Under the pieces are notes generated by a model. That model worked only from the letters and a program-made list of their open reading frames with translations. It made no database searches and had not been told where the DNA came from. A DNA stretch of 54,926 bases from an uncultured Lentisphaeria bacterium (lineage in GTDB: Bacteria; Verrucomicrobiota; Lentisphaeria; Victivallales; UBA1829): contig CASDPB010000084.1 in the NCBI GenBank assembly GCA_949282305.1, forward strand, positions 1-54,926. The letters run 5' to 3'. Of this stretch, positions 1-54,926 are shown piece by piece; within the stretch, counting starts at the first letter, position 1, and each line of letters starts with the position of its first letter. The position numbers and the translations under genes were made by a program.

Positions 1-177
1 TGGAATGATGTGCTGTCAAAACTGCCCGATAATTATTCTGTCAAGAGAAATCTTGTTATGGCGATTCTGAAAGATATTCAATGTATATCAAAAGGCAAGT
101 TTGATATCAATGTGGTTATGTCTAAGAGTATAAAATGGTGCGCCCACAAGGACTCGAACCTTGGACCCAATGATTAA
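1..177 (+). CDS. C-terminal end of a possible site-specific recombinase (partial)
   Basis: A reading frame is already open at base 1 and continues for 58 codons to a TAA at 175-177. It runs into the tRNA-Lys gene on the opposite strand, so its last residues (KWCAHKDSNLGPND) are simply the tRNA 3' half read antisense. The rest (NDVLSKLPDNYSVKRNLVMA and on) has AT-rich codons unlike the rest of the window. Recombinases of elements integrated into tRNA genes often end this way, and the Lys/Arg-rich helix resembles the tail of large serine recombinases. The family call is inference; no catalytic domain is inside the window. It could also be a chance open frame. Confidence 0.4.
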   Translation, partial: WNDVLSKLPDNYSVKRNLVMAILKDIQCISKGKFDINVVMSKSIKWCAHKDSNLGPND

Positions 178-211
178 GAGTCATTTGCTCTACCAACTGA
201 GCTATGGGCGC
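136..211 (-). tRNA. tRNA-Lys (anticodon CUU)
   Basis: Read on the minus strand, the gene starts GCGCCCATAGCTCAGTTGG and ends with the matching acceptor strand TGGGCGC, a discriminator A and an encoded CCA (136-138). The anticodon stem AATGA/TCATT encloses the loop CTCTTAA, giving anticodon CUU, which reads AAG. The T-loop GTTCGAGTC is normal. Length is 76 nt with CCA. The 3' end borders an AT-rich open frame, as at element integration sites. Confidence 0.97.
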
Positions 212-236
212 ATCTCCTGTTGCAGAGAATGCGTAT

Positions 237-264
237 AATATATCTGAATAGAATAAAAAATCAA
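237..264 (-). promoter_or_regulatory. promoter of tRNA-Lys
   Basis: On the minus strand TTGATT (259-264) and TATATT (237-242) are 16 bp apart. Transcription would start near 230, leaving a leader of about 20 nt before the tRNA. Assigned from consensus fit and position only. Confidence 0.5.
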
Positions 265-386
265 GGTCGTTTTTGAAAAATATTTGATTTTTTTATGCAG
301 ATACAGACTGAAGTGAGCAGAATATTCTGCCGGATTTGAAGTCCGGTCTCATCCTGCCGCAACTAGGACCGCATCACTGAAAATCA

Positions 387-417
387 TGCCGGATCCGTCC
401 CGGATACGAATCCGGCA
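387..417 (-). terminator. hairpin downstream of the EF-hand protein gene
   Basis: TGCCGGAT (387-394) and ATCCGGCA (410-417) form a perfect 8-bp stem with a 15-nt loop, 12 bp past the stop codon at 430. On the minus strand it is followed by TGATTTTC, a weak T tract, so it is a plausible but imperfect terminator. Confidence 0.45.
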
Positions 418-429
418 CATAAGATGTGT

Positions 430-2607
430 TCAGAAGCGGATTGAGACATTCTGAAGGAAAAAATACCAGATTGCAACTCCCGCCGCCGATCCCAGAAGCA
501 GGGCAAGGAGAATAATGAGGAACCTGGCGCATCCGGACATCTCGGCCGCCGTTTTAACCCCTTTCTGCTGTTTGAGAAAGCCGCCAACGACATCCACCGG
601 ATTCAACAGGGTTGTGATTGGTATTCTCGGCTGGCTCGTAAAGATGAGTCCCATCTTTCTGGAAAGGCGCATACGCTTGTTGAGCGCCCAGCCGCCCGCC
701 TCCAGAAATCCGGCGACGTTACGGCGGTAGAGCTTGACCAGTGATACCACTACCACTGGTCCGCCGAAGATCAGCAGGATACATAAAAGAACGCCTATGA
801 CATTCCAGAAGGAAATCTTGTGCAACGCCTGCGCCATGAAGGCAATGGAACTTCCGATTGCCGCAAGCCCGACTCCTCCGCCCATCAGGAGCATGGAACC
901 GCTGACTGCCGGAGTCTGCTGCTTAACTGACGCAGGCGGATTTTTAGGATCGTAAGACTGTGCCTGGGCGACGGATTTCTCAAAACCGGTTTCAAACTCT
1001 TTGGTGCGTGCCGAAAAGAATTTGTCGATTTGCTTGCCGATGAAAGTTCCGAACCGGTAAAACGGCATCCGCAGAGCCTCCGAAAAGGATACCGGCTGCT
1101 GGATGTAATCAATTACCTGCGCATCCCAGGTGATTCCGTCCGGAGTGACGAATACGCCGCTTTTGCCGATAAAAAGGTTGTACATGTCCCCCGACGTGAC
1201 CGCAACCGCGAGAGTCATCTTCCTGACCGCTCCGACTTGTCCGGTGGAGACCTCAACATACATTGTGCAGATGTTGCAGTTGACCGCCAGTTTCTTATGC
1301 GCTGCGACATTGGACACACGGGTTGTGAGGGTGAAATGCCGTCCGTCCATGATGAGTCTGCCAGCCAGAAGCATGGAGGTGATCTCCTGGTCGAACAGAG
1401 ACTTCAGCGATACATAATTATTCATGAATTCGAGCATGTGGCGCTGATAGAGAATGAGTTTGCGCACGTCCTTGAAACAGGCGATTTCATCCTTGCGCTC
1501 CGCATCGAACGCGATCATCGCCGTAATCCTGTCCGCGATATTTTCAGACAGGAACGATCTGAGCCTGTCGATGGGGAGCGTATCCAGGCAATCCGTGTTT
1601 TTCCGCTTGAGCCAGGCGGCATGGACCGCCAGCTTTGCTTTGACCGTGTTCCATTCCTCCTGTGTGATTTCGCTTTTTCCGGGGAGGGTTTCTGCGAAAA
1701 ATGAAACCAGGCGATCACCCCAGAGCGGATTCAGATCCGATTTCAGGAGCAGCAGCGATTTTTCATTGGGCTCGCAGACCGGCGCCGCGTTCAGGTATTT
1801 TTCCATTGCGGCGGAGTCCATGACATCCAGTGCGGGCATTGCTCTGGTGGTGCTGCCGGAAGACATGCGCAGAATCCCGCAGAACATGAAGAACTCATCC
1901 ACTTTGGGTCCCAGTTCCTGATATTGCCCGAAAATTTCTTTCGTCGCATCGCCGTAAGGCAGGATTTCAGGGGAGGCGAGGGGTTCGTCATACCATTCCA
2001 GATAGGCTTTTGCCTTGTCTCCGAATTGAGTCAGAATCTCCTGATTGATGCCGTCAAGCCCGGAAATGTCGGTGACTTTCCCGATGCAGTTCATGGCGAA
2101 AGTTGCGAATTCCGCGACGTCCGGATCGGGAATCAGGGCAGGTGGGATGACCCCGTCGCCGTTCTGGAGACCCGCCGCCATGATTCTCTTCCGGTCGCGG
2201 ATGTCCGCAAGAGAAATTTCCTGCGGTTCTTCCGTGCCTGTGTTTTCCATGGCGAGTTTTGCGGACCGGAGAAGCATTCTGCCTTCCGGCGTTTCATCGT
2301 TGATCGCCGAGAATTTCAGGACATCGGAAGCGCTGTTGACTCCGGAATAGTCTTTCAGGGCGTTCAACAGCCAGCCGATGGCGCGCTTTGCCTCATCCAC
2401 GCGAATTTTGCCGTTGCTGTCGTCATCCATGAATGCGAGGAACTCAGGATCGCAGGAGATGGAGTCGATCGGAAGACTGGTCATTGCCCACAGGGCGGCG
2501 TCAAGGTCTTTGACATGAAAAAGATCTTCCGCGGTTTTCACAGCGATCTGCCAGGAGGCGCCGACACGCTCGAAACTCATCTGTCCGGAGACTGGATTAT
2601 TTTTCAT
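430..2607 (-). CDS. large membrane protein with EF-hand-type calcium loops, function unknown
   Basis: A 725-residue protein that I cannot assign to a named family. Residues 61-72 (DDDSNGKIRVDE) fit the 12-residue EF-hand loop, with D1, D3, N5, G6, I8 and E12 all present. A weaker loop lies at about 147-158 (LQNGDGVIPPAL). Most of the chain is soluble and lacks an N-terminal signal peptide. Near the C-terminus are hydrophobic segments (GSMLLMGGGVGLAAIGSSIA, then FWNVIGVLLCILLIFGGPVV) and a last one ending IWYFFLQ, so it is probably anchored in the inner membrane by its tail. The start overlaps the end of the upstream transferase gene by 11 bp, implying coupled translation. An internal Met at residue 10 is an alternative start. 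Calcium binding is inferred from the motif alone. Confidence 0.75.
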   Translation of the reverse strand: MKNNPVSGQMSFERVGASWQIAVKTAEDLFHVKDLDAALWAMTSLPIDSISCDPEFLAFMDDDSNGKIRVDEAKRAIGWLLNALKDYSGVNSASDVLKFSAINDETPEGRMLLRSAKLAMENTGTEEPQEISLADIRDRKRIMAAGLQNGDGVIPPALIPDPDVAEFATFAMNCIGKVTDISGLDGINQEILTQFGDKAKAYLEWYDEPLASPEILPYGDATKEIFGQYQELGPKVDEFFMFCGILRMSSGSTTRAMPALDVMDSAAMEKYLNAAPVCEPNEKSLLLLKSDLNPLWGDRLVSFFAETLPGKSEITQEEWNTVKAKLAVHAAWLKRKNTDCLDTLPIDRLRSFLSENIADRITAMIAFDAERKDEIACFKDVRKLILYQRHMLEFMNNYVSLKSLFDQEITSMLLAGRLIMDGRHFTLTTRVSNVAAHKKLAVNCNICTMYVEVSTGQVGAVRKMTLAVAVTSGDMYNLFIGKSGVFVTPDGITWDAQVIDYIQQPVSFSEALRMPFYRFGTFIGKQIDKFFSARTKEFETGFEKSVAQAQSYDPKNPPASVKQQTPAVSGSMLLMGGGVGLAAIGSSIAFMAQALHKISFWNVIGVLLCILLIFGGPVVVVSLVKLYRRNVAGFLEAGGWALNKRMRLSRKMGLIFTSQPRIPITTLLNPVDVVGGFLKQQKGVKTAAEMSGCARFLIILLALLLGSAAGVAIWYFFLQNVSIRF

Positions 2608-3730
2608 TGGAGGAGATTTCCCGTGGTTGGACTTGCTGTTTATTTTGAAGGGTTCCGGAATACTGGATCAGCGTGAGCAGCAGAAGGATTGCGACTCCCT
2701 GGGCGATCAGGATCAGGCACGATCTCTCGTCTCCCCAGAGCAGCGGCATGGCGCCCAGTCCCGCAATGAGGCACAGCAGATGCACCAGAAGGACAGCGCG
2801 CTTGCGCGACATTCCCATGTGGAAAAAGCGATGGGAGATGTGATTGTGGTCGCCGACATAGATCGGTTTGCGGTTGAGGATGCGGATCACGACGACGGCG
2901 AGCGTATCGAAGATCGGGACGGCGAGAATGAACAGCGGGATCAGGATGGAAAGGCGCGATTCCGAGACCAGCGGGTTGAAATAGGTGACTTTTGCACTGA
3001 TGACCGCCAGCATGTAACCTAGAAAATGGCTTCCCCCGTCTCCCATGAAGATGGATGCCGGAGAATGGTTGAAGAACCAGAACCCGATTGCCGAACCGGC
3101 ACAGCAGGCGCCGAGGCACGCCACGAAATACTGTTCATTGACAATCGCCGCGGTGGTGAAAAACAGAAACGCAATGGCAGCCGTCCCCACGGCAAGACCG
3201 TCCATATTGTCAAAGAAATTGATTGCATTGAAGATGAAAATGATCCAGAATACGGTCAGAATCCAGCTCAGAAACGGGAGATCCAGGAAGAGCGTGATGT
3301 GAACACCGCCGAAAGTCGCGGTTGCGATGGCGATGGCGATCTGCCCATACAGCTTGTGATGCGCCTTCATGGCGTGTTTGTCGTCATACGTCCCCATGAG
3401 GAGCGCCGCCAAAGTGCAGAGAATGATTACGGCAAATTCGCGCAGGATCAGTTTGATTCCCGCGACTCCTGCGAGAATATCCTGCATTGCCCTTTCCGGC
3501 AGAATGAACGTAACCGCCGCCAGAGCCGCCAGAATCGTGAGAAACCATGCGGTGAACATGGCGACACCGCCCAGGAGCGGTGTGGATTTCGCATGAAGTT
3601 TGTGTCCTTCGCATTTGGGTATGTCAAGGAATCCGATCATCTGGGCGGCTTTCTGGCATGCCGGAGTCAGAATCAGCGAAAGTCCCAGCGCCATGATGAA
3701 TACCGCCGCATAAATTTGTGCCCAGTCCAA
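2597..3730 (-). CDS. WecA/TagO-family undecaprenyl-phosphate glycosyl-1-phosphate transferase
   Basis: Polytopic membrane protein of 377 residues in the MraY/WecA family. These enzymes transfer a sugar-1-phosphate from a UDP-sugar to undecaprenyl phosphate, starting O-antigen, teichoic acid or other envelope glycans. Visible signatures are the N-terminal HKLHAKSTPLLGG, the catalytic-site NFFDNMDGLAVG with its Asp pair, and the cytosolic VGDHNHISHRFF loop, which is typical of the WecA/TagO branch rather than MraY. The start is TTG at 3730, preceded by a strong AAGGAGG six bases upstream. The sugar (GlcNAc or another HexNAc) cannot be read from the sequence. Transcribed with the EF-hand membrane protein gene. 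Confidence 0.88.
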   Translation of the reverse strand: MDWAQIYAAVFIMALGLSLILTPACQKAAQMIGFLDIPKCEGHKLHAKSTPLLGGVAMFTAWFLTILAALAAVTFILPERAMQDILAGVAGIKLILREFAVIILCTLAALLMGTYDDKHAMKAHHKLYGQIAIAIATATFGGVHITLFLDLPFLSWILTVFWIIFIFNAINFFDNMDGLAVGTAAIAFLFFTTAAIVNEQYFVACLGACCAGSAIGFWFFNHSPASIFMGDGGSHFLGYMLAVISAKVTYFNPLVSESRLSILIPLFILAVPIFDTLAVVVIRILNRKPIYVGDHNHISHRFFHMGMSRKRAVLLVHLLCLIAGLGAMPLLWGDERSCLILIAQGVAILLLLTLIQYSGTLQNKQQVQPREISSNEK

Positions 3731-3771
3731 TGGAGCCTCCTTGAATCTTTGATTAACCTTGCGTTTTGCAC

Positions 3772-3800
3772 TGGACTACTTGTCCGGGAACGCATATATT
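3772..3800 (+). promoter_or_regulatory. promoter of the radical SAM gene at 3851
   Basis: TGGACT (3772-3777) and TATATT (3795-3800) are 17 bp apart, in the divergent gap between the transferase and radical SAM genes. The -35 matches TTGACA at four of six positions. Confidence 0.4.
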
Positions 3801-3850
3801 ATTACTATAAACCAAAAAGTGCTTTTATTCAAAGGAGTTTTCTGCTTATT

Positions 3851-4834
3851 ATGAGTCAAATCAAGACAAAATGCGTGTTCGGTCCGATTCCCTCCCGGCG
3901 CCTCGGGCTGTCCCTCGGCATTGACCTTCTGCCATACAAGACCTGTTCGATGGACTGCGTTTACTGTGAATGCGGCGCGACCACCAATCTGACCTGCGAG
4001 CGCAGGGAATATTTCCCGACCCGGCTGGTGATTCAGGAACTTGACGAAGTCCTGGCAAAACATCAGAAAATCGACTATGTGACTTTTTCCGGCGTAGGTG
4101 AACCGACTCTGCATTCCGGAATCGGGACGATTATCCGCCATATCAAAGAGACGTATCCCGAACTGAAAATCTGTCTGCTGACAAACGCATCGCTTCTGAA
4201 CGAGGAACAGGTCGCGGAGGAAGTTGCGCCCGTCGATCTGATCGTTCCCTCCATGGACGGCTCCAATGACGGGGAACTCTCCAGGATCAACCGCCAGGCG
4301 GCGGGGATCACTCTGGAAAGCGTGGTGAAGGGGATCATCAACTTCAAGCGGCATTCCCGTGCCGCCGTCTGGCTTGAGATTTTCATTCTTCCGGGAGTGA
4401 ATGACAGCATGGAGTCCGCGGAACGGTTCCGTGCGCTTGCCGCGAGGATCATGCCGGACAAGGTGCAGTTGAACACGCTGGACCGTCCCGGGCTTTATGA
4501 ATGGGTTCAGCCGGCGGATGATGCGGTGCTGAATCAGATTGCCGGGGTGATCGGACGTTCCGTCCCGGTGGAGAAGATTGCGAAACATGCCCGGCGCGTA
4601 GAGAATGCGAATCATGAAGAATTGGATGTCGAGCAGTATAACGAATTGATTCTCAAAACCTTGCGTTCGCGTCCATGCACTGCCGAGGATATTTCTGCCA
4701 CGGTCGGGATCGAAGCCGATCGCATTGCCCCGCATCTCCGGCGCATGGAACGTGCCGGGATGGTCGTCTCCGAGTCCGGTACGCGCGGAACTTTTTTCCG
4801 TCCGGTGAAACAACCGGGTGGCGGCGGAGAGTGA
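3851..4834 (+). CDS. radical SAM protein related to wyosine synthetases (COG0731 type)
   Basis: A 327-residue protein opening with FGPIPSRRLGLSLGIDLLPY, a signature of the COG0731 group. The radical SAM cluster ligands are Cys32, Cys36 and Cys39 (CSMDCVYC, a CX3CX2C pattern). The SAM-binding strand YVTFSGVGEPTLH follows. The last roughly 70 residues look like a winged helix (CTAEDISATVGIEADRIAPH...). Archaeal relatives modify tRNA guanosine 37; the substrate of bacterial members is not established. The start is ATG 3851, after AAAGGAG; the open frame upstream lacks coding character. It stands alone with its own promoter. Confidence 0.85.
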   Translation: MSQIKTKCVFGPIPSRRLGLSLGIDLLPYKTCSMDCVYCECGATTNLTCERREYFPTRLVIQELDEVLAKHQKIDYVTFSGVGEPTLHSGIGTIIRHIKETYPELKICLLTNASLLNEEQVAEEVAPVDLIVPSMDGSNDGELSRINRQAAGITLESVVKGIINFKRHSRAAVWLEIFILPGVNDSMESAERFRALAARIMPDKVQLNTLDRPGLYEWVQPADDAVLNQIAGVIGRSVPVEKIAKHARRVENANHEELDVEQYNELILKTLRSRPCTAEDISATVGIEADRIAPHLRRMERAGMVVSESGTRGTFFRPVKQPGGGGE

Positions 4835-4921
4835 ACTCCGGAACATGGCGGCTCACTCCGAAATGTTCGTTCAGAACATTGGACTGATGCCGCGATGCTG
4901 TGCCCGCCGGAAGAGAATCAT

Positions 4922-4940
4922 GCAGGACTTTCCGCCCTGC
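4922..4940. repeat. small hairpin GCAGG...CCTGC
   Basis: GCAGG (4922-4926) and CCTGC (4936-4940) can pair across a 9-nt loop between the radical SAM gene and the convergent hypothetical gene. No T tract follows. The GCAGGACTTT core also occurs at about 12532, in another intergenic hairpin region. Confidence 0.3.
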
Positions 4941-4996
4941 GGCAGGTGTCCGTTTCCGGGAATGCGGCGTATTCCGGTTCCCGCGCGGGGCTTCCG

Positions 4997-5446
4997 TTAT
5001 TCATTCATCAGATAGGGACTGAATCCGAAATACCTGCATTCTCTTACCATGAGAAACGGCGGAAACACAGGCAGGGAACCGCGTATGGAAATCTGTACGG
5101 ATGCAGTTGTTTTTACAATATGATAACAGCCCGTGGAACCGTTTGATGCGACATGCAGACGAATCGCGGGATCCAGTAATTTCGGCGTCATCTGGAATTT
5201 TGCCTGATAAGGGGCCGGTGCATATTCCGGAAGATCGGCTGTGAGCGACGGATAACCGGCGGAAGTCTGTCCGGCGAGAGGTCCGCAGTAAAAACCGAGC
5301 GAGGCGGATTTTTCCTGCGCCGGGTTGCTGTTTTCCCGAAGGTCGCTTGCTATCAGCATCCATTTGCTGTGCAGGGCGGGAATGAAGATTACCGGCATCT
5401 GGCGTGTCGTTTCTTTTTTGATAGGATAAGTGATCCAGCCTGGCAT
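4997..5446 (-). CDS. hypothetical protein
   Basis: A 149-residue frame that I do not recognise. It is Pro- and Ser-rich (MPGWITYPIKKETTRQMPVI..., ...PEYAPAPYQAKFQ...), with no signal peptide, membrane helix or known motif. Two things support it as real: ATG 5446 is preceded by AGAGGTG at suitable distance, and a good promoter (TTGATT, 16 bp, TATATT) lies 40-65 bp upstream on the same strand. An adjacent TTG could extend it by one codon. It stands alone between two plus-strand genes. Confidence 0.5.
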   Translation of the reverse strand: MPGWITYPIKKETTRQMPVIFIPALHSKWMLIASDLRENSNPAQEKSASLGFYCGPLAGQTSAGYPSLTADLPEYAPAPYQAKFQMTPKLLDPAIRLHVASNGSTGCYHIVKTTASVQISIRGSLPVFPPFLMVRECRYFGFSPYLMNE

Positions 5447-5485
5447 CAATGCACCTCTTTTCTGCTTGTTGTCCTGAACTATGGG

Positions 5486-5513
5486 AATATAAGCGCTTGA
5501 AGGAAAAAATCAA
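5486..5513 (-). promoter_or_regulatory. promoter of the hypothetical gene at 4997-5446
   Basis: On the minus strand TTGATT (5508-5513) and TATATT (5486-5491) are separated by 16 bp, the same elements as at the tRNA-Lys promoter. Confidence 0.5.
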
Positions 5514-5659
5514 TTTGCTTTTACAAAAATATGAGTTTGAAATAGGAATAATTATTAAAGAGTGATATTTTCTTTCCGGGAAGACTTGAATTTAATGAAA
5601 AAGGGAATAGGTTATTCCAGGAATCCCGAACGGGGAAAACGAAAACTGAGGAGAGCAAC

Positions 5660-6196
5660 ATGGCTGATTTGAAAGGCAGTAAAACCGCGGCGAACCTTGC
5701 GTATGCGTTTGCCGGAGAGTCCCAGGCAAGAAACAAATACACCTACTTTGCAAGCGTCGCCCGCAAGGAAGGGTACGAGCAGATCGCCGCGATTTTTGAA
5801 ATGACGGCAAACAACGAAAAAGAACATGCGAAACTCTGGTTCAAGGCTCTGAACGGCATCGGCAATACAGCGGAAAATCTTGCCGCGGCTGCCGCCGGCG
5901 AGCATGAAGAGTGGACCGAAATGTACAAAAACTTTGCCGAAGAAGCAAAACAGGAGGGGTTCGACGACATTGCAAGACTTTTTGAGCGGGTCGCCCAGAT
6001 TGAGAAACGCCATGAGGAACGCTATAAAAAGCTCCTTGAAAACGTGGAAAAGAATGAAGTCTGGGTAAAGACTGGTCCGCGCCGCTGGGAATGCCGCAAC
6101 TGCGGTCATGTCTACATCGGAGAAAAGGCGCCTGAAATCTGCCCGACCTGCAAACACCCGAAGGCATTCTTCGAGATCGAAGCGGAAAACTACTGA
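5660..6196 (+). CDS. rbr: rubrerythrin
   Basis: Cytoplasmic peroxidase of 178 residues that reduces hydrogen peroxide using a diiron site and a rubredoxin-like iron centre, typical of anaerobes. The four-helix ferritin-like domain (about 1-140) contributes E20 in [10 protein letters not shown], the NEKEHAK segment and EKRHEERY. The C-terminal domain carries CRNCGHVY and [11 protein letters not shown], the two CX2C pairs that hold the rubredoxin iron. ATG 5660 follows GAGGAGAG. The gene is a single unit ending at a clear terminator. The upstream region is AT-rich and has a short AATAATTATT palindrome, but I cannot assign a PerR site. Confidence 0.95.
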
Positions 6197-6249
6197 TTTC
6201 TGCAAATGATTTGCCGGATGCTTCAGATGATCGCCCGGCGCAAACCGAG

Positions 6250-6275
6250 AGCCCCGCGGAGACGCGGGGCTTTTT
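6250..6275 (+). terminator. rho-independent terminator after rubrerythrin
   Basis: AGCCCCGCG (6250-6258) pairs with CGCGGGGCT (6263-6271) around a GAGA tetraloop, and the stem runs directly into TTTTT. Confidence 0.9.
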
Positions 6276-6333
6276 CAGTTTTACGGAAAAAGACTCGGAA
6301 GAGATCATGTCCCATACCGTGGTCAGTGCGGGG

Positions 6334-6867
6334 CTATTCCTGTTTTGCCCACTCCGGCGCATTGTGAACTTTTGCCGGATTGAAGCGGGTCCGGGGGCTG
6401 GGTTCCGCCGCAGGAATGCCGATGGCGATTCCTCCGAACGGAATGATATTTTCCGGGATACGGAAGAGTTTCCGCAGGGCGGTGATCCGCTCTTCCCGCG
6501 GATGGATTCCGAGCCAGCAGGCGCCGAGTCCGAGGGCAGGGGCGGCGAGCAGGAGATTTTCCGTTGCCGCCGCACAGTCCTGAAGCAGATAGGAGAGGCT
6601 TTCCGAATGTGCGCGCCTGATGTCGCCGCAGACGATGATCCCGAGAGGAGCTTTTGCCAGGAAATGGCCGTTCGGCAGACATTCCGATACGGCTTTCAGT
6701 GTCTCTCTGTCCCGCAGGACGAGAAATTCCCACGGGTCTTTGCAGCAGGCGGACGGTGCCGCCATTGCCGCTTCCAGCAGGGATTGAAGCTGCTGTTCCG
6801 TAACCGGGGCGTCAGTGAATTCTCTTACACTGCGCCGCCGCCAGATGAAATCCAATGCCTGATCCAT
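6334..6867 (-). CDS. nitroreductase family protein
   Basis: A 177-residue FMN-dependent oxidoreductase of the nitroreductase fold, reducing nitro compounds, quinones or similar acceptors with NAD(P)H. The N-terminal FIWRRRSVREFTDAPV carries the RRSxRxF FMN-phosphate motif, followed by AAMAAPSACCKDPWEFLVL. The central helix LLQDCAAATENLLLAAPALGLGACWLG is characteristic, as is the C-terminal FGGIAIGIPA. Many anaerobes carry several such small enzymes and the substrate cannot be deduced. It ends convergently with rubrerythrin; ATG 6867 is preceded by GGAGG. Confidence 0.9.
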   Translation of the reverse strand: MDQALDFIWRRRSVREFTDAPVTEQQLQSLLEAAMAAPSACCKDPWEFLVLRDRETLKAVSECLPNGHFLAKAPLGIIVCGDIRRAHSESLSYLLQDCAAATENLLLAAPALGLGACWLGIHPREERITALRKLFRIPENIIPFGGIAIGIPAAEPSPRTRFNPAKVHNAPEWAKQE

Positions 6868-7151
6868 TTTGCATCCTCCGTATGAAAGTTTCTGGTTTCA
6901 GATATGATAATGCGGGACTGACGGTTTTTCAAATTCAGCCGCGGACATATTGCGGGAATATTTGTTTTTTGGGCATTCCTACCCTTTTTCCGTCTGCTTC
7001 AGGACGGTTGTCTCCGGGAAAAACGGCATTGCGGACAGTATCGTTTCCGGTGTATTCGATCATGAGTGTTTCTGCCGCAGTGTTTCCCGCCGTTTTTCCG
7101 AAAGACAGGCATGTCTCCGAGGTGCATTGACGCCGTTTCCCGTTTTCCGGC
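6868..7151. other. intergenic region without a supported gene
   Basis: The divergent gap between the nitroreductase and YgiQ genes. I see no RNA gene or convincing reading frame here; the YgiQ promoter lies at its right end. A minus-strand frame starting at 7064 stops after 21 codons. Confidence 0.6.
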
Positions 7152-7180
7152 TTGATTGTTGCCGCATTCCGGTGTAAATT
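7152..7180 (+). promoter_or_regulatory. promoter of the YgiQ gene
   Basis: TTGATT (7152-7157) and TAAATT (7175-7180) are 17 bp apart, 28 bp before the ATG at 7208. A GGGAG follows at about 7194. Confidence 0.5.
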
Positions 7181-7207
7181 ACCGGATTACATCGGGAGTT
7201 TTTTTTT

Positions 7208-9013
7208 ATGAAATATGAACCGGAATTCATTCCCATGAGCCGTGCCGAGATGGAGCATCTCGGCTGGAAGGAACTTGACATCCTGCTTGTGACCGGCGAT
7301 GCGTATGTGGATCATCCCTCGTTTGCGATGGCGCTGATCGGGCGTCTTCTGCTGGCGGAGGGATGGCGGGTCGGCATCGTTGCGCAGCCGGACTGGAGGA
7401 ATCCCGATTCGGTCAAGGTCATGGGCAGGCCGCGCATCGCCTGTGCCGTTACCGCCGGCAATATGGATTCCATGCTTTGCATTTATACCGTCGGGCGCCG
7501 TTTCCGGCATGATGACATTTATTCCCCGGGGGGACGCGCCGGACTGAAACCGCAGATGGCGACCGTTGTCTATACTCAGCTTTGCAAAGCGGCGTTTCCG
7601 GGGATTCCCACTGTGCTCGGAGGAATGGAGGCGAGTATGCGGCGCGTCGCTCATTATGACTACTGGCAGGACAAGATCCGGCCTAGCGTGCTGGTCGATT
7701 CCAAGGCGGACATTCTGATCTACGGGCAGGGGGAGCTTTCCACGCCGCAGGTGTTTCATCGAATTGAGAACGGCGAATCGCTTGACGGCATCCAGGGAAC
7801 TGCGCGCTTTCTCGGAGGAAAGGCGTCCGCCGAACTCAGGATCGACGATTCCTATGTGATGCTTCCCTCGTTCGAGGAGATGAAAAACGACCGGGACGCG
7901 ATGATGCGCGAGATGATTATTATCGAAAAGGAGATGAACGCCTGGTGCGGTCATAAGCTGCTGCAGGATTACAACGGGCGCTATGTACTGGTGGAGCCGC
8001 CTCAGCCTCCCATGTCCACCGCTGAATTCGACCGCGTGTGCGAGTTTCGCTATGCGGGGCGTCCGCACCCGTCTTATAAAGAAAGGATTCCGGCGTTCGA
8101 GACGGTCCGGGATTCGATTCCGGCGGTGCGCGGGTGTCCCGGCGGATGCGCCTTCTGCGGACTGGTTTCCCATCAGGGACGGCATGTGATCTCGCGTTCG
8201 GAAGATTCGATCATGAGAAGTGTTCAACGCCTGAAGAAACAGCCGTTTTTCCGCGGGACGATCAGCGATGTCGGCGGGCCTGCCGGCAACTCTTACGGAC
8301 ATCATGCGAAGAATCCGGAATTATGCAGAAAATGCCGTCGGCCGAGCTGCATGTTCCCGAATCATTGCCCGAACTATGCGGCGGACGGGAAGCCGCTGAT
8401 CTCTCTGCTGCGCCGTCTGCGGCGTGAAAGCGGCGTGAAGCATGTTTTCATCAATTCGGGAATTCGCCTTGATCTTGCCCTGATGCAGCCGGAACTGACG
8501 GAGGAGATTATCCGCCACCATGTCTCCGGGCACATGAAAGTGGCGCCGGAGCATCTTCACAAACGTGTGCTTGCGCTGATGCGCAAGGGACAGCCGGGCG
8601 AACTGGAGGAGTTCATGAAGATTTTTGACCGGATCAGCCGGGAATGCGGCAAGGAGCAATACCTGATCCCGCTCTTCATCTCGAACTTTCCCGGGTGCAC
8701 CGAGGCGGAAATGAAGGTCGTCGATGATTTTCTGGCTTCGCATAACTGGAGTCTGGAACAGGCACAGGATTACATTCCGCTGCCCCTTACGATGGGGGCG
8801 GCGATGTATTATACCGGCAAGACTCCCGACGGAGAACCGATTGTGGTGAACCGCGGGCTCCGCGAGCGCCGGACGCAGTTGGCGATGCTCAAGCATCGCC
8901 GTGACGGATTCCGGAATTACGAGGGGGAGAGAAAGATTGCCGGGCACCGGAAAAACAACGGCGGCGGGAGCAGCGGTTTTCACGGAAAGAGGCGTCCGCC
9001 GAAAAAGCATTGA
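7208..9013 (+). CDS. YgiQ-family radical SAM protein
   Basis: A 601-residue member of the conserved YgiQ (UPF0313) family, whose reaction is unknown. The N-terminus (GWKELDILLVTGDAYVDHPS) and VLGGMEASMRRVAHYDYW are family landmarks and suggest a cobalamin-binding-like or Rossmann fold before the barrel. The radical SAM cluster ligands are Cys310, Cys314 and Cys317 (CPGGCAFC). A Cys-rich stretch CRKCRRPSCMFPNHC follows, possibly a second metal site. The C-terminus is basic and glycine-rich, as usual for the family. bioB starts 40 bp downstream with no terminator between, so the two are probably cotranscribed. Confidence 0.93.
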   Translation: MKYEPEFIPMSRAEMEHLGWKELDILLVTGDAYVDHPSFAMALIGRLLLAEGWRVGIVAQPDWRNPDSVKVMGRPRIACAVTAGNMDSMLCIYTVGRRFRHDDIYSPGGRAGLKPQMATVVYTQLCKAAFPGIPTVLGGMEASMRRVAHYDYWQDKIRPSVLVDSKADILIYGQGELSTPQVFHRIENGESLDGIQGTARFLGGKASAELRIDDSYVMLPSFEEMKNDRDAMMREMIIIEKEMNAWCGHKLLQDYNGRYVLVEPPQPPMSTAEFDRVCEFRYAGRPHPSYKERIPAFETVRDSIPAVRGCPGGCAFCGLVSHQGRHVISRSEDSIMRSVQRLKKQPFFRGTISDVGGPAGNSYGHHAKNPELCRKCRRPSCMFPNHCPNYAADGKPLISLLRRLRRESGVKHVFINSGIRLDLALMQPELTEEIIRHHVSGHMKVAPEHLHKRVLALMRKGQPGELEEFMKIFDRISRECGKEQYLIPLFISNFPGCTEAEMKVVDDFLASHNWSLEQAQDYIPLPLTMGAAMYYTGKTPDGEPIVVNRGLRERRTQLAMLKHRRDGFRNYEGERKIAGHRKNNGGGSSGFHGKRRPPKKH

Positions 9014-9053
9014 ATGAATTGGTCTGTCTGAAAGACCGGAAGGAGTGTTGACA

Positions 9054-9992
9054 TTGAAAGGCATTGAAGCAAAAGAGGCGCTGGAGCTTTTGAAGGATAC
9101 GTCGCAGGTTTCTCTGATGGGGCTTCTGAAGCGTGCAACCGAAGCGCGCGAAAAGTATTCCGGAAATAAGATAAAAACCTGTTCCATCGTGAACGCCAGA
9201 TGCGGGAACTGCACGGAAAACTGTGCTTTCTGCGCGCAGTCGGCACGTTCCGCTGCGCCGATCAGAACCTGGCCGATGCTTTCCGCGCAGGAAATCTTCA
9301 AGGCGGCGGAGACGGCGGAACGTTACGGGGCGGTTCGTTACGGCATTGTGACGGCGGGACGCAAGGTGTGCAGAGGCGCCGAGCTTGATACGCTTTGCGA
9401 AGCGGTTTCCATGATCGCGGAACGTCTGAAGATCAAGCCCTGCGCTTCGCTTGGCATTCTTGATGAAGATGTTCTGACGGAACTCAAAAAGGCGGGGCTG
9501 GACCGCTATCATCACAATCTGGAGGCGGCTCCGAGTTATTTCAATGTGGTCTGCACCACACGCTCCTTTCAAAGCCAGCTTGACACCGTGAAAGCCGCGA
9601 AGAAAGTCGGTCTGACGGTTTGTTCCGGCGGCATTTTCGGAATCGGCGAGAGCCTTGAACAGCGTGTCGAACTTCTGGAAACCGTCCGTTCGCTTGAGGT
9701 CGATTCCGTGCCGATCAATTTCCTGACTCCGATTCCCGGAACTCTGCTGGAAAATGCGAAGAACCTGACACCGCAGGACTGCATGCGGATCATTGCCGTG
9801 GCGAGGCTGATGATGCCCGGCGTGTCAATCCGGGTCTGCGGCGGGCGCGAGTGCAATATGCGCGACTTCCAGTCATGGATTTTCAACTCCGGCGCGGATG
9901 CCTTCATGACGGGCGGTTATCTGGTCACGCCGGGGCGGACTCCCGAAGAGGACGCGAAGATGGTGGAGGATGCCGGGCTGGAACATGCCTGA
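9054..9992 (+). CDS. bioB: biotin synthase, probable type II (alternative auxiliary cluster)
   Basis: Inserts sulfur into dethiobiotin to make biotin. The 312 residues align without large gaps to the Escherichia coli enzyme. The radical SAM cysteines are C53, C57 and C60 (CTENCAFC). Of the usual auxiliary-cluster ligands, C130, C190 and R260 are present, but position 97 is Gly (VRYGIVTAGR) where Cys is expected, and two extra Cys flank the next motif (RVCGGREC). This fits the biotin synthases reported from obligate anaerobes that use a larger auxiliary cluster. The preferred start is TTG 9054, eight bases after AAGGAG; GTG 9045 overlaps that site. No other biotin genes are in the window. Confidence 0.9.
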   Translation: MKGIEAKEALELLKDTSQVSLMGLLKRATEAREKYSGNKIKTCSIVNARCGNCTENCAFCAQSARSAAPIRTWPMLSAQEIFKAAETAERYGAVRYGIVTAGRKVCRGAELDTLCEAVSMIAERLKIKPCASLGILDEDVLTELKKAGLDRYHHNLEAAPSYFNVVCTTRSFQSQLDTVKAAKKVGLTVCSGGIFGIGESLEQRVELLETVRSLEVDSVPINFLTPIPGTLLENAKNLTPQDCMRIIAVARLMMPGVSIRVCGGRECNMRDFQSWIFNSGADAFMTGGYLVTPGRTPEEDAKMVEDAGLEHA

Positions 9993-10041
9993 CGCGGAGT
10001 AATCCTGTCCGGGGATGTTTTTCTGCGAGCCGGAGTGCTGT

Positions 10042-11088
10042 TCACTTCGGCGGGACCGCCACGGTTCCGCGTGAGATGAAGGATGTGGGGATGATGATCT
10101 TCCGGGGGGGCTGCTCTCCGCGCAGTACCAGATTCAGATTGCTGCACAGAGAATTGACGATCTTTTCACTGTTCTGGCTGACGCTGCTCAGGTTCAGGTC
10201 TTCGGACGTCAGCGTGTTTCCGAATCCGACCACCGAAAGATCCTGTGGCACCCGGATTCCGTTCTGGGCGCAGTAGTTCATCACGCCCGATGCGATTGTG
10301 TCGTTGGAACAGAAGACGGCGGTCGGCGTTTTTGTGCATTTGAACAGTTCCCGTGCCGCGTAATACCCCCATTCTCTGCTGGGATAGCGCATCTTGATCA
10401 GATTCTTGTCGCATCTGATCCCATGTTTTGCGAGGGCTCCGAGGAATCCGTTCAGACGTTGTTCCCCGGTAAAATCATATTCGCTTCCGATATGGGCGAT
10501 CCGGCGATGCCCGTAACCGATCAGATGTTCTGTCGCGGAGAAGGCGCCGGAATAGTCGTCTGTCACGATTTGCGGAATGTCAAGCTCCTCCATCGGAATA
10601 TCAAAAAAAAGAACGGGAATGTTCATCCGTTTGTAATGTTCCGCGCAAAGACGGTTCGGAACGGCGATCAGCGCCAGGAAACCGGCTTTGTCGCAGTAGT
10701 CCAGCAGTTCCGTTTCTTTGATTTCCGAGCCGCCTGTCAGATGCACTACGGGGTGCAGCTTGTTGGAGGCGATCATCTTCTCCACTGCGGAAAAGATTTT
10801 GTAGTAAAAGATTTCGTCTTCCGGGAAGATGAAGCCGATCAGGTTGGAGCGGCTGCGCTGAATCGGGGCGGCTCCTGCAAAATTTCCTTTGCTGGCAATC
10901 GTGTGGATGATGTTTTTCTGGGCAAGCAGACGCAGGGCCTTGCGCACCGTGATGTGATTGCACTTGAAATGTGCCGCGAGCTTGCGTTCCGAAGGCAGAC
11001 TGTCACCCGATTTCAGACTCATATCCTGCATGAGCTGCTGAATCGAACCTGCCAATGCGATATATTTTTCCGGTTTTCCCCTGTTCAT
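10042..11088 (-). CDS. GntR/LacI-type transcriptional regulator
   Basis: A regulator of about 348 residues with an N-terminal winged helix of the GntR type (GDSLPSERKLAAHFKCNHITVRKALRLLAQKNIIHT) and a periplasmic-binding-protein-like sensor domain of the LacI type (LIGFIFPEDE..., VVGFGNTLTSEDLNLSSVSQ). Such hybrids usually sense sugars or small metabolites. I chose ATG 11088 because the helix-turn-helix begins just after it. No Shine-Dalgarno precedes it, but a promoter with its -10 at 11097-11102 would start transcription almost at the ATG, giving a leaderless message. It is divergent from the M24-fold gene, which it probably controls together with itself. Confidence 0.88.
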   Translation of the reverse strand: MNRGKPEKYIALAGSIQQLMQDMSLKSGDSLPSERKLAAHFKCNHITVRKALRLLAQKNIIHTIASKGNFAGAAPIQRSRSNLIGFIFPEDEIFYYKIFSAVEKMIASNKLHPVVHLTGGSEIKETELLDYCDKAGFLALIAVPNRLCAEHYKRMNIPVLFFDIPMEELDIPQIVTDDYSGAFSATEHLIGYGHRRIAHIGSEYDFTGEQRLNGFLGALAKHGIRCDKNLIKMRYPSREWGYYAARELFKCTKTPTAVFCSNDTIASGVMNYCAQNGIRVPQDLSVVGFGNTLTSEDLNLSSVSQNSEKIVNSLCSNLNLVLRGEQPPRKIIIPTSFISRGTVAVPPK

Positions 11089-11096
11089 GGTCAGAG

Positions 11097-11125
11097 AATA
11101 TATCATGCGGGATATGGAAATGCAA
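11097..11125 (-). promoter_or_regulatory. promoter of the regulator at 10042-11088
   Basis: On the minus strand TTGCAT (11120-11125) and TATATT (11097-11102) are 17 bp apart. The predicted start near 11090 is at the start codon, so the message would be leaderless. Confidence 0.5.
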
Positions 11126-11136
11126 GACGGCGAAAT

Positions 11137-11154
11137 AAATATATCGATATATTT
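11137..11154. promoter_or_regulatory. 18-bp perfect palindrome, probable operator
   Basis: AAATATATCGATATATTT is a perfect palindrome in the divergent gap, 11 bp upstream of the regulator's -35 box and about 70 bp upstream of the -35 box of the M24-fold gene. Dimeric GntR-type proteins bind such sites, so it is the best candidate site for the neighbouring regulator. Binding is inferred. Confidence 0.55.
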
Positions 11155-11224
11155 CATAAATGCCTTTTACATCCGAAAATGTTTTTTACCGGTATAAAAA
11201 ATCATATTTTTTGCCGGAACATCC

Positions 11225-11253
11225 TTGATTCGGCTTTTTGCCGGTTCTATATT
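11225..11253 (+). promoter_or_regulatory. promoter of the M24-fold gene
   Basis: TTGATT (11225-11230) and TATATT (11248-11253) are 17 bp apart, 43 bp before the ATG at 11296. Confidence 0.6.
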
Positions 11254-11295
11254 CTTTCCCGGGAAAAGTTCAACCCTAAACCAAGGAGAATAAAA

Positions 11296-12462
11296 ATGGC
11301 GTCAATTCCGAAACAGGAGTATTTCGACAGAATCGCGAAACTTCAGGCGAACATGAAGAAGGCGGGGCTTGATGCGTGTCTGGTGCATGGCACGGAGTCC
11401 GATTTTGCCAATGTCCGTTACCTGACGGAGTACTGGCCGACATTTGAACAGGCCGGTGTGTTCGTCCCCGCGGAAGGGAACGCGATCCTGCTGATTGGTC
11501 CCGAGAGTCTGAAATATGCGCAGGGACGCAGTGTGGTGCCGGACATCATGCAGCTGCTGGTTTATCGTGAATCCGCAGAACCGGATTATCCCGGCATTCC
11601 GCTGGCGACCTTTGCCGATGTCGCTAAAAAAGGCATGGGAAGAAAGAAACTGAAGAAACTCGGTCTGGTCGGAACCGCCGTCATGACGAAGCCCACATTG
11701 GATGCTCTGGCTGTTCAGCTGCCGGATGTGGAGCTTGTCCCCGCGGATGATGTATTTCGTCCGCTCCGCTGGATCAAGAGCGAAAATGAACTTGCCTGCC
11801 ATCGCAAGGCATTCAAAGTCGCGGAAAAAGCGGTGCAGGCGATGCTCAATGAAATGAAACCCGGCATGACCGAATTCCAGGCGGTCGGCATCGCACAGCG
11901 TGAAATCTATGCAAACGGCGGCGAATACGAAGGTCACAGCCTGTACTGTTTCGGCGGCGACCGCACCAGCAACGGCATCAGCCGTCCCACCGGCGCAAAG
12001 CTCAGGAAAAATGAGATCATTCAGCTGAACATCGGTGCCAGAGTCGGCGGCTACAGCTCCTCCATCGGACTGCCTGTCTGGTTCGGAAAGCTCCCGAAAG
12101 AACAGCTGGCGCTGGTTGAATTCGGACTGCGCGCCCATAAATACACTTTCGAGTTGATTAAAGCCGGAGTGGAGGCATCCGACATTGCCAGGAAATACAC
12201 CCAGTGGGGATGCGATCAGGGCTGGGGCGATTACATGCTCTACGGTCCCGTTCACGGTCTCGGCATTATGGAAACGGAGAGCCCCTGGATTGAAACCACC
12301 AGCAAATACAAGCTCCAGGAGAATATGACCTATCAGATTGACACCTTCTTCACCGGTGACGGTTACGGGCTCCGCTGGGAGCGCGGCTGTATTGTCACCA
12401 AAGACGGCTGCGAACTGATGTCAAAGAAGTTCATGTCCATGGATTGCTGCAAACTTGACTGA
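11296..12462 (+). CDS. M24 (pita-bread) fold protein lacking canonical metal ligands, creatinase-like
   Basis: A 388-residue protein with the two-domain layout of aminopeptidase P, prolidase and creatinase: a creatinase_N domain (about 1-155) and a pita-bread domain (about 165-375). The five metal ligands of the peptidases (D, D, H, E, E) read here as N245 (QLNIGARVGGY), S256 (GYSSSIG), H320 (PVHGLG), D349 (YQIDTFF) and E362 (LRWERG). Loss of both Asp argues against a dinuclear metallopeptidase and for a metal-free hydrolase such as creatinase, or a non-catalytic role. ATG 11296 follows AAGGAG. The adjacent divergent sugar-type regulator suggests an inducible catabolic role. Confidence 0.82.
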   Translation: MASIPKQEYFDRIAKLQANMKKAGLDACLVHGTESDFANVRYLTEYWPTFEQAGVFVPAEGNAILLIGPESLKYAQGRSVVPDIMQLLVYRESAEPDYPGIPLATFADVAKKGMGRKKLKKLGLVGTAVMTKPTLDALAVQLPDVELVPADDVFRPLRWIKSENELACHRKAFKVAEKAVQAMLNEMKPGMTEFQAVGIAQREIYANGGEYEGHSLYCFGGDRTSNGISRPTGAKLRKNEIIQLNIGARVGGYSSSIGLPVWFGKLPKEQLALVEFGLRAHKYTFELIKAGVEASDIARKYTQWGCDQGWGDYMLYGPVHGLGIMETESPWIETTSKYKLQENMTYQIDTFFTGDGYGLRWERGCIVTKDGCELMSKKFMSMDCCKLD

Positions 12463-12490
12463 TTTGTTCTGCGGGCGGGGACATTGTTTT

Positions 12491-12570
12491 CGCCCGTGAC
12501 AGTCCGCGGAGAGACGGATGCGCAGGACTTTTAGTCTGCCGCAATCCTGTCGTGGAAGTTGTCACGGGCG
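12491..12570. repeat. 11-bp inverted repeat with 58-bp spacer
   Basis: CGCCCGTGACA (12491-12501) and TGTCACGGGCG (12560-12570) are exact inverted copies. The spacer contains a smaller imperfect hairpin (GCAGGACTTTTAGTCTGC). A transcript from the M24-fold gene would fold it as a long stem before the terminator. No gene is seen inside. Confidence 0.6.
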
Positions 12571-12602
12571 GTAAAAGTTCCTTCATCCCGGGGATTCATA
12601 TG

Positions 12603-12645
12603 AAATGCGCCTTAAAGACTTGTTTCCTGTCTTTAAGGCGCATTT
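12603..12645. terminator. bidirectional terminator
   Basis: A perfect 17-bp stem (AAATGCGCCTTAAAGAC, 12603-12619, with its complement at 12629-12645) and a 9-nt loop, with A and T runs at the two ends. It lies between two convergent genes and can serve both. Confidence 0.85.
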
Positions 12646-12696
12646 TCAGTATGCCGGATTCTGTTGGCGAGATGCCTTGCAGCGGGGGCGTGCGTA

Positions 12697-14034
12697 TTAT
12701 TTATAGGGCAGTTCGCCTTCCCAGCAGTCGACTACAATCTTCTTCGCCGCCTCTTTCATGACAGGATTGTCCGGCGTGAAGAGATGCTTGTAGCTGAAAA
12801 TACATACTCCCTTGATATTGGGGCGGCGTATGGTATAGAGAACCTGATTTTTCAGTTCATCGGAGTTGCCCCAGGCGGATGCTCCCGGTTTTGCATTGTA
12901 GGCGCCCAGACCGATATAGAGCTTGGTGCGCGTTCCGGTGACGACGTCGGACCACCAGTCTGTCAGAGCGGCGTAAGGTGCCTTGGCGTGCGAGAAATTC
13001 CAGTAGATTTGCGGGATGATGTAGTCAAGCCAGCCTTTCTTGACCCAGTAGCGGGTGTCCGCAAACTGCTTGAAGTAGGACTCGCTTCCGTTTGTCAGGG
13101 AGCCGTATTTTGTTGTGGCATAGTTCAGCCAGATGCCGAATGGGCTGATGCCGAACTGGATCTGCTTTCCTTTTTCGGCATTGTTTTTGCGGATCAGGGA
13201 GGAAACGGAGGAGACCAGTTCATCGACATTCGCCCTGCGCCAGTCCTGAATGGTGTATTTCGGATTTTTATTGTAGGTCCGGTATGTTGCGACGTCAAGG
13301 TTCCGGATGCCTTCGTAAGGATAGAAATAGTCATCGAAATGAATGGCGTCCACATTGTAATTGCTGATGATTTCCTCGACCGTCTTCAGCAGAAACGTTT
13401 TTACTTTCGGATTGCCGGGATCAAGAATCAGCATGTTTCCCCCCTGAACAGGAACAGCCAGAACGGCGTCGGGATTCTGACGGGCGAAATTGTTTGCGGC
13501 GAGAGTTTTCAGGTAATCGTTCTTGCTTAACGGCGTTGATTTTGCAACACGGAACGGATTCAGCCAGGCATGAAATTCAAGCCCCTGCCGCTGCGCTTCG
13601 GCAGTCATGTACTGAAGCGGATCGAAGTTTTTGTAAGCATATCCTTCCGTTCCGCGAATGTAACGGGACCAGGGATTGTATTTTGATTTGTAAAATGCGT
13701 CATTGGAAGGACGCACCTGGAAAATGACCGCTGTGAAACCGGCTCTTTTCAAGTTCGTGACAATATTCCGGAATTTCATCTTGAACGCATAAGGGGTATC
13801 GGTTTTCGGAAAATCCAGATTGGAAATCGTCGCGACCCAGGCCCCGCGGAATTCGTTGCTTTTCTGCTGGTAGACCGTCGGGACGATGACGTGCCTCTTT
13901 TCCCCCTGCATGCAGGAATAAGGAACCGGCTTGCCGTTTTCATAAAGAACCTTAAAACTGTTGGGTGCCGCCGGAAGACACAGCGGAAGACTCAGAAATA
14001 CTGGCGTCAGAAATGCGAGGAGCTTTGTTTTCAT
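12697..14034 (-). CDS. secreted glycoside-hydrolase-like protein (GHL10/DUF187 family)
   Basis: A 445-residue protein with a clear signal peptide (MKTKLLAFLTPVFLSLPLCL, cut near PAA-PNS), so periplasmic or outer-membrane associated. The barrel shows the GHL10 (formerly DUF187, YngK-like) landmarks: EFRGAWVATISNLDFP, GFTAVIFQVRPSNDAFY, the NPWSRYIRG segment, GLEFHAWLNPFRV, VDAIHFDDYFYPY and FGISPFGIWLN. Family members are linked to glycan or peptidoglycan cleavage but few have known substrates. It starts three bases after the S41 protease gene ends and is the last gene of the operon; a strong terminator follows. Confidence 0.88.
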   Translation of the reverse strand: MKTKLLAFLTPVFLSLPLCLPAAPNSFKVLYENGKPVPYSCMQGEKRHVIVPTVYQQKSNEFRGAWVATISNLDFPKTDTPYAFKMKFRNIVTNLKRAGFTAVIFQVRPSNDAFYKSKYNPWSRYIRGTEGYAYKNFDPLQYMTAEAQRQGLEFHAWLNPFRVAKSTPLSKNDYLKTLAANNFARQNPDAVLAVPVQGGNMLILDPGNPKVKTFLLKTVEEIISNYNVDAIHFDDYFYPYEGIRNLDVATYRTYNKNPKYTIQDWRRANVDELVSSVSSLIRKNNAEKGKQIQFGISPFGIWLNYATTKYGSLTNGSESYFKQFADTRYWVKKGWLDYIIPQIYWNFSHAKAPYAALTDWWSDVVTGTRTKLYIGLGAYNAKPGASAWGNSDELKNQVLYTIRRPNIKGVCIFSYKHLFTPDNPVMKEAAKKIVVDCWEGELPYK

Positions 14035-14037
14035 ATG

Positions 14038-14955
14038 CTATTTTCTCCATTTTTTGTTTAGAGTATCAAGACTGAGAAGAAGATCCCTTGCCCGGCTGAG
14101 AGCGGGATCCGACTTTTCGGTGACAGGTTTGCTTTCAGACAAGTCGGCATGGGTCATACGCGGTTTGACTGCCGTTTTGATTGCCGGTGTCAGAGCATCC
14201 GGCGTCAGTGTCGCCAGCTCTTCCGGAATCACGGGAATGTAAAAGGTGATTTCTCCGGAACGGATCTTCTTCCGGGGAAACGGCATTCCTCCGGTTTTTT
14301 CGCCGATGCAGAGCCCGTAGCGCGTATGCTCCAGCAGCTTGGCGAGAACCTCTGCTGAACCGGCTGTCCCGGAATCCGTCAGAACGAGAATCGGGACAGG
14401 CACATGCAGGATCGTCTGCCGTTTCGCATCGAAGGAAAGAAGCGAAAAGACGTGCTGCGCATCCTGCGGATTGCCGCCGGAACAGCCGCGGAGATCCAGG
14501 ATGATGCCGATCAGGTGCATTTTCTGCTTGATTGTCTGTTTCAATTCCGCTTCCAGAAGGGGACGGAGTTCCTGATTGAAATGCTTGAATTCCAGGTAGA
14601 GAATCCGGTCGCGGGAAAGATGGGAGGAGAAAAATCCGTTTCCCCGGACAACGGAGGTTTCCGGCTGCGGATGCGCCGTGATTGCAGGCGAAACGGATGT
14701 CAGGAATTCTGCCGCAAGCGCATTTTTATCCTGAATCATTTTCAATTCCATCTGATGGAAAAAGACCGGGGATTCCTGCTGAATGGCTTTCAATGTTCCG
14801 GATATGGAATCCAGCAGCGCCGCCGCGGGCGTGAGGGGAGGGGAGACGTCTTCCCCGGCATGGAAAGAAAGAGCCGCTCCCGCACAGAAAAAAAGCAGCA
14901 GGAAATGGAGTGGAGACGGAAAAAAACTGGCGTGGAAAAATAATCTTTGCAGCAT
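14038..14955 (-). CDS. S41-family peptidase-like exported protein
   Basis: About 305 residues. The peptidase S41 (C-terminal processing protease) core is visible as GIILDLRGCSGG, then LTDSGTAGSAEVLAKLLEHT with the expected Ser of the GSAE motif, then GEKTGGMPF. There is no obvious PDZ domain between the N-terminus and the core, so it is smaller than classical CtpA/Prc. I start it at ATG 14955 (MLQRLFFHASFFPSPLHFLL, a signal or anchor segment), preceded by GGAGA eight bases upstream. An upstream ATG at 14970 lacks a ribosome site. It lies between purE and the GHL10 gene, close enough to be cotranscribed. Confidence 0.8.
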   Translation of the reverse strand: MLQRLFFHASFFPSPLHFLLLFFCAGAALSFHAGEDVSPPLTPAAALLDSISGTLKAIQQESPVFFHQMELKMIQDKNALAAEFLTSVSPAITAHPQPETSVVRGNGFFSSHLSRDRILYLEFKHFNQELRPLLEAELKQTIKQKMHLIGIILDLRGCSGGNPQDAQHVFSLLSFDAKRQTILHVPVPILVLTDSGTAGSAEVLAKLLEHTRYGLCIGEKTGGMPFPRKKIRSGEITFYIPVIPEELATLTPDALTPAIKTAVKPRMTHADLSESKPVTEKSDPALSRARDLLLSLDTLNKKWRK

Positions 14956-14989
14956 GTTTTCTGTCTCCATGAGAGTGATGAATATTTCA

Positions 14990-15496
14990 TCAGAGCTTTG
15001 CGATTTCTTCCTGCAGGGAAGCGTCCGCCTCCTCAACCTGGCGAGTCTGGGCGGCACGGAATTCTTTGAGCTTTCCGGCAAGTTCCTGATTGGAAAGCGC
15101 AAGGATGGCGACTGCAAGCAGTGCCGCGTTTTTTGCGCCTGCCGAACCCGCCGTCACCGTTGCAACCGGGATTCCCGGAGGCATCTGAACCATTGCCAGG
15201 AGCGCATCCCATCCGCGGAAAGGTTCGCCTGCCATGGGAATGCCGATTACCGGCAGAATCGTATGTGCGGCAATGACTCCGCCGAGATGCGCTGCCATTC
15301 CCGCGGCGCAGATGATAATCTTTATTCCGCGTGCCTCGGCGTTTTTTGCATATTCCGCCGCCGCGTCCGGCGTTCTGTGTGCGGAAAGGACACGCGCTTC
15401 AAAGGTAAGATCAAATTTTTTCAGGGTGTCGAACGCCCCTTTCAAGGAAGGAAGATCGCTCTTGCTGCCCATTATGATGGCGATTTCTGCTGCCAT
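14990..15496 (-). CDS. purE: N5-carboxyaminoimidazole ribonucleotide mutase
   Basis: Purine biosynthesis enzyme of 168 residues. Class I PurE moves the carboxyl group of N5-CAIR to make CAIR. Landmarks are AIIMGSKSDLPSL, the active-site LSAHRTPD, IICAAGMAAHLGGVIAAHT and PVIGIPMAG, followed by MPPGIPVATVTAGSAGAKNAALLA. The preferred start is ATG 15496, behind AAGGATAA; an upstream in-frame ATG at 15535 has no ribosome site. No purK is in the window, so the class is inferred from sequence. It is downstream of rpoZ, separated by a hairpin. Confidence 0.95.
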   Translation of the reverse strand: MAAEIAIIMGSKSDLPSLKGAFDTLKKFDLTFEARVLSAHRTPDAAAEYAKNAEARGIKIIICAAGMAAHLGGVIAAHTILPVIGIPMAGEPFRGWDALLAMVQMPPGIPVATVTAGSAGAKNAALLAVAILALSNQELAGKLKEFRAAQTRQVEEADASLQEEIAKL

Positions 15497-15535
15497 TTTA
15501 TTTATCCTTTCAATAAATCTCCAAAAAACTGCCAA

Positions 15536-15577
15536 GGACGAGTAAAACAGTGGTGAAAACTACTGTCCTGCTCGTCC
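15536..15577. repeat. hairpin between rpoZ and purE
   Basis: GGACGAG (15536-15542) pairs with CTCGTCC (15571-15577), with an inner imperfect helix ACAGTGG/CTACTGT. No T tract follows on the minus strand, so it may be an RNA-stability or partial termination element inside the operon. Confidence 0.4.
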
Positions 15578-15608
15578 CTGATGAGTCCTGACAATCCGGA
15601 GTGACGGA

Positions 15609-15890
15609 TCAGGAATCGGATTTTTTGCCGGTGCCTTCCGCTGCGGCGGCAGCCGCCTTGGCTGCGGCGATTTCCGACATGAAGTCATCCGGAATGTTGT
15701 CTTCAAAGCTGGCAACCAGTTTGCCTTCCGCAATTTCGAGAAGGGCGACGTCAAGGAAGTTTTCATCCTTGCATCTGACCATCGGCTGTGCTCCGGTTGC
15801 AAGCAGACGTGCTCTCTTGGACGCCAGGACAATCAATGTTTTGGCATCGGGCACTTTTTCTCTTGCTCTTGCAAGATATTCGTTGTTCAT
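15609..15890 (-). CDS. rpoZ: RNA polymerase omega subunit
   Basis: A 93-residue protein matching the omega subunit, which helps assemble the beta-prime subunit. The core YLARAREKVPDAKTLIVLAS followed by KRARLLATGAQPMV and DVALLEIAEGKL is diagnostic: the (K/R)RAR segment and the ALxEIxxG helix. The C-terminus is an Ala-rich tail ending in GTGKKSDS. ATG 15890 follows AAAGGAG. It sits 16 bp after the acyl-CoA dehydrogenase gene, an unusual partner; rpoZ is more often near gmk. Confidence 0.85.
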   Translation of the reverse strand: MNNEYLARAREKVPDAKTLIVLASKRARLLATGAQPMVRCKDENFLDVALLEIAEGKLVASFEDNIPDDFMSEIAAAKAAAAAAEGTGKKSDS

Positions 15891-15906
15891 ACAGAACTCC
15901 TTTCGA

Positions 15907-17634
15907 TCAGTAGTCAATCACTTCGCGATGTCTGTCAATCATCGTGAGGTCATTGCTGAGAATGATCTGATTGTTGCGTTCAAAGTCATGGACCGCATCC
16001 AGAATATAACGTTCCGCCAGAGCTTCGCGTCTTGCGTCTTTCTGAGCGTCGCGGAGCATCAGGAGACTGACAAGGACGAATGTTTCGTTTTCCACCAGGT
16101 TCTTGGCTCTGAGGTTCTGGTATTCCGCATCTTTCTTTTCCGCTACGAATTTAACGGCGGCAAGCTGTTTTTCATACATGTCGCGAACCATGGACTTGAG
16201 TCTGCCGTAAAGACCTTCGGCTTTGATCCGGTCGAACAGCTCATCAAGATGTTTGTCGAGAACACGCTGCATGACACCGCCGATTGCCGCGACAATCTGA
16301 AGCTGGGTCGTGCCTTCGTAGATATTCGTGATACGGGCGTCGCGGTAGTAGCGCTCCGCGTCGAAGTCGTGCATGAAACCGGTTCCGCCGTGAATCTGGA
16401 TACAGTCATAGGCGATCTGATTTGCGGATTCGGTGGAGAGCGCCTTGCTCATCGGAGTCAGAACCGCGGCAAGTTTGGAATAGTATTTCGACTTTTCCCG
16501 CACTTCGGCGGTCTGTTCTTCCGGTGTTCCGTGTTCCATGATATGGTTGTAGGAGTTGCGCAGATCAACGTTTTTCGTTGTCTCATAGAGAAGCGCACGG
16601 GAGGCGGCGAGTTTCGTCTTCATCCTTGCGAGCATGTCGTAAATCGCAGGGAACTTGTCAATGCTCTGCTTGAACTGTTCACGCTCGGAAGCATATTTCT
16701 TCGCTTCGCGGTAGGCAGCCTCGGCGATACCGACCGCCTGTGCGCTGATTGCAACGCGCGCACCGTTCATCAGGGACATGACGTATTTCGTGAGTCCGCG
16801 TCTGCGCTGTCCGCAGAGTTCCGCCGGAACGTTGTTGTACTGAAGCTCGCAGGTCGCAACCCCGTGGATGCCGAGCTTGTGCTCAATGCGGCGGACGACC
16901 AGTTCCGGGCATTTTTCGCAGATGAACATGGAAAGACCGCGTCCATCGGTCGTGCCCTCTTCGGAACGGGCGAGAACCAGGTGAGTCTTGGCGCATCCGT
17001 TCGTGATGAAACGCTTCATGCCGTTCAGATACCACTTGCCTGTCTTGGGATCCTGCGTTGCCTTGAGACGGACGGACTGAAGGTCGGAACCGGAATCCGG
17101 CTCCGTGAGGTCCATTGCGCCGTCGGCTTCGCCGCTGGCGAATCCGGGCAGATATTTTGCCCGCTGTTCCTCGTCGCCGAATTCGCAGATGGTTTCTCCG
17201 ATGTCCTGAAGTCCGAACAGATTCTGAAGAGAGGCGTCGGCGCGGGAAACCATTTCAGTCATCATCGTGTAGATGGTGGTCGGGAAATTGAGTCCGCCAT
17301 ATTGCCGGGGAAGAATCACTCCCATGACTCCCGCGTCTTTGAGTTCCTGAAGATTCTTTCTGGTCAGGGGATGGTAAGTAACCACGCCATTTTCAAAATG
17401 CGGTCCTTCCTCGTCGACCTGTCTGGAGCGCGGCGCGATTCTTTCGCCGGTGACGTCGCCGATGACGGCAAGCACTTTATCGTAACTGTCGATGGCGTCC
17501 TCATAGTTTTCGGGAGCGTAATCGAATTTTTCCGCTTCGGTATAATCCTTTTCTTTCAGCTTGACGACTTCCTCGAGTTCGAGGTTCTTCAGCGTGAAGA
17601 GCAGATCCGGGTTGTCATTGTAAAAATTAGACAT
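15907..17634 (-). CDS. acyl-CoA dehydrogenase
   Basis: A 575-residue FAD enzyme, longer than the roughly 380-residue short-chain dehydrogenases. It has an N-terminal extension (about 1-70) and a C-terminal helical extension of about 110 residues, as in the DUF1974- or AcdB-like long forms. Core motifs are GVILPRQYGGLNFP, DLTEPDSGSDLQSVRL (FAD/substrate loop) and WYLNGMKRFITNG. The active-site strand RYYRDARITNIYEGTTQLQ contains the catalytic Glu of the YEGT motif. It oxidises an acyl-CoA, passing electrons to the ETF encoded immediately upstream. Substrate chain length is not evident. Confidence 0.93.
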   Translation of the reverse strand: MSNFYNDNPDLLFTLKNLELEEVVKLKEKDYTEAEKFDYAPENYEDAIDSYDKVLAVIGDVTGERIAPRSRQVDEEGPHFENGVVTYHPLTRKNLQELKDAGVMGVILPRQYGGLNFPTTIYTMMTEMVSRADASLQNLFGLQDIGETICEFGDEEQRAKYLPGFASGEADGAMDLTEPDSGSDLQSVRLKATQDPKTGKWYLNGMKRFITNGCAKTHLVLARSEEGTTDGRGLSMFICEKCPELVVRRIEHKLGIHGVATCELQYNNVPAELCGQRRRGLTKYVMSLMNGARVAISAQAVGIAEAAYREAKKYASEREQFKQSIDKFPAIYDMLARMKTKLAASRALLYETTKNVDLRNSYNHIMEHGTPEEQTAEVREKSKYYSKLAAVLTPMSKALSTESANQIAYDCIQIHGGTGFMHDFDAERYYRDARITNIYEGTTQLQIVAAIGGVMQRVLDKHLDELFDRIKAEGLYGRLKSMVRDMYEKQLAAVKFVAEKKDAEYQNLRAKNLVENETFVLVSLLMLRDAQKDARREALAERYILDAVHDFERNNQIILSNDLTMIDRHREVIDY

Positions 17635-17647
17635 GATGTTCGTCCTC

Positions 17648-18676
17648 TCAGGCTTTGGCTTTGTAGGCTTTGATCATCATCGGTATGATGGTGTTGAGAT
17701 CCCCGATGATACCATAATGTGCAACGGAGAAGATCGGTGCGCCCGGATCGCTGTTGATGGCAATGATCTTCTTGCTTTCCTTCATCCCCGCGACATGCTG
17801 GACGGAGCCGCTGATGCCGCATGCGATGTAGAGCTTGGGTCTGACCGTCACGCCGGTCTGCCCGACCTGATGATCGTGATCAATCCAGCCGGCATCGACC
17901 GCCGCGCGGGAGGCTCCGACTTCTCCTCCGAGTGCTTCTGCGAGATCGTGGATCAGCTTGAAGTTCTCCTTGGAGCCGACCCCGTAACCGCCGGAAACGA
18001 TGATCTGCGCACCTTTGAGGTTGACGCTCTTCTCCTGGCGGATTCGTTCAATGACCTTCATCACCGTCTCTTTTTCCGTGAGAGCGACATTGACTTTGAC
18101 GATTTCGCCTTTGAGTCCCGGTGTGGGCGCGTCCATCTTCATGACGCCTTCGCGAACCGTAACCATCTGCGGGTCGTCCCAGGTGTTGACGATGGTTGCG
18201 ATGATGTTTCCGCCGAATGCGGGACGGATCTGCATCAGTTTGTCGGTATAGGACTTTTTGTTGACCTTGTCGTCGAAATCGTCAATCTGGAGATCCGTGC
18301 AGTCCGCCGTGAGCCCCGCGAGTTTTTCGGAGGCGATACGCGGTGCGAGTTCACGTCCCTTCATCGTCGCTCCGAAGAGCAGGATGTTGGGCTTGTGTTC
18401 CTTGATGAGATCCATGATGACCTTCGCATAAGGGAGAACCGTGAACGGTTCAAGCCGTTTGTCTTCCGCGAGGAACACGGTCTTGACTCCGTAGCTGAAC
18501 AGTGTGTCGGCACAGTGCGCGACGTTGTCGCCGAGAAGAACCGCTTCGACTTTGACGCCGAGTTTGGAGGCAAGCTCTTTTCCTTTGCAGACGAGTTCGA
18601 GGCTGACGTCGGCGATTTTTCCGCCTTCCTGCTCGATGAATACCCATACGTTACCGATTTTTGTCATATTGCTCAC
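17648..18676 (-). CDS. etfA: electron transfer flavoprotein alpha subunit
   Basis: A 342-residue FixB/EtfA protein. The C-terminal FAD-binding region has the family signature VSGGYGVGSKENFKLIHDLA, then GEVGASRAAVDAGWIDHDHQ and QTGVTVRPKLYIACGISGSVQH. The N-terminal domain (WVFIEQEGGKIADVSLELV) pairs with EtfB. The start ATGA overlaps the etfB stop by 4 bp, so translation is coupled. With the adjacent dehydrogenase it forms an electron-transfer module. Whether this ETF is classical or electron-bifurcating cannot be decided by eye. Confidence 0.95.
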   Translation of the reverse strand: MSNMTKIGNVWVFIEQEGGKIADVSLELVCKGKELASKLGVKVEAVLLGDNVAHCADTLFSYGVKTVFLAEDKRLEPFTVLPYAKVIMDLIKEHKPNILLFGATMKGRELAPRIASEKLAGLTADCTDLQIDDFDDKVNKKSYTDKLMQIRPAFGGNIIATIVNTWDDPQMVTVREGVMKMDAPTPGLKGEIVKVNVALTEKETVMKVIERIRQEKSVNLKGAQIIVSGGYGVGSKENFKLIHDLAEALGGEVGASRAAVDAGWIDHDHQVGQTGVTVRPKLYIACGISGSVQHVAGMKESKKIIAINSDPGAPIFSVAHYGIIGDLNTIIPMMIKAYKAKA

Positions 18677-19566
18677 CCTAATGTGTGGTCTTCGATAAGT
18701 TCATGTATAAAACTGGAGATGCCGGCTTCGGTAGGCTCAATTTTCTTGAAGTCGCTTGCGGTAAGCACGACGCTCATGATCTGCTTGACTTTGGTGGGAG
18801 AACCGGCAAGACCGCATCTCTTGAGGTCCGCACCGGTTTCGGCGGCGGTCCATTCCTTGATGAGAAGTCCTTTCTCTCCGTAGACTTTTTCAAATTCGGC
18901 CATCTGCCCGGACTCCGCGTAGGTGCTGCCCTGCGCCGCTGCAAATTCGGAACGGGTTTTGGCTTTCTTGTATTTCATAATGCGTTTTGCATTCTGCGGG
19001 CGGGGCTCGTTGGCGTCGATGACAGTCAGGAGAACGGGCATCGGGGCTTCAAGGATTTCATAACCGCCTTCAATTGCGCGTTTTGCCCTGATCGTCCTGT
19101 CTTTGAGTTCGAGAACCTGTTCCACATAGGAAATCTGGGGAATTGCGAGTTTTTCCGCAATCTGGGGACCGACCTGGGCGGTGTCTCCGTCGATTGCCTG
19201 TCTGCCGCAGAGGATCAGATCGAAATCACCGATTTTCTTCGCGCAGCAGCTGAGTGCATAACTGGTTGCCAGTGTGTCCGAACCGGCAAAGGCGCGGTCC
19301 GTGAGAAGGACGGCTTCATCGGCACCCATGCAGAGCGCGTCTCTGAGAACTTTGGATGCGTTCGGAGGTCCCATGGTCGCCACAACGACTTTTGCGTCAT
19401 AGTTGTCCTTGATCTGAAGCGCGAGCTCCAGAGCATTGAGATCCTCAGGGTTGAAAATTGCCGGCAATGCCTGCCTGTTTACAGTGCCATCGGGTTTCAT
19501 AGCCTGTCCCGTGACATTCTGTGTGTCAGGGACCTGCTTGACAAACACTATGATTTTATACTGCAC
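18673..19566 (-). CDS. etfB: electron transfer flavoprotein beta subunit
   Basis: A 297-residue EtfB/FixA protein: IIVFVKQVPDTQN at the start, then NPEDLNALELALQIKD, VVATMGPPNASKVLRDALCM and GADEAVLLTDRAFAGSDTLA. DLILCGRQAIDGDTAQVGPQ is the EtfB signature and binds the second cofactor (AMP, or FAD in bifurcating forms). Start is GTG 19566, after AAGGAG. It is the first gene of the etfB-etfA-dehydrogenase operon. The 230-bp upstream gap is AT-rich and probably holds the promoter (a TTGACG box is visible but the -10 is unclear). Confidence 0.95.
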   Translation of the reverse strand: MQYKIIVFVKQVPDTQNVTGQAMKPDGTVNRQALPAIFNPEDLNALELALQIKDNYDAKVVVATMGPPNASKVLRDALCMGADEAVLLTDRAFAGSDTLATSYALSCCAKKIGDFDLILCGRQAIDGDTAQVGPQIAEKLAIPQISYVEQVLELKDRTIRAKRAIEGGYEILEAPMPVLLTVIDANEPRPQNAKRIMKYKKAKTRSEFAAAQGSTYAESGQMAEFEKVYGEKGLLIKEWTAAETGADLKRCGLAGSPTKVKQIMSVVLTASDFKKIEPTEAGISSFIHELIEDHTLG

Positions 19567-19797
19567 TGGCTGCTCCTTGTTTGTTAGTTTATTGTTTTAA
19601 TTGTTAAGTTGTCGTCAAAATAAAGAACGAACATCTCCGGGCACCAACACGTCCGGCTATAAAAACAGGATTTCAATATAGCACGCCCGATTGAAAATGC
19701 AAAGTTTTTTATGAACCGCCAAATAAAAAAATCTCATATTCTTTCGGAACGGACGCACGGACGGGATGCCTTTTCCCGTTTTCCCGCGGGGGTGCCG

Positions 19798-20796
19798 TTA
19801 CTGCTGTTCGCGTTTTCCCCTCCCGTGGAGAACCGAGGACGGATTGTCATTGATGTACTGGATCAGATCCGTCATGGCGTCCAGCGCTTCGTTCAGTTTC
19901 AGGATCGTCGTCTTGATGCTGGAATCGCTGTCGCTGATGGAGTCGGAAAGTTCGCGGATGGATGCCGTTGTCTGCGGTATCTTTGAATTTTCCACAGTTT
20001 TTTCCAGTCCGGTGGAAAGTTCGCGGATGCTTCTGACCGTCTGCTCCAGCTCCGCCATCAGGGCGTTCAGTTTTTCCGGAGTGACTGCGCCGTTCAGCGT
20101 GTCGATCGCCTTGCCTGCCTTTCTGATGATGCCGTCGGCATTGTCCAGCAGGTTCTGAAGTTTCGGGTCGTTGAGTGTCCTGTTCGCCGCACCGAGAAGC
20201 GTGACCGTTTCCTCGGATATTTTCCTGAAGTCGATGGAAGCGATATTCGCAAGGATTTCCGTCATGTTGAAACGCAGGCTGGACATCAGCGACGGAGTGG
20301 AAGGCATATAAAACACTCCTTCGTGAAGTCCCGGTTTGACATCTGCGTCCGCGATACGGCCGTTCACGTCCTTGAAAAAGTCCATTTCGACATATTTGAT
20401 TCCCGTAATGCCGTCCGGCTCGATGCGGCAGCGGAGCCCCTTGTCGATTTCGGAAAGGATGTATTTATAGAAGTCCGGTGCGGAAATCGGGGATTGCGTG
20501 AAGATGTTTTTGCCGATTTTCGTTTTGAACTTGGAGAGATCAATGACCATGTCGATGCGGATCGTCTGGCTTTCCATGATGATCGTGATGTCGCTGACAT
20601 TGCCTATCGGGACGCCGCGGAATTTAACTGCCGAGCCGCTGTTCAGCCCTTGCACGGATTCCTCCACAAAGGTTGCCATGTGCGCACGCGACTTGAACAG
20701 CGAATCGAAAATTCCCATTGACGCGACTGCCGCGATAAAGAGAAGAAGCGATATTGTGACAAAAAGCCCGAGTTTGAATTTGTTGGTTTCCACCAT
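19798..20796 (-). CDS. mlaD: MlaD-type MCE-domain lipid transport protein
   Basis: A 332-residue protein with one N-terminal membrane helix (LGLFVTISLLLFIAAVASMG) and one MCE domain at about 36-115, seen as VQGLNSGSAVKFRGVPIGNV. The long C-terminal part is helical with a possible coiled coil (LMAELEQTVRSIRELSTGLE). MCE proteins form a periplasmic ring that passes phospholipids between inner and outer membranes. It follows the ATPase gene by 12 bp. This gene is larger than Escherichia coli MlaD (183 residues); no MlaB or MlaC homologue is adjacent. It supports an outer membrane in this organism. Confidence 0.9.
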   Translation of the reverse strand: MVETNKFKLGLFVTISLLLFIAAVASMGIFDSLFKSRAHMATFVEESVQGLNSGSAVKFRGVPIGNVSDITIIMESQTIRIDMVIDLSKFKTKIGKNIFTQSPISAPDFYKYILSEIDKGLRCRIEPDGITGIKYVEMDFFKDVNGRIADADVKPGLHEGVFYMPSTPSLMSSLRFNMTEILANIASIDFRKISEETVTLLGAANRTLNDPKLQNLLDNADGIIRKAGKAIDTLNGAVTPEKLNALMAELEQTVRSIRELSTGLEKTVENSKIPQTTASIRELSDSISDSDSSIKTTILKLNEALDAMTDLIQYINDNPSSVLHGRGKREQQ

Positions 20797-20808
20797 GTCT
20801 GCACCTCT

Positions 20809-21576
20809 TTATTGTTGATGAACAGCCGGGTCATGCCCGCGGTTCAGGAAAAGCCTGACGAACGGATTGGATGAATGGTTTTTCAGTTCCAGCGGGGGAC
20901 CGTCGGCAATGATGCCCTTTGTTTTTGCATCCAGCATGACGGCGCGGTCCGCGATGGCGAAAATGCTTTCGAGTTCATGCGTCACCACGATGATTGTCGC
21001 CCCGGTTTTTTCCCGGATGTCCAGAATCAGTTTGTCGAGACTGGCGGAACTGAGCGGGTCAAGCCCGGCGGACGGTTCGTCGAAGAAGAGAATATCCGGG
21101 TCCAGTGCGAGGGAACGGGCGAACGCGGCGCGTTTCACCATTCCGCCGGAGAGATCGGACGGCATGTAATCCTGGTATCCATCCAGATTTACCAGTTTCA
21201 GCTTTTCCCTGACCTTGTCCCTGATTTCCGCTTTGGACATTTTTGTATGTTCTTCCAGCGGGAGCGCGATATTTTCCGCAAGCGAAAGCGAACGGAACAG
21301 GGCGCCGCCCTGGTATGCCACGCCGAACTGCCGCATGATGGCACGTTTCCGGTCTCCTTCACTGCGGACGATGCTTTTTCCGTGGATCAGGACATCGCCC
21401 GCAATCGGGGAATAGAGCCCGATCATGTGCTTCATCAGCGTGCTTTTGCCGCATCCGGAACCGCCGAGAATCGTTACGATCTGTCCTCCCGGGATGTCGA
21501 AGGAGATATTTTCAAGGATCGTGCGGCTGCCGTATCCCGCGGAGAGATTCTGAACTGAAATCGCCGGTTGTTCCAT
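20809..21576 (-). CDS. mlaF: ABC transporter ATPase of an Mla-type lipid transporter
   Basis: A 255-residue cytoplasmic ATPase. Walker A is GGSGCGKST (38-46), the signature is DLSGGMVKRAAFARSLA, Walker B is ILFFDEPSAGLDP, and the switch His is in VVTHELESIFAI. The order mlaE-mlaF-mlaD and the MlaF-like signature motif point to phospholipid transport with the adjacent permease and MCE protein. It starts 4 bp after mlaE ends. Confidence 0.92.
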   Translation of the reverse strand: MEQPAISVQNLSAGYGSRTILENISFDIPGGQIVTILGGSGCGKSTLMKHMIGLYSPIAGDVLIHGKSIVRSEGDRKRAIMRQFGVAYQGGALFRSLSLAENIALPLEEHTKMSKAEIRDKVREKLKLVNLDGYQDYMPSDLSGGMVKRAAFARSLALDPDILFFDEPSAGLDPLSSASLDKLILDIREKTGATIIVVTHELESIFAIADRAVMLDAKTKGIIADGPPLELKNHSSNPFVRLFLNRGHDPAVHQQ

Positions 21577-21580
21577 TGCG

Positions 21581-22390
21581 TCACCCGAAGAAGATCGTGT
21601 TGAACAGATGAGCGAGAAGCGTGTCGCACAGAATGATGAAAAGAATGCTGATCACGACTGCCGTGGTGGTTGCCCTGCCGACTGCGATGGAGTCGTTGCC
21701 GGTGCGGAATCCACGCCAGCATCCTGTGACCGTGATGATGACTGCAAAGATGACGCTTTTGAAGATGCTTTCAAAGAAATATTCCGGCTTGACCCATTCG
21801 ACGGTCTGCTGATAATAAGTCTGGAGAGGCATTCCCAGCGCGGATTTTCCGACGATCATTCCGCCGGCGATGCCCATGATGTCCCCGATTGTCGTAAGCA
21901 TCGGAATCATCAGCATCATGGCGATGAGTTTTGGGATTACGAGGAAACGCTCCGGTATGAAACCCATGGTCCGCATGGCGTCGATCTCCTCGGAGACTTT
22001 CATTGTCCCGATTTCCGCGGCGAAGGCGGAACCTGCGCGGCCGGTCGCGACGATTGCAACCATCATCGGCCCGAGTTCGCGCACCACGGAACAGCCGACG
22101 AGCCCCGGCAGAAACGCATCCGCGCCGTACTTGTGCATCTGAACCGCGCACTGGTAGCCGAGGATGATTCCCGTGAGAAGGCAGATCAGTGCCGTGATGG
22201 GAAGACCGTCCGAACCGCACATGTTCATGTAGAACAGTGTCTCGCGCCAGCGTATTTTCTTCGGGTGCCGGAGCGCGTCAAACCATGCGGAAGTGACCTC
22301 TCCGATAAACAGAATCAGATTCAAGGTCTCCTTCCAGATGACGCAGGACACTTCTCCCACCTGCAGAAATATGCTGTTTCTGTCGACCAT
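21581..22390 (-). CDS. mlaE: MlaE-type permease of a lipid ABC transporter
   Basis: About 269 residues with several membrane helices and the MlaE signatures VVRELGPMMVAIVATGRAGS, AFAAEIGTMKVSEEIDAMRT and MGFIPERFLVIPKLIAM. It forms the transmembrane part of an MCE transporter. I start it at ATG 22390, two bases after the NYN gene stop. An in-frame start at 22438 would overlap that gene further. No clear ribosome site is present, suggesting translational coupling to the NYN gene. The N-terminal MVDRNSIFLQVGEVSCVIWK is an amphipathic segment before the first helix. Confidence 0.92.
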   Translation of the reverse strand: MVDRNSIFLQVGEVSCVIWKETLNLILFIGEVTSAWFDALRHPKKIRWRETLFYMNMCGSDGLPITALICLLTGIILGYQCAVQMHKYGADAFLPGLVGCSVVRELGPMMVAIVATGRAGSAFAAEIGTMKVSEEIDAMRTMGFIPERFLVIPKLIAMMLMIPMLTTIGDIMGIAGGMIVGKSALGMPLQTYYQQTVEWVKPEYFFESIFKSVIFAVIITVTGCWRGFRTGNDSIAVGRATTTAVVISILFIILCDTLLAHLFNTIFFG

Positions 22391-22392
22391 GG

Positions 22393-23343
22393 TCAGCGTG
22401 GCGCCGCATGAGAGATCAGGGTGATGTTCTTGCAGCACTCTCCTCTGTCATTCATTCCCGGTTCATATTCCATGAGGTCTCCGATCTGGAGCTCGTTGAA
22501 ATCGCAGTTGCGCAGTTCTTCTATGAAGAAAAACAGGTTTTTCGACGGAATGTCGGTGGAAATGAATCCATATCCTCCGCGGAGCTGAACGATTCTCCCG
22601 CGCAGACGCGGCGGCTGTGCCGGGTTTTCGGAGGATTCGTCCGTGAAGTAGAGATTTTCTCCGGGAGCGGGAACATACTGGTTGTCCGGCGACTGCTGGT
22701 TGACGAACAGCATGTCGGGGCAGACTTCCGGAATTTTCTTCGTTCCGTTGATGACGTCGTGCATCCGGATCGGATAGGTCGCGTCGTTCATGAGCTTGGA
22801 CGACGTGCTGGTATAACGCTGATTGCCGTTGTCGTCGGTATATTCAAAATCCCACCCGAGCACCATGACGCGCGTTCCGAGTGAATTGAGCTTGCGCACC
22901 AGCGGCACGTAGTCGCCGTCGCTGGCGATCAGCACGACGACGTTGAACTTTTTGAATATGGTAAGTTCCAGCACTTCCAGTGCAAGAGACACATCCACTC
23001 CTTTTTCCCCGCCGCGCGACATCGGCAGATAATGGGTGACGATTCCCTCCCGCATCAGAATGTCGTCGAAGACACGCTCGTTGAGCAGAATCTGGCGTTC
23101 GTTTGCCTCCATTGCCGGAAGCCGCCCCCGGAAATAGTGGCAGTCTACGACCTGGCAGAATTTCGGGTTGATGTTTTCCTGGATGGCAATGTATTTTTTG
23201 ATGAATTCGTGAATCCCCGGAATGCTGAGCCTTGATTTCCGCGGATGCCCGTAGCAGTAATAGTTGCTGACATGGTAAAAATAGTTCCCATCGTAAAAGA
23301 TTCCGATGCGTAACAGTCTCATTTCCCGTTCATTGTAGATCAT
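22393..23343 (-). CDS. NYN-domain RNase-like protein fused to a cold-shock-like domain
   Basis: A 316-residue protein. Residues about 8-195 form a NYN (LabA/DUF88, PIN-like) nuclease domain: RIGIFYDGNYFYH with the first acidic residue, EKGVDVSLALEVLELTIFKK with the central Asp, and VVVLIASDGDYVPLVRKLN with the DGDY acid pair. The catalytic acidic set is therefore present. Residues about 250-310 (RGRIVQLRGGYGFISTDIPS, NLFFFIEEL, IGDLMEYEPG) match a cold-shock/OB fold with the GxGFI RNA-binding strand. Together they suggest an RNA-targeting nuclease. It overlaps or abuts mlaE, so it is the first gene of the lipid-transport operon. Met8 is an alternative start. Confidence 0.85.
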   Translation of the reverse strand: MIYNEREMRLLRIGIFYDGNYFYHVSNYYCYGHPRKSRLSIPGIHEFIKKYIAIQENINPKFCQVVDCHYFRGRLPAMEANERQILLNERVFDDILMREGIVTHYLPMSRGGEKGVDVSLALEVLELTIFKKFNVVVLIASDGDYVPLVRKLNSLGTRVMVLGWDFEYTDDNGNQRYTSTSSKLMNDATYPIRMHDVINGTKKIPEVCPDMLFVNQQSPDNQYVPAPGENLYFTDESSENPAQPPRLRGRIVQLRGGYGFISTDIPSKNLFFFIEELRNCDFNELQIGDLMEYEPGMNDRGECCKNITLISHAAPR

Positions 23344-23436
23344 TTTCTTCAGTACCGTTTAAAATAAAATCAATATATTTTCAATATAAAAGACGTCGGA
23401 TTTTTCATGTCCCGTACTAATAGCACGCCGGAAATC

Positions 23437-24225
23437 TTATTTCAACCGTTTTGCAAAACTATCATCGGGATATTCCGTTTTCAGGCGTTCCGCGAACTTG
23501 TCCGCCCGTGCATCCTTCAGTGCCTTGAGGTTTTCATAGGTGCGGTAAAGCGCTTCCGGATGTTTCGCACTTTTCGGAAAAAGCAGGGCAACCTGAAAGT
23601 AAAGGTTCGCGGCGTCTTTCCTGTTGCCGCGTCCGACCAGAATTTCCGCACGCTTCATGAACGCCGAGGAGGCGAGTTCATCATTCCTGCTTCGGGAGAC
23701 TTTCGCCAGAAGCTGTTCCGCAGCTTCCGTATTGCCTGTCTTCAGATAGAGCAGCGCAAGGCGGAACATGGCACGCTGATAGTCGTTTTCGAGCTCCGGA
23801 TTCAGAATTCTCGTTTTCCGGAGTTCCTCCAGCTTGCTGACGGCGTCGGGCGTCATGCCGAGCTTGTCGAGCGTGTCCGCCTCCATCATCATGCAGTAGA
23901 CATCCCATCCGAGATTCCGGTAATTGAGGTATGCCTTGAGATAGAGCTCCGCCGCCGCCTTGTAGTCGCCGCTTTTATATTTTGCGTCCGCTTCCGTGAC
24001 GTCCGCGGGTTTCGGCACCCAGGCGTAACGGTAGCGTCCTTTGGCAATCCGGACGCGCAGACTGCCGTTTTCCGGCGAGATGTATTCAAGGTCGCCGTTC
24101 GGCTTTGCCGTGATGGACGTTGTTTTGATCTGCTTGCCGTCGGAAGTGACGATCAGGCTTTCGCCTGCGGCAAAGGAGGGCAGGGCGAATGCCGCCAGCA
24201 GACAGATGGTCAGGATTTTTTTCAT
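23437..24225 (-). CDS. exported tetratricopeptide-repeat protein
   Basis: A 262-residue protein with a signal peptide (MKKILTICLLAAFALPSFAA). A short beta region follows (about 22-70), then TPR-like helical pairs: ADAKYKSGDYKAAAELYLKA, FRLALLYLKTGNTEAAEQLL and AEILVGRGNRKDAANLYFQV. This layout resembles YbgF/CpoB- or BamD-like periplasmic scaffolds that couple envelope construction, but the family cannot be fixed. It starts 14 bp after murC with AAGGAAA as ribosome site, so it is cotranscribed with a peptidoglycan gene. Confidence 0.8.
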   Translation of the reverse strand: MKKILTICLLAAFALPSFAAGESLIVTSDGKQIKTTSITAKPNGDLEYISPENGSLRVRIAKGRYRYAWVPKPADVTEADAKYKSGDYKAAAELYLKAYLNYRNLGWDVYCMMMEADTLDKLGMTPDAVSKLEELRKTRILNPELENDYQRAMFRLALLYLKTGNTEAAEQLLAKVSRSRNDELASSAFMKRAEILVGRGNRKDAANLYFQVALLFPKSAKHPEALYRTYENLKALKDARADKFAERLKTEYPDDSFAKRLK

Positions 24226-24239
24226 GGTGTTATTTCCTT

Positions 24240-25682
24240 TCAGGTTGTCCGGGCGATGGTGCGCGCCCAGTTCGATAGTGAGTTGTCGCGGGCTCCCATG
24301 ACAAGGATCACGTCGCCGGAGGCGCTGTGTTCATGGAGGTAGTCCTGTGCCGCTTTCCTGTCATGAAAAGTCAGATAACGTTCCGCGTGTTTTGTATTCC
24401 GCCGGTATTCCGCCGCGACCTCTTCCGCTGTCGGGGAGAAGCTGGAGCTGCCGCCGGCGTAAAAAACGGGCATCAGGATGAAACGATCCTCCGGGCGCAG
24501 GTTTCTTTCCAGTGCGGCAAAGAGTTCCCCGCGCATGAAACCGAACGGTTTGAATCCGTGCGGCTGAAACAGGGCAATGACGCGGTTGGAGGAAAGTTCA
24601 CGTCCTGCCTCAATGCAGGAGATGATTTTTTCCACATTGTGCGCATAGTCGTCGAAAACCAGCGCGCCTTTGCTGTTTTTTCCTGCCGCGTTGAATCTGC
24701 GCCAGACCCCGTGGAATGATTCCACGCTGCGGATGGCGTCGCCGGGGCGGAAGCCGAGCGTCAGAAGCGCCGTATAGACAGCCAGTGCGTTGGCGGCGGT
24801 ATAGAAACCGGGACCCGGCAGACGTATTTTCGCGTGTCCGTCGATCTGTGCGTAAGCGCCGTCCTTGCCGCTGGAGAAACCGTTGAGGCGGATGACGCGG
24901 ATTCCGTCGATTCTGTCCGGCGCATGAGCGTCGCTGCTGAACAGCAGTTTTTCCTGATGTTCCGGCAGGAAATCCTTTTTATGGAGGTCGCGGATTGTCC
25001 GGTATGCCTGATCTTCCAGCACGGAAATGCGGCTGGTGCTGCCCGCGAATTCGCCGAATACCCGTGCCAGTTCCTCTTTGGAGTAGTGATCCGTGCCGAT
25101 GTTCAGAATCAATGCGGCGTCAGTCGGATAGTTCAGAAGGCTCTTGTCGCTTTCATCGGCTTCGATTACAAAGTATCTGCCGGAACCTTTCCTGTAATTG
25201 CCTGCGAGAATTTCCGAACGGAACGCATTGACAAGCCCGCCGGAAATGACTCCGGGGTCCTGTCCGAGGTTTTCAAGCGCTTCCGCAAGCCATGCGCTGA
25301 CGCTGGTTTTCCCGCAGGTGCCCGTGACCGCGAAATTCAGTTCGGCATGCAGTTCCCGGATGGAACGTTCCAGAGCAACGGAGCGGTGGATCCGCTCGAT
25401 TCCTGCAGGAGCGTTCCTGAAATCGGGATTGTCCTCTTCGATTGCGGTAGAGTAGATGACTGCCTCCGGCGTGAAACTCTGATAGACGGAACCGTCCTGT
25501 TCGCAGAGTTTGACCCCCTGTGCGCAAAGCGCCTGAAATATCGCACTGTTTTCCGGGGCGTGGAGCGCCCGGTCGCTGCCTGTGACCTCGTGTCCGAGAG
25601 AACGCGCCATTTGCGCCAGCGCGCTCATGCCGATGCCTCCGACACCGACGAAGTGAAGTTTTTCCGGCAGTTTCTTTTCCAT
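24240..25682 (-). CDS. murC: UDP-N-acetylmuramate--L-alanine ligase (MurC-like)
   Basis: A 480-residue Mur ligase that would add L-Ala to UDP-MurNAc in peptidoglycan synthesis. N-terminal Rossmann: FVGVGGIGMSALAQMARSLG and VTGSD. ATP loop: TGTCGKTS (121-127). Further MurC marks are FVIEADESDKSLL, the FHGVWRRF motif and VFDDYAHNVEKI. Two deviations are visible: the loop has Cys123 where MurC and Mpl usually have His (GTHGKT), and the last motif reads DDYAHN instead of DDYGHHP. Mpl, the murein peptide ligase, is an alternative. It stands outside any division/cell-wall cluster in this window. Confidence 0.75.
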   Translation of the reverse strand: MEKKLPEKLHFVGVGGIGMSALAQMARSLGHEVTGSDRALHAPENSAIFQALCAQGVKLCEQDGSVYQSFTPEAVIYSTAIEEDNPDFRNAPAGIERIHRSVALERSIRELHAELNFAVTGTCGKTSVSAWLAEALENLGQDPGVISGGLVNAFRSEILAGNYRKGSGRYFVIEADESDKSLLNYPTDAALILNIGTDHYSKEELARVFGEFAGSTSRISVLEDQAYRTIRDLHKKDFLPEHQEKLLFSSDAHAPDRIDGIRVIRLNGFSSGKDGAYAQIDGHAKIRLPGPGFYTAANALAVYTALLTLGFRPGDAIRSVESFHGVWRRFNAAGKNSKGALVFDDYAHNVEKIISCIEAGRELSSNRVIALFQPHGFKPFGFMRGELFAALERNLRPEDRFILMPVFYAGGSSSFSPTAEEVAAEYRRNTKHAERYLTFHDRKAAQDYLHEHSASGDVILVMGARDNSLSNWARTIARTT

Positions 25683-25731
25683 TTTTTCAGGGCTCCTTGC
25701 TGTTTCAGATCATTCTGTCAATTTACTGGTT

Positions 25732-27042
25732 TCACCACAGAAAGTCAAACCATGTTTTTTTTATCATGCGTTTTTCGACGGGCAGAGGCTTCATGCCGGA
25801 CAGCACACAGAGCCCCGGAAGAAGCAGAATCGTCGCCGCGATGAAATAAACCCTGTAGGGATCGGGCGCCTGCAGCTTGTCCGTCAGCTTTTCAATGAAG
25901 GCGAGCATTCCGCCCGCAATCAGCATTCCTGTGACGCCTGCGCCGGCTCCGGTGACGACGGCGATCAGAATGGACGCCGCCACGCGCCGTTCTTCTTCGA
26001 CGATCTGGAGAAAATAATGGGTCATGGAATTCGTCATGGATACGTAGGTGCCTCCTGAGATGATAAACGGAAAAATGAAGTAGAGCCAGTTGAACTCCGC
26101 TGGTGCGAACGCCCAGAGAAAACCGATCAGGAGCATGAACAGGTAGGTTACGATCATGACCCGGCGCGGTCCCAGTTTTCTGGTGGCTTTGACTATCACG
26201 TAGGAGAGCAGGACGGACGCCGCCATCTGAACCAGTGCGAACATCAGGGCTTTTGTGTCGCTGATCCCGTAGCCGCGTTTGAGTGCCAGCATGGAAATCG
26301 GTATCAGCATGATGACCGCAAGGTTGATGACGAATCCACCCGCAAGAAGGCGCAGAACCGCATTGTCGCGGCAGAGTATTTTCAACTCTCCCGGAATCGG
26401 TTTCTTTGCGGAATCGCGAATGGCTCCCGTTTCGTCAATCCGGCTGATGAAACGCGAGGAAGTGAAGCCGAACATGGCGCCGGCAATGATGATTCCGGTA
26501 AGGGCCCAGATGCTGCGGGTATAATGAAGCACAATGCTGATGCCGACCAGCGCAAGGAAACTGGTGACGTAAAACAGGGCGGTCGTGAGTGCGATGAATG
26601 CCGAACGGTCGCTCCGGCTTGTCATTTCCCCGAGCAGAGGCTGCACCATGACTGTGCCCGCGGCCCGGAATCCGTAAAACAGAAATGCGCCGGCAAGCAG
26701 AAGGATCACGGCGAGCGTCTGGCTGACATAGATGCTGACCGGTGTTGCCGCCGCGACGATGAGGGCGGAGATGTTGCGCAGAACCCAGAAGATGCCCTGG
26801 CTTTGAGCCGCGCCGACACGCGCCGTGACAATTTTCCCCAGCGGCAGAAGCAGAAAGCCGAAGTAGAGCATCGCCCCGAGCGCCGACACGATATAATCCT
26901 TGCAGTTGAGACGCACCGCCAGCAGAATGATTACGGTTTCGCCGAGGCACATGTAGGAGAGCCCGTTGATGAGGGCGAATATCTTGTAGTTGTATTTGGA
27001 CGCCGCCTGCCTTTCCGGCGGTACCGGCCCGTTCATAATCAT
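25732..27042 (-). CDS. major facilitator superfamily transporter
   Basis: About 436 residues with roughly twelve hydrophobic segments and a hydrophilic central loop (SRFISRIDETGAIRDSAKKP). The substrate is unknown. Visible helices include VIILLAVRLNCKDYIVSALG, FFGFLLLPLG-like and LLAGGFVINLAVIMLIPISM. The K/R-rich loop ATRKLGPRRVMIV resembles the conserved MFS loop between helices 8 and 9. ATG 27042 lies six bases after GGGGAA; a GTG at 27048 overlaps that site. A single gene with about 50 bp to murC downstream. Confidence 0.82.
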   Translation of the reverse strand: MIMNGPVPPERQAASKYNYKIFALINGLSYMCLGETVIILLAVRLNCKDYIVSALGAMLYFGFLLLPLGKIVTARVGAAQSQGIFWVLRNISALIVAAATPVSIYVSQTLAVILLLAGAFLFYGFRAAGTVMVQPLLGEMTSRSDRSAFIALTTALFYVTSFLALVGISIVLHYTRSIWALTGIIIAGAMFGFTSSRFISRIDETGAIRDSAKKPIPGELKILCRDNAVLRLLAGGFVINLAVIMLIPISMLALKRGYGISDTKALMFALVQMAASVLLSYVIVKATRKLGPRRVMIVTYLFMLLIGFLWAFAPAEFNWLYFIFPFIISGGTYVSMTNSMTHYFLQIVEEERRVAASILIAVVTGAGAGVTGMLIAGGMLAFIEKLTDKLQAPDPYRVYFIAATILLLPGLCVLSGMKPLPVEKRMIKKTWFDFLW

Positions 27043-27269
27043 GGTCACTTCCCCGCGTTTGCTCTGAACGGTAATATATCCTCAAAGAAAGAGAAAAAAA
27101 GAGTTCATGGAGAAAAAGATCCGGTTTCTGCACTTTTGCACCGTGCGGCTGTTCGTTCAGAAAAAGATGCCTGACGCTTTGCCGCGGGAAACTCATTCGG
27201 CGCAGTCTGTGCAATTCCGGCTGCCGCGGCGGAACTCCCCGGGAGAAGCCCCCCATGCTTCAGGATTCC

Positions 27270-28586
27270 TCAGTCATGATCCCCCTGCTGTCCGAACGGC
27301 TTGTTTTCCGGCAAGGTGTCCAGAGCGCTTCGCAGCCTGCCGATGAGTTCGTAATATTTTTTGTCCCGCTCATTTTCCAACTGGATTCCGCCGAGATCCT
27401 CCAGCGAGCGGATCACTTTCAGCGGCGTCAGCTGTTCCGGCGGCATGGCGGGCTGATATGCCCGGAGCGTGTTCTCGTCTTTCATGTAGACTTCGCAGAG
27501 AAGTCCGGCGGCGACCATTTCATACAAGACCTTGCGTGTCGTGCGGATCGGAATCTCAAGCGTTTCCGAGAGCTGTTCGTCGGAGAGCGGCAGTTTCGCG
27601 TCCCGGAAAACATCGGCGATCAGGCTGATGAGTTCCATGGCGTAGATATTCTTCTGCGTGAGGCTCAGCAGATGATCTTCCGGCAGCATCTCATATTCGT
27701 TGACATTTTGAATTGCAAAGGAGAGCTCGGAGCCCGCGAGCACAATCATCCAGCTCAGGTTCAGCCAGATCAGAAACAGCGGAAGTGCCGCGAAACTTCC
27801 GTAAATGGCGTTGTATTTGACCACGACGAACTGCGCAAACACGTAGGCGGACTGCACGATCAAATAAGCCAGCGCCGAAATCAGTCCGGCGGGCATTGCG
27901 GCGCGGAAACGGACTTTTGTATTCGGAATTGCCATATAGATAAAGGTGAATACCGCCCAGACCGCCACTACCGGGACAGCGTAATTGATCAATGCGTTGA
28001 TCGTGGAGGAAAACGGCAGTTTCTGTGTGAAACCGTTCAGGTGCGATGCCGCGAACACGATGCCGCTTCCCGCCGTCAGCATCAGAAACGGACAGATGAG
28101 CAGGATCGCGATGTAATCCGAAATCTTCCGGATCATGGTGCGTCCCCGCTTTACGCCCCAGATTCCGTTCAGAGACAGCTCAATGTTGGACAGCAGCTTG
28201 ACGGCAGTCCAGATCAGCAGGATCACGCCGACTCCGGCGACGACGCCCCCTTTTGCGCTCTGAAGTGTCCGGTCCGAGAACTCTATGATTTTTTCCGCCA
28301 TGTCCGGATAGGCGCTCATCCAGCCGCGCAGTTTTTCCTGAAGTATCTCCGCATAACCGTATCCTTTCGCGAAACCGAAAATCAATGCCAGAATCGGGAC
28401 GATTGAGAGCAGTGTGTAATAGGTGAGGGCGGACGCCTTGACCATACATTGATTCTGGATGAAAAAGCGTCCCGTCAGCATCAGGATTCTTGCCGTATTC
28501 AACGAGACGCGCTTGAAAAACGGCATTTCCTGGCTGCGGATCATCCAGAGTTCCTTATTCAGAAAATTTGCGACCTTGTGAACCAT
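27270..28586 (-). CDS. YihY/BrkB-family membrane protein with C-terminal winged helix
   Basis: About 438 residues. The N-terminal 290 residues are a six-helix YihY/BrkB domain (ASALTYYTLLSIVPILALIF, WTAVKLLSNIELSLNGIWGV, YGSFAALPLFLIWLNLSWMI, GSELSFAIQN). These proteins were once called RNase BN by error and have no settled function. The C-terminal 130 residues look like a winged helix (ISLIADVFRDAKLPLSDEQL, RTTRKVLYEMVAAGLLCEVY). I start at ATG 28586, which has AAGGAG upstream, rather than in the mnmA gene 100 bp further up. Last gene of the ftsH operon. Confidence 0.88.
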   Translation of the reverse strand: MVHKVANFLNKELWMIRSQEMPFFKRVSLNTARILMLTGRFFIQNQCMVKASALTYYTLLSIVPILALIFGFAKGYGYAEILQEKLRGWMSAYPDMAEKIIEFSDRTLQSAKGGVVAGVGVILLIWTAVKLLSNIELSLNGIWGVKRGRTMIRKISDYIAILLICPFLMLTAGSGIVFAASHLNGFTQKLPFSSTINALINYAVPVVAVWAVFTFIYMAIPNTKVRFRAAMPAGLISALAYLIVQSAYVFAQFVVVKYNAIYGSFAALPLFLIWLNLSWMIVLAGSELSFAIQNVNEYEMLPEDHLLSLTQKNIYAMELISLIADVFRDAKLPLSDEQLSETLEIPIRTTRKVLYEMVAAGLLCEVYMKDENTLRAYQPAMPPEQLTPLKVIRSLEDLGGIQLENERDKKYYELIGRLRSALDTLPENKPFGQQGDHD

Positions 28587-28599
28587 TTCCCACTCTCCT

Positions 28600-29691
28600 T
28601 TATCTGTTGAAATCCGGCTGTATCCAGGCGCCGCCGATGACTTCATCGCCTTTGTAGAAAACTGCTGCCTGACCGGGCGTGACGGCTCTCTGCGGATCAT
28701 CGAAGCGCAGACATAAGGTTCTGCCGTCGATGCGGGAGACTCTTCCTTTCACACTCCGGGAGCGGTAACGGATTTTCACCTCGCATTCAAACGATTCCTT
28801 TTCCGCATATTCGCCGCGGATCCAGTTCGGGTCTGCCAGCATTGCCGCATCCGTCAGCAGTTCCGAAGGATCGGTGGCGAGGACGACATTGCCGGAGATC
28901 GCGTCGATGCTTTTCACATACGCCGGTCTGCCCATCGCCACGCCGGTGCCCTTGCGCTGTCCGATCGTGTAAGAGTGAATCCCCGTATGCCTGCCGAGTA
29001 TTTTGCCGTCGGTGGAAATGAAATTCCCCTCTGGTGAGTCCTCCTGAAACTTCATGCGGAGCATTTCCCCCAGAGAAGTGCCGCCCCGCGGCACAAAACA
29101 GGCATCCTGGCTTTCCGGTGCGTCCGCGTTCGGCAGCCCGAGGGAACGCGCGATTTCGCGGACCTGCGGCTTTTCCAGATTTCCCAGCGGAAAATAAGAG
29201 TATGAAAGCTGCCCGCGGCTCAGTCCAAACAGAAAATAGGACTGGTCTTTCTGAAGGGAAGTGCCCCGCAGAAGCCGCGGCGAACCGTCCGGCGCATGGA
29301 GAATGCGGGCATAGTGCCCGGTGACGAATCCCGCGCAGCCGTGCCGTTTTGCGAAATCAATCAGCCTGCCGAATTTAAAAACAGGATTGCAGACAGCGCA
29401 TGGATTCGGCGTCCTGCCGTTTCTGTATTCATTCCAGGCATAACGCATGACGCATGATTCAAAGTCATGGGAAAGTTCCAGAATATCCAGCGGTATTTCC
29501 AGCCGTTCCGCGGCGGCTGCGACTTTTTCACGGTTGAACTGTTCTTCTCCCAGCATGGACATTGCAACGGCGCGCACGCGATAGCCCGCCTGTTTGCAGA
29601 GATATGCCGCGACAGAGGAATCGACTCCGCCGCTGAACGCAACCGTCAGTTCGCTTCCGGGAGGGAGTCCTCTGAACGAATCCGGTGTCAT
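28600..29691 (-). CDS. mnmA: tRNA-specific 2-thiouridylase
   Basis: Adds sulfur to wobble uridine 34 of Lys, Glu and Gln tRNAs. The 363 residues begin with the PP-loop TVAFSGGVDSSVAAYLCKQA for ATP binding. The catalytic cysteines lie in NPCAVCNPVFKFG and ESQDACFVP. GHYARI, KDQSYFLFGL and SIDAISGNVVL are further family marks. The start ATGA overlaps the stop of the DUF167 gene by 4 bp, so the two are translationally coupled, and brkB follows after 13 bp. Confidence 0.95.
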   Translation of the reverse strand: MTPDSFRGLPPGSELTVAFSGGVDSSVAAYLCKQAGYRVRAVAMSMLGEEQFNREKVAAAAERLEIPLDILELSHDFESCVMRYAWNEYRNGRTPNPCAVCNPVFKFGRLIDFAKRHGCAGFVTGHYARILHAPDGSPRLLRGTSLQKDQSYFLFGLSRGQLSYSYFPLGNLEKPQVREIARSLGLPNADAPESQDACFVPRGGTSLGEMLRMKFQEDSPEGNFISTDGKILGRHTGIHSYTIGQRKGTGVAMGRPAYVKSIDAISGNVVLATDPSELLTDAAMLADPNWIRGEYAEKESFECEVKIRYRSRSVKGRVSRIDGRTLCLRFDDPQRAVTPGQAAVFYKGDEVIGGAWIQPDFNR

Positions 29692-29993
29692 GTGGCAAAC
29701 TCCTGAATCACCTGCTGAAGTGTGACGCCGCGCAGGAAGACCCGTTTTTTCCGGGATGTGTGCCCCGAGAGAACCTCGGCGGAACTGGAGGGAAGTTTGA
29801 AGGTGTCGGTCAGAAAGCGGCAGAGCTCTTTGTTGGCTTTGCCGTCGACGGGGGGAGATTTCAATGCTATTTTCAGCTCGGTGCCGTACATCCCGGAGAT
29901 TGCGGTCCGGGATGCGTTGGGCTGAACATGACAGGAAAAAATGACGCCGCCGTCCGCGCTTTTCAGCGCTTGTGACAATTCACCGGAATTCAT
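29688..29993 (-). CDS. DUF167 (YggU-type) protein
   Basis: A 101-residue member of DUF167. The hallmarks are HVQPNASRTAISGMYGTELK, SPPVDGKANKELCRFLTDTF and VLSGHTSRKKRVFLRGV. Function is unknown across the family; it is small, cytoplasmic and common in bacteria. It sits between ftsH and mnmA with a 20-bp gap upstream and a 4-bp overlap downstream. Confidence 0.9.
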   Translation of the reverse strand: MNSGELSQALKSADGGVIFSCHVQPNASRTAISGMYGTELKIALKSPPVDGKANKELCRFLTDTFKLPSSSAEVLSGHTSRKKRVFLRGVTLQQVIQEFAT

Positions 29994-30013
29994 AGCGGCG
30001 CCCTCTTGACATT

Positions 30014-32011
30014 TCAGACTTGCGCCGGAGAACCGGCATTCTGTTCCGGAGCGAGTTCCGCCGAAGTCGCCGCCTCGTCCTGCTCTTCCTCTTTCGGAGC
30101 GGGAAGTTCCAGGAGCGTGCGGATTTCCGCGACGTCCATCGTCTCTTTTTCCAGAAGTGCAAGAGCCAGCTTGTCCAGTTTGTCTCTGTGATCCCTGAGA
30201 ATCTGTTCCGCCCTCTGCTTGGACTCTATCACAAGACGCTTGACCTCAAGATCAATCTCTCTTGCCGTTTCCTCGCTGAAAGACTCGTTTCTGGTGATGT
30301 CGCGTCCGAGATAGATGTGTTCGGAGCGTTCGCCGTACTGCACCGGGCCGAGTTTTTCGCTCATGCCATAGCGGCAGACCATCGCATGTGCGATATTGGT
30401 TGCATTGGCGATGTCCGCCGACGCTCCGCCGGTGATGTCGGAAAGCGCAATCTCTTCTGCTACGCGCCCGCCCATGGAGACCGCCATGGCGTCCAGCATT
30501 TCCTGCCGGCTGAAAGAATATTTGTCCTCATCCGGAATCATCATGGTCATTCCGAGCGCCATTCCGCGCGGAATGATCGTAACTTTGTGAAGCGGAGTGG
30601 CATGGTCGCAGTAAAGAGTGACGAGAGCATGTCCCGCCTCGTGCCATGCGGTGAGGCGGCGGTCTTTTTCAGATATTTTACGGCTTTTGCGCTCGCGTCC
30701 CCAGCGGACTTTGTCGCGGGCTTCTTCAAGATCCTGCTGAGTCGCCGCCTTGCGGTCGTATCTTGCCGCAAGAAGCGCGGCTTCGTTGATGAGGTTTGCA
30801 AGATCGGCTCCGCTGAATCCGGGCGTGCTCTTGGCAATCAGGTCAAGATCGACGGTGGGTTCCAGCTTGACCGTTTTTGCATGGACATCAAGGATTTTGC
30901 GGCGTCCGCGGATGTCGGGCAGGTCAATGACGATCTGGCGGTCGAAGCGTCCCGGACGGAGCAGGGCGGGGTCAAGCACATCGACACGGTTGGTTGCGGC
31001 AAGAAGGATTACGCCTTCCTGTGTTTCCAGTCCGTCCATTTCGACGAGCAGGGCGTTCAATGTCTGTTCTCGCTCATCGTGTCCGCCGCCGATTCCGGAG
31101 AAACGGGAACGTCCGACCGCGTCGATTTCATCAATGAAGATCAGGCAGGGCGCCACTTTGCGCGCCTGTTCAAACATGTCACGCACACGGCTTGCACCGA
31201 CGCCGACGAACATTTCCACGAAGTCGGAACCGCTGATGGAGAAGAACGGCACGCAGGCTTCTCCTGCGACGGCTTTCGCCATCAGGGTTTTGCCCGTTCC
31301 GGGAGGGCCGATGAGAAGCGCGCCTTTCGGAATTTTGCCGCCGAGCAGCTTGTATTTCAGCGGATCCTTGAGGTAATCCACAATTTCCTTGGTTTCCTCT
31401 TTGGCTTCATCGCAGCCGGCGACGTCGTCAAATTTCTTGCGGTGTTCGTCGGGCATAATCATGCGTGCACGGCTCTTGCCGAACTGCATGGCGCCGCCGC
31501 CCGCGTTGCGGAGCTGGCGCGAAAAGAGAAAATAGATGAATCCGATGATGAGGGCGCCGATCACGAGATTGACGATCAGGCTTTTCCACCAGTTTTCCCT
31601 CTGAAGAATCTTGATTACGACCCCTTTCTGCTCCATTTTTTTCATCAGGTCGTCATTTGCCGTGACGCGCGTGGAGTAGACGTCCGGAGTTTTCGCTCCG
31701 CCTTTCTCGCTCAGATCCTTCACGTTGGGCTGTGCCGCCGGTTTATAGTCCGGCTTGAGTTTTCCCACAATGTAATAGATGGAGTCGGATTCAGGCGTAA
31801 TGTCCGCCGTCGCGATATAACCGCTGTTCAACGCGGATTCAAATTGCGTCTGATTCCATTCCTGAACTCCCATCAGGGACGGATTGAATCTGAAGATAAT
31901 GATTCCGACGAATGTGATAAGGATCAGCAGCCAGATGAAAAGTGCCGCCGGCGGCCCTTTGGGCGCCTGTTTGTCCTTGAATGGTTTTCTGGGACTGTTG
32001 TTATTGCTCAT
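30014..32011 (-). CDS. ftsH: ATP-dependent zinc metalloprotease FtsH
   Basis: Membrane-anchored AAA protease that degrades misfolded and regulatory proteins. The 665 residues hold a first membrane helix ([18 protein letters not shown]), a periplasmic segment of about 100 residues, a second helix ([20 protein letters not shown]) and the AAA domain with Walker A GPPGTGKT (235-242), Walker [12 protein letters not shown] and the [11 protein letters not shown]. The zinc site is HEAGH at 457-461. The C-terminus is acidic and Ala/Pro-rich ([18 protein letters not shown]). ATG 32011 follows AGGATA. First gene of ftsH-DUF167-mnmA-brkB. Confidence 0.97.
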
Positions 32012-32126
32012 TTTTATCCTGTTTTATCATTTTGGGTTAATATTTTATGCGCGGATACGGAAAAACCCCGCCGCTTCTGCCGTAAGACAAAAGAAAGGAC
32101 TGTTCCCGTTTCCGCAGCCTTGCAAA

Positions 32127-32708
32127 TCACGCCTTGAGCACTTGGACAAGTTTCTGCGGGGTGAAGTTCGCTGCCGCCGCCGGTTTTTCCGTGGAAAAGA
32201 CCATGTAGAGAAAAACTCCCAGAAGAGCCAGAATGACAACAACCAGAATGCCGAGAACAATCAGGATCAGACGCTGATTTCTCTTGATGTTCTCCGTTTC
32301 CTTTGTCTTGTAAGGGGAAATCGTGTCCATCTTCTTGATCGTTGAGGAGGAGATGACATTTTTATTGAGATCTATGCCTGTCTGTGTCCGGGTCTCCGTC
32401 TGCGTCGTCTTGTCCTCGCAGTCGTAGAGCATTTCAACGTCGCCCATCTGGATAATGTCGCTGTTCTGCAGTTCCTGTTCCGTGATGGGAACGTTGTTGA
32501 CTCTGGTTCCGTTGGTGCTGTTGTTGTCCTTCAGAATATAGGTGTTGCCGCTTTTGATGAAGGAACAGTGATACGTGCTGATGGTCGGGTCCATGATACA
32601 TATATCGCGTTCTTCAATTCTTCCGACGGTATGCAGGTCTTTGTTGAGTTCAAAAGTTTTTCCTCTCAACTGTTCAGACAAAATTGTAAGTTTAGGAAAA
32701 CCGCCCAT
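32127..32708 (-). CDS. FHA-domain protein with C-terminal membrane helix
   Basis: A 193-residue protein. The N-terminal 95 residues are a forkhead-associated domain that binds phosphothreonine peptides: HTVGRIEERDICIMDPTIST (GR and the ST-H motif) and LKDNNSTNGTRVNNVPI. A linker follows, then one membrane helix near the C-terminus (LILIVLGILVVVILALLGVF), leaving a short tail outside. It is probably a tail-anchored adapter facing the cytoplasm for Ser/Thr kinase signalling; no kinase is in the window. ATG 32708 follows GGGAG. Its own promoter precedes it, in the gap to tig. Confidence 0.85.
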   Translation of the reverse strand: MGGFPKLTILSEQLRGKTFELNKDLHTVGRIEERDICIMDPTISTYHCSFIKSGNTYILKDNNSTNGTRVNNVPITEQELQNSDIIQMGDVEMLYDCEDKTTQTETRTQTGIDLNKNVISSSTIKKMDTISPYKTKETENIKRNQRLILIVLGILVVVILALLGVFLYMVFSTEKPAAAANFTPQKLVQVLKA

Positions 32709-32760
32709 ATACGACTCCCGGTTTTTACTATGGTTCAAAATTAAAATATTATCGTGCCAC

Positions 32761-32789
32761 AATATAACGGCTTTTCTTATAGACAACAA
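32761..32789 (-). promoter_or_regulatory. promoter of the FHA gene
   Basis: On the minus strand TTGTTG (32784-32789) and TATATT (32761-32766) are 17 bp apart, giving a leader of about 45 nt to ATG 32708. Confidence 0.5.
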
Positions 32790-32870
32790 GTATTTATTGA
32801 TAAAAAACAAGAAAAAAACAATATTTTTTATGAAGAAATGCGGCAGGATATGACTGTGGCTGCCGGGGAG

Positions 32871-32901
32871 AAGGACGGCAGACGAGTCCGCCGCCGTCCT
32901 T
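32871..32901 (+). repeat. 9-bp stem hairpin with trailing T-rich bases in the FHA/tig gap
   Basis: AAGGACGGC (32871-32879) and GCCGTCCTT (32893-32901) pair around a 13-nt loop, followed on the plus strand by T-rich sequence. It looks like a terminator, but no plus-strand gene precedes it. The 385-bp gap (32709-33093) otherwise holds the FHA promoter and the tig promoter. Confidence 0.5.
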
Positions 32902-33001
32902 TCCGTTTCTGATTTTGAAGTTTCCGTGCAGTCCGGGACCGGGGTTGCAGCCGGGAAACGGAGCCGCGGCGGAAGAATTTTCCTGTTTTTTATATTTGCC
33001 A

Positions 33002-33031
33002 TTGGAAAAAAACGGCTTCCTGCGTTATATT
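33002..33031 (+). promoter_or_regulatory. promoter of tig-clpP-clpX
   Basis: TTGGAA (33002-33007) and TATATT (33026-33031) are separated by 18 bp, about 60 bp upstream of the tig start. Confidence 0.45.
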
Positions 33032-33093
33032 CCCTACTTTCATATTGCAAATATCTCATAAGTTAAAAATAAATAAAAGGTGAAAAGACTATT

Positions 33094-34410
33094 ATGGCTC
33101 TTGACTCATTGCTCAAAGCTGTCCAGCTTGACTGGAAGGACACGGAACCCTGCGCCCGCAAAGCGGAAATCAAATTCCCGCAGGAAGCAGTAGCCGAAGC
33201 TTTCAACGATGCTTCCAGGGAAGCTGCCAAACATGCACAGGTTCCCGGTTTCCGTAAAGGCAAGGCGCCGATCTCCATGATTAAGGCAAGATACAAGGAT
33301 TACATTGCGGATGATGTCACCAAGATGCTTCAGCAGGCGGCTTTCTCCAAAGTGACCGGTGACGAGTCCGTCGATATTGTCGCTTTCGGCGCAATGGACG
33401 CCAAGGAAGCGCCCGCCGCGGACAAGGAATACGCGTTTACGCTGGATGTGGAGGTCGCTCCCGAGTTCAAGATGCCGGAATACAAAGGCGTCGCGGTCAA
33501 GCTCGAAAAGGGGGAGACTCTGGAGAAGCATATTGAAAACCGCATGAAATATCTCAAGGACCTTTATGCTGATTATGTGACCATTGAAGAGCCCGCGCAG
33601 AAGGGCGATATGCTGAAAGTCTCCTATGAGTCCGATTTCGTTCTTCCCGAAAAGGCGCCCGCTTCTCTTCAGAGAGCCGTCAAGTCTGAGGAAAGCTGGA
33701 TCTGGCTTTCCGAGCCGGAACAGATTCCCGGAGTACTTGCCGCTCTGACCGGGGCAAAGAAAGACGGGGAATACACCTTCAAGGCGGAGTTCCCCGCTGA
33801 CTGGCGTGAAAAGGATCTTCAGGGCAAGACAGTGAATTACAAGGTCAAAGTTCTTGAAGCACAGCGCCGCGTTCCGGTGGAGGACGACGCCAAGCTGGCT
33901 GAGAAGCTCGGCATGGAGAACGTCGAAAAGATGAATGAGGAGATCCGGAAGACTGCCGAACGCGAACTGGAGCAGATCCGCAAGGAGGAAATCAAGTCGA
34001 AAGTTGCGGAAACCGTCGTCGGCATGGTCGAGGATTTCCCGCTCCCGAAGGGAATTCTTGCATCCACCTCCCAGCGCGAGTTCTCGCGGATCGCGGAGCG
34101 TCTTGTCCGCAGTGAAGCCGATATTGAAGCGTTCAAGAAAGACAAGGACAAACACGTCGAGGAAGCCAAGGCGGAAGCCGGAAAATATCTGAAGAAGTTC
34201 TTCATCCTCCGCAAGATCGCCAGAACCGAAAAAATCACGGTGGAGGATGCGGAAGTCGATACCCAGATCCGCAATATGAGCGCTTATCTCGGCTACAAGG
34301 AGAAGGATGTCCGCAAGATGTTGAGCGACAACGGCGGATATGGTGAAATCCAGGCTGACATCCTGATGGGCAAAGTGATTGACTTCATCGCTTCCCAGGC
34401 AAAGGCCTGA
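33094..34410 (+). CDS. tig: trigger factor
   Basis: Ribosome-bound chaperone and peptidyl-prolyl isomerase, 438 residues. The ribosome-docking signature VPGFRKGKAPISMIKARY is at about 49-66. The middle is a divergent FKBP-like domain, and the C-terminal arms are charged and helical (KMNEEIRKTAERELEQIRKE, LVRSEADIEAFKKDKDKHVE). ATG 33094 follows AAGGTG. It heads the classic tig-clpP-clpX order, which links folding of new chains with Clp proteolysis. Confidence 0.93.
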   Translation: MALDSLLKAVQLDWKDTEPCARKAEIKFPQEAVAEAFNDASREAAKHAQVPGFRKGKAPISMIKARYKDYIADDVTKMLQQAAFSKVTGDESVDIVAFGAMDAKEAPAADKEYAFTLDVEVAPEFKMPEYKGVAVKLEKGETLEKHIENRMKYLKDLYADYVTIEEPAQKGDMLKVSYESDFVLPEKAPASLQRAVKSEESWIWLSEPEQIPGVLAALTGAKKDGEYTFKAEFPADWREKDLQGKTVNYKVKVLEAQRRVPVEDDAKLAEKLGMENVEKMNEEIRKTAERELEQIRKEEIKSKVAETVVGMVEDFPLPKGILASTSQREFSRIAERLVRSEADIEAFKKDKDKHVEEAKAEAGKYLKKFFILRKIARTEKITVEDAEVDTQIRNMSAYLGYKEKDVRKMLSDNGGYGEIQADILMGKVIDFIASQAKA

Positions 34411-34446
34411 GCCGTCATTTCTGATTAAACTCTGAAAGGAACAATT

Positions 34447-35061
34447 ATGGCACGCAATTCAATGACAATTCCGATGGTTGTGGAACAGACCGGAAACGGC
34501 GAACGCGGTTATGATATTTACTCCCGCCTGTTGAAGGACAGAATCGTTCTGCTCGGAACGCCGATCGACGATTCCATTGCAAATCTGGTAATTGCCGAAC
34601 TGCTGTTCCTTCAGAGCGAAGACCCGAAGAAGGACATTGACATGTATATCTGTTCGCCCGGCGGGAGCGTGACCGCCGGACTGGCGATTTACGATGTGAT
34701 GCAGATGCTTTCCTGCGATGTCAAGACCTACTGCGTCGGACAGGCAGCCAGCATGGGAGCCGTTCTGCTGAGCGCCGGGGCTCCCGGAAAGCGTTATGCG
34801 CTGCCGAACGCCCGGATCATGATCCATTCCGTGTCCAGCGGAACGGAAGGAAAGGTCGAGGACATGAAGCTGGCTGTCCGGGAGGCGAACCGTCTGAATG
34901 ACATTCTGGCGGAAATTCTTGCCGCCACCACGGGCAATCCGCTGAAAAAGGTCAAGACCGATATGGAGCGCGACTTCTTCATGTCTGCGGAGGAAGCGAG
35001 GAAATACGGTCTTGTGGACCAGATTCTTCCGCATCGCATCCGTGAAAAAACCGCGAAATAA
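34447..35061 (+). CDS. clpP: ATP-dependent Clp protease proteolytic subunit
   Basis: Serine peptidase of 204 residues that assembles as two stacked heptamers under ClpX. The catalytic triad reads S102 ([11 protein letters not shown]), H127 ([11 protein letters not shown]) and D172 ([10 protein letters not shown]). The usual MIHQP after the His is MIHSV here, a mild deviation. [14 protein letters not shown] and the C-terminal [11 protein letters not shown] are standard. ATG 34447 follows AAAGGAAC, 36 bp after tig; clpX starts 23 bp downstream. Confidence 0.96.
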
Positions 35062-35084
35062 AGATTGGGGAAAGGTGGTTTTTC

Positions 35085-36377
35085 ATGGCGAATAATCGCG
35101 AAGATGAAATGAAATGCGCATTTTGCGGACGGCGCGGTTTCACCCCGGAGGTCGGTCCGCTGGTGATCGGACCGCGCGGTGCAAATATCTGCAAGGATTG
35201 CGTCGCAGAGTGCGAACGTCTGTTCGGTCTTGAAGAGGAGCGGACGAAAAAAAATGCGAAGGATGCTCTTCAGGAGCAGGCGCGGAAACCGCTGCCGAAA
35301 CCTGCCGAAATCAAGGCGGAACTGGATAAATATATTGTCGGGCAGGAGGATGCGAAAAAGATTCTTTCTGTCGCGGTTCACAATCATTACAAGCGTCTTT
35401 TCCAGACGAACGGAAATGAAATGGCGAAGGCGTTCGAAGACGTCGAGATTGAAAAGAGCAATGTGCTCCTGATCGGTCCGACCGGTTCCGGAAAGACCTT
35501 GATTGCCAAGACCCTGGCGCGTCTTCTGGATGTCCCGTTCTGCATTACCGACGCAACCACACTGACGGAAGCCGGTTATGTCGGCGAGGATGTGGAGAAC
35601 ATCATTCTGCGTCTTCTCCAGGCGGCGGACAACAATGTGGAACGTGCCCAGATCGGCATTATCTATGTGGATGAAATCGACAAGATCGCCAAGAAAGGCG
35701 AAAATGTGTCGATTACGCGCGATGTTTCCGGGGAGGGGGTTCAGCAGGCGCTTTTGAAAATTCTCGAAGGCACCGTTGCGAACATTCCCCCGAAAGGCGG
35801 GCGCAAGCATCCTCAGCAGGAATATATTCCGGTCAATACCACAAACATCCTGTTCATCTGCGGCGGTGCGTTTGTCGGTCTTGACAAGATGGTTCAGCGG
35901 CGTATCGGCCGCCATGTGCTCGGCTTTGCCGCCGACCGCAGGGAGATTGAGGAAAACCGTCAGCTGGAGTCCAGTCAGGTGTTGAAAGCCGTCGAACCGG
36001 AGGATCTGGTGAAATACGGTCTGATTCCCGAGTTTATCGGCCGTCTCCCGGTCATTACGAGCCTGGAGCTCCTGACGAAAGAGGATCTGGTGAAGATTCT
36101 GGTCGAGCCGAAGAATTCCATTACGAGGCAGTATGAAAAACTGCTTGCAATCGAAGGAGTCAAGCTCACCTTTGAGAAAGCCGCTCTGGAAGCACTGGCG
36201 CAGAAGGCCTTTGAAAAGGGAACGGGAGCGCGCGGACTGCGGGCGATCATCGAACAGATGATGGTGGATATTATGTTTGAACTGCCTTCCCGGACGGATG
36301 TTGCCGAGTGCATCATTACCGCCGACACTGTGGAAAGTGGTGTTCCGGTTCTGAAAAAAGTGAAGGCGAAGAAGTAA
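35085..36377 (+). CDS. clpX: ATP-dependent Clp protease ATP-binding subunit
   Basis: AAA+ unfoldase of 430 residues that feeds substrates to ClpP. The N-terminal zinc-binding domain has C11, C14 (CAFC), C36 and C39 (CKDC). Walker A is GPTGSGKT (131-138) and Walker B is [29 protein letters not shown] is the ClpX-specific loop, and [10 protein letters not shown] and [13 protein letters not shown] follow as expected. ATG 35085 follows GGGGAAAGG. A terminator ends the tig-clpP-clpX unit. Confidence 0.97.
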
Positions 36378-36400
36378 CCGGATTTATTGCTTTGAATTTT

Positions 36401-36434
36401 ATCCCCGCATGTGAAAACATCCGGGGATTTTTTT
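36401..36434 (+). terminator. rho-independent terminator after clpX
   Basis: ATCCCCG (36401-36407) pairs with CGGGGAT (36422-36428) with further pairing of CATGT and ACAT around a GAAA-type loop, followed by a run of T. Confidence 0.85.
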
Positions 36435-36623
36435 TGGTTCAATTCTGTCGAGGTCTGAGATGGAACAGGAAGCGTGGTAATCTGATCTCGGCAAGGGTAA
36501 ACAGGCAACTGCAAGGGTTTCAAGTTCAGGAACAGCACGTTTTCCGACAACAGCCATGACTTCAGAGGCATGAGCCGGAAACATCGGCGGGGCGGGAAGG
36601 CATCCAGAAGGGAGCGGAGACCG

Positions 36624-37874
36624 TCACACGCGAGCGTAGAGACATTTCAGATAGTGGGATTCTTTGAACAGTGCCGGATGATCCGGCGCTTCAGCGCGGC
36701 GGTCGAATTCCTTCAGCGGGCGTCCGGCATTTGCCGCGGTCTGATGCACCACCTCAAATAATTCATCCGCGCCGATCCGGCTTGAGCAGGAGGCAAAAAC
36801 AAGAATTCCGTTCTTTCTGAGCAGTTTTACCGCTGCGGCGGCGAGGCGCGAATAGGATTTCATCGCCTGTCCGCGCTCCGCGAGGGATTTGGCAAAGGAG
36901 GGGGGATCGACGATCACGATCTGAAACCGTTCTCCGGCTTTTTCCAGTTCACTCATGGCATGAAACGCATCGTCTGCGATTCCGCGGTGCCGGCATTTTG
37001 CGATATTTGCAATGTCTCCGTTCAAGGCAAAATTGTGAGCGGATGCCGCAATCGCGTGTTTGTTGAAATCAATGTCCGTGACCCTGTGCGCTCCGTTTTT
37101 TGCCGCATAGAGCGAGAATCCGCCGGAATAGGAGAACACGTTCAGGACGGAATCGGCTCCTGCCGCCAGCTCCCCGACCTTCGCACGGTTTTCCCGCTGG
37201 TCAAGGAAAAAGCCGGTCTTCTGACCGCATTTGACATCCGCTTCAAATTTGAGTCCATTTTCCAGAAAGACGACCTGTCCGTTCCATTCGGGGGCAGCGG
37301 AAAACAACATGCCGTCTTCCAGATTGTGACGGATTCCGGCACTCATTGCGGATACTTCACGTGAAAAGCGCAGAGAGAGCCGTTTCAGTTCGGCATACTG
37401 CGCAAACAATGCGTCCGTAACATCTCCGAGATGCGGGATAAAGGACGCGGTATAGACTTTCAGGACAAGCACGTCTGCATATTTGTCCGCAACGAGTCCC
37501 GGAAAACCGTCCGATTCGCCGTTGATGAGACGGTATGCGTTGGTTTCGGGTCCGAACAGACCGTTTCTGCGCTCGGCGGACCGTTTCACGAGCAGACGGA
37601 ACAGCTCCGGTCCGATCACCTCTTTCGAGGCTCCGAACGTCAGCAGACGGACACGCACGCCGGAGTGAGGATCGACCAGGCCCGCGGCAGCAATTTTCTT
37701 CCTGTCGTAGATGATTGCGACATCTCCCGGTTCCGCTTCCGCGGAGATTTTTTCAATGGAGTCTTCAAAAATCCAGGGATGTTTCCTGCGAACAGTCTGA
37801 AGCCCTTTGCCGGAAAGCCGAACCGCTATCCACCTTGAGGTGCCGCCGCGCGGCAGTGTGAAGTCCGTGCTCAT
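36624..37874 (-). CDS. RlmI/RlmK-type class I SAM-dependent rRNA methyltransferase
   Basis: A 416-residue protein with an N-terminal PUA-like domain (LQTVRRKHPWIFEDSIEKIS) and a C-terminal Rossmann methyltransferase. TGFFLDQRENRAKV, VLNVFSYSGGFSLYAAKNGA (SAM loop), VTDIDFNKHAI and IVIVDPPSFAKS (the DPPSF motif of amino or cytosine C5 methylation) are typical of RlmI, which makes 23S rRNA m5C1962. The exact target cannot be read. A pair with proC upstream, whose stop is 12 bp before this start; no clear ribosome site, suggesting coupling. Confidence 0.88.
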   Translation of the reverse strand: MSTDFTLPRGGTSRWIAVRLSGKGLQTVRRKHPWIFEDSIEKISAEAEPGDVAIIYDRKKIAAAGLVDPHSGVRVRLLTFGASKEVIGPELFRLLVKRSAERRNGLFGPETNAYRLINGESDGFPGLVADKYADVLVLKVYTASFIPHLGDVTDALFAQYAELKRLSLRFSREVSAMSAGIRHNLEDGMLFSAAPEWNGQVVFLENGLKFEADVKCGQKTGFFLDQRENRAKVGELAAGADSVLNVFSYSGGFSLYAAKNGAHRVTDIDFNKHAIAASAHNFALNGDIANIAKCRHRGIADDAFHAMSELEKAGERFQIVIVDPPSFAKSLAERGQAMKSYSRLAAAAVKLLRKNGILVFASCSSRIGADELFEVVHQTAANAGRPLKEFDRRAEAPDHPALFKESHYLKCLYARV

Positions 37875-37886
37875 CGGGAAAAACGT

Positions 37887-38696
37887 TTACTGTCTGCCGA
37901 GTTCCGCGGAACGTTCCGCCGCTGCAATGACAGCCTTCATCACGATACTCCGGAAAGCTCCTTCATCCAGCGCCGCGACGCCGCGTGCCGTGGTTCCTCC
38001 GGGAGAGATGACCGCATCACGCAGAACCGCAGGATGATCTTTGCCGCGTTTCAGCACCATCATGGCGCTTCCGAAGACAGTCTGCGCCGCAAGTTCCATT
38101 GCGGCATCGCGCGGAAGTCCCGCATAGACTCCGCCGTCCGCAAGCGCCATGATGAATTCAAATACATATGCGGGCCCGCTTCCGCTGAGTCCTGTGACCG
38201 CATCGAGCATGGACTCCGGCATTCTGCGGCAGAGTCCGAATGAGGAGAGAATCTCTTCCGCTTTTTTCAGATCGTCTTCCGTCGCTCCTGGCGCTCCGCA
38301 GAAACAGCTCATGCCTTCCCCGACAAGAGCGGGCGTATTCGGCATGACCCGTATGACCCGTTCCAGTCCTCCGGAGAGTTCGGTCAGTTTGCTGATGGAG
38401 AGTCCCGCCGCAATGGAGATCAGCAGTTTTCCTCCGAGATAATCGCGCGCCTCGTCAAACGCGGCTTTCGCATACTGGGGTTTGACTGCGAACAGCACGA
38501 TTCCGGCATCTTTCAGCGCCTCCTTCATTGTTGCAGTGCAGACTGCTCCCGTCAGTTCCGCAAATTTTTCCGCCGCTTCCGGGGAGGGGTCGTATGCGCA
38601 CAGCTGCGCAGGGGAAATTCCTCTGCCTACAAGTCCAAAGGCGATTGCGCCTGCCATTTTGCCTGCGCCGATAAATGCGATTCTGTCATTCAGCAT
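37887..38696 (-). CDS. proC: pyrroline-5-carboxylate reductase
   Basis: Last enzyme of proline synthesis, reducing pyrroline-5-carboxylate with NAD(P)H. About 269 residues. The N-terminal Rossmann motif is IAFIGAGKMAGAIAFGLVGR. RVMPNTPALVGEGMSCFCGA and the C-terminal LSGSGPAYVFEFIMALADGG, then DAVISPGGTTARGVAALDEG, are the signature regions. ATG 38696 follows GGAGACTTGAC; an in-frame ATG at 38759 has no ribosome site. Divergent from rsmB. Confidence 0.95.
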   Translation of the reverse strand: MLNDRIAFIGAGKMAGAIAFGLVGRGISPAQLCAYDPSPEAAEKFAELTGAVCTATMKEALKDAGIVLFAVKPQYAKAAFDEARDYLGGKLLISIAAGLSISKLTELSGGLERVIRVMPNTPALVGEGMSCFCGAPGATEDDLKKAEEILSSFGLCRRMPESMLDAVTGLSGSGPAYVFEFIMALADGGVYAGLPRDAAMELAAQTVFGSAMMVLKRGKDHPAVLRDAVISPGGTTARGVAALDEGAFRSIVMKAVIAAAERSAELGRQ

Positions 38697-38845
38697 GTCA
38701 AGTCTCCGTTGTTTTTCGGATATGCGGGAATCTTTGCCCGTTTTTCCGTCATGGGGCATAATATATCATAAATATTGATTTTGTTAATGAAAAAAGATGA
38801 AAAATCATGTTTTATGCGCTATTTTACCGGGGAAAGAAAGGTTGT

Positions 38846-40108
38846 ATGATGATAAAACGAAATTCTGTCTCTGAAAAAATACTGGAACGCGGCGCGGAAT
38901 CCCTGAAAGACTGGGAAAGCGGGAATGCGACTCTGGATGACTGCCTGGAACAGCTGCGCAATGAAAACGGGTGCGAGAAATCCGCGGTGGCGTCGCTTCT
39001 TTTTGAATACTTCCGCCATAAGGGATTCATTGATTCCCTGATCCGGAAGCACGCGCGCAGGGGGAATGTGAAACCGGAAATGCGCGTGATTGTCGCATGC
39101 ACACTGACACAGGCATTGTTTCAGACGGGGATCGTACCGCAATCGGCAGTGAATATTGCGGTCGATTACGTGAAGCGGCGCTATGGGCACGGTCCCGGCG
39201 CTTTTGTCAATGCGATCATGCGTTCCATTCTTTCTTCGAGAGACGTGAAGAATGTTCCCGCAGTGTCCTTTCCCGAAGCTCTGCGGGAAAAATGGCTGAA
39301 ACAGTTCGGCAGGGAGACCACGGCGCAGATTCTTTCTTTCTACGCTTCCAATCCGCCGCCAGCCTTCCGGGTGCGCGGGGAGGGGATTCCGGAAAGCACG
39401 TTAGCCGAGCTGAAGTGTTCGCGGATTGTTTCCGATGAACTGCCGTCCGTTTTCCGTTTTTACCAGACCGCAGACACCGGTGCGTTTTTCCGGCAGAACT
39501 GGCTGGAAAAGGGACTGGTCTATGTGCAGGATCCCGCGACTTCGCTGGCGCTCTCGCTTCTGGAGGGGGAGGTGTCGGGGCGCGTCCTGGACGCCTGCGC
39601 GGCGCCCGGCGGAAAAACAATCATGCTGTCGGATCTTGCGGGGGAACGCGACCTGAAGCTGACCGCGGCGGATCGTTCACCCCAGCGTCTGCGGCAGTTG
39701 AGCGTGAATCTGAAACGTGCCGGAGTCCGTGCCCGTACCGTGCAGGCTTCGGCACAGGAGAACCCGTTTTCCCGGGAGTCGTTCGATCTGATTCTGGCGG
39801 ATGTCCCGTGCAGCAACAGCGGCGTAATCCGGCGGCGGCCGGACGCTCCATGGCGGTATCAGGGAAAACGCATTGCGGAACTGACTTTGCTCCAGGCGGA
39901 CATCCTGAACTCGCTTTCCGGACTGGTGCGTCCCGGCGGGCGTCTGCTTTATTCCACATGCAGCATTGAGCCGGAAGAGAATGCGCAGCAGGTCGAGAAT
40001 TTTCTTGCGCTTCATCCCGAATTCACCTTGAAGCGGCAGGCGCTTTTTCTGCCGTCGGAAATTCATGACGGCGCTTTCGGGGCTCTGCTTGTGAAACATA
40101 CCGGGTGA
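38846..40108 (+). CDS. rsmB: 16S rRNA (cytosine-C5) methyltransferase, RsmB family
   Basis: About 420 residues. The N-terminal 130 are a NusB-like RNA-binding fold (PQSAVNIAVDYVKRRYGHGP, GAFVNAIMRSIL). The C-terminal Rossmann domain has LDACAAPGGKTIMLSDLA (SAM binding), the DVPCSNSGVIRRRPD motif IV and LLYSTCSIEPEENAQQV motif VI. The two cysteines (PCS and TCS) are the catalytic pair of m5C enzymes. ATG 38846 follows GAAAGG; an ATG three bases on is equivalent. In rsmB of other bacteria the target is C967 of 16S rRNA. Confidence 0.9.
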   Translation: MMIKRNSVSEKILERGAESLKDWESGNATLDDCLEQLRNENGCEKSAVASLLFEYFRHKGFIDSLIRKHARRGNVKPEMRVIVACTLTQALFQTGIVPQSAVNIAVDYVKRRYGHGPGAFVNAIMRSILSSRDVKNVPAVSFPEALREKWLKQFGRETTAQILSFYASNPPPAFRVRGEGIPESTLAELKCSRIVSDELPSVFRFYQTADTGAFFRQNWLEKGLVYVQDPATSLALSLLEGEVSGRVLDACAAPGGKTIMLSDLAGERDLKLTAADRSPQRLRQLSVNLKRAGVRARTVQASAQENPFSRESFDLILADVPCSNSGVIRRRPDAPWRYQGKRIAELTLLQADILNSLSGLVRPGGRLLYSTCSIEPEENAQQVENFLALHPEFTLKRQALFLPSEIHDGAFGALLVKHTG

Positions 40109-40139
40109 TTGAAGATTCCGGAATTTTTGTCCCGGTCTG

Positions 40140-40167
40140 TTGCAACCGCGTGATCTGACTGTATATT
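40140..40167 (+). promoter_or_regulatory. promoter of xerD
   Basis: TTGCAA (40140-40145) and TATATT (40162-40167) are 16 bp apart, giving a leader of about 80 nt to the ATG at 40254. Confidence 0.5.
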
Positions 40168-40253
40168 ATAACGGTTCGGCTTGGATGCGCGCCGTGCTTT
40201 TCAGAGTTTTGTCACAGGATATGATATTTTGGGAGTGATACTGGTTTTTATCT

Positions 40254-41147
40254 ATGGAACGTGCCTTGGAACATTTTATCGGCTATCTCTCCCTTGAACG
40301 CGGCCTCGTCAAAAATTCAGTGCTCGCATACCGGTCCGATCTTTCCGATTTCATTGCATATCTGAAAGCGCATTCCGTCGATTCCTATATGGCGGTGACG
40401 CGCGACGACATCATTGACTACCTTGCCGACTGCAAAGAGCGCGGGATGGAGGTTACGACGCTTGCCAGGCGTCTTGTCGCGATCAAGGTCTTTTTCCGCT
40501 ATCTGTTTCAGGAACGCATTGTCGGCGCCGATATTACGGACGTCATGGATTCCCCGAAGCTGTGGCGCATCCTGCCTGAATTTATGTCGACTGCCGAGGT
40601 TGACGCCTTTCTGAATGCCTTTTCCGCCAATTCCAAAGACCCGCTGACACTGCGCAACCGCTGCATTCTGGAAATGATGTATGCCTGCGGACTGCGTGTT
40701 TCCGAAACTGCCGGGCTGAAGCTGGGCTCTCTGAACTTCGATGAAGATATTGTAAGGGTTTTCGGCAAAGGCTCCAAGGAACGGATTGTGCCGATGGGAC
40801 GGACTGCGGTCGGTATCCTGAAACGTTATCTGGAGAAATCGCGTCCCGAGCTGATCTCTTCTCCCGAGGAACCGATGCTGTTTGTCTCGAACCGCGGCAA
40901 ACCCCTGAACCGGGAGCGGATCTGGGCTGTCGTGAAGGACGCCGCAAAAATTGCCGGCATCAAAAAAAACATCCATCCGCATACGCTGCGGCATTCCTTT
41001 GCAAGCCATCTGCTGGAAAACGGCGCGGATTTGAGAATCATTCAGGAGATGCTGGGGCACGCGGACATCAGCACGACACAAATTTATACTCATGTGGATC
41101 AGCAGCGGCTCCTGTCCGTTTATAAGAAGTTCCATCCGCGGGCGTAG
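40254..41147 (+). CDS. xerD: site-specific tyrosine recombinase XerD
   Basis: Chromosome-dimer resolution recombinase of 297 residues. The catalytic set is complete: R148 (YACGLRVSE), K172 (GKGSKER), H243 and R246 (HPHTLRHSFASHLL), H269 (LGHADISTTQ) and Y278 (IYTHVD). The N-terminal SAM-like domain begins ALEHFIGYLSLERGLVKNSV. The ribosome site is weak (GGGAG is about 17 bp upstream). Size and order look like a resident XerC/D, not a phage integrase, and nothing around it suggests a mobile element. Confidence 0.93.
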   Translation: MERALEHFIGYLSLERGLVKNSVLAYRSDLSDFIAYLKAHSVDSYMAVTRDDIIDYLADCKERGMEVTTLARRLVAIKVFFRYLFQERIVGADITDVMDSPKLWRILPEFMSTAEVDAFLNAFSANSKDPLTLRNRCILEMMYACGLRVSETAGLKLGSLNFDEDIVRVFGKGSKERIVPMGRTAVGILKRYLEKSRPELISSPEEPMLFVSNRGKPLNRERIWAVVKDAAKIAGIKKNIHPHTLRHSFASHLLENGADLRIIQEMLGHADISTTQIYTHVDQQRLLSVYKKFHPRA

Positions 41148-41173
41148 CTGGAATAACAGTGGAGGACTCGGCT

Positions 41174-42253
41174 GTGAAAATGAAACGTGGAAAAATTCTG
41201 TTCGCACTGCTCCTGGGGAGTGTTCTGATTGCGGTTGCCCTCTTTCTCTTTGCCGGACATGGCAGGGTGGAGCGGGAGACGAGACGCTTTCCCGTCATGG
41301 GAACCGTGGCGAGCCTGGATCTTTATGACAACTCCCGCGACATGCTGAACCGGGCGGCGGATGACGCCCAGAACGAAATCCGCAGACTTGAGGCGATGTG
41401 CAATGTCCGCGATGAGAACAGTGAGCTTTCCCGTCTGAATGCAACCGCGTTCCAAAAGCCTTTCCGCTGTTCCGACGACCTTTGGGAAATTCTGCTGGCA
41501 GCCAGAAAATATTATGAGCTTTCGGAGGGCTCCTTTGATATTACGGTCAAACCCCTGATGAAGCTGTGGGGATTTTACAGCAGGCGCAGTTCGGTGCCGG
41601 AACAGAAGGAAATTGACGAGGCGATGAAACTGGTCGGTCTGAACAAAGTCATTTTTGACGACCGAAACAAGACGGTTCGTTTCACCGTGGACGGGATCGG
41701 GCTGGATCTCGGCGGCATAGCCAAGGGATATGCGCTGGACAAGGCGCGGAGGAAAGTGCTGAGACGCGGGGTCGATATTGGCATTCTGGACCTCGGCGGC
41801 AATCTGTTCTGCCTTCCGGAGCCGATCCCGGAGGTCGGGCGTGACCATTATCGTGTCGGGATCAGAAATCCGCTTGACAAAGACCGGATCATGACCGTGG
41901 TGCCGATGCTGGATTCCGTGATTGCCACGAGCGGCGACTATGAGCGCTACGTCGTCATCGACGGAAAACATTACACCCATATCATTGATGCGAAAACCGG
42001 TTATCCCGTTCAGAATATGCTGTCTGTTTCCGTGATTGCCTCAAAAGGGATTGATTCGGATGCGCTGTCCACCTCCGTTTTTCTGAAGGGCGCCCCTCTT
42101 GCGGAAAAAATCTGCGGGGAGAATCCCGGGATTCAGATTCTGATCGTCCGCAGGGATCCCGTGGAGCGGACGAAGATTCTGGTCGAGCGTTTCGGGGACA
42201 TTTGGGACAGAGATTTGAAAGTGGATTCCCCGAAGCAGTCCTTTGCAGAGTAG
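41174..42253 (+). CDS. apbE: FAD:protein FMN transferase (ApbE)
   Basis: Attaches FMN covalently to threonine residues of exported flavoproteins such as NqrB/C and RnfD/G. About 359 residues: one N-terminal helix (KILFALLLGSVLIAVALFLF) anchors it in the inner membrane, facing the periplasm. RFPVMGTVASLDLYD, FDITVKPLMKLWGF, GIGLDLGGIAKGYALDKARR and YTHIIDAKTGYPV are family motifs. I choose GTG 41174, eight bases after GGAGG (41161-41165); ATG 41180 is less well spaced and GTG 41159 precedes the ribosome site. It follows xerD by 26 bp; its target is not in the window. Confidence 0.92.
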   Translation: MKMKRGKILFALLLGSVLIAVALFLFAGHGRVERETRRFPVMGTVASLDLYDNSRDMLNRAADDAQNEIRRLEAMCNVRDENSELSRLNATAFQKPFRCSDDLWEILLAARKYYELSEGSFDITVKPLMKLWGFYSRRSSVPEQKEIDEAMKLVGLNKVIFDDRNKTVRFTVDGIGLDLGGIAKGYALDKARRKVLRRGVDIGILDLGGNLFCLPEPIPEVGRDHYRVGIRNPLDKDRIMTVVPMLDSVIATSGDYERYVVIDGKHYTHIIDAKTGYPVQNMLSVSVIASKGIDSDALSTSVFLKGAPLAEKICGENPGIQILIVRRDPVERTKILVERFGDIWDRDLKVDSPKQSFAE

Positions 42254-42449
42254 AGCAGGGCGGTGATTTTCGGCGATGTCATGGAGCCGGATTGAAGCCC
42301 GGTGAAATATTTTTTGCAGCGGATTCAGGAGTCAACGGCGGAAAATTCCGTTTGAGAAGAAGAAATCTGCGACAGGGGAAAAAGAATGTGCGCTTTTTTC
42401 CTGTCACAAGGCAGCAACCGGTTAACGGAAAGCGATGGAAGGAACGTAA

Positions 42450-43586
42450 ATGAAAGTGAGAACAGCGTTGGTCGGCATCAATGGCTATGCCCAGGTTCAT
42501 CTGAATCAACTGAAACCGCTTGCGGAATCCGGCGGGATTGAATTGTCCGCCGCCGTGGTTCTGCCCCGGGAGAGAACGCCGGAGAACATGGCGTATTTCG
42601 AGTCGGCGGGGTGTGAAGTCTTCGATTCCCTGGATGAAATGTTCGGGCACTGCGCCCGGAAGCCGGAGCTGGTCTGCCTGCCGACAGGGATTTCCTCGCA
42701 TGAGCCGTTGACGAAATGCTGTCTTGAACATGGTGCGAATGTGCTGGTGGAAAAACCGGCGGCGGGTTCCCTTGAAGCCGTGGACCGTATGCGCAGGGCG
42801 GAAGCGGAGTCGGACTGTTTCGTGGCGGTCGGTTTTCAGCACATCCATTCCCGCGAGTTCCGGAAAATTAAAAAGGACCTTCTGTCCGGCAGACTCGGCA
42901 GACTGAAAGCCATTGCCGTGATGGGCATCTGGCCGCGTGCCGATGCCTATTATTCCCGCAACAACTGGGCGGGGCGGATCAGAACCGCCTCCGGCGAACA
43001 GGTGCTGGACTCTCCGGCGAACAACGCCTTTGCGCATTATTTGAATCTGCCGCTGTTTTTCGCCGGTGAAACTTTCGAGCGTTCAGCGCATCCCGTCTGG
43101 ATTGAAGGACAGCTTTACCGGGCGAGAAAGAGCATTGAATACTTTGACACTTGCGGCATCCGGCTGAAAACGGCGGGCGGGACTGCTGTCTGCGCTTATT
43201 TCAGCCATGCGTCAAACACAGTCCGCAATCCGGTGATCCGCATCCAGTGCGAGGCTGGTTCCGTCCTCATTGACTTCAACACCGGCAGATGGGGAATGTC
43301 CGACGGTGCGGGCGCCGTTCTGGACGAGGGGGAGATCTCCGTGCCTCATCCGGATATGTTCCGCGACGTGCTCGCCAAGGTGTCCGACCGTTCCGTCTTT
43401 ACCTGTACGCTGGACATTGCGCGAGAACACACGTTCTGCATCGAGGAGCTGCACAGACACTGCATTCCGCAGGATGTGCCGGAGCATCTGCTGTCCGTCG
43501 AAGCGGAAAACGGGCAGGTCGTGATCCGCGGGCTGGAACATACTTTCGATGAATGTTTTGAATCCGGCGGAAAACTTGTTTTCTGA
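42450..43586 (+). CDS. Gfo/Idh/MocA-family oxidoreductase
   Basis: NAD(P)-dependent sugar or inositol dehydrogenase-like protein of 378 residues. The N-terminal Rossmann begins VRTALVGINGYAQVHLNQLK, with a G-x-N-G-Y-A variant of the usual GxGxxG. VLVEKPAAGSLEAVDRM holds the conserved EKP motif. The C-terminal alpha/beta domain has FVAVGFQHIHSREFRKIKKD. Substrate unknown; such genes abound in carbohydrate-degrading Lentisphaerae-type genomes. The gaps of about 197 bp before and 36 bp after show nothing I can support. Confidence 0.87.
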   Translation: MKVRTALVGINGYAQVHLNQLKPLAESGGIELSAAVVLPRERTPENMAYFESAGCEVFDSLDEMFGHCARKPELVCLPTGISSHEPLTKCCLEHGANVLVEKPAAGSLEAVDRMRRAEAESDCFVAVGFQHIHSREFRKIKKDLLSGRLGRLKAIAVMGIWPRADAYYSRNNWAGRIRTASGEQVLDSPANNAFAHYLNLPLFFAGETFERSAHPVWIEGQLYRARKSIEYFDTCGIRLKTAGGTAVCAYFSHASNTVRNPVIRIQCEAGSVLIDFNTGRWGMSDGAGAVLDEGEISVPHPDMFRDVLAKVSDRSVFTCTLDIAREHTFCIEELHRHCIPQDVPEHLLSVEAENGQVVIRGLEHTFDECFESGGKLVF

Positions 43587-43622
43587 TGTCGTCCTGTGTG
43601 AATTGAGAAGGGAGGGAATGCC

Positions 43623-45761
43623 GTGAACGATTCCGACTGCCGGTTTCTGGCGAAGGAACTTGATTTGCCGGAAAACCGGGTACGCAGAGTCGCCGCTCTG
43701 TTTGAGGATGGCGCGACGGTGCCGTTTATTGCACGCTACCGCAAAGAGGCGTCGGGCGGAATGGACGAGGTCGTTTTGCTTCGTCTGCACGAAGCGATGG
43801 AAGCGCTTCGCAAAGTGAATGAGCGGCGCGGCAGTATGCTGGAGTCGCTCCGGGAGCGGAATCTGCTTACGGAAGCGCTTGCCGCCAGGCTCAATTCCGC
43901 GCATACTCTGACCATGCTTGAGGATCTTTATCTGCCTTACAAGGTCAAACGGAAGACACGTGCCTCCGCCGCGCGGGAGAAAGGGCTGGAACCGCTCGCA
44001 AGACTTCTCTATGAACAGCGGGTTTTTCCGATCGACCTGCGATCCGCTGCCGTGAAAATGAGCAGAGAGGAGGCTTTGGCGGGAGCGTCCGACATCATTG
44101 CGGAGTGGATCAGCGAAGACCTTGAAATACGCACCCGTCTGCGCGAACTTTTCGCGCGCCGTGCGCTGTTTGTCTCGAAAGCTGTCAAATCCAGGGCGGA
44201 CGAAGCGGAGGCGCAGGTCTTCCGCGGCTATTTCGACTACTCCGAACCGTTTCCGCGGGTTCCTTCCCATCGTGCGCTGGCTGTCATGCGCGGTGCCGGG
44301 AAAGGATTTCTGACGATTCAGCTCCGCCCGCCGAAGGAGGAGGCGCTGCGGATTCTCTGCCGCATGGTGATCCGCAATCCCCGGTTTCCGTATCGGAAAT
44401 TCCTGGAGCAGACTTCGGAGGATGCCTATGCCCGGCTGATTCTGCCGTCGCTGGAGAACGAATTTCTGAACCGTCTGAAAGCCCGTGCGGATGCGGATGC
44501 GATTCAGGTCTTTGCAAAGAACCTGCGCAGTCTGCTGCTGGAGCCGCCGCTGGGTGCCCGGCGCGTCCTCTCTTTCGATCCCGGCTTCCGCACCGGCTGC
44601 AAAACAACGGTTCTGGATTCGGACGGCAGTCTTCTGGAGCATCTCGTCATTTTTCCGGAGCGTCCCGATTCCGGCGAAACCGTGAAGAGACTTGCCGAAA
44701 AGTATCGGATTGAGGCGGTGGCAGTCGGCAGCGGAACCGCGGGGCGTGAAACCGAAGCGTTTTTGAGGAAGATTCTGCCGCCGGAACTGCCGATTGTCAG
44801 CGTCAATGAGAGCGGGGCTTCGATCTATTCCGCGGGCGAAGCGGCACGGCGGGAATTTCCGGACCTGGATTTGACTTTCCGCAGTTCCGTATCCATCGGG
44901 CGCCGCCTTCAGGACCCGCTTTCCGAACTGATCAAGATTGATGCAAAGTCCATCGGAGTGGGGCAGTATCAGCATGACGTCGATCAGGGTGCATTGAAGG
45001 AGTCTCTGGACAATGTTGTGGCAAGCTGTGTGAATCTGGTCGGCGTCGAGCTCAACAGCGCCGGCATGGAACTCCTTGCCCGTGTATCGGGGCTTACGGA
45101 ACGTCTCGCGCGGAATATCATTGACTACCGCGCGGAACACGGAATGTTCTCCTCCCGCGCCGAACTTCTGAACGTAAAGGGGCTGGGGCCGAAGGCATAC
45201 AGGCAATGCGCCGGATTCCTGCGCATCCGGGGGGCGGAAAATCCGCTGGACGCAAGCGGCGTTCATCCCGAACGTTATGAAATCGTGAATGACATGGCGA
45301 AAGCGAACGGGTGGACCGTGCAGGAGCTCATGCGCCGGTGTGCCGCCGGATTCCGCCCCGATATGAAGCCGTATTTCACCGAGGACGTCGGACTGCCCAC
45401 ACTGGAGGACATTCTTTCCGAACTTGCCAAGCCGGGGCGTGATCCGCGGGAGGATTTCCAGGTCTTCTCCTTTGCCGAACATGTCCATACGATTGACGAT
45501 CTGGTGCCGGGCATGAAACTTAACGGGATCGTGACGAATGTGACGAAGTTCGGTGCATTCGTCGACATCGGAGTCCATCAGGACGGTCTGCTTCATGTCA
45601 GCCGCATGGCGGACCACCGCATCGCCGATCCCTCCGAGATCGTGTCTGTTCATGATCGCCTTGAAGTCACCGTCATTGAAGTGGACCGCGCACGCCGCCG
45701 GATCGCGCTCTCATTGACGGATATGCAAAAAAATCTCCCGAAAGAGAAAAGGGGGATTTGA
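43623..45761 (+). CDS. tex: Tex family RNA-binding transcription accessory protein
   Basis: A 712-residue Tex/YhgF protein. The N-terminal helices include TVPFIARYRKEASGGMDEVV and LEDLYLPYKVKRKTRASAAR. A YqgF/RNase H-like domain follows (RVLSFDPGFRTGCKTTVLDS). Helix-hairpin-helix motifs are at GVGQYQHDVDQ and ARNIIDYRAEHGMFSSRAEL, and the C-terminal S1 domain is GMKLNGIVTNVTKFGAFVDI and on. It binds RNA or nucleic acid in transcription; the molecular job is not settled. Start GTG 43623 follows GGAGGG. The stop codon overlaps the ilvB promoter. Confidence 0.95.
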   Translation: MNDSDCRFLAKELDLPENRVRRVAALFEDGATVPFIARYRKEASGGMDEVVLLRLHEAMEALRKVNERRGSMLESLRERNLLTEALAARLNSAHTLTMLEDLYLPYKVKRKTRASAAREKGLEPLARLLYEQRVFPIDLRSAAVKMSREEALAGASDIIAEWISEDLEIRTRLRELFARRALFVSKAVKSRADEAEAQVFRGYFDYSEPFPRVPSHRALAVMRGAGKGFLTIQLRPPKEEALRILCRMVIRNPRFPYRKFLEQTSEDAYARLILPSLENEFLNRLKARADADAIQVFAKNLRSLLLEPPLGARRVLSFDPGFRTGCKTTVLDSDGSLLEHLVIFPERPDSGETVKRLAEKYRIEAVAVGSGTAGRETEAFLRKILPPELPIVSVNESGASIYSAGEAARREFPDLDLTFRSSVSIGRRLQDPLSELIKIDAKSIGVGQYQHDVDQGALKESLDNVVASCVNLVGVELNSAGMELLARVSGLTERLARNIIDYRAEHGMFSSRAELLNVKGLGPKAYRQCAGFLRIRGAENPLDASGVHPERYEIVNDMAKANGWTVQELMRRCAAGFRPDMKPYFTEDVGLPTLEDILSELAKPGRDPREDFQVFSFAEHVHTIDDLVPGMKLNGIVTNVTKFGAFVDIGVHQDGLLHVSRMADHRIADPSEIVSVHDRLEVTVIEVDRARRRIALSLTDMQKNLPKEKRGI

Positions 45762-45785
45762 CAAAAAAGTGATTTGCTTTATATT
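45758..45785 (+). promoter_or_regulatory. strong promoter of the ilvB leader
   Basis: TTGACA (45758-45763) and TATATT (45780-45785) are 16 bp apart. The -35 box overlaps the tex stop codon. The expected start near 45792 is 4 bases before the leader-peptide ATG. Confidence 0.75.
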
Positions 45786-45795
45786 ATCCCTCATT

Positions 45796-45876
45796 ATGGA
45801 CAACAGGATCAGACACATCTTTTTGACTCGCAGGGCAGTCGTCGTTATCAGCCCGTCCGCAGACACCTCCCGGTAA
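45796..45876 (+). CDS. possible branched-chain amino acid leader peptide upstream of ilvB
   Basis: A 26-codon frame starting ATG 45796 and ending TAA 45874-45876. The peptide begins MDNRIRHIFLTRR and continues AVVVISPSADTSR: a run of Val-Val-Val-Ile codons (GTC GTC GTT ATC at about 45838-45849), two other Ile codons and one Leu codon, much as in ilv and leu leader peptides. It lies right after a strong promoter and before hairpins. No Shine-Dalgarno precedes it; the message would be leaderless. Its role is inferred from position and composition. Confidence 0.55.
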   Translation: MDNRIRHIFLTRRAVVVISPSADTSR

Positions 45877-45923
45877 TGCGGGCGGGGTTCGTTTTCCGCG
45901 TTTTCGCAAAACGCTTTCCGGGA
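45852..45923 (+). promoter_or_regulatory. putative transcription attenuator upstream of ilvB
   Basis: CCCGTCCGCA (45852-45861) pairs with TGCGGGCGGG (45877-45886) with one G-U, and the leader stop codon lies in its loop. A second hairpin GCGTTTT-CGC-AAAACGC (45898-45914) follows. TCCCGG at 45868-45873 can instead pair with CCGGGA at 45918-45923, giving an alternative fold. T tracts are short and interrupted, so terminator strength is uncertain. Confidence 0.5.
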
Positions 45924-46006
45924 CTTCCCGTTCAGAATTCCGCAGACGGGAGAAATTGGTTTCCAGCATTTGATTCGGGCAATGAAAAAGAAAGTGAACT
46001 GAAGTT

Positions 46007-47716
46007 ATGAAAAACAATATGATACCGGAAAAATCCCTGCTCAACGGAGCACAGATTGCAATCAGGACTCTGGAACGCCTCGGAGTCAAGACCTGTTTCG
46101 CCTATCCCGGCGGTTCCGCAGTCGATTTTCACCAGGCGCTCGCGGATTCCGGCATTCAGGTGGTTCTGCCGCGCCACGAACAGGGCGGCGCATTCGCCGC
46201 AAACGGTTACGCCAGGGCGACCGGTCAGGTCGGAGTCTGCATGGCGACCAGCGGTCCCGGAGCAACCAACCTGCTGACGGGAATTGCGGACGCCTATATG
46301 GATTCCATTCCGGTTGTGGTTATTACCGGACAGGTCGAAACATGGTACATCGGGAAGAATGCGTTTCAGGAGACCGATATTATCGGCATGACGCGCCCGA
46401 TTGTCAAACACAGTTATCTTGTGCTGGACCCTGCCGAGATCAGTTCCACCATCGTCAACGCATTTGAACTGGCGCGCAGCGGCAGACCCGGTCCCGTCTG
46501 GATTGACATTCCGAAGAATATTCAGAAAATGACGCTGGAATTTCAGTTCGACCCGGTTCCGACTCTGCACAGGAGACCGCTTCACCGGTGTGCCGCGTTT
46601 GCGGAGCTGGAACAGATCAGACATGCGCTGGCAAAATCGCAGCGCCCCTGCATCTATGCCGGCGGCGGAATCATTTCCGGCGGCGCCTCCGGGGAACTGC
46701 TCCGTTTTGCCGAGGCATACAACATCCCCGTGGCGACCTCTCTAATGGGGATCGGCGCATTTCCGGAAACGCATCCGCTCTCTCTGAAATATCTCGGCAT
46801 GCACGGCACCTATTATGCCAACTATGCAGCGGATCAGTGTGATCTTCTGCTTGCGCTCGGAGCGCGTTTCGCGGATCGTTCCACCGGCAATGCGAAGGAA
46901 TTTGCACGCGACGCTTTCATCGTCCATATCGACGTCGATGAGTCGGAGATCAATAAGAATGTCCATGCCGACATCGGAATTGCCGCCGATGTCCGGGAGG
47001 TTCTGCATGAACTGAACAAAGAACCGCTTTTCCTCCCGAGACAGGAATGGATGGAGACGATCCGGCGATGGAAGACCGAACATCCTCTGGCATATCACCC
47101 TGTGCCGGACAAGCTGAAGCCGCAGCAGGTCATTGAGACTCTTTACCGTATGACGGACGGCAATGCCGTCATTGTTCCCGGCGTGGGACAGCATCAGATG
47201 TGGGCAGCGCAGTTCTATCAGTACACCCGTCCGCGCCAGCTGCTCACATCCGGCGGACTCGGAACCATGGGGTTCGGGCTGCCTGCCGCGATGGGCGCCA
47301 AGCTGGCTCTGCCGGATGAACTGGTCATCAATATTGACGGCGACGGCTCTTTTCAGATGAATATTCAGGAACTCGGCACGATTGCCGCGGAGGAGATCGG
47401 CGTGAAAATGATTATCCTGAACAATCAGCATCTCGGCATGGTGGCGCAGATCGAGGACCTGTTCTACCGGGGAAAGCGGGGCAACACGGATCTGCGCACG
47501 AAAGAGGATAAACCGTTCCCGCACTTCGTCGGCATCGCAAACTCATACGAGATTCCGGCGCGCGATGTGTTTTCCGCGGACGAGCTCGAAGATGCGATCC
47601 GTGAAATGCTGGAGACGCCCGGTCCGTTCCTCCTGGACTGCCATACGGTTTATCAGGATCACGTGCTGCCGATGATTCCCGGCGGAAAATCCTGCAGGGA
47701 CATGATTACGGAGTGA
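46007..47716 (+). CDS. ilvB: acetolactate synthase large subunit
   Basis: Thiamine-diphosphate enzyme of 569 residues that condenses two pyruvates, or pyruvate with 2-ketobutyrate, in valine, leucine and isoleucine synthesis. The catalytic Glu58 is in RHEQGG and the ThDP motif is GDGSFQMNIQEL with NN at 472-473. FAD-loop and oxyanion motifs include ATSGPGATNLL. Where most enzymes have the Trp of the herbicide pocket (NQHLGMVxQW), this one has Ile482 (GMVAQIEDLFY). No regulatory subunit (ilvN) follows; a hairpin and an unrelated regulator do. It lies 130 bp after the putative attenuator. Other members of the ThDP decarboxylase family are less likely. Confidence 0.9.
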   Translation: MKNNMIPEKSLLNGAQIAIRTLERLGVKTCFAYPGGSAVDFHQALADSGIQVVLPRHEQGGAFAANGYARATGQVGVCMATSGPGATNLLTGIADAYMDSIPVVVITGQVETWYIGKNAFQETDIIGMTRPIVKHSYLVLDPAEISSTIVNAFELARSGRPGPVWIDIPKNIQKMTLEFQFDPVPTLHRRPLHRCAAFAELEQIRHALAKSQRPCIYAGGGIISGGASGELLRFAEAYNIPVATSLMGIGAFPETHPLSLKYLGMHGTYYANYAADQCDLLLALGARFADRSTGNAKEFARDAFIVHIDVDESEINKNVHADIGIAADVREVLHELNKEPLFLPRQEWMETIRRWKTEHPLAYHPVPDKLKPQQVIETLYRMTDGNAVIVPGVGQHQMWAAQFYQYTRPRQLLTSGGLGTMGFGLPAAMGAKLALPDELVINIDGDGSFQMNIQELGTIAAEEIGVKMIILNNQHLGMVAQIEDLFYRGKRGNTDLRTKEDKPFPHFVGIANSYEIPARDVFSADELEDAIREMLETPGPFLLDCHTVYQDHVLPMIPGGKSCRDMITE

Positions 47717-47762
47717 TTTTCCCCGCACGGGAGAAAATTGAATTTTGAATGTTGTCTTTCAG

Positions 47763-47798
47763 TGGATTGCGGTTTGCAACATATTGTACCGCAATCCA
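47763..47798. repeat. perfect 11-bp inverted repeat after ilvB
   Basis: TGGATTGCGGT (47763-47773) and ACCGCAATCCA (47788-47798) with a 14-nt spacer. It lies 47 bp after the ilvB stop and 78 bp before the next promoter. It could end ilvB transcription (only a weak T tract follows) or be an operator of the next regulator. Confidence 0.6.
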
Positions 47799-47875
47799 TT
47801 GTGTTTTATATGTATGTAAAAATATAAGTATTTGTGACATATTCGCAAAAAAGAAGAACTTATTTCCTTTCCTAA

Positions 47876-47903
47876 TTGACATTTCCGCGAATTTTTCTAT
47901 AGT
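47876..47903 (+). promoter_or_regulatory. promoter of the GntR/LacI regulator and glycan operon
   Basis: TTGACA (47876-47881) and TATAGT (47898-47903) are 16 bp apart, with a start near 47910 and a 17-nt leader to ATG 47927. The upstream AT-rich stretch (47800-47870) is a likely site for regulator binding, but no clear operator was found. Confidence 0.65.
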
Positions 47904-47926
47904 TACAGCAAAACAGGAAAAAGCAG

Positions 47927-48991
47927 ATGGAACGGAAGAAGGAAGATTCGGTGTTTACTCCGCGGTACAGAAAACTGCGGGAGGAAATTCTTGCGCGTAT
48001 CCTGGCTTCTGAATATGATGAAACCAGGTGCCTGCCGAAAGAAAGTGAGCTGTGCAGGGAATTCCGGGTAAGCAGGTCTACCGTTGCAAAAGCTCTTGAT
48101 GTGCTTGTGAAGCAGGGACTTGTAAAACGCATCCGGCGCAGGGGAACCGTAATCGTGCGTCAGAAGGCGGAACTTCTGCGGCGGAAGAGGAGTGCCGGAG
48201 AGATCGGCGTGGTGTTCCCGTTGACCAATTATTGGCAGGCGGCGCTGAATGCCATGTTCGACGAAGCCGGAAAGCAGGGAGTTTCCCTGACAATCTATCC
48301 GTATGACTGGCTGTCCCTGCAGTCGGAGACGGAAGCGGTGGAAAAGGCATTGAAAAATTCCTCCGGGCTGATTCTCTATCCGGGCGGCAGACGGGACGAT
48401 TTGCCTTTGATTGAAAGGCTGGATGCGGAAAAGACTCCCCTTGTGCTCTTTGATCTTTATTTTGATTCATCGCCTGTCTGCTGCGTCGTGGAGGACAATT
48501 TCTATGGCGGCTATAAAGCGACTGAAGCCTTGATTCTTTCCGGACGCAGACGGATCGGGCTGATTACGCCGCAATTCGGGGAGAGTTCCGGGGCGGAGCG
48601 ATATGCGGGGTATCGGGCGGCGCTTCGGCGGCACGGACTTCCGGACGAAGAGTCCCTGTTTCTGGATCTTCAGGGAAAGTTCGATACGGAAATGCTCAGG
48701 TTTTATTTTGAGAAACAGAAACCGGATGCCGTTTTCGTGCTGTCGCACATGACGGCGTTGCAGGTACGCCATTTCCTGATACAGAGCGGAGTGCGTGTTC
48801 CGGCGGATGTGCAGTTTGCCAAGTTTGATGCTTTTCAGGGAGAAGAATTTACAAAAAGAGATATTACTACTGTTGTGCAGCCGGAAGAGGAAATGGGGCG
48901 TCAGTCGGTGCGTTTGCTCAAGGAACGCATATCCGAACCGGAAGCGCCGAAAAGAAAGATTTTTATTGTGCCGGAGATTTGTATTCATTAA
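47927..48991 (+). CDS. GntR/LacI-type transcriptional regulator of the glycan locus
   Basis: A 354-residue regulator built like the one at 10042: GntR winged helix (CLPKESELCREFRVSRSTVA, KALDVLVKQGLVKRIRRRGT) followed by a LacI-type sugar-sensor domain (EIGVVFPLTNYWQAALNAMF, GLILYPGGRRDD, FAKFDAFQGEEFTKRDITTV). It would bind a dimeric operator and a sugar or oligosaccharide. A GH172 gene follows 21 bp later, so it is probably the first gene of the operon it regulates. ATG 47927 follows AGGAAA. Confidence 0.9.
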   Translation: MERKKEDSVFTPRYRKLREEILARILASEYDETRCLPKESELCREFRVSRSTVAKALDVLVKQGLVKRIRRRGTVIVRQKAELLRRKRSAGEIGVVFPLTNYWQAALNAMFDEAGKQGVSLTIYPYDWLSLQSETEAVEKALKNSSGLILYPGGRRDDLPLIERLDAEKTPLVLFDLYFDSSPVCCVVEDNFYGGYKATEALILSGRRRIGLITPQFGESSGAERYAGYRAALRRHGLPDEESLFLDLQGKFDTEMLRFYFEKQKPDAVFVLSHMTALQVRHFLIQSGVRVPADVQFAKFDAFQGEEFTKRDITTVVQPEEEMGRQSVRLLKERISEPEAPKRKIFIVPEICIH

Positions 48992-49012
48992 ATACATCAA
49001 CAGGAGATGCAG

Positions 49013-50110
49013 ATGAATTTTTTTAATGGGTTGAATATGTCGCTTGGGACTCTCTCCCGGTTGTCCGATGCGGAGACCAGGTCGATTTCCGCAGAAAACC
49101 GGAGCGGAGCCAAAGGCGCGGGAGGGCAGGCGCCAGCCGCTCCGGATTCTCCGTCGCGGGATCTCGGAACAGGCTGGAAATGTCATGCCTATGACCGGAT
49201 AAAACCGGGAGAGGTGTTTACCGTGGCGGATATAGACGGCAGCGGAGCGCTTCAAAGCATGTGGATGACCGGCGATGTGGGACGTCACCTGATTCTGCGG
49301 ATTTACTGGGATGACAGAGAACAGCCCGCCGTGGAATGCCCTGTCTGCGACTTTTTCGGCGTGCCGTGGCATAAGCCGGGCGATCCGCTGACGCCCCAAT
49401 ATTTTCCCATGCTGAACTCCCTGCCGGTTGCAGTAAATCCGAAAAACGGACTGAACTGTTTCTGGGAAATGCCGTTCCGGCATCATTGCCGGATTACGAT
49501 TGAGAACCGCCACGCGGCAATGACGGCGGCATTGTTTTATCAGGTCAATTACACACTGACCGAGGTTCCCGGGGATGCCGCATATTTTCATGCGCAGTTC
49601 CGCCGGGTGAACCCGCTGCCGTATCAGGATGTCTATACCATTCTGGACGGAGTGAGAGGGCAGGGGCATTACGTCGGAACCGTCCTGGGGTGCGGAATCA
49701 ATAACAACGGCTGGTGGGGAGAAGGGGAAATCAAGTTTTATCTGGATGGAGATGAGGAATATCCGACGATCTGCGGAACCGGGACCGAGGACTACTTCGG
49801 CGGCTCCTACAACTGGGATGTCGGAGGCTACCAGATTTATTCCACGCCGTTTATGGGGCATCATCAGGTGATTCGCCCGGACGGTCTTTACCAGTCACAG
49901 CAGAGACATGCCATGTATCGCTGGCATGTGATGGACCCGATTCGATTCAAGCGGGACATACGGGTTACGATTCAGGCTTTGGGCTGGCGTGACGGCGGGC
50001 GTTTCCTGCCGGAACAGCCGGATATTTGCTCCGTGGCATTCTGGTATCAGCGGGAACCGGCGGCGGCTTTCCCGGTTCTGCCGGATGTGGATGCTTTGGA
50101 AATTATTTAA
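49013..50110 (+). CDS. GH172 family (DUF2961) glycoside hydrolase
   Basis: A 365-residue DUF2961 protein, now glycoside hydrolase family 172, whose characterised members act on difructose dianhydride or D-arabinofuranosides. The core is recognisable: [50 protein letters not shown] and [20 protein letters not shown]. The Glu of GTGTED (E259) and of GEGE (E237 or E239) are the likely catalytic pair. No signal peptide, so cytoplasmic as drawn. Start ATG 49013 is 6 bp after AGGAG; ATG 49007 abuts that site. Second gene of the locus. Confidence 0.9.
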
Positions 50111-50154
50111 TTTCCGGGAACACCGGATCAATTTCAACGAGGAAAGGACAGATT

Positions 50155-50898
50155 ATGAAACGTTGTTTGAGAACAGTAAGGGAAATAGAGGGAAATAGAG
50201 GGAAATTCACCTTGATCGAGCTCCTCATCGTGATAGCGATCATCGCGATTCTGGCGGCGATGCTTTTTCCGGCGCTGAACAAGGCGCGCGAGAAAGCACG
50301 CGGGATTGCCTGTGTCAACCAGCTGAAACAGATCGGGCTGGCGCATGTTCAGTATTATAACGATTACAAGGGATGGGGAATTATGGCGAGCACCTGGATT
50401 TATCCGGTGGATCAGTATCCGGAGGGATGGTATACGCATATCATCGCTCTTTCCGTGATGAAGTATCTGCCGCCGTGGAAGACCGGAGGCGCCTATATCG
50501 GTTACTGCCCCGGGCTGAAACCGGAAAACAATACGGATACAACTACCATTTACGGTATGCGCAACGGAGACCAGGGTAACATTCCCTCCGGGGAACAGCT
50601 CGCATATCGGCTTGACCGCAACCGGATCATTTCCAATGGCAATGTCACGTATAACATGGGACCGAGCAAATTCTTCTATATGGCAGATACCATTACGGCT
50701 TCCCTGGACAAGCCGCATTATTATGCCTATCTGTTTGGCAATCCTTCCTTTGAACGTACTGCGGGGATTCACTCCGGGCGTGCCAATGTCCTTTTTGGAG
50801 ACATGCATGTTTCTGCCGTGAGCCATAGTGATTTCTGTCAGTTGGAAAAAGCCGATGGGAGTAAATTCAGCGCAGTGGATTTCCAGATATTGAGATAG
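50155..50898 (+). CDS. prepilin-type protein with H-X9-D motif
   Basis: A 247-residue type II/IV pseudopilin-like protein. The leader [17 protein letters not shown] is followed by the cleavage/methylation helix [20 protein letters not shown]; cleavage would be after Lys17, with Glu22 at the +5 position. Downstream is a globular domain and, near the C-terminus, H206 to D216 ([15 protein letters not shown]), the H-X9-DG-type motif of Lentisphaerae and Planctomycetes prepilins. Such proteins are exported by type II secretion or pilus machinery and may hold glycans at the surface; this role is inferred. It sits inside an operon of carbohydrate enzymes. ATG 50155 follows GAGGAAAGG. Confidence 0.92.
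50180..50206. repeat. 10-bp tandem repeat in the pilin leader
   Basis: GGGAAATAGA occurs at 50180-50189 and 50190-50199, followed by the partial copy GGGAAAT (50200-50206). It encodes REIEGNRGK just before the prepilin helix. Ten is not a multiple of three, so gain or loss of one unit would change the frame of the whole protein. Confidence 0.85.
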
Positions 50899-50920
50899 TA
50901 AAACGCACGGAAGGAGAAGC

Positions 50921-50940
50921 TGCCGCTGTTTTCGGCGGCA
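50921..50940 (+). repeat. hairpin after the pilin gene
   Basis: TGCCGC (50921-50926) pairs with GCGGCA (50935-50940) around an 8-nt loop. There is no T tract. A second small stem, GCCCC (50989-50993) with GGGGC (51001-51005), lies just before the next ribosome site. These may lower downstream expression rather than terminate. Confidence 0.4.
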
Positions 50941-51016
50941 TGGCGGGAATGAATATTCCAGGGTCAGGAAAATCTTTGTCATTGAAACGCCCCCTTTGGC
51001 GGGGCCCAGGAGATGT

Positions 51017-52969
51017 ATGAAAAAATATTTTTTGCTGCTGGCTGTCATTGCCGGCATGATGGACGGGCGGGCGCAGTCCCTGCTGAACGATCGTTGGAAT
51101 AAAGCCGCATTTATCGGCAGTGTCCCCGAGGCGCTGGAGGTGAAGACGGCTCCGCGGGCTTTGAGTATGCTTGTCAAGTCGGATGTTCCGAAAGGGGCGC
51201 CGCAGAAGAGGATTTATTCTCTTTGGCAGGAGCTTCCCCCGTGCGATATGAACGGGGTTCTCCTGCTGAAGTTCGAGGCGCGGCAGACGGCGTCGCAGCA
51301 GTTTTACCTGATTTGTGTTGCTGGGGCAAGCCCGGGAAATTGTCCGCCCAACACCCACAGCGTGATTTATCCAACGGACATCTGGAAGGAATTCGAGGTG
51401 CAGATGCCGCTTGCCGGACTCAAGGACAAGAGTGTCATTGAGTTCATTTGGGAAGGCGTTATGAAAAAAGGCGACAAAATTGAGATACGCAACATCCGGC
51501 TGGTGGAGGATGAGTCCAAGTCATCCGCCCGGTTCAGCATCCGGAGACCGGTCAATCTCGTTCTGGATCCTGCAAATCCCGTTCAGAAATTCAGCGGCAC
51601 GATTTATCCGCTCCGTTCCCAGGTCGGCGGTTCCTACGTCATGAAGATCGCGGATGCTTCCGATGCGGAAAAAACGCTTATGGAAGTTCCGGGAAAACTG
51701 AGTGCGTCCGCGGTGCCGTGGAGCATTGACGCTTCCGGCCTTCCGGAGGGAAAATACCTTTTGAGTCTTGAAATCGTGAGCCCGGAGGGGAAAAAGGTCG
51801 GACCTCTCACCCGGAATGTCTGGAAGAGCGCTCTGTCGGACGCCGTTTTCAAGGTAAGGAACAATACCGTTTATAAAAACGGGAAGCCGTTTATTCCGAT
51901 CGGAATCTATCATGCGGGGATGTGGAATATCGACCGTGCGAATGAAATCAGCCGCAAAGTCGGTTCCAGAACCGTGACATACGATGAGGCGTATGCGGAT
52001 ATTGCCGCCCACGGCTTCAACGCGGTTCATACCGCGACCAAACCGGATTCCTCCGATATCAACCCCGTGGCGGAAGCTCTGGACAGACATGGTCTGATGC
52101 TGATTCCGGAGATAAGGGAAGGGCGCAACTTCACCATTCCGCGCAATCTGATGGGCTGGTACGGCGCGGACGAGGCGTCCAGCGGGCTTGCCCAGCAGCA
52201 GGGGCGGAAGATTTATGCGGACGTCAAGAATTTCAAGACGAATTATCCGGTGTATGCCGCCAACTACATTAAGACGATTACCTCCGATATTCTGAAGAAC
52301 GGCTGCATGTTCGACGTTCTGCTGTTCGATCACTATGTCATACGGTCCGCCAAAACCGATTTTACGGAACTCGGGCAGGAAATGCAGAGCTTGAAAAAAG
52401 ATATTGCCAATGTGCCGGAACTGGTCTTCGGATATGTCCCGCAGGCGTTTGTCTACAACGGGCCGGAACCGACGCCGGCGCAGCTGCGGCTTCAGATCTA
52501 TCTGGCGATTATCAACAATGTCCGCGCCTTTGTATATTACAGCTATAACGAGGATTACGACCATCGCACAGACTTCACCGCACGCAAAAGCGAATTCCCG
52601 GAGCTGCCGGACGGCATGACAAAAAATCCGAAACGGAAAAACTGGTGGATTGTGGACAGCATCCTCTGGGACGAGGTCGGAAAACTCAACAGGGAGATTC
52701 GCGCCTTGAGCGATTTCATCCTTCATGACGGGACGCCGCTCGAAGTCACCTGTTCTGCGCAAGGCGTCCAGTTTGCCGCCAGGGAGGTGCTGGGCAGAAG
52801 ATATTTGATCGCGGTCAATCTCAAGCCGGAACCCGTGGATGCCCTGTTCCGCTTCCCCACCGCAATGAGATTCAAGGAGATGTTCGGCGCAGGAAAGCTG
52901 GATGTGAAACGCGGCGGCAATGTATTGCAGTTCGCCCCGTATGAAGCTAAAGTTTTTATCGGAGAGTGA
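51017..52969 (+). CDS. secreted TIM-barrel glycosidase-like protein
   Basis: A 650-residue protein with a signal peptide (MKKYFLLLAVIAGMMDGRAQ). The first 250 residues look like beta-sandwich modules (FSIRRPVNLVLDPANPVQKF, SQVGGSYVMKIADASDAEKT). A barrel follows from about residue 280: GKPFIPIGIYHAGMWN, DIAAHGFNAVHTATKPDSSD, HGLMLIPEIREGRNF, MGWYGADEASSG (an acidic pair that may be catalytic) and AFVYYSYNEDY. A C-terminal beta domain (ALFRFPTAMRFKEMFGAGKL) ends it. The fold resembles GH2/GH5-like or GH42-like enzymes, but I cannot name a family. ATG 51017 follows AGGAG; an ATG at 51013 is out of frame. Confidence 0.78.
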   Translation: MKKYFLLLAVIAGMMDGRAQSLLNDRWNKAAFIGSVPEALEVKTAPRALSMLVKSDVPKGAPQKRIYSLWQELPPCDMNGVLLLKFEARQTASQQFYLICVAGASPGNCPPNTHSVIYPTDIWKEFEVQMPLAGLKDKSVIEFIWEGVMKKGDKIEIRNIRLVEDESKSSARFSIRRPVNLVLDPANPVQKFSGTIYPLRSQVGGSYVMKIADASDAEKTLMEVPGKLSASAVPWSIDASGLPEGKYLLSLEIVSPEGKKVGPLTRNVWKSALSDAVFKVRNNTVYKNGKPFIPIGIYHAGMWNIDRANEISRKVGSRTVTYDEAYADIAAHGFNAVHTATKPDSSDINPVAEALDRHGLMLIPEIREGRNFTIPRNLMGWYGADEASSGLAQQQGRKIYADVKNFKTNYPVYAANYIKTITSDILKNGCMFDVLLFDHYVIRSAKTDFTELGQEMQSLKKDIANVPELVFGYVPQAFVYNGPEPTPAQLRLQIYLAIINNVRAFVYYSYNEDYDHRTDFTARKSEFPELPDGMTKNPKRKNWWIVDSILWDEVGKLNREIRALSDFILHDGTPLEVTCSAQGVQFAAREVLGRRYLIAVNLKPEPVDALFRFPTAMRFKEMFGAGKLDVKRGGNVLQFAPYEAKVFIGE

Positions 52970-52972
52970 ATG

Positions 52973-54697
52973 ATGAGAAATACGGATTTCATGAGCGGAA
53001 GATGGGGAGTCTTCATGCACTTCCTGACGGACCTGACCTGCGGGGAGGACGAGTCGCCTGCAAACTGGAATGCCCGGGTGAACGCTTTCGACACCGTGAA
53101 GCTGGCGCGCCAGCTTCATGAACTTCAGGCGGGATGGCTGATGCTGACCATCGGGCAGAACAGCGGATATTATTGTTCTCCGAACCGGACTCTCGACGAA
53201 CTGACCGGCAGGACGGAAGAGTCGCACTGTTCCCGCCGGGATCTGATTCTTGAGGCTGCGGAGGCTCTGGCGGAATATCGGATTCCCCTGTTTGTCTACC
53301 TGCCGGGGGGAGCTCCGTTCCGGGACCGGCAGGCATGTGAGGCTCTGGAATGGAGCGAACAGGGGAACAAGGATCCGCGCCAGATCAATTTTCAGCGGAA
53401 ATGGGAACGTGTCATCCGGGAGTGGTCTCTGCGCTGGGGAAAATCCGTCGCCGGCTGGTGGATCGACGGCTGTTACTTCCACACGTGCCGTGAAATGTAT
53501 GATTTCCCCGATGAACCGAATTTCCGGAGTTTCGCCGGAGCGATGCGCGCCGGAAACCCTGATTCGCTGGTCTGCTGGAATCCCGGGGTGGCGGATCCCG
53601 AACTTTACACGGTATCTCCCGAGGAGGATTACACCGCCGGGGAATGCAAAGATCCCCGGCAGGTCTTGACCGCCGGCCGTTATGAAAAACAGGCGTTGAG
53701 CCATGTGCTTTCCTATGTGGGGGAATGGTGGGGATGGCGCAATCCTCGTTTTACGGAACAGACTCTGGCTGACGCCACTCACCAAATCGTCAAAAACGGC
53801 GGAGCGGTCACATGGGATGTTCCCTATGAAGCGGATGGAACGATTCCGGAAGAATTCGCGGAATTGCTCCGCCCGCTGCCGGAGCATCTGAAAGCGCGCC
53901 GGAAGGAATCGCCCGTGACCGGAAATCTGCGCTTCCACTGGTCTGCTCTGATTCAGCCGCAGGGGGAATATCCGACGCGGGAACATCCCGGAAAACTTGT
54001 CTTCGCCGCGGAAAATACCAGCCCGGAGGAGTTAAGCGGCGTCATCGGCATTTCGAGTCCGGATATGGAGGTTGTCCCGCGGTCGCTTGCATACCGGCTC
54101 CGTCCCGGGGAAAAGCTCCCGATTCAGCTGGAGCTGAAATCTGCGGACAGTCAGTTGCGGTGCGGAACCTTGCACATTGACATGGGGGACGCCCGCAGAA
54201 CCTTTCAGATTCCGGTCCGCAGTTGTATTCTGTGCGGCAGGGAACCGCAGGAATTTGTCTTTCCCGGCGGCTGCGGCTCGCTGCGGATGAAATATCTGGA
54301 CGGCAGGTTGTCTGTCACTGCCAGAGCGAAAGACGATGCCCGTATCCGGGATGACAGGATTTACTGGGAAGGAAGCTGCCTGGAACTTTTTCTGGCTTTG
54401 CCGGGTGAGGAAAATCCGAGACAGTATTTTGCGTTTTACGGGAGAAGGGGAGCGCTTTACTTCCTGCGCCGTCCGGAAGGAATTGTGCCAGTCGCGGATA
54501 CGGAATTCGACTACAGGGATACGGAGGAGGGAGTCGTTTTCGATCTGTCGCTTCCTCTGGAAAAAGATGCCCTGATTCAAGTTGCGCTGCACGTTTCGAT
54601 CCATGGAAAATTCGGATACTACCGGCTGTTCGGAGATGTGAACGACTTTTCAACGGCATCGTATGCGAATCTGCGGATCGGCAGTCCGGAGAAGTGA
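52973..54697 (+). CDS. GH29-like glycosidase with C-terminal CBM9-like domain
   Basis: About 574 residues without a signal peptide. The N-terminal barrel has the alpha-L-fucosidase (GH29)-like start GRWGVFMHFLTDLTC, then FDTVKLARQLHELQAGWLML, YRIPLFVYLPGG and KSVAGWWIDGCYF, whose D165 is where GH29 enzymes have the nucleophile. A beta domain (about 310-410) follows, and residues from about 425 to the end (FPGGCGSLRMKYLDGRLSV, EGSCLELFLALPGEENPRQY) resemble family 9 carbohydrate-binding modules. The start may be ATG 52970, touching the previous stop, or 52973, better spaced from GGAGAG; I chose 52973. Substrate unknown. Confidence 0.75.
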   Translation: MRNTDFMSGRWGVFMHFLTDLTCGEDESPANWNARVNAFDTVKLARQLHELQAGWLMLTIGQNSGYYCSPNRTLDELTGRTEESHCSRRDLILEAAEALAEYRIPLFVYLPGGAPFRDRQACEALEWSEQGNKDPRQINFQRKWERVIREWSLRWGKSVAGWWIDGCYFHTCREMYDFPDEPNFRSFAGAMRAGNPDSLVCWNPGVADPELYTVSPEEDYTAGECKDPRQVLTAGRYEKQALSHVLSYVGEWWGWRNPRFTEQTLADATHQIVKNGGAVTWDVPYEADGTIPEEFAELLRPLPEHLKARRKESPVTGNLRFHWSALIQPQGEYPTREHPGKLVFAAENTSPEELSGVIGISSPDMEVVPRSLAYRLRPGEKLPIQLELKSADSQLRCGTLHIDMGDARRTFQIPVRSCILCGREPQEFVFPGGCGSLRMKYLDGRLSVTARAKDDARIRDDRIYWEGSCLELFLALPGEENPRQYFAFYGRRGALYFLRRPEGIVPVADTEFDYRDTEEGVVFDLSLPLEKDALIQVALHVSIHGKFGYYRLFGDVNDFSTASYANLRIGSPEK

Positions 54698-54863
54698 CCT
54701 TCTGCCGCCTGCGCTGCGGCTGGAACGGCTTTTTATGGAGGAAAGGGCGTTTCCCGTGTTGCAATTCCGATCGACAGGACTTATATTATTCCTGTTATGT
54801 AAAATTCAAGGGACTGAACCCCAGATTTCACGTTTTTTTTGTTTTTTCACGTTTTCTAAACTC

Positions 54864-54888
54864 ATTTTTGTCTTTTGAAGACAAAAAT
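54864..54888. repeat. near-perfect palindrome downstream of the glycan locus
   Basis: ATTTTTGTCTT (54864-54874) and AAGACAAAAAT (54878-54888) flank TTG; 11-bp arms. A second hairpin CTGCAA-TTTC-TTGCAG (54896-54911) follows. Either could terminate the locus or act at a gene beyond the window. No gene is supported in 54698-54926. Confidence 0.6.
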
Positions 54889-54926
54889 CCACCCTCTGCA
54901 ATTTCTTGCAGTCCTTTCTATGTAAA

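Follow-up and report, generated by a model that had tools for sequence, protein, structure and literature searches.

How the expression of ilvB is adjusted to the supply of valine is the question raised by a short region in the DNA analysed here, a stretch of 54,926 nucleotides from an uncultured Lentisphaeria bacterium, referred to below as the window; all its features described here lie on the forward (+) strand. The gene itself (46007-47716) encodes the large subunit of a biosynthetic acetolactate synthase, the first enzyme of valine synthesis. It scores 698.7 bits against TIGR00118 (cut-off 538.35), the PDB relatives of its product are acetolactate synthases, and its nearest named relatives are mostly from Verrucomicrobia, with 52-54% identity. 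An earlier note, made from the letters alone, had proposed an attenuator of the ilv/leu type in front of this gene. The proposal is supported in part: relatives share the frame, its Val codons and the hairpin, but the window contains no recognisable intrinsic terminator, and termination rests on relatives. The preferred reading, with a probability of about 0.7, is that the region is a valine-sensing leader that would control ilvB by ribosome-mediated attenuation via Val-tRNA on a leaderless message. Such an RNA switch would most likely turn ilvB on when charged valine-tRNA runs short.

Promoter and Start of the Message

The leader promoter (45758-45785) is composed of TTGACA at 45758-45763, a 16-nt spacer and TATATT at 45780-45785, exact to the base as first described. 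It matches 11 of the 12 consensus positions, against 0.3 promoter-like matches expected in shuffles of the region. An alternative -10 box, TATTAT, is present at 45782-45787, and the promoter and the stop codon of the preceding S1-domain gene (43623-45761) overlap. Since TATATT ends 10 nt ahead of the leader ATG at 45796, the transcript should start 0-4 nt before this codon, at about 45792-45796, which would put the ATG at the 5' end or no more than about 4 nt from it. No Shine-Dalgarno (SD) site precedes the leader ATG, the duplex energy being +2.2 kcal/mol, and the absence of a ribosome site reported earlier is thereby confirmed.

The claim that the message is leaderless applies to part of the family. 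A distance of 9-11 nt from the -10 box to the ATG is found in the window (G000) and, of its eight type-A relatives (type A being the ilvB type of the window), in G186, G187 and G189, whereas most other relatives have 23-48 nt, often with an SD-like site. On the basis of these spacings, leaderless translation of the leader is probably a trait of the window's subclade.

Leader Frame and Its Conservation

The predicted leader peptide, MDNRIRHIFLTRRAVVVISPSADTSR, is encoded by a frame of 26 codons (45796-45876) that ends with TAA at 45874-45876, and homologous frames occupy the equivalent site before ilvB in relatives. The four consecutive Val/Ile codons previously pointed out are present at 45838-45849 as GTC GTC GTT ATC (Val-Val-Val-Ile), so that clustered codons for the end product stand in a short frame ahead of a TIGR00118 gene, as an attenuator requires. 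The conservation of such a frame was assessed with 41 leaders from the ilvB upstream regions of the whole order, defined by the core Val-x-Val-x-x-Pro, or by Val-x-Val where the stop follows the Val codons; in each of them a GC hairpin comes next. The core Val-x-Val is conserved with synonymous change: the first Val is encoded by GTC in 20 leaders, GTT in 19 and GTA in 2, and the second by GTA in 19, GTT in 12, GTG in 9 and GTC in 1. Both positions vary synonymously and are therefore taken to be selected as codons.

For a control test, a looser definition was used, which requires Val-x-Val in the frame and, 2-9 nt further on, a GC hairpin. It was positive at 48 of the 114 ilvB loci of the class; the opposite strand gave 1 of 114, and dinucleotide shuffles gave 10 of 1140 (0.9%). 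Because of this difference, the combination of frame and hairpin is not attributed to chance, and by this comparison the Val-rich frame before ilvB is real. The conservation in related genomes that the earlier note had named as a check was thus found at the level of both the order and the class.

The window leader, used as a DNA query against the class, gave matches immediately ahead of other ilvB genes, the best one in G186, which belongs to another family (76% over 87 bases, E = 1.3e-9). The ilvB of G186 is also the closest relative of the window's gene, with 76% identity, and its leader reads MDISFDSFLTAVVVVVSCPSASTSR. With the G186 leader as a new DNA query, no additional matches were returned. 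Judged from these sequences, the leader is conserved across at least two bacterial orders. No leader of this type stands before ilvC in the family to which the window's genome belongs, and the element therefore goes with ilvB. As a further carrier, leuA was discarded, TIGR00973 being found in 0 of the 36 genomes of the family at E 1e-100.

Hairpin 1

Folding and the type-A alignment define a hairpin whose 5' arm, strand A (CCCGTCCGCA, 45852-45861), begins 2 nt past the ATC codon, and whose 3' arm, strand B (TGCGGGCGGG, 45877-45886), directly follows the TAA. The leader stop is consequently placed between the loop and the 3' arm. The stem has 10 bp and a stability of -24.1 kcal/mol (z = -2.8), and strand A lies where stalling on the control codons would bring it under the ribosome. 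In the alignment of nine type-A leaders, 92.9% of cells are paired and two pairs show two-sided change, while sliding the partner strand lowers the pairing to 29-43%. The covarying hairpin that had been suggested as a further check in relatives is therefore present. The geometry is not uniform, as in the genus-level paralogue (G000b, G001-G003) the stop falls beyond hairpin 1. The possibility that hairpin 1 is itself the terminator was ruled out, as no U-tract directly follows it in the window or in most relatives.

In one set of relatives, at L130 (G182), L123 (G183), L148 (G185), L117 (G196), L180 (G131) and L125 (G122), the bases immediately preceding the Val codons can form a long-range pairing of 8-12 bp with a U-rich strand that lies about 20 nt beyond hairpin 1. 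In G183 it joins ACGGAAAAACUG with CAGUUUUUCUGU, and singly the p values are 0.007-0.04; the pairing is also present in G105 and G112. As an element of the window this pairing was rejected (p = 0.87).

Candidate Competing Strands and Terminator

Downstream of strand A, three further strands come into consideration. Strand P (CUCCCGG, 45867-45873) forms the 3' end of the hairpin-1 loop, abuts the leader stop and, by homology to the second order discussed below, is a candidate antiterminator strand. Strand Q (CCGGGA, 45918-45923) is its candidate partner in the pairing test; alternatively, it may form CGGG-ACUU-CCCG with strand R (CCCG, 45927-45930), which would complete a Q:R hairpin whose G186 counterpart is a terminator. 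A second small hairpin, GCGTTTT-CGC-AAAACGC, is predicted by folding at 45898-45914. The alternative hairpins said to overlap the leader stop are thus recovered in so far as P can also pair with Q, but neither in the window (p = 0.24) nor in most single type-A members does this pairing exceed chance. Changed counterparts of P and Q occur in relatives, namely UCUCAG with CUGAGA (G032-G034) and AUCUCG with CGAGAU (G035). Minimum free energy folding with a blocked ribosome footprint was dropped as evidence, as long-range folds dominate and the two states are not separated.

The Q:R stem of the window has 4 bp, a stability of -5.9 kcal/mol and no U-tract. Between the leader frame and ilvB, two scans and the inspection of Q:R revealed no canonical intrinsic terminator, while intrinsic terminators are present in G186, G054, G056, G061, G094, G052, G095, G053, G110, G112 and G113. 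In G186, the P:Q pairing is significant (p = 0.008), and Q:R takes the form CGGGAA-UUUCC-UUCCCG followed by CUUUUUCC (-7.6 kcal/mol, z -2.6), a moderate terminator that is missed by a simple terminator scan. Because of the negative scans and the weak Q:R stem, termination in the window copy, by Q:R or a weak equivalent, is inferred from relatives, and the last step may be a different one. With no such terminator in the window, its copy is not classed as a proven classical attenuator; comparison places it in a family of homologous leaders that probably act in the manner of an attenuator.

The Second Order and More Distant Carriers

In a second order of the class, homologous leaders precede ilvB, for example LVIVGSPAAVAVG, VVIVGSPAAAAVG and LVLVAGPAAAAVG, and at ten loci they are followed by terminators consisting of a hairpin and a U-tract. 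The terminator of G061 is GCGCCATC...GATGGCGC TTTTTTTT, and that of G054 is GCGCCCTCGCCG...CGGCGAGGGCGC TTTT. Strand P extends here from between the hairpin-1 arms into the 3' arm and can pair with the 5' arm of the terminator. Covariation was evaluated in an alignment of eight sequences. In the terminator helix, 6 of 10 pairs have changed on both sides, a value reached by 0 of 500 shuffles; in the antiterminator P:Q this applies to 5 of 13 pairs (6 of 500 shuffles), with an unexceptional overall covariation score (54 of 500). The energies of the P:Q duplexes beat shuffles with a combined p = 0.002 over 12 loci, these being terminator-bearing loci with hand-picked strands. As the sets are small and related, the covariation counts are supportive, not final. 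Comparison in the second order thus establishes a predicted terminator and, more weakly, a competing antiterminator.

A leader rich in Val and Ile, MLKNVTLTVILVVAVVGSDAVGVS, also precedes ilvB on a contig named Verrucomicrobia subdivision 3 (L017:2751-2900), where it is followed by a terminator with the stem CCCACGGC/GCTGTGGG and six T. The mechanism therefore appears to be wider than the window's genome.

Proposed Mechanism

Sequence and comparison establish the promoter, the frame, the conserved Val codons and hairpin 1 as predicted elements of the window, and the following sequence of events would connect them. RNA polymerase would start at about 45792-45796, leaving the leader ATG at the 5' end of the message or a few bases from it, and the leader would be translated without a ribosome site, as a leaderless message. 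With ample charged Val-tRNA, the ribosome would pass Val-Val-Val-Ile and reach the UAA, where it would cover strand P, or would be released and allow hairpin 1 (A:B) to form. In either case P would be kept from Q, Q would pair with R, and transcription of ilvB would be cut short. When Val-tRNA is short, the ribosome would presumably stall on the Val codons and cover strand A. Strand P would then be free to pair with Q, the Q:R hairpin would not form, and the polymerase would enter ilvB.

Alternative Explanations

The weakest point of the attenuation scheme is its last step. The frame, the Val codons and hairpin 1 have been kept, while the window and many relatives show no detectable U-tract terminator, a combination that would also be expected if the Val codons and hairpin 1 sensed Val-tRNA and the intrinsic terminator had been lost, with Rho-dependent termination, RNA stability or ilvB translation as the output. 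A parallel is offered by mycobacterial cys operons, which have conserved leader peptides without obvious terminators and for which Rho has been suggested (PMC1262725). This explanation is considered unlikely, however, as G186, the closest relative, carries a plausible terminator at the corresponding site, strong terminators are found in the second order, and the analysis identified neither a sequestered ilvB start nor a Rho site. A related reading, still doubtful though somewhat easier to accept, assumes a class-wide, so far undescribed ilvB leader family whose hallmarks are the peptide core V-x-V-x-x-P(-A) and, immediately behind the Val codons, a GC hairpin. Within it, the window lineage would have become leaderless and would have exchanged the canonical terminator for one of these non-canonical outputs.

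It is also conceivable that the attenuator has decayed, the leader having been inherited with this ilvB copy but no longer responding, with the hairpin left as a relic. The window gene is the second, single-gene ilvB copy of its genome, the other copy has its own leader, and no terminator was found in the window copy. Such a relic should nevertheless have drifted, whereas the leader shares 76% of its bases with that of a genome from another family, its frame, Val codons and stop position are intact, and its hairpin is compensated, which makes decay quite improbable. Less probable still, and hardly to be expected, is that the inverted repeat at 45852-45886 is a DNA operator for a repressor, with an incidental Val-rich frame. 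The repeat is perfect-looking over 10 bp and lies just downstream of the promoter, but the Val codons are in frame, have free third bases and keep a fixed distance from the repeat in the 41 leaders; the repeat changes its sequence with compensation, and terminators follow in the second order. Ribosome-mediated attenuation thus remains the preferred reading.

Relation to Known Systems

Leader-peptide control of ilvB is known in proteobacteria. In E. coli, ivbL is, like the window frame, a Val-rich leader peptide before ilvB; ivbL and the proteobacterial ilv/leu leaders are SD-led and have a strong terminator. Such switches are well known in other bacteria, but the open-access literature yielded no description of an ilvB leader of this kind in the window's group, which fits the earlier statement that no described case was known in this phylum. 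No covariance-model match in Rfam (release 15) was obtained for the window or its relatives, and permissive thresholds gave no relevant match.

One of the closest parallels is the Corynebacterium ilvBNC attenuator (ilvB-II motif), in which a short frame rich in branched-chain codons precedes ilvB (PMC10272879, PMC11857589) and three hairpins act as anti-antiterminator, antiterminator and terminator, a scheme supported by mutation (PMC11857589). The window shares the type of frame, and its model follows the same three-hairpin logic. It belongs to another phylum, however, and no sequence relation was found; the window family is distinguished by the core V-x-V-x-x-P and a GC hairpin that follows closely on the Val codons, and the window copy by having no recognisable terminator. 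In C. diphtheriae, transcription of the ilvB leader, MNIIRLVVITTRRLP, begins at the start codon of the leader itself, which makes the message leaderless (PMC5784534), as is predicted for the window. In M. tuberculosis, the ilvB1 attenuator has four regulatory codons (LVVI), and ribosome masking decides between antiterminator and terminator, as tested by codon replacement and terminator removal (PMC13236596); its 166-nt leader has a proven intrinsic terminator, whereas none was found in the window. For the ilvB-OMG and Leptospira ilvB motifs, uORFs with branched-chain codons before ilvB, the latter with three consecutive Val codons, attenuation has been proposed, not tested (PMC10272879); neither the window nor its relatives match them in Rfam, although the Rfam null may not cover these motifs. 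The Sinorhizobium meliloti trpL leader peptide belongs to an attenuator whose message starts with ATG and can act as a leaderless mRNA (PMC7298713); the type of start is alike, but the amino acid is tryptophan, and gene and structure differ.

The leader family would carry attenuation by leader peptides, for which proteobacteria and actinobacteria are the best-studied cases, into a deep-branching group whose nearest named relatives are Verrucomicrobia, with comparative evidence that reaches covarying base pairs. Occurring with strong, weak or no terminators, and SD-led or leaderless, the leader shows how an attenuator changes over time. The regulation of branched-chain amino acid synthesis becomes testable in bacteria for which few genetic tools exist, and an RNA model made from the family could serve to annotate further genomes.

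Genome Context and Further Acetolactate Synthase Genes

The other ilvB of the window's genome (L007, C93:25144-26853) has 64% identity to the window's gene and a VVV leader. The gene after it is, judged by eye, a BioF-like 8-amino-7-oxononanoate synthase and not ilvN, as also in G002, G032, G033 and G035; the ilvN of this genome is found on another contig (C53). Within the family (G006-G010, G019-G031), searches detected neither ilvB nor ilvC in genera g4, g5 and g9, and, taken with the absence of leuA matches in the 36 genomes, branched-chain amino acid synthesis may have been lost.

On a contig labelled Gemmatimonadota (L009), ilvB follows a Val-rich frame that ends in GRVVVLVPM, with a terminator-like stem and nine consecutive T. 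L182 (G155), L183 (G011) and L185 (G188) carry acetolactate synthase genes of a second type that is only distantly related to the window's (42-44% identity). This type has a very long leader rich in Ile and Val, for example VVVSVAAVIIIAIIISVIIITPPGMV, and in G188 and G011 a clear intrinsic terminator comes after it.
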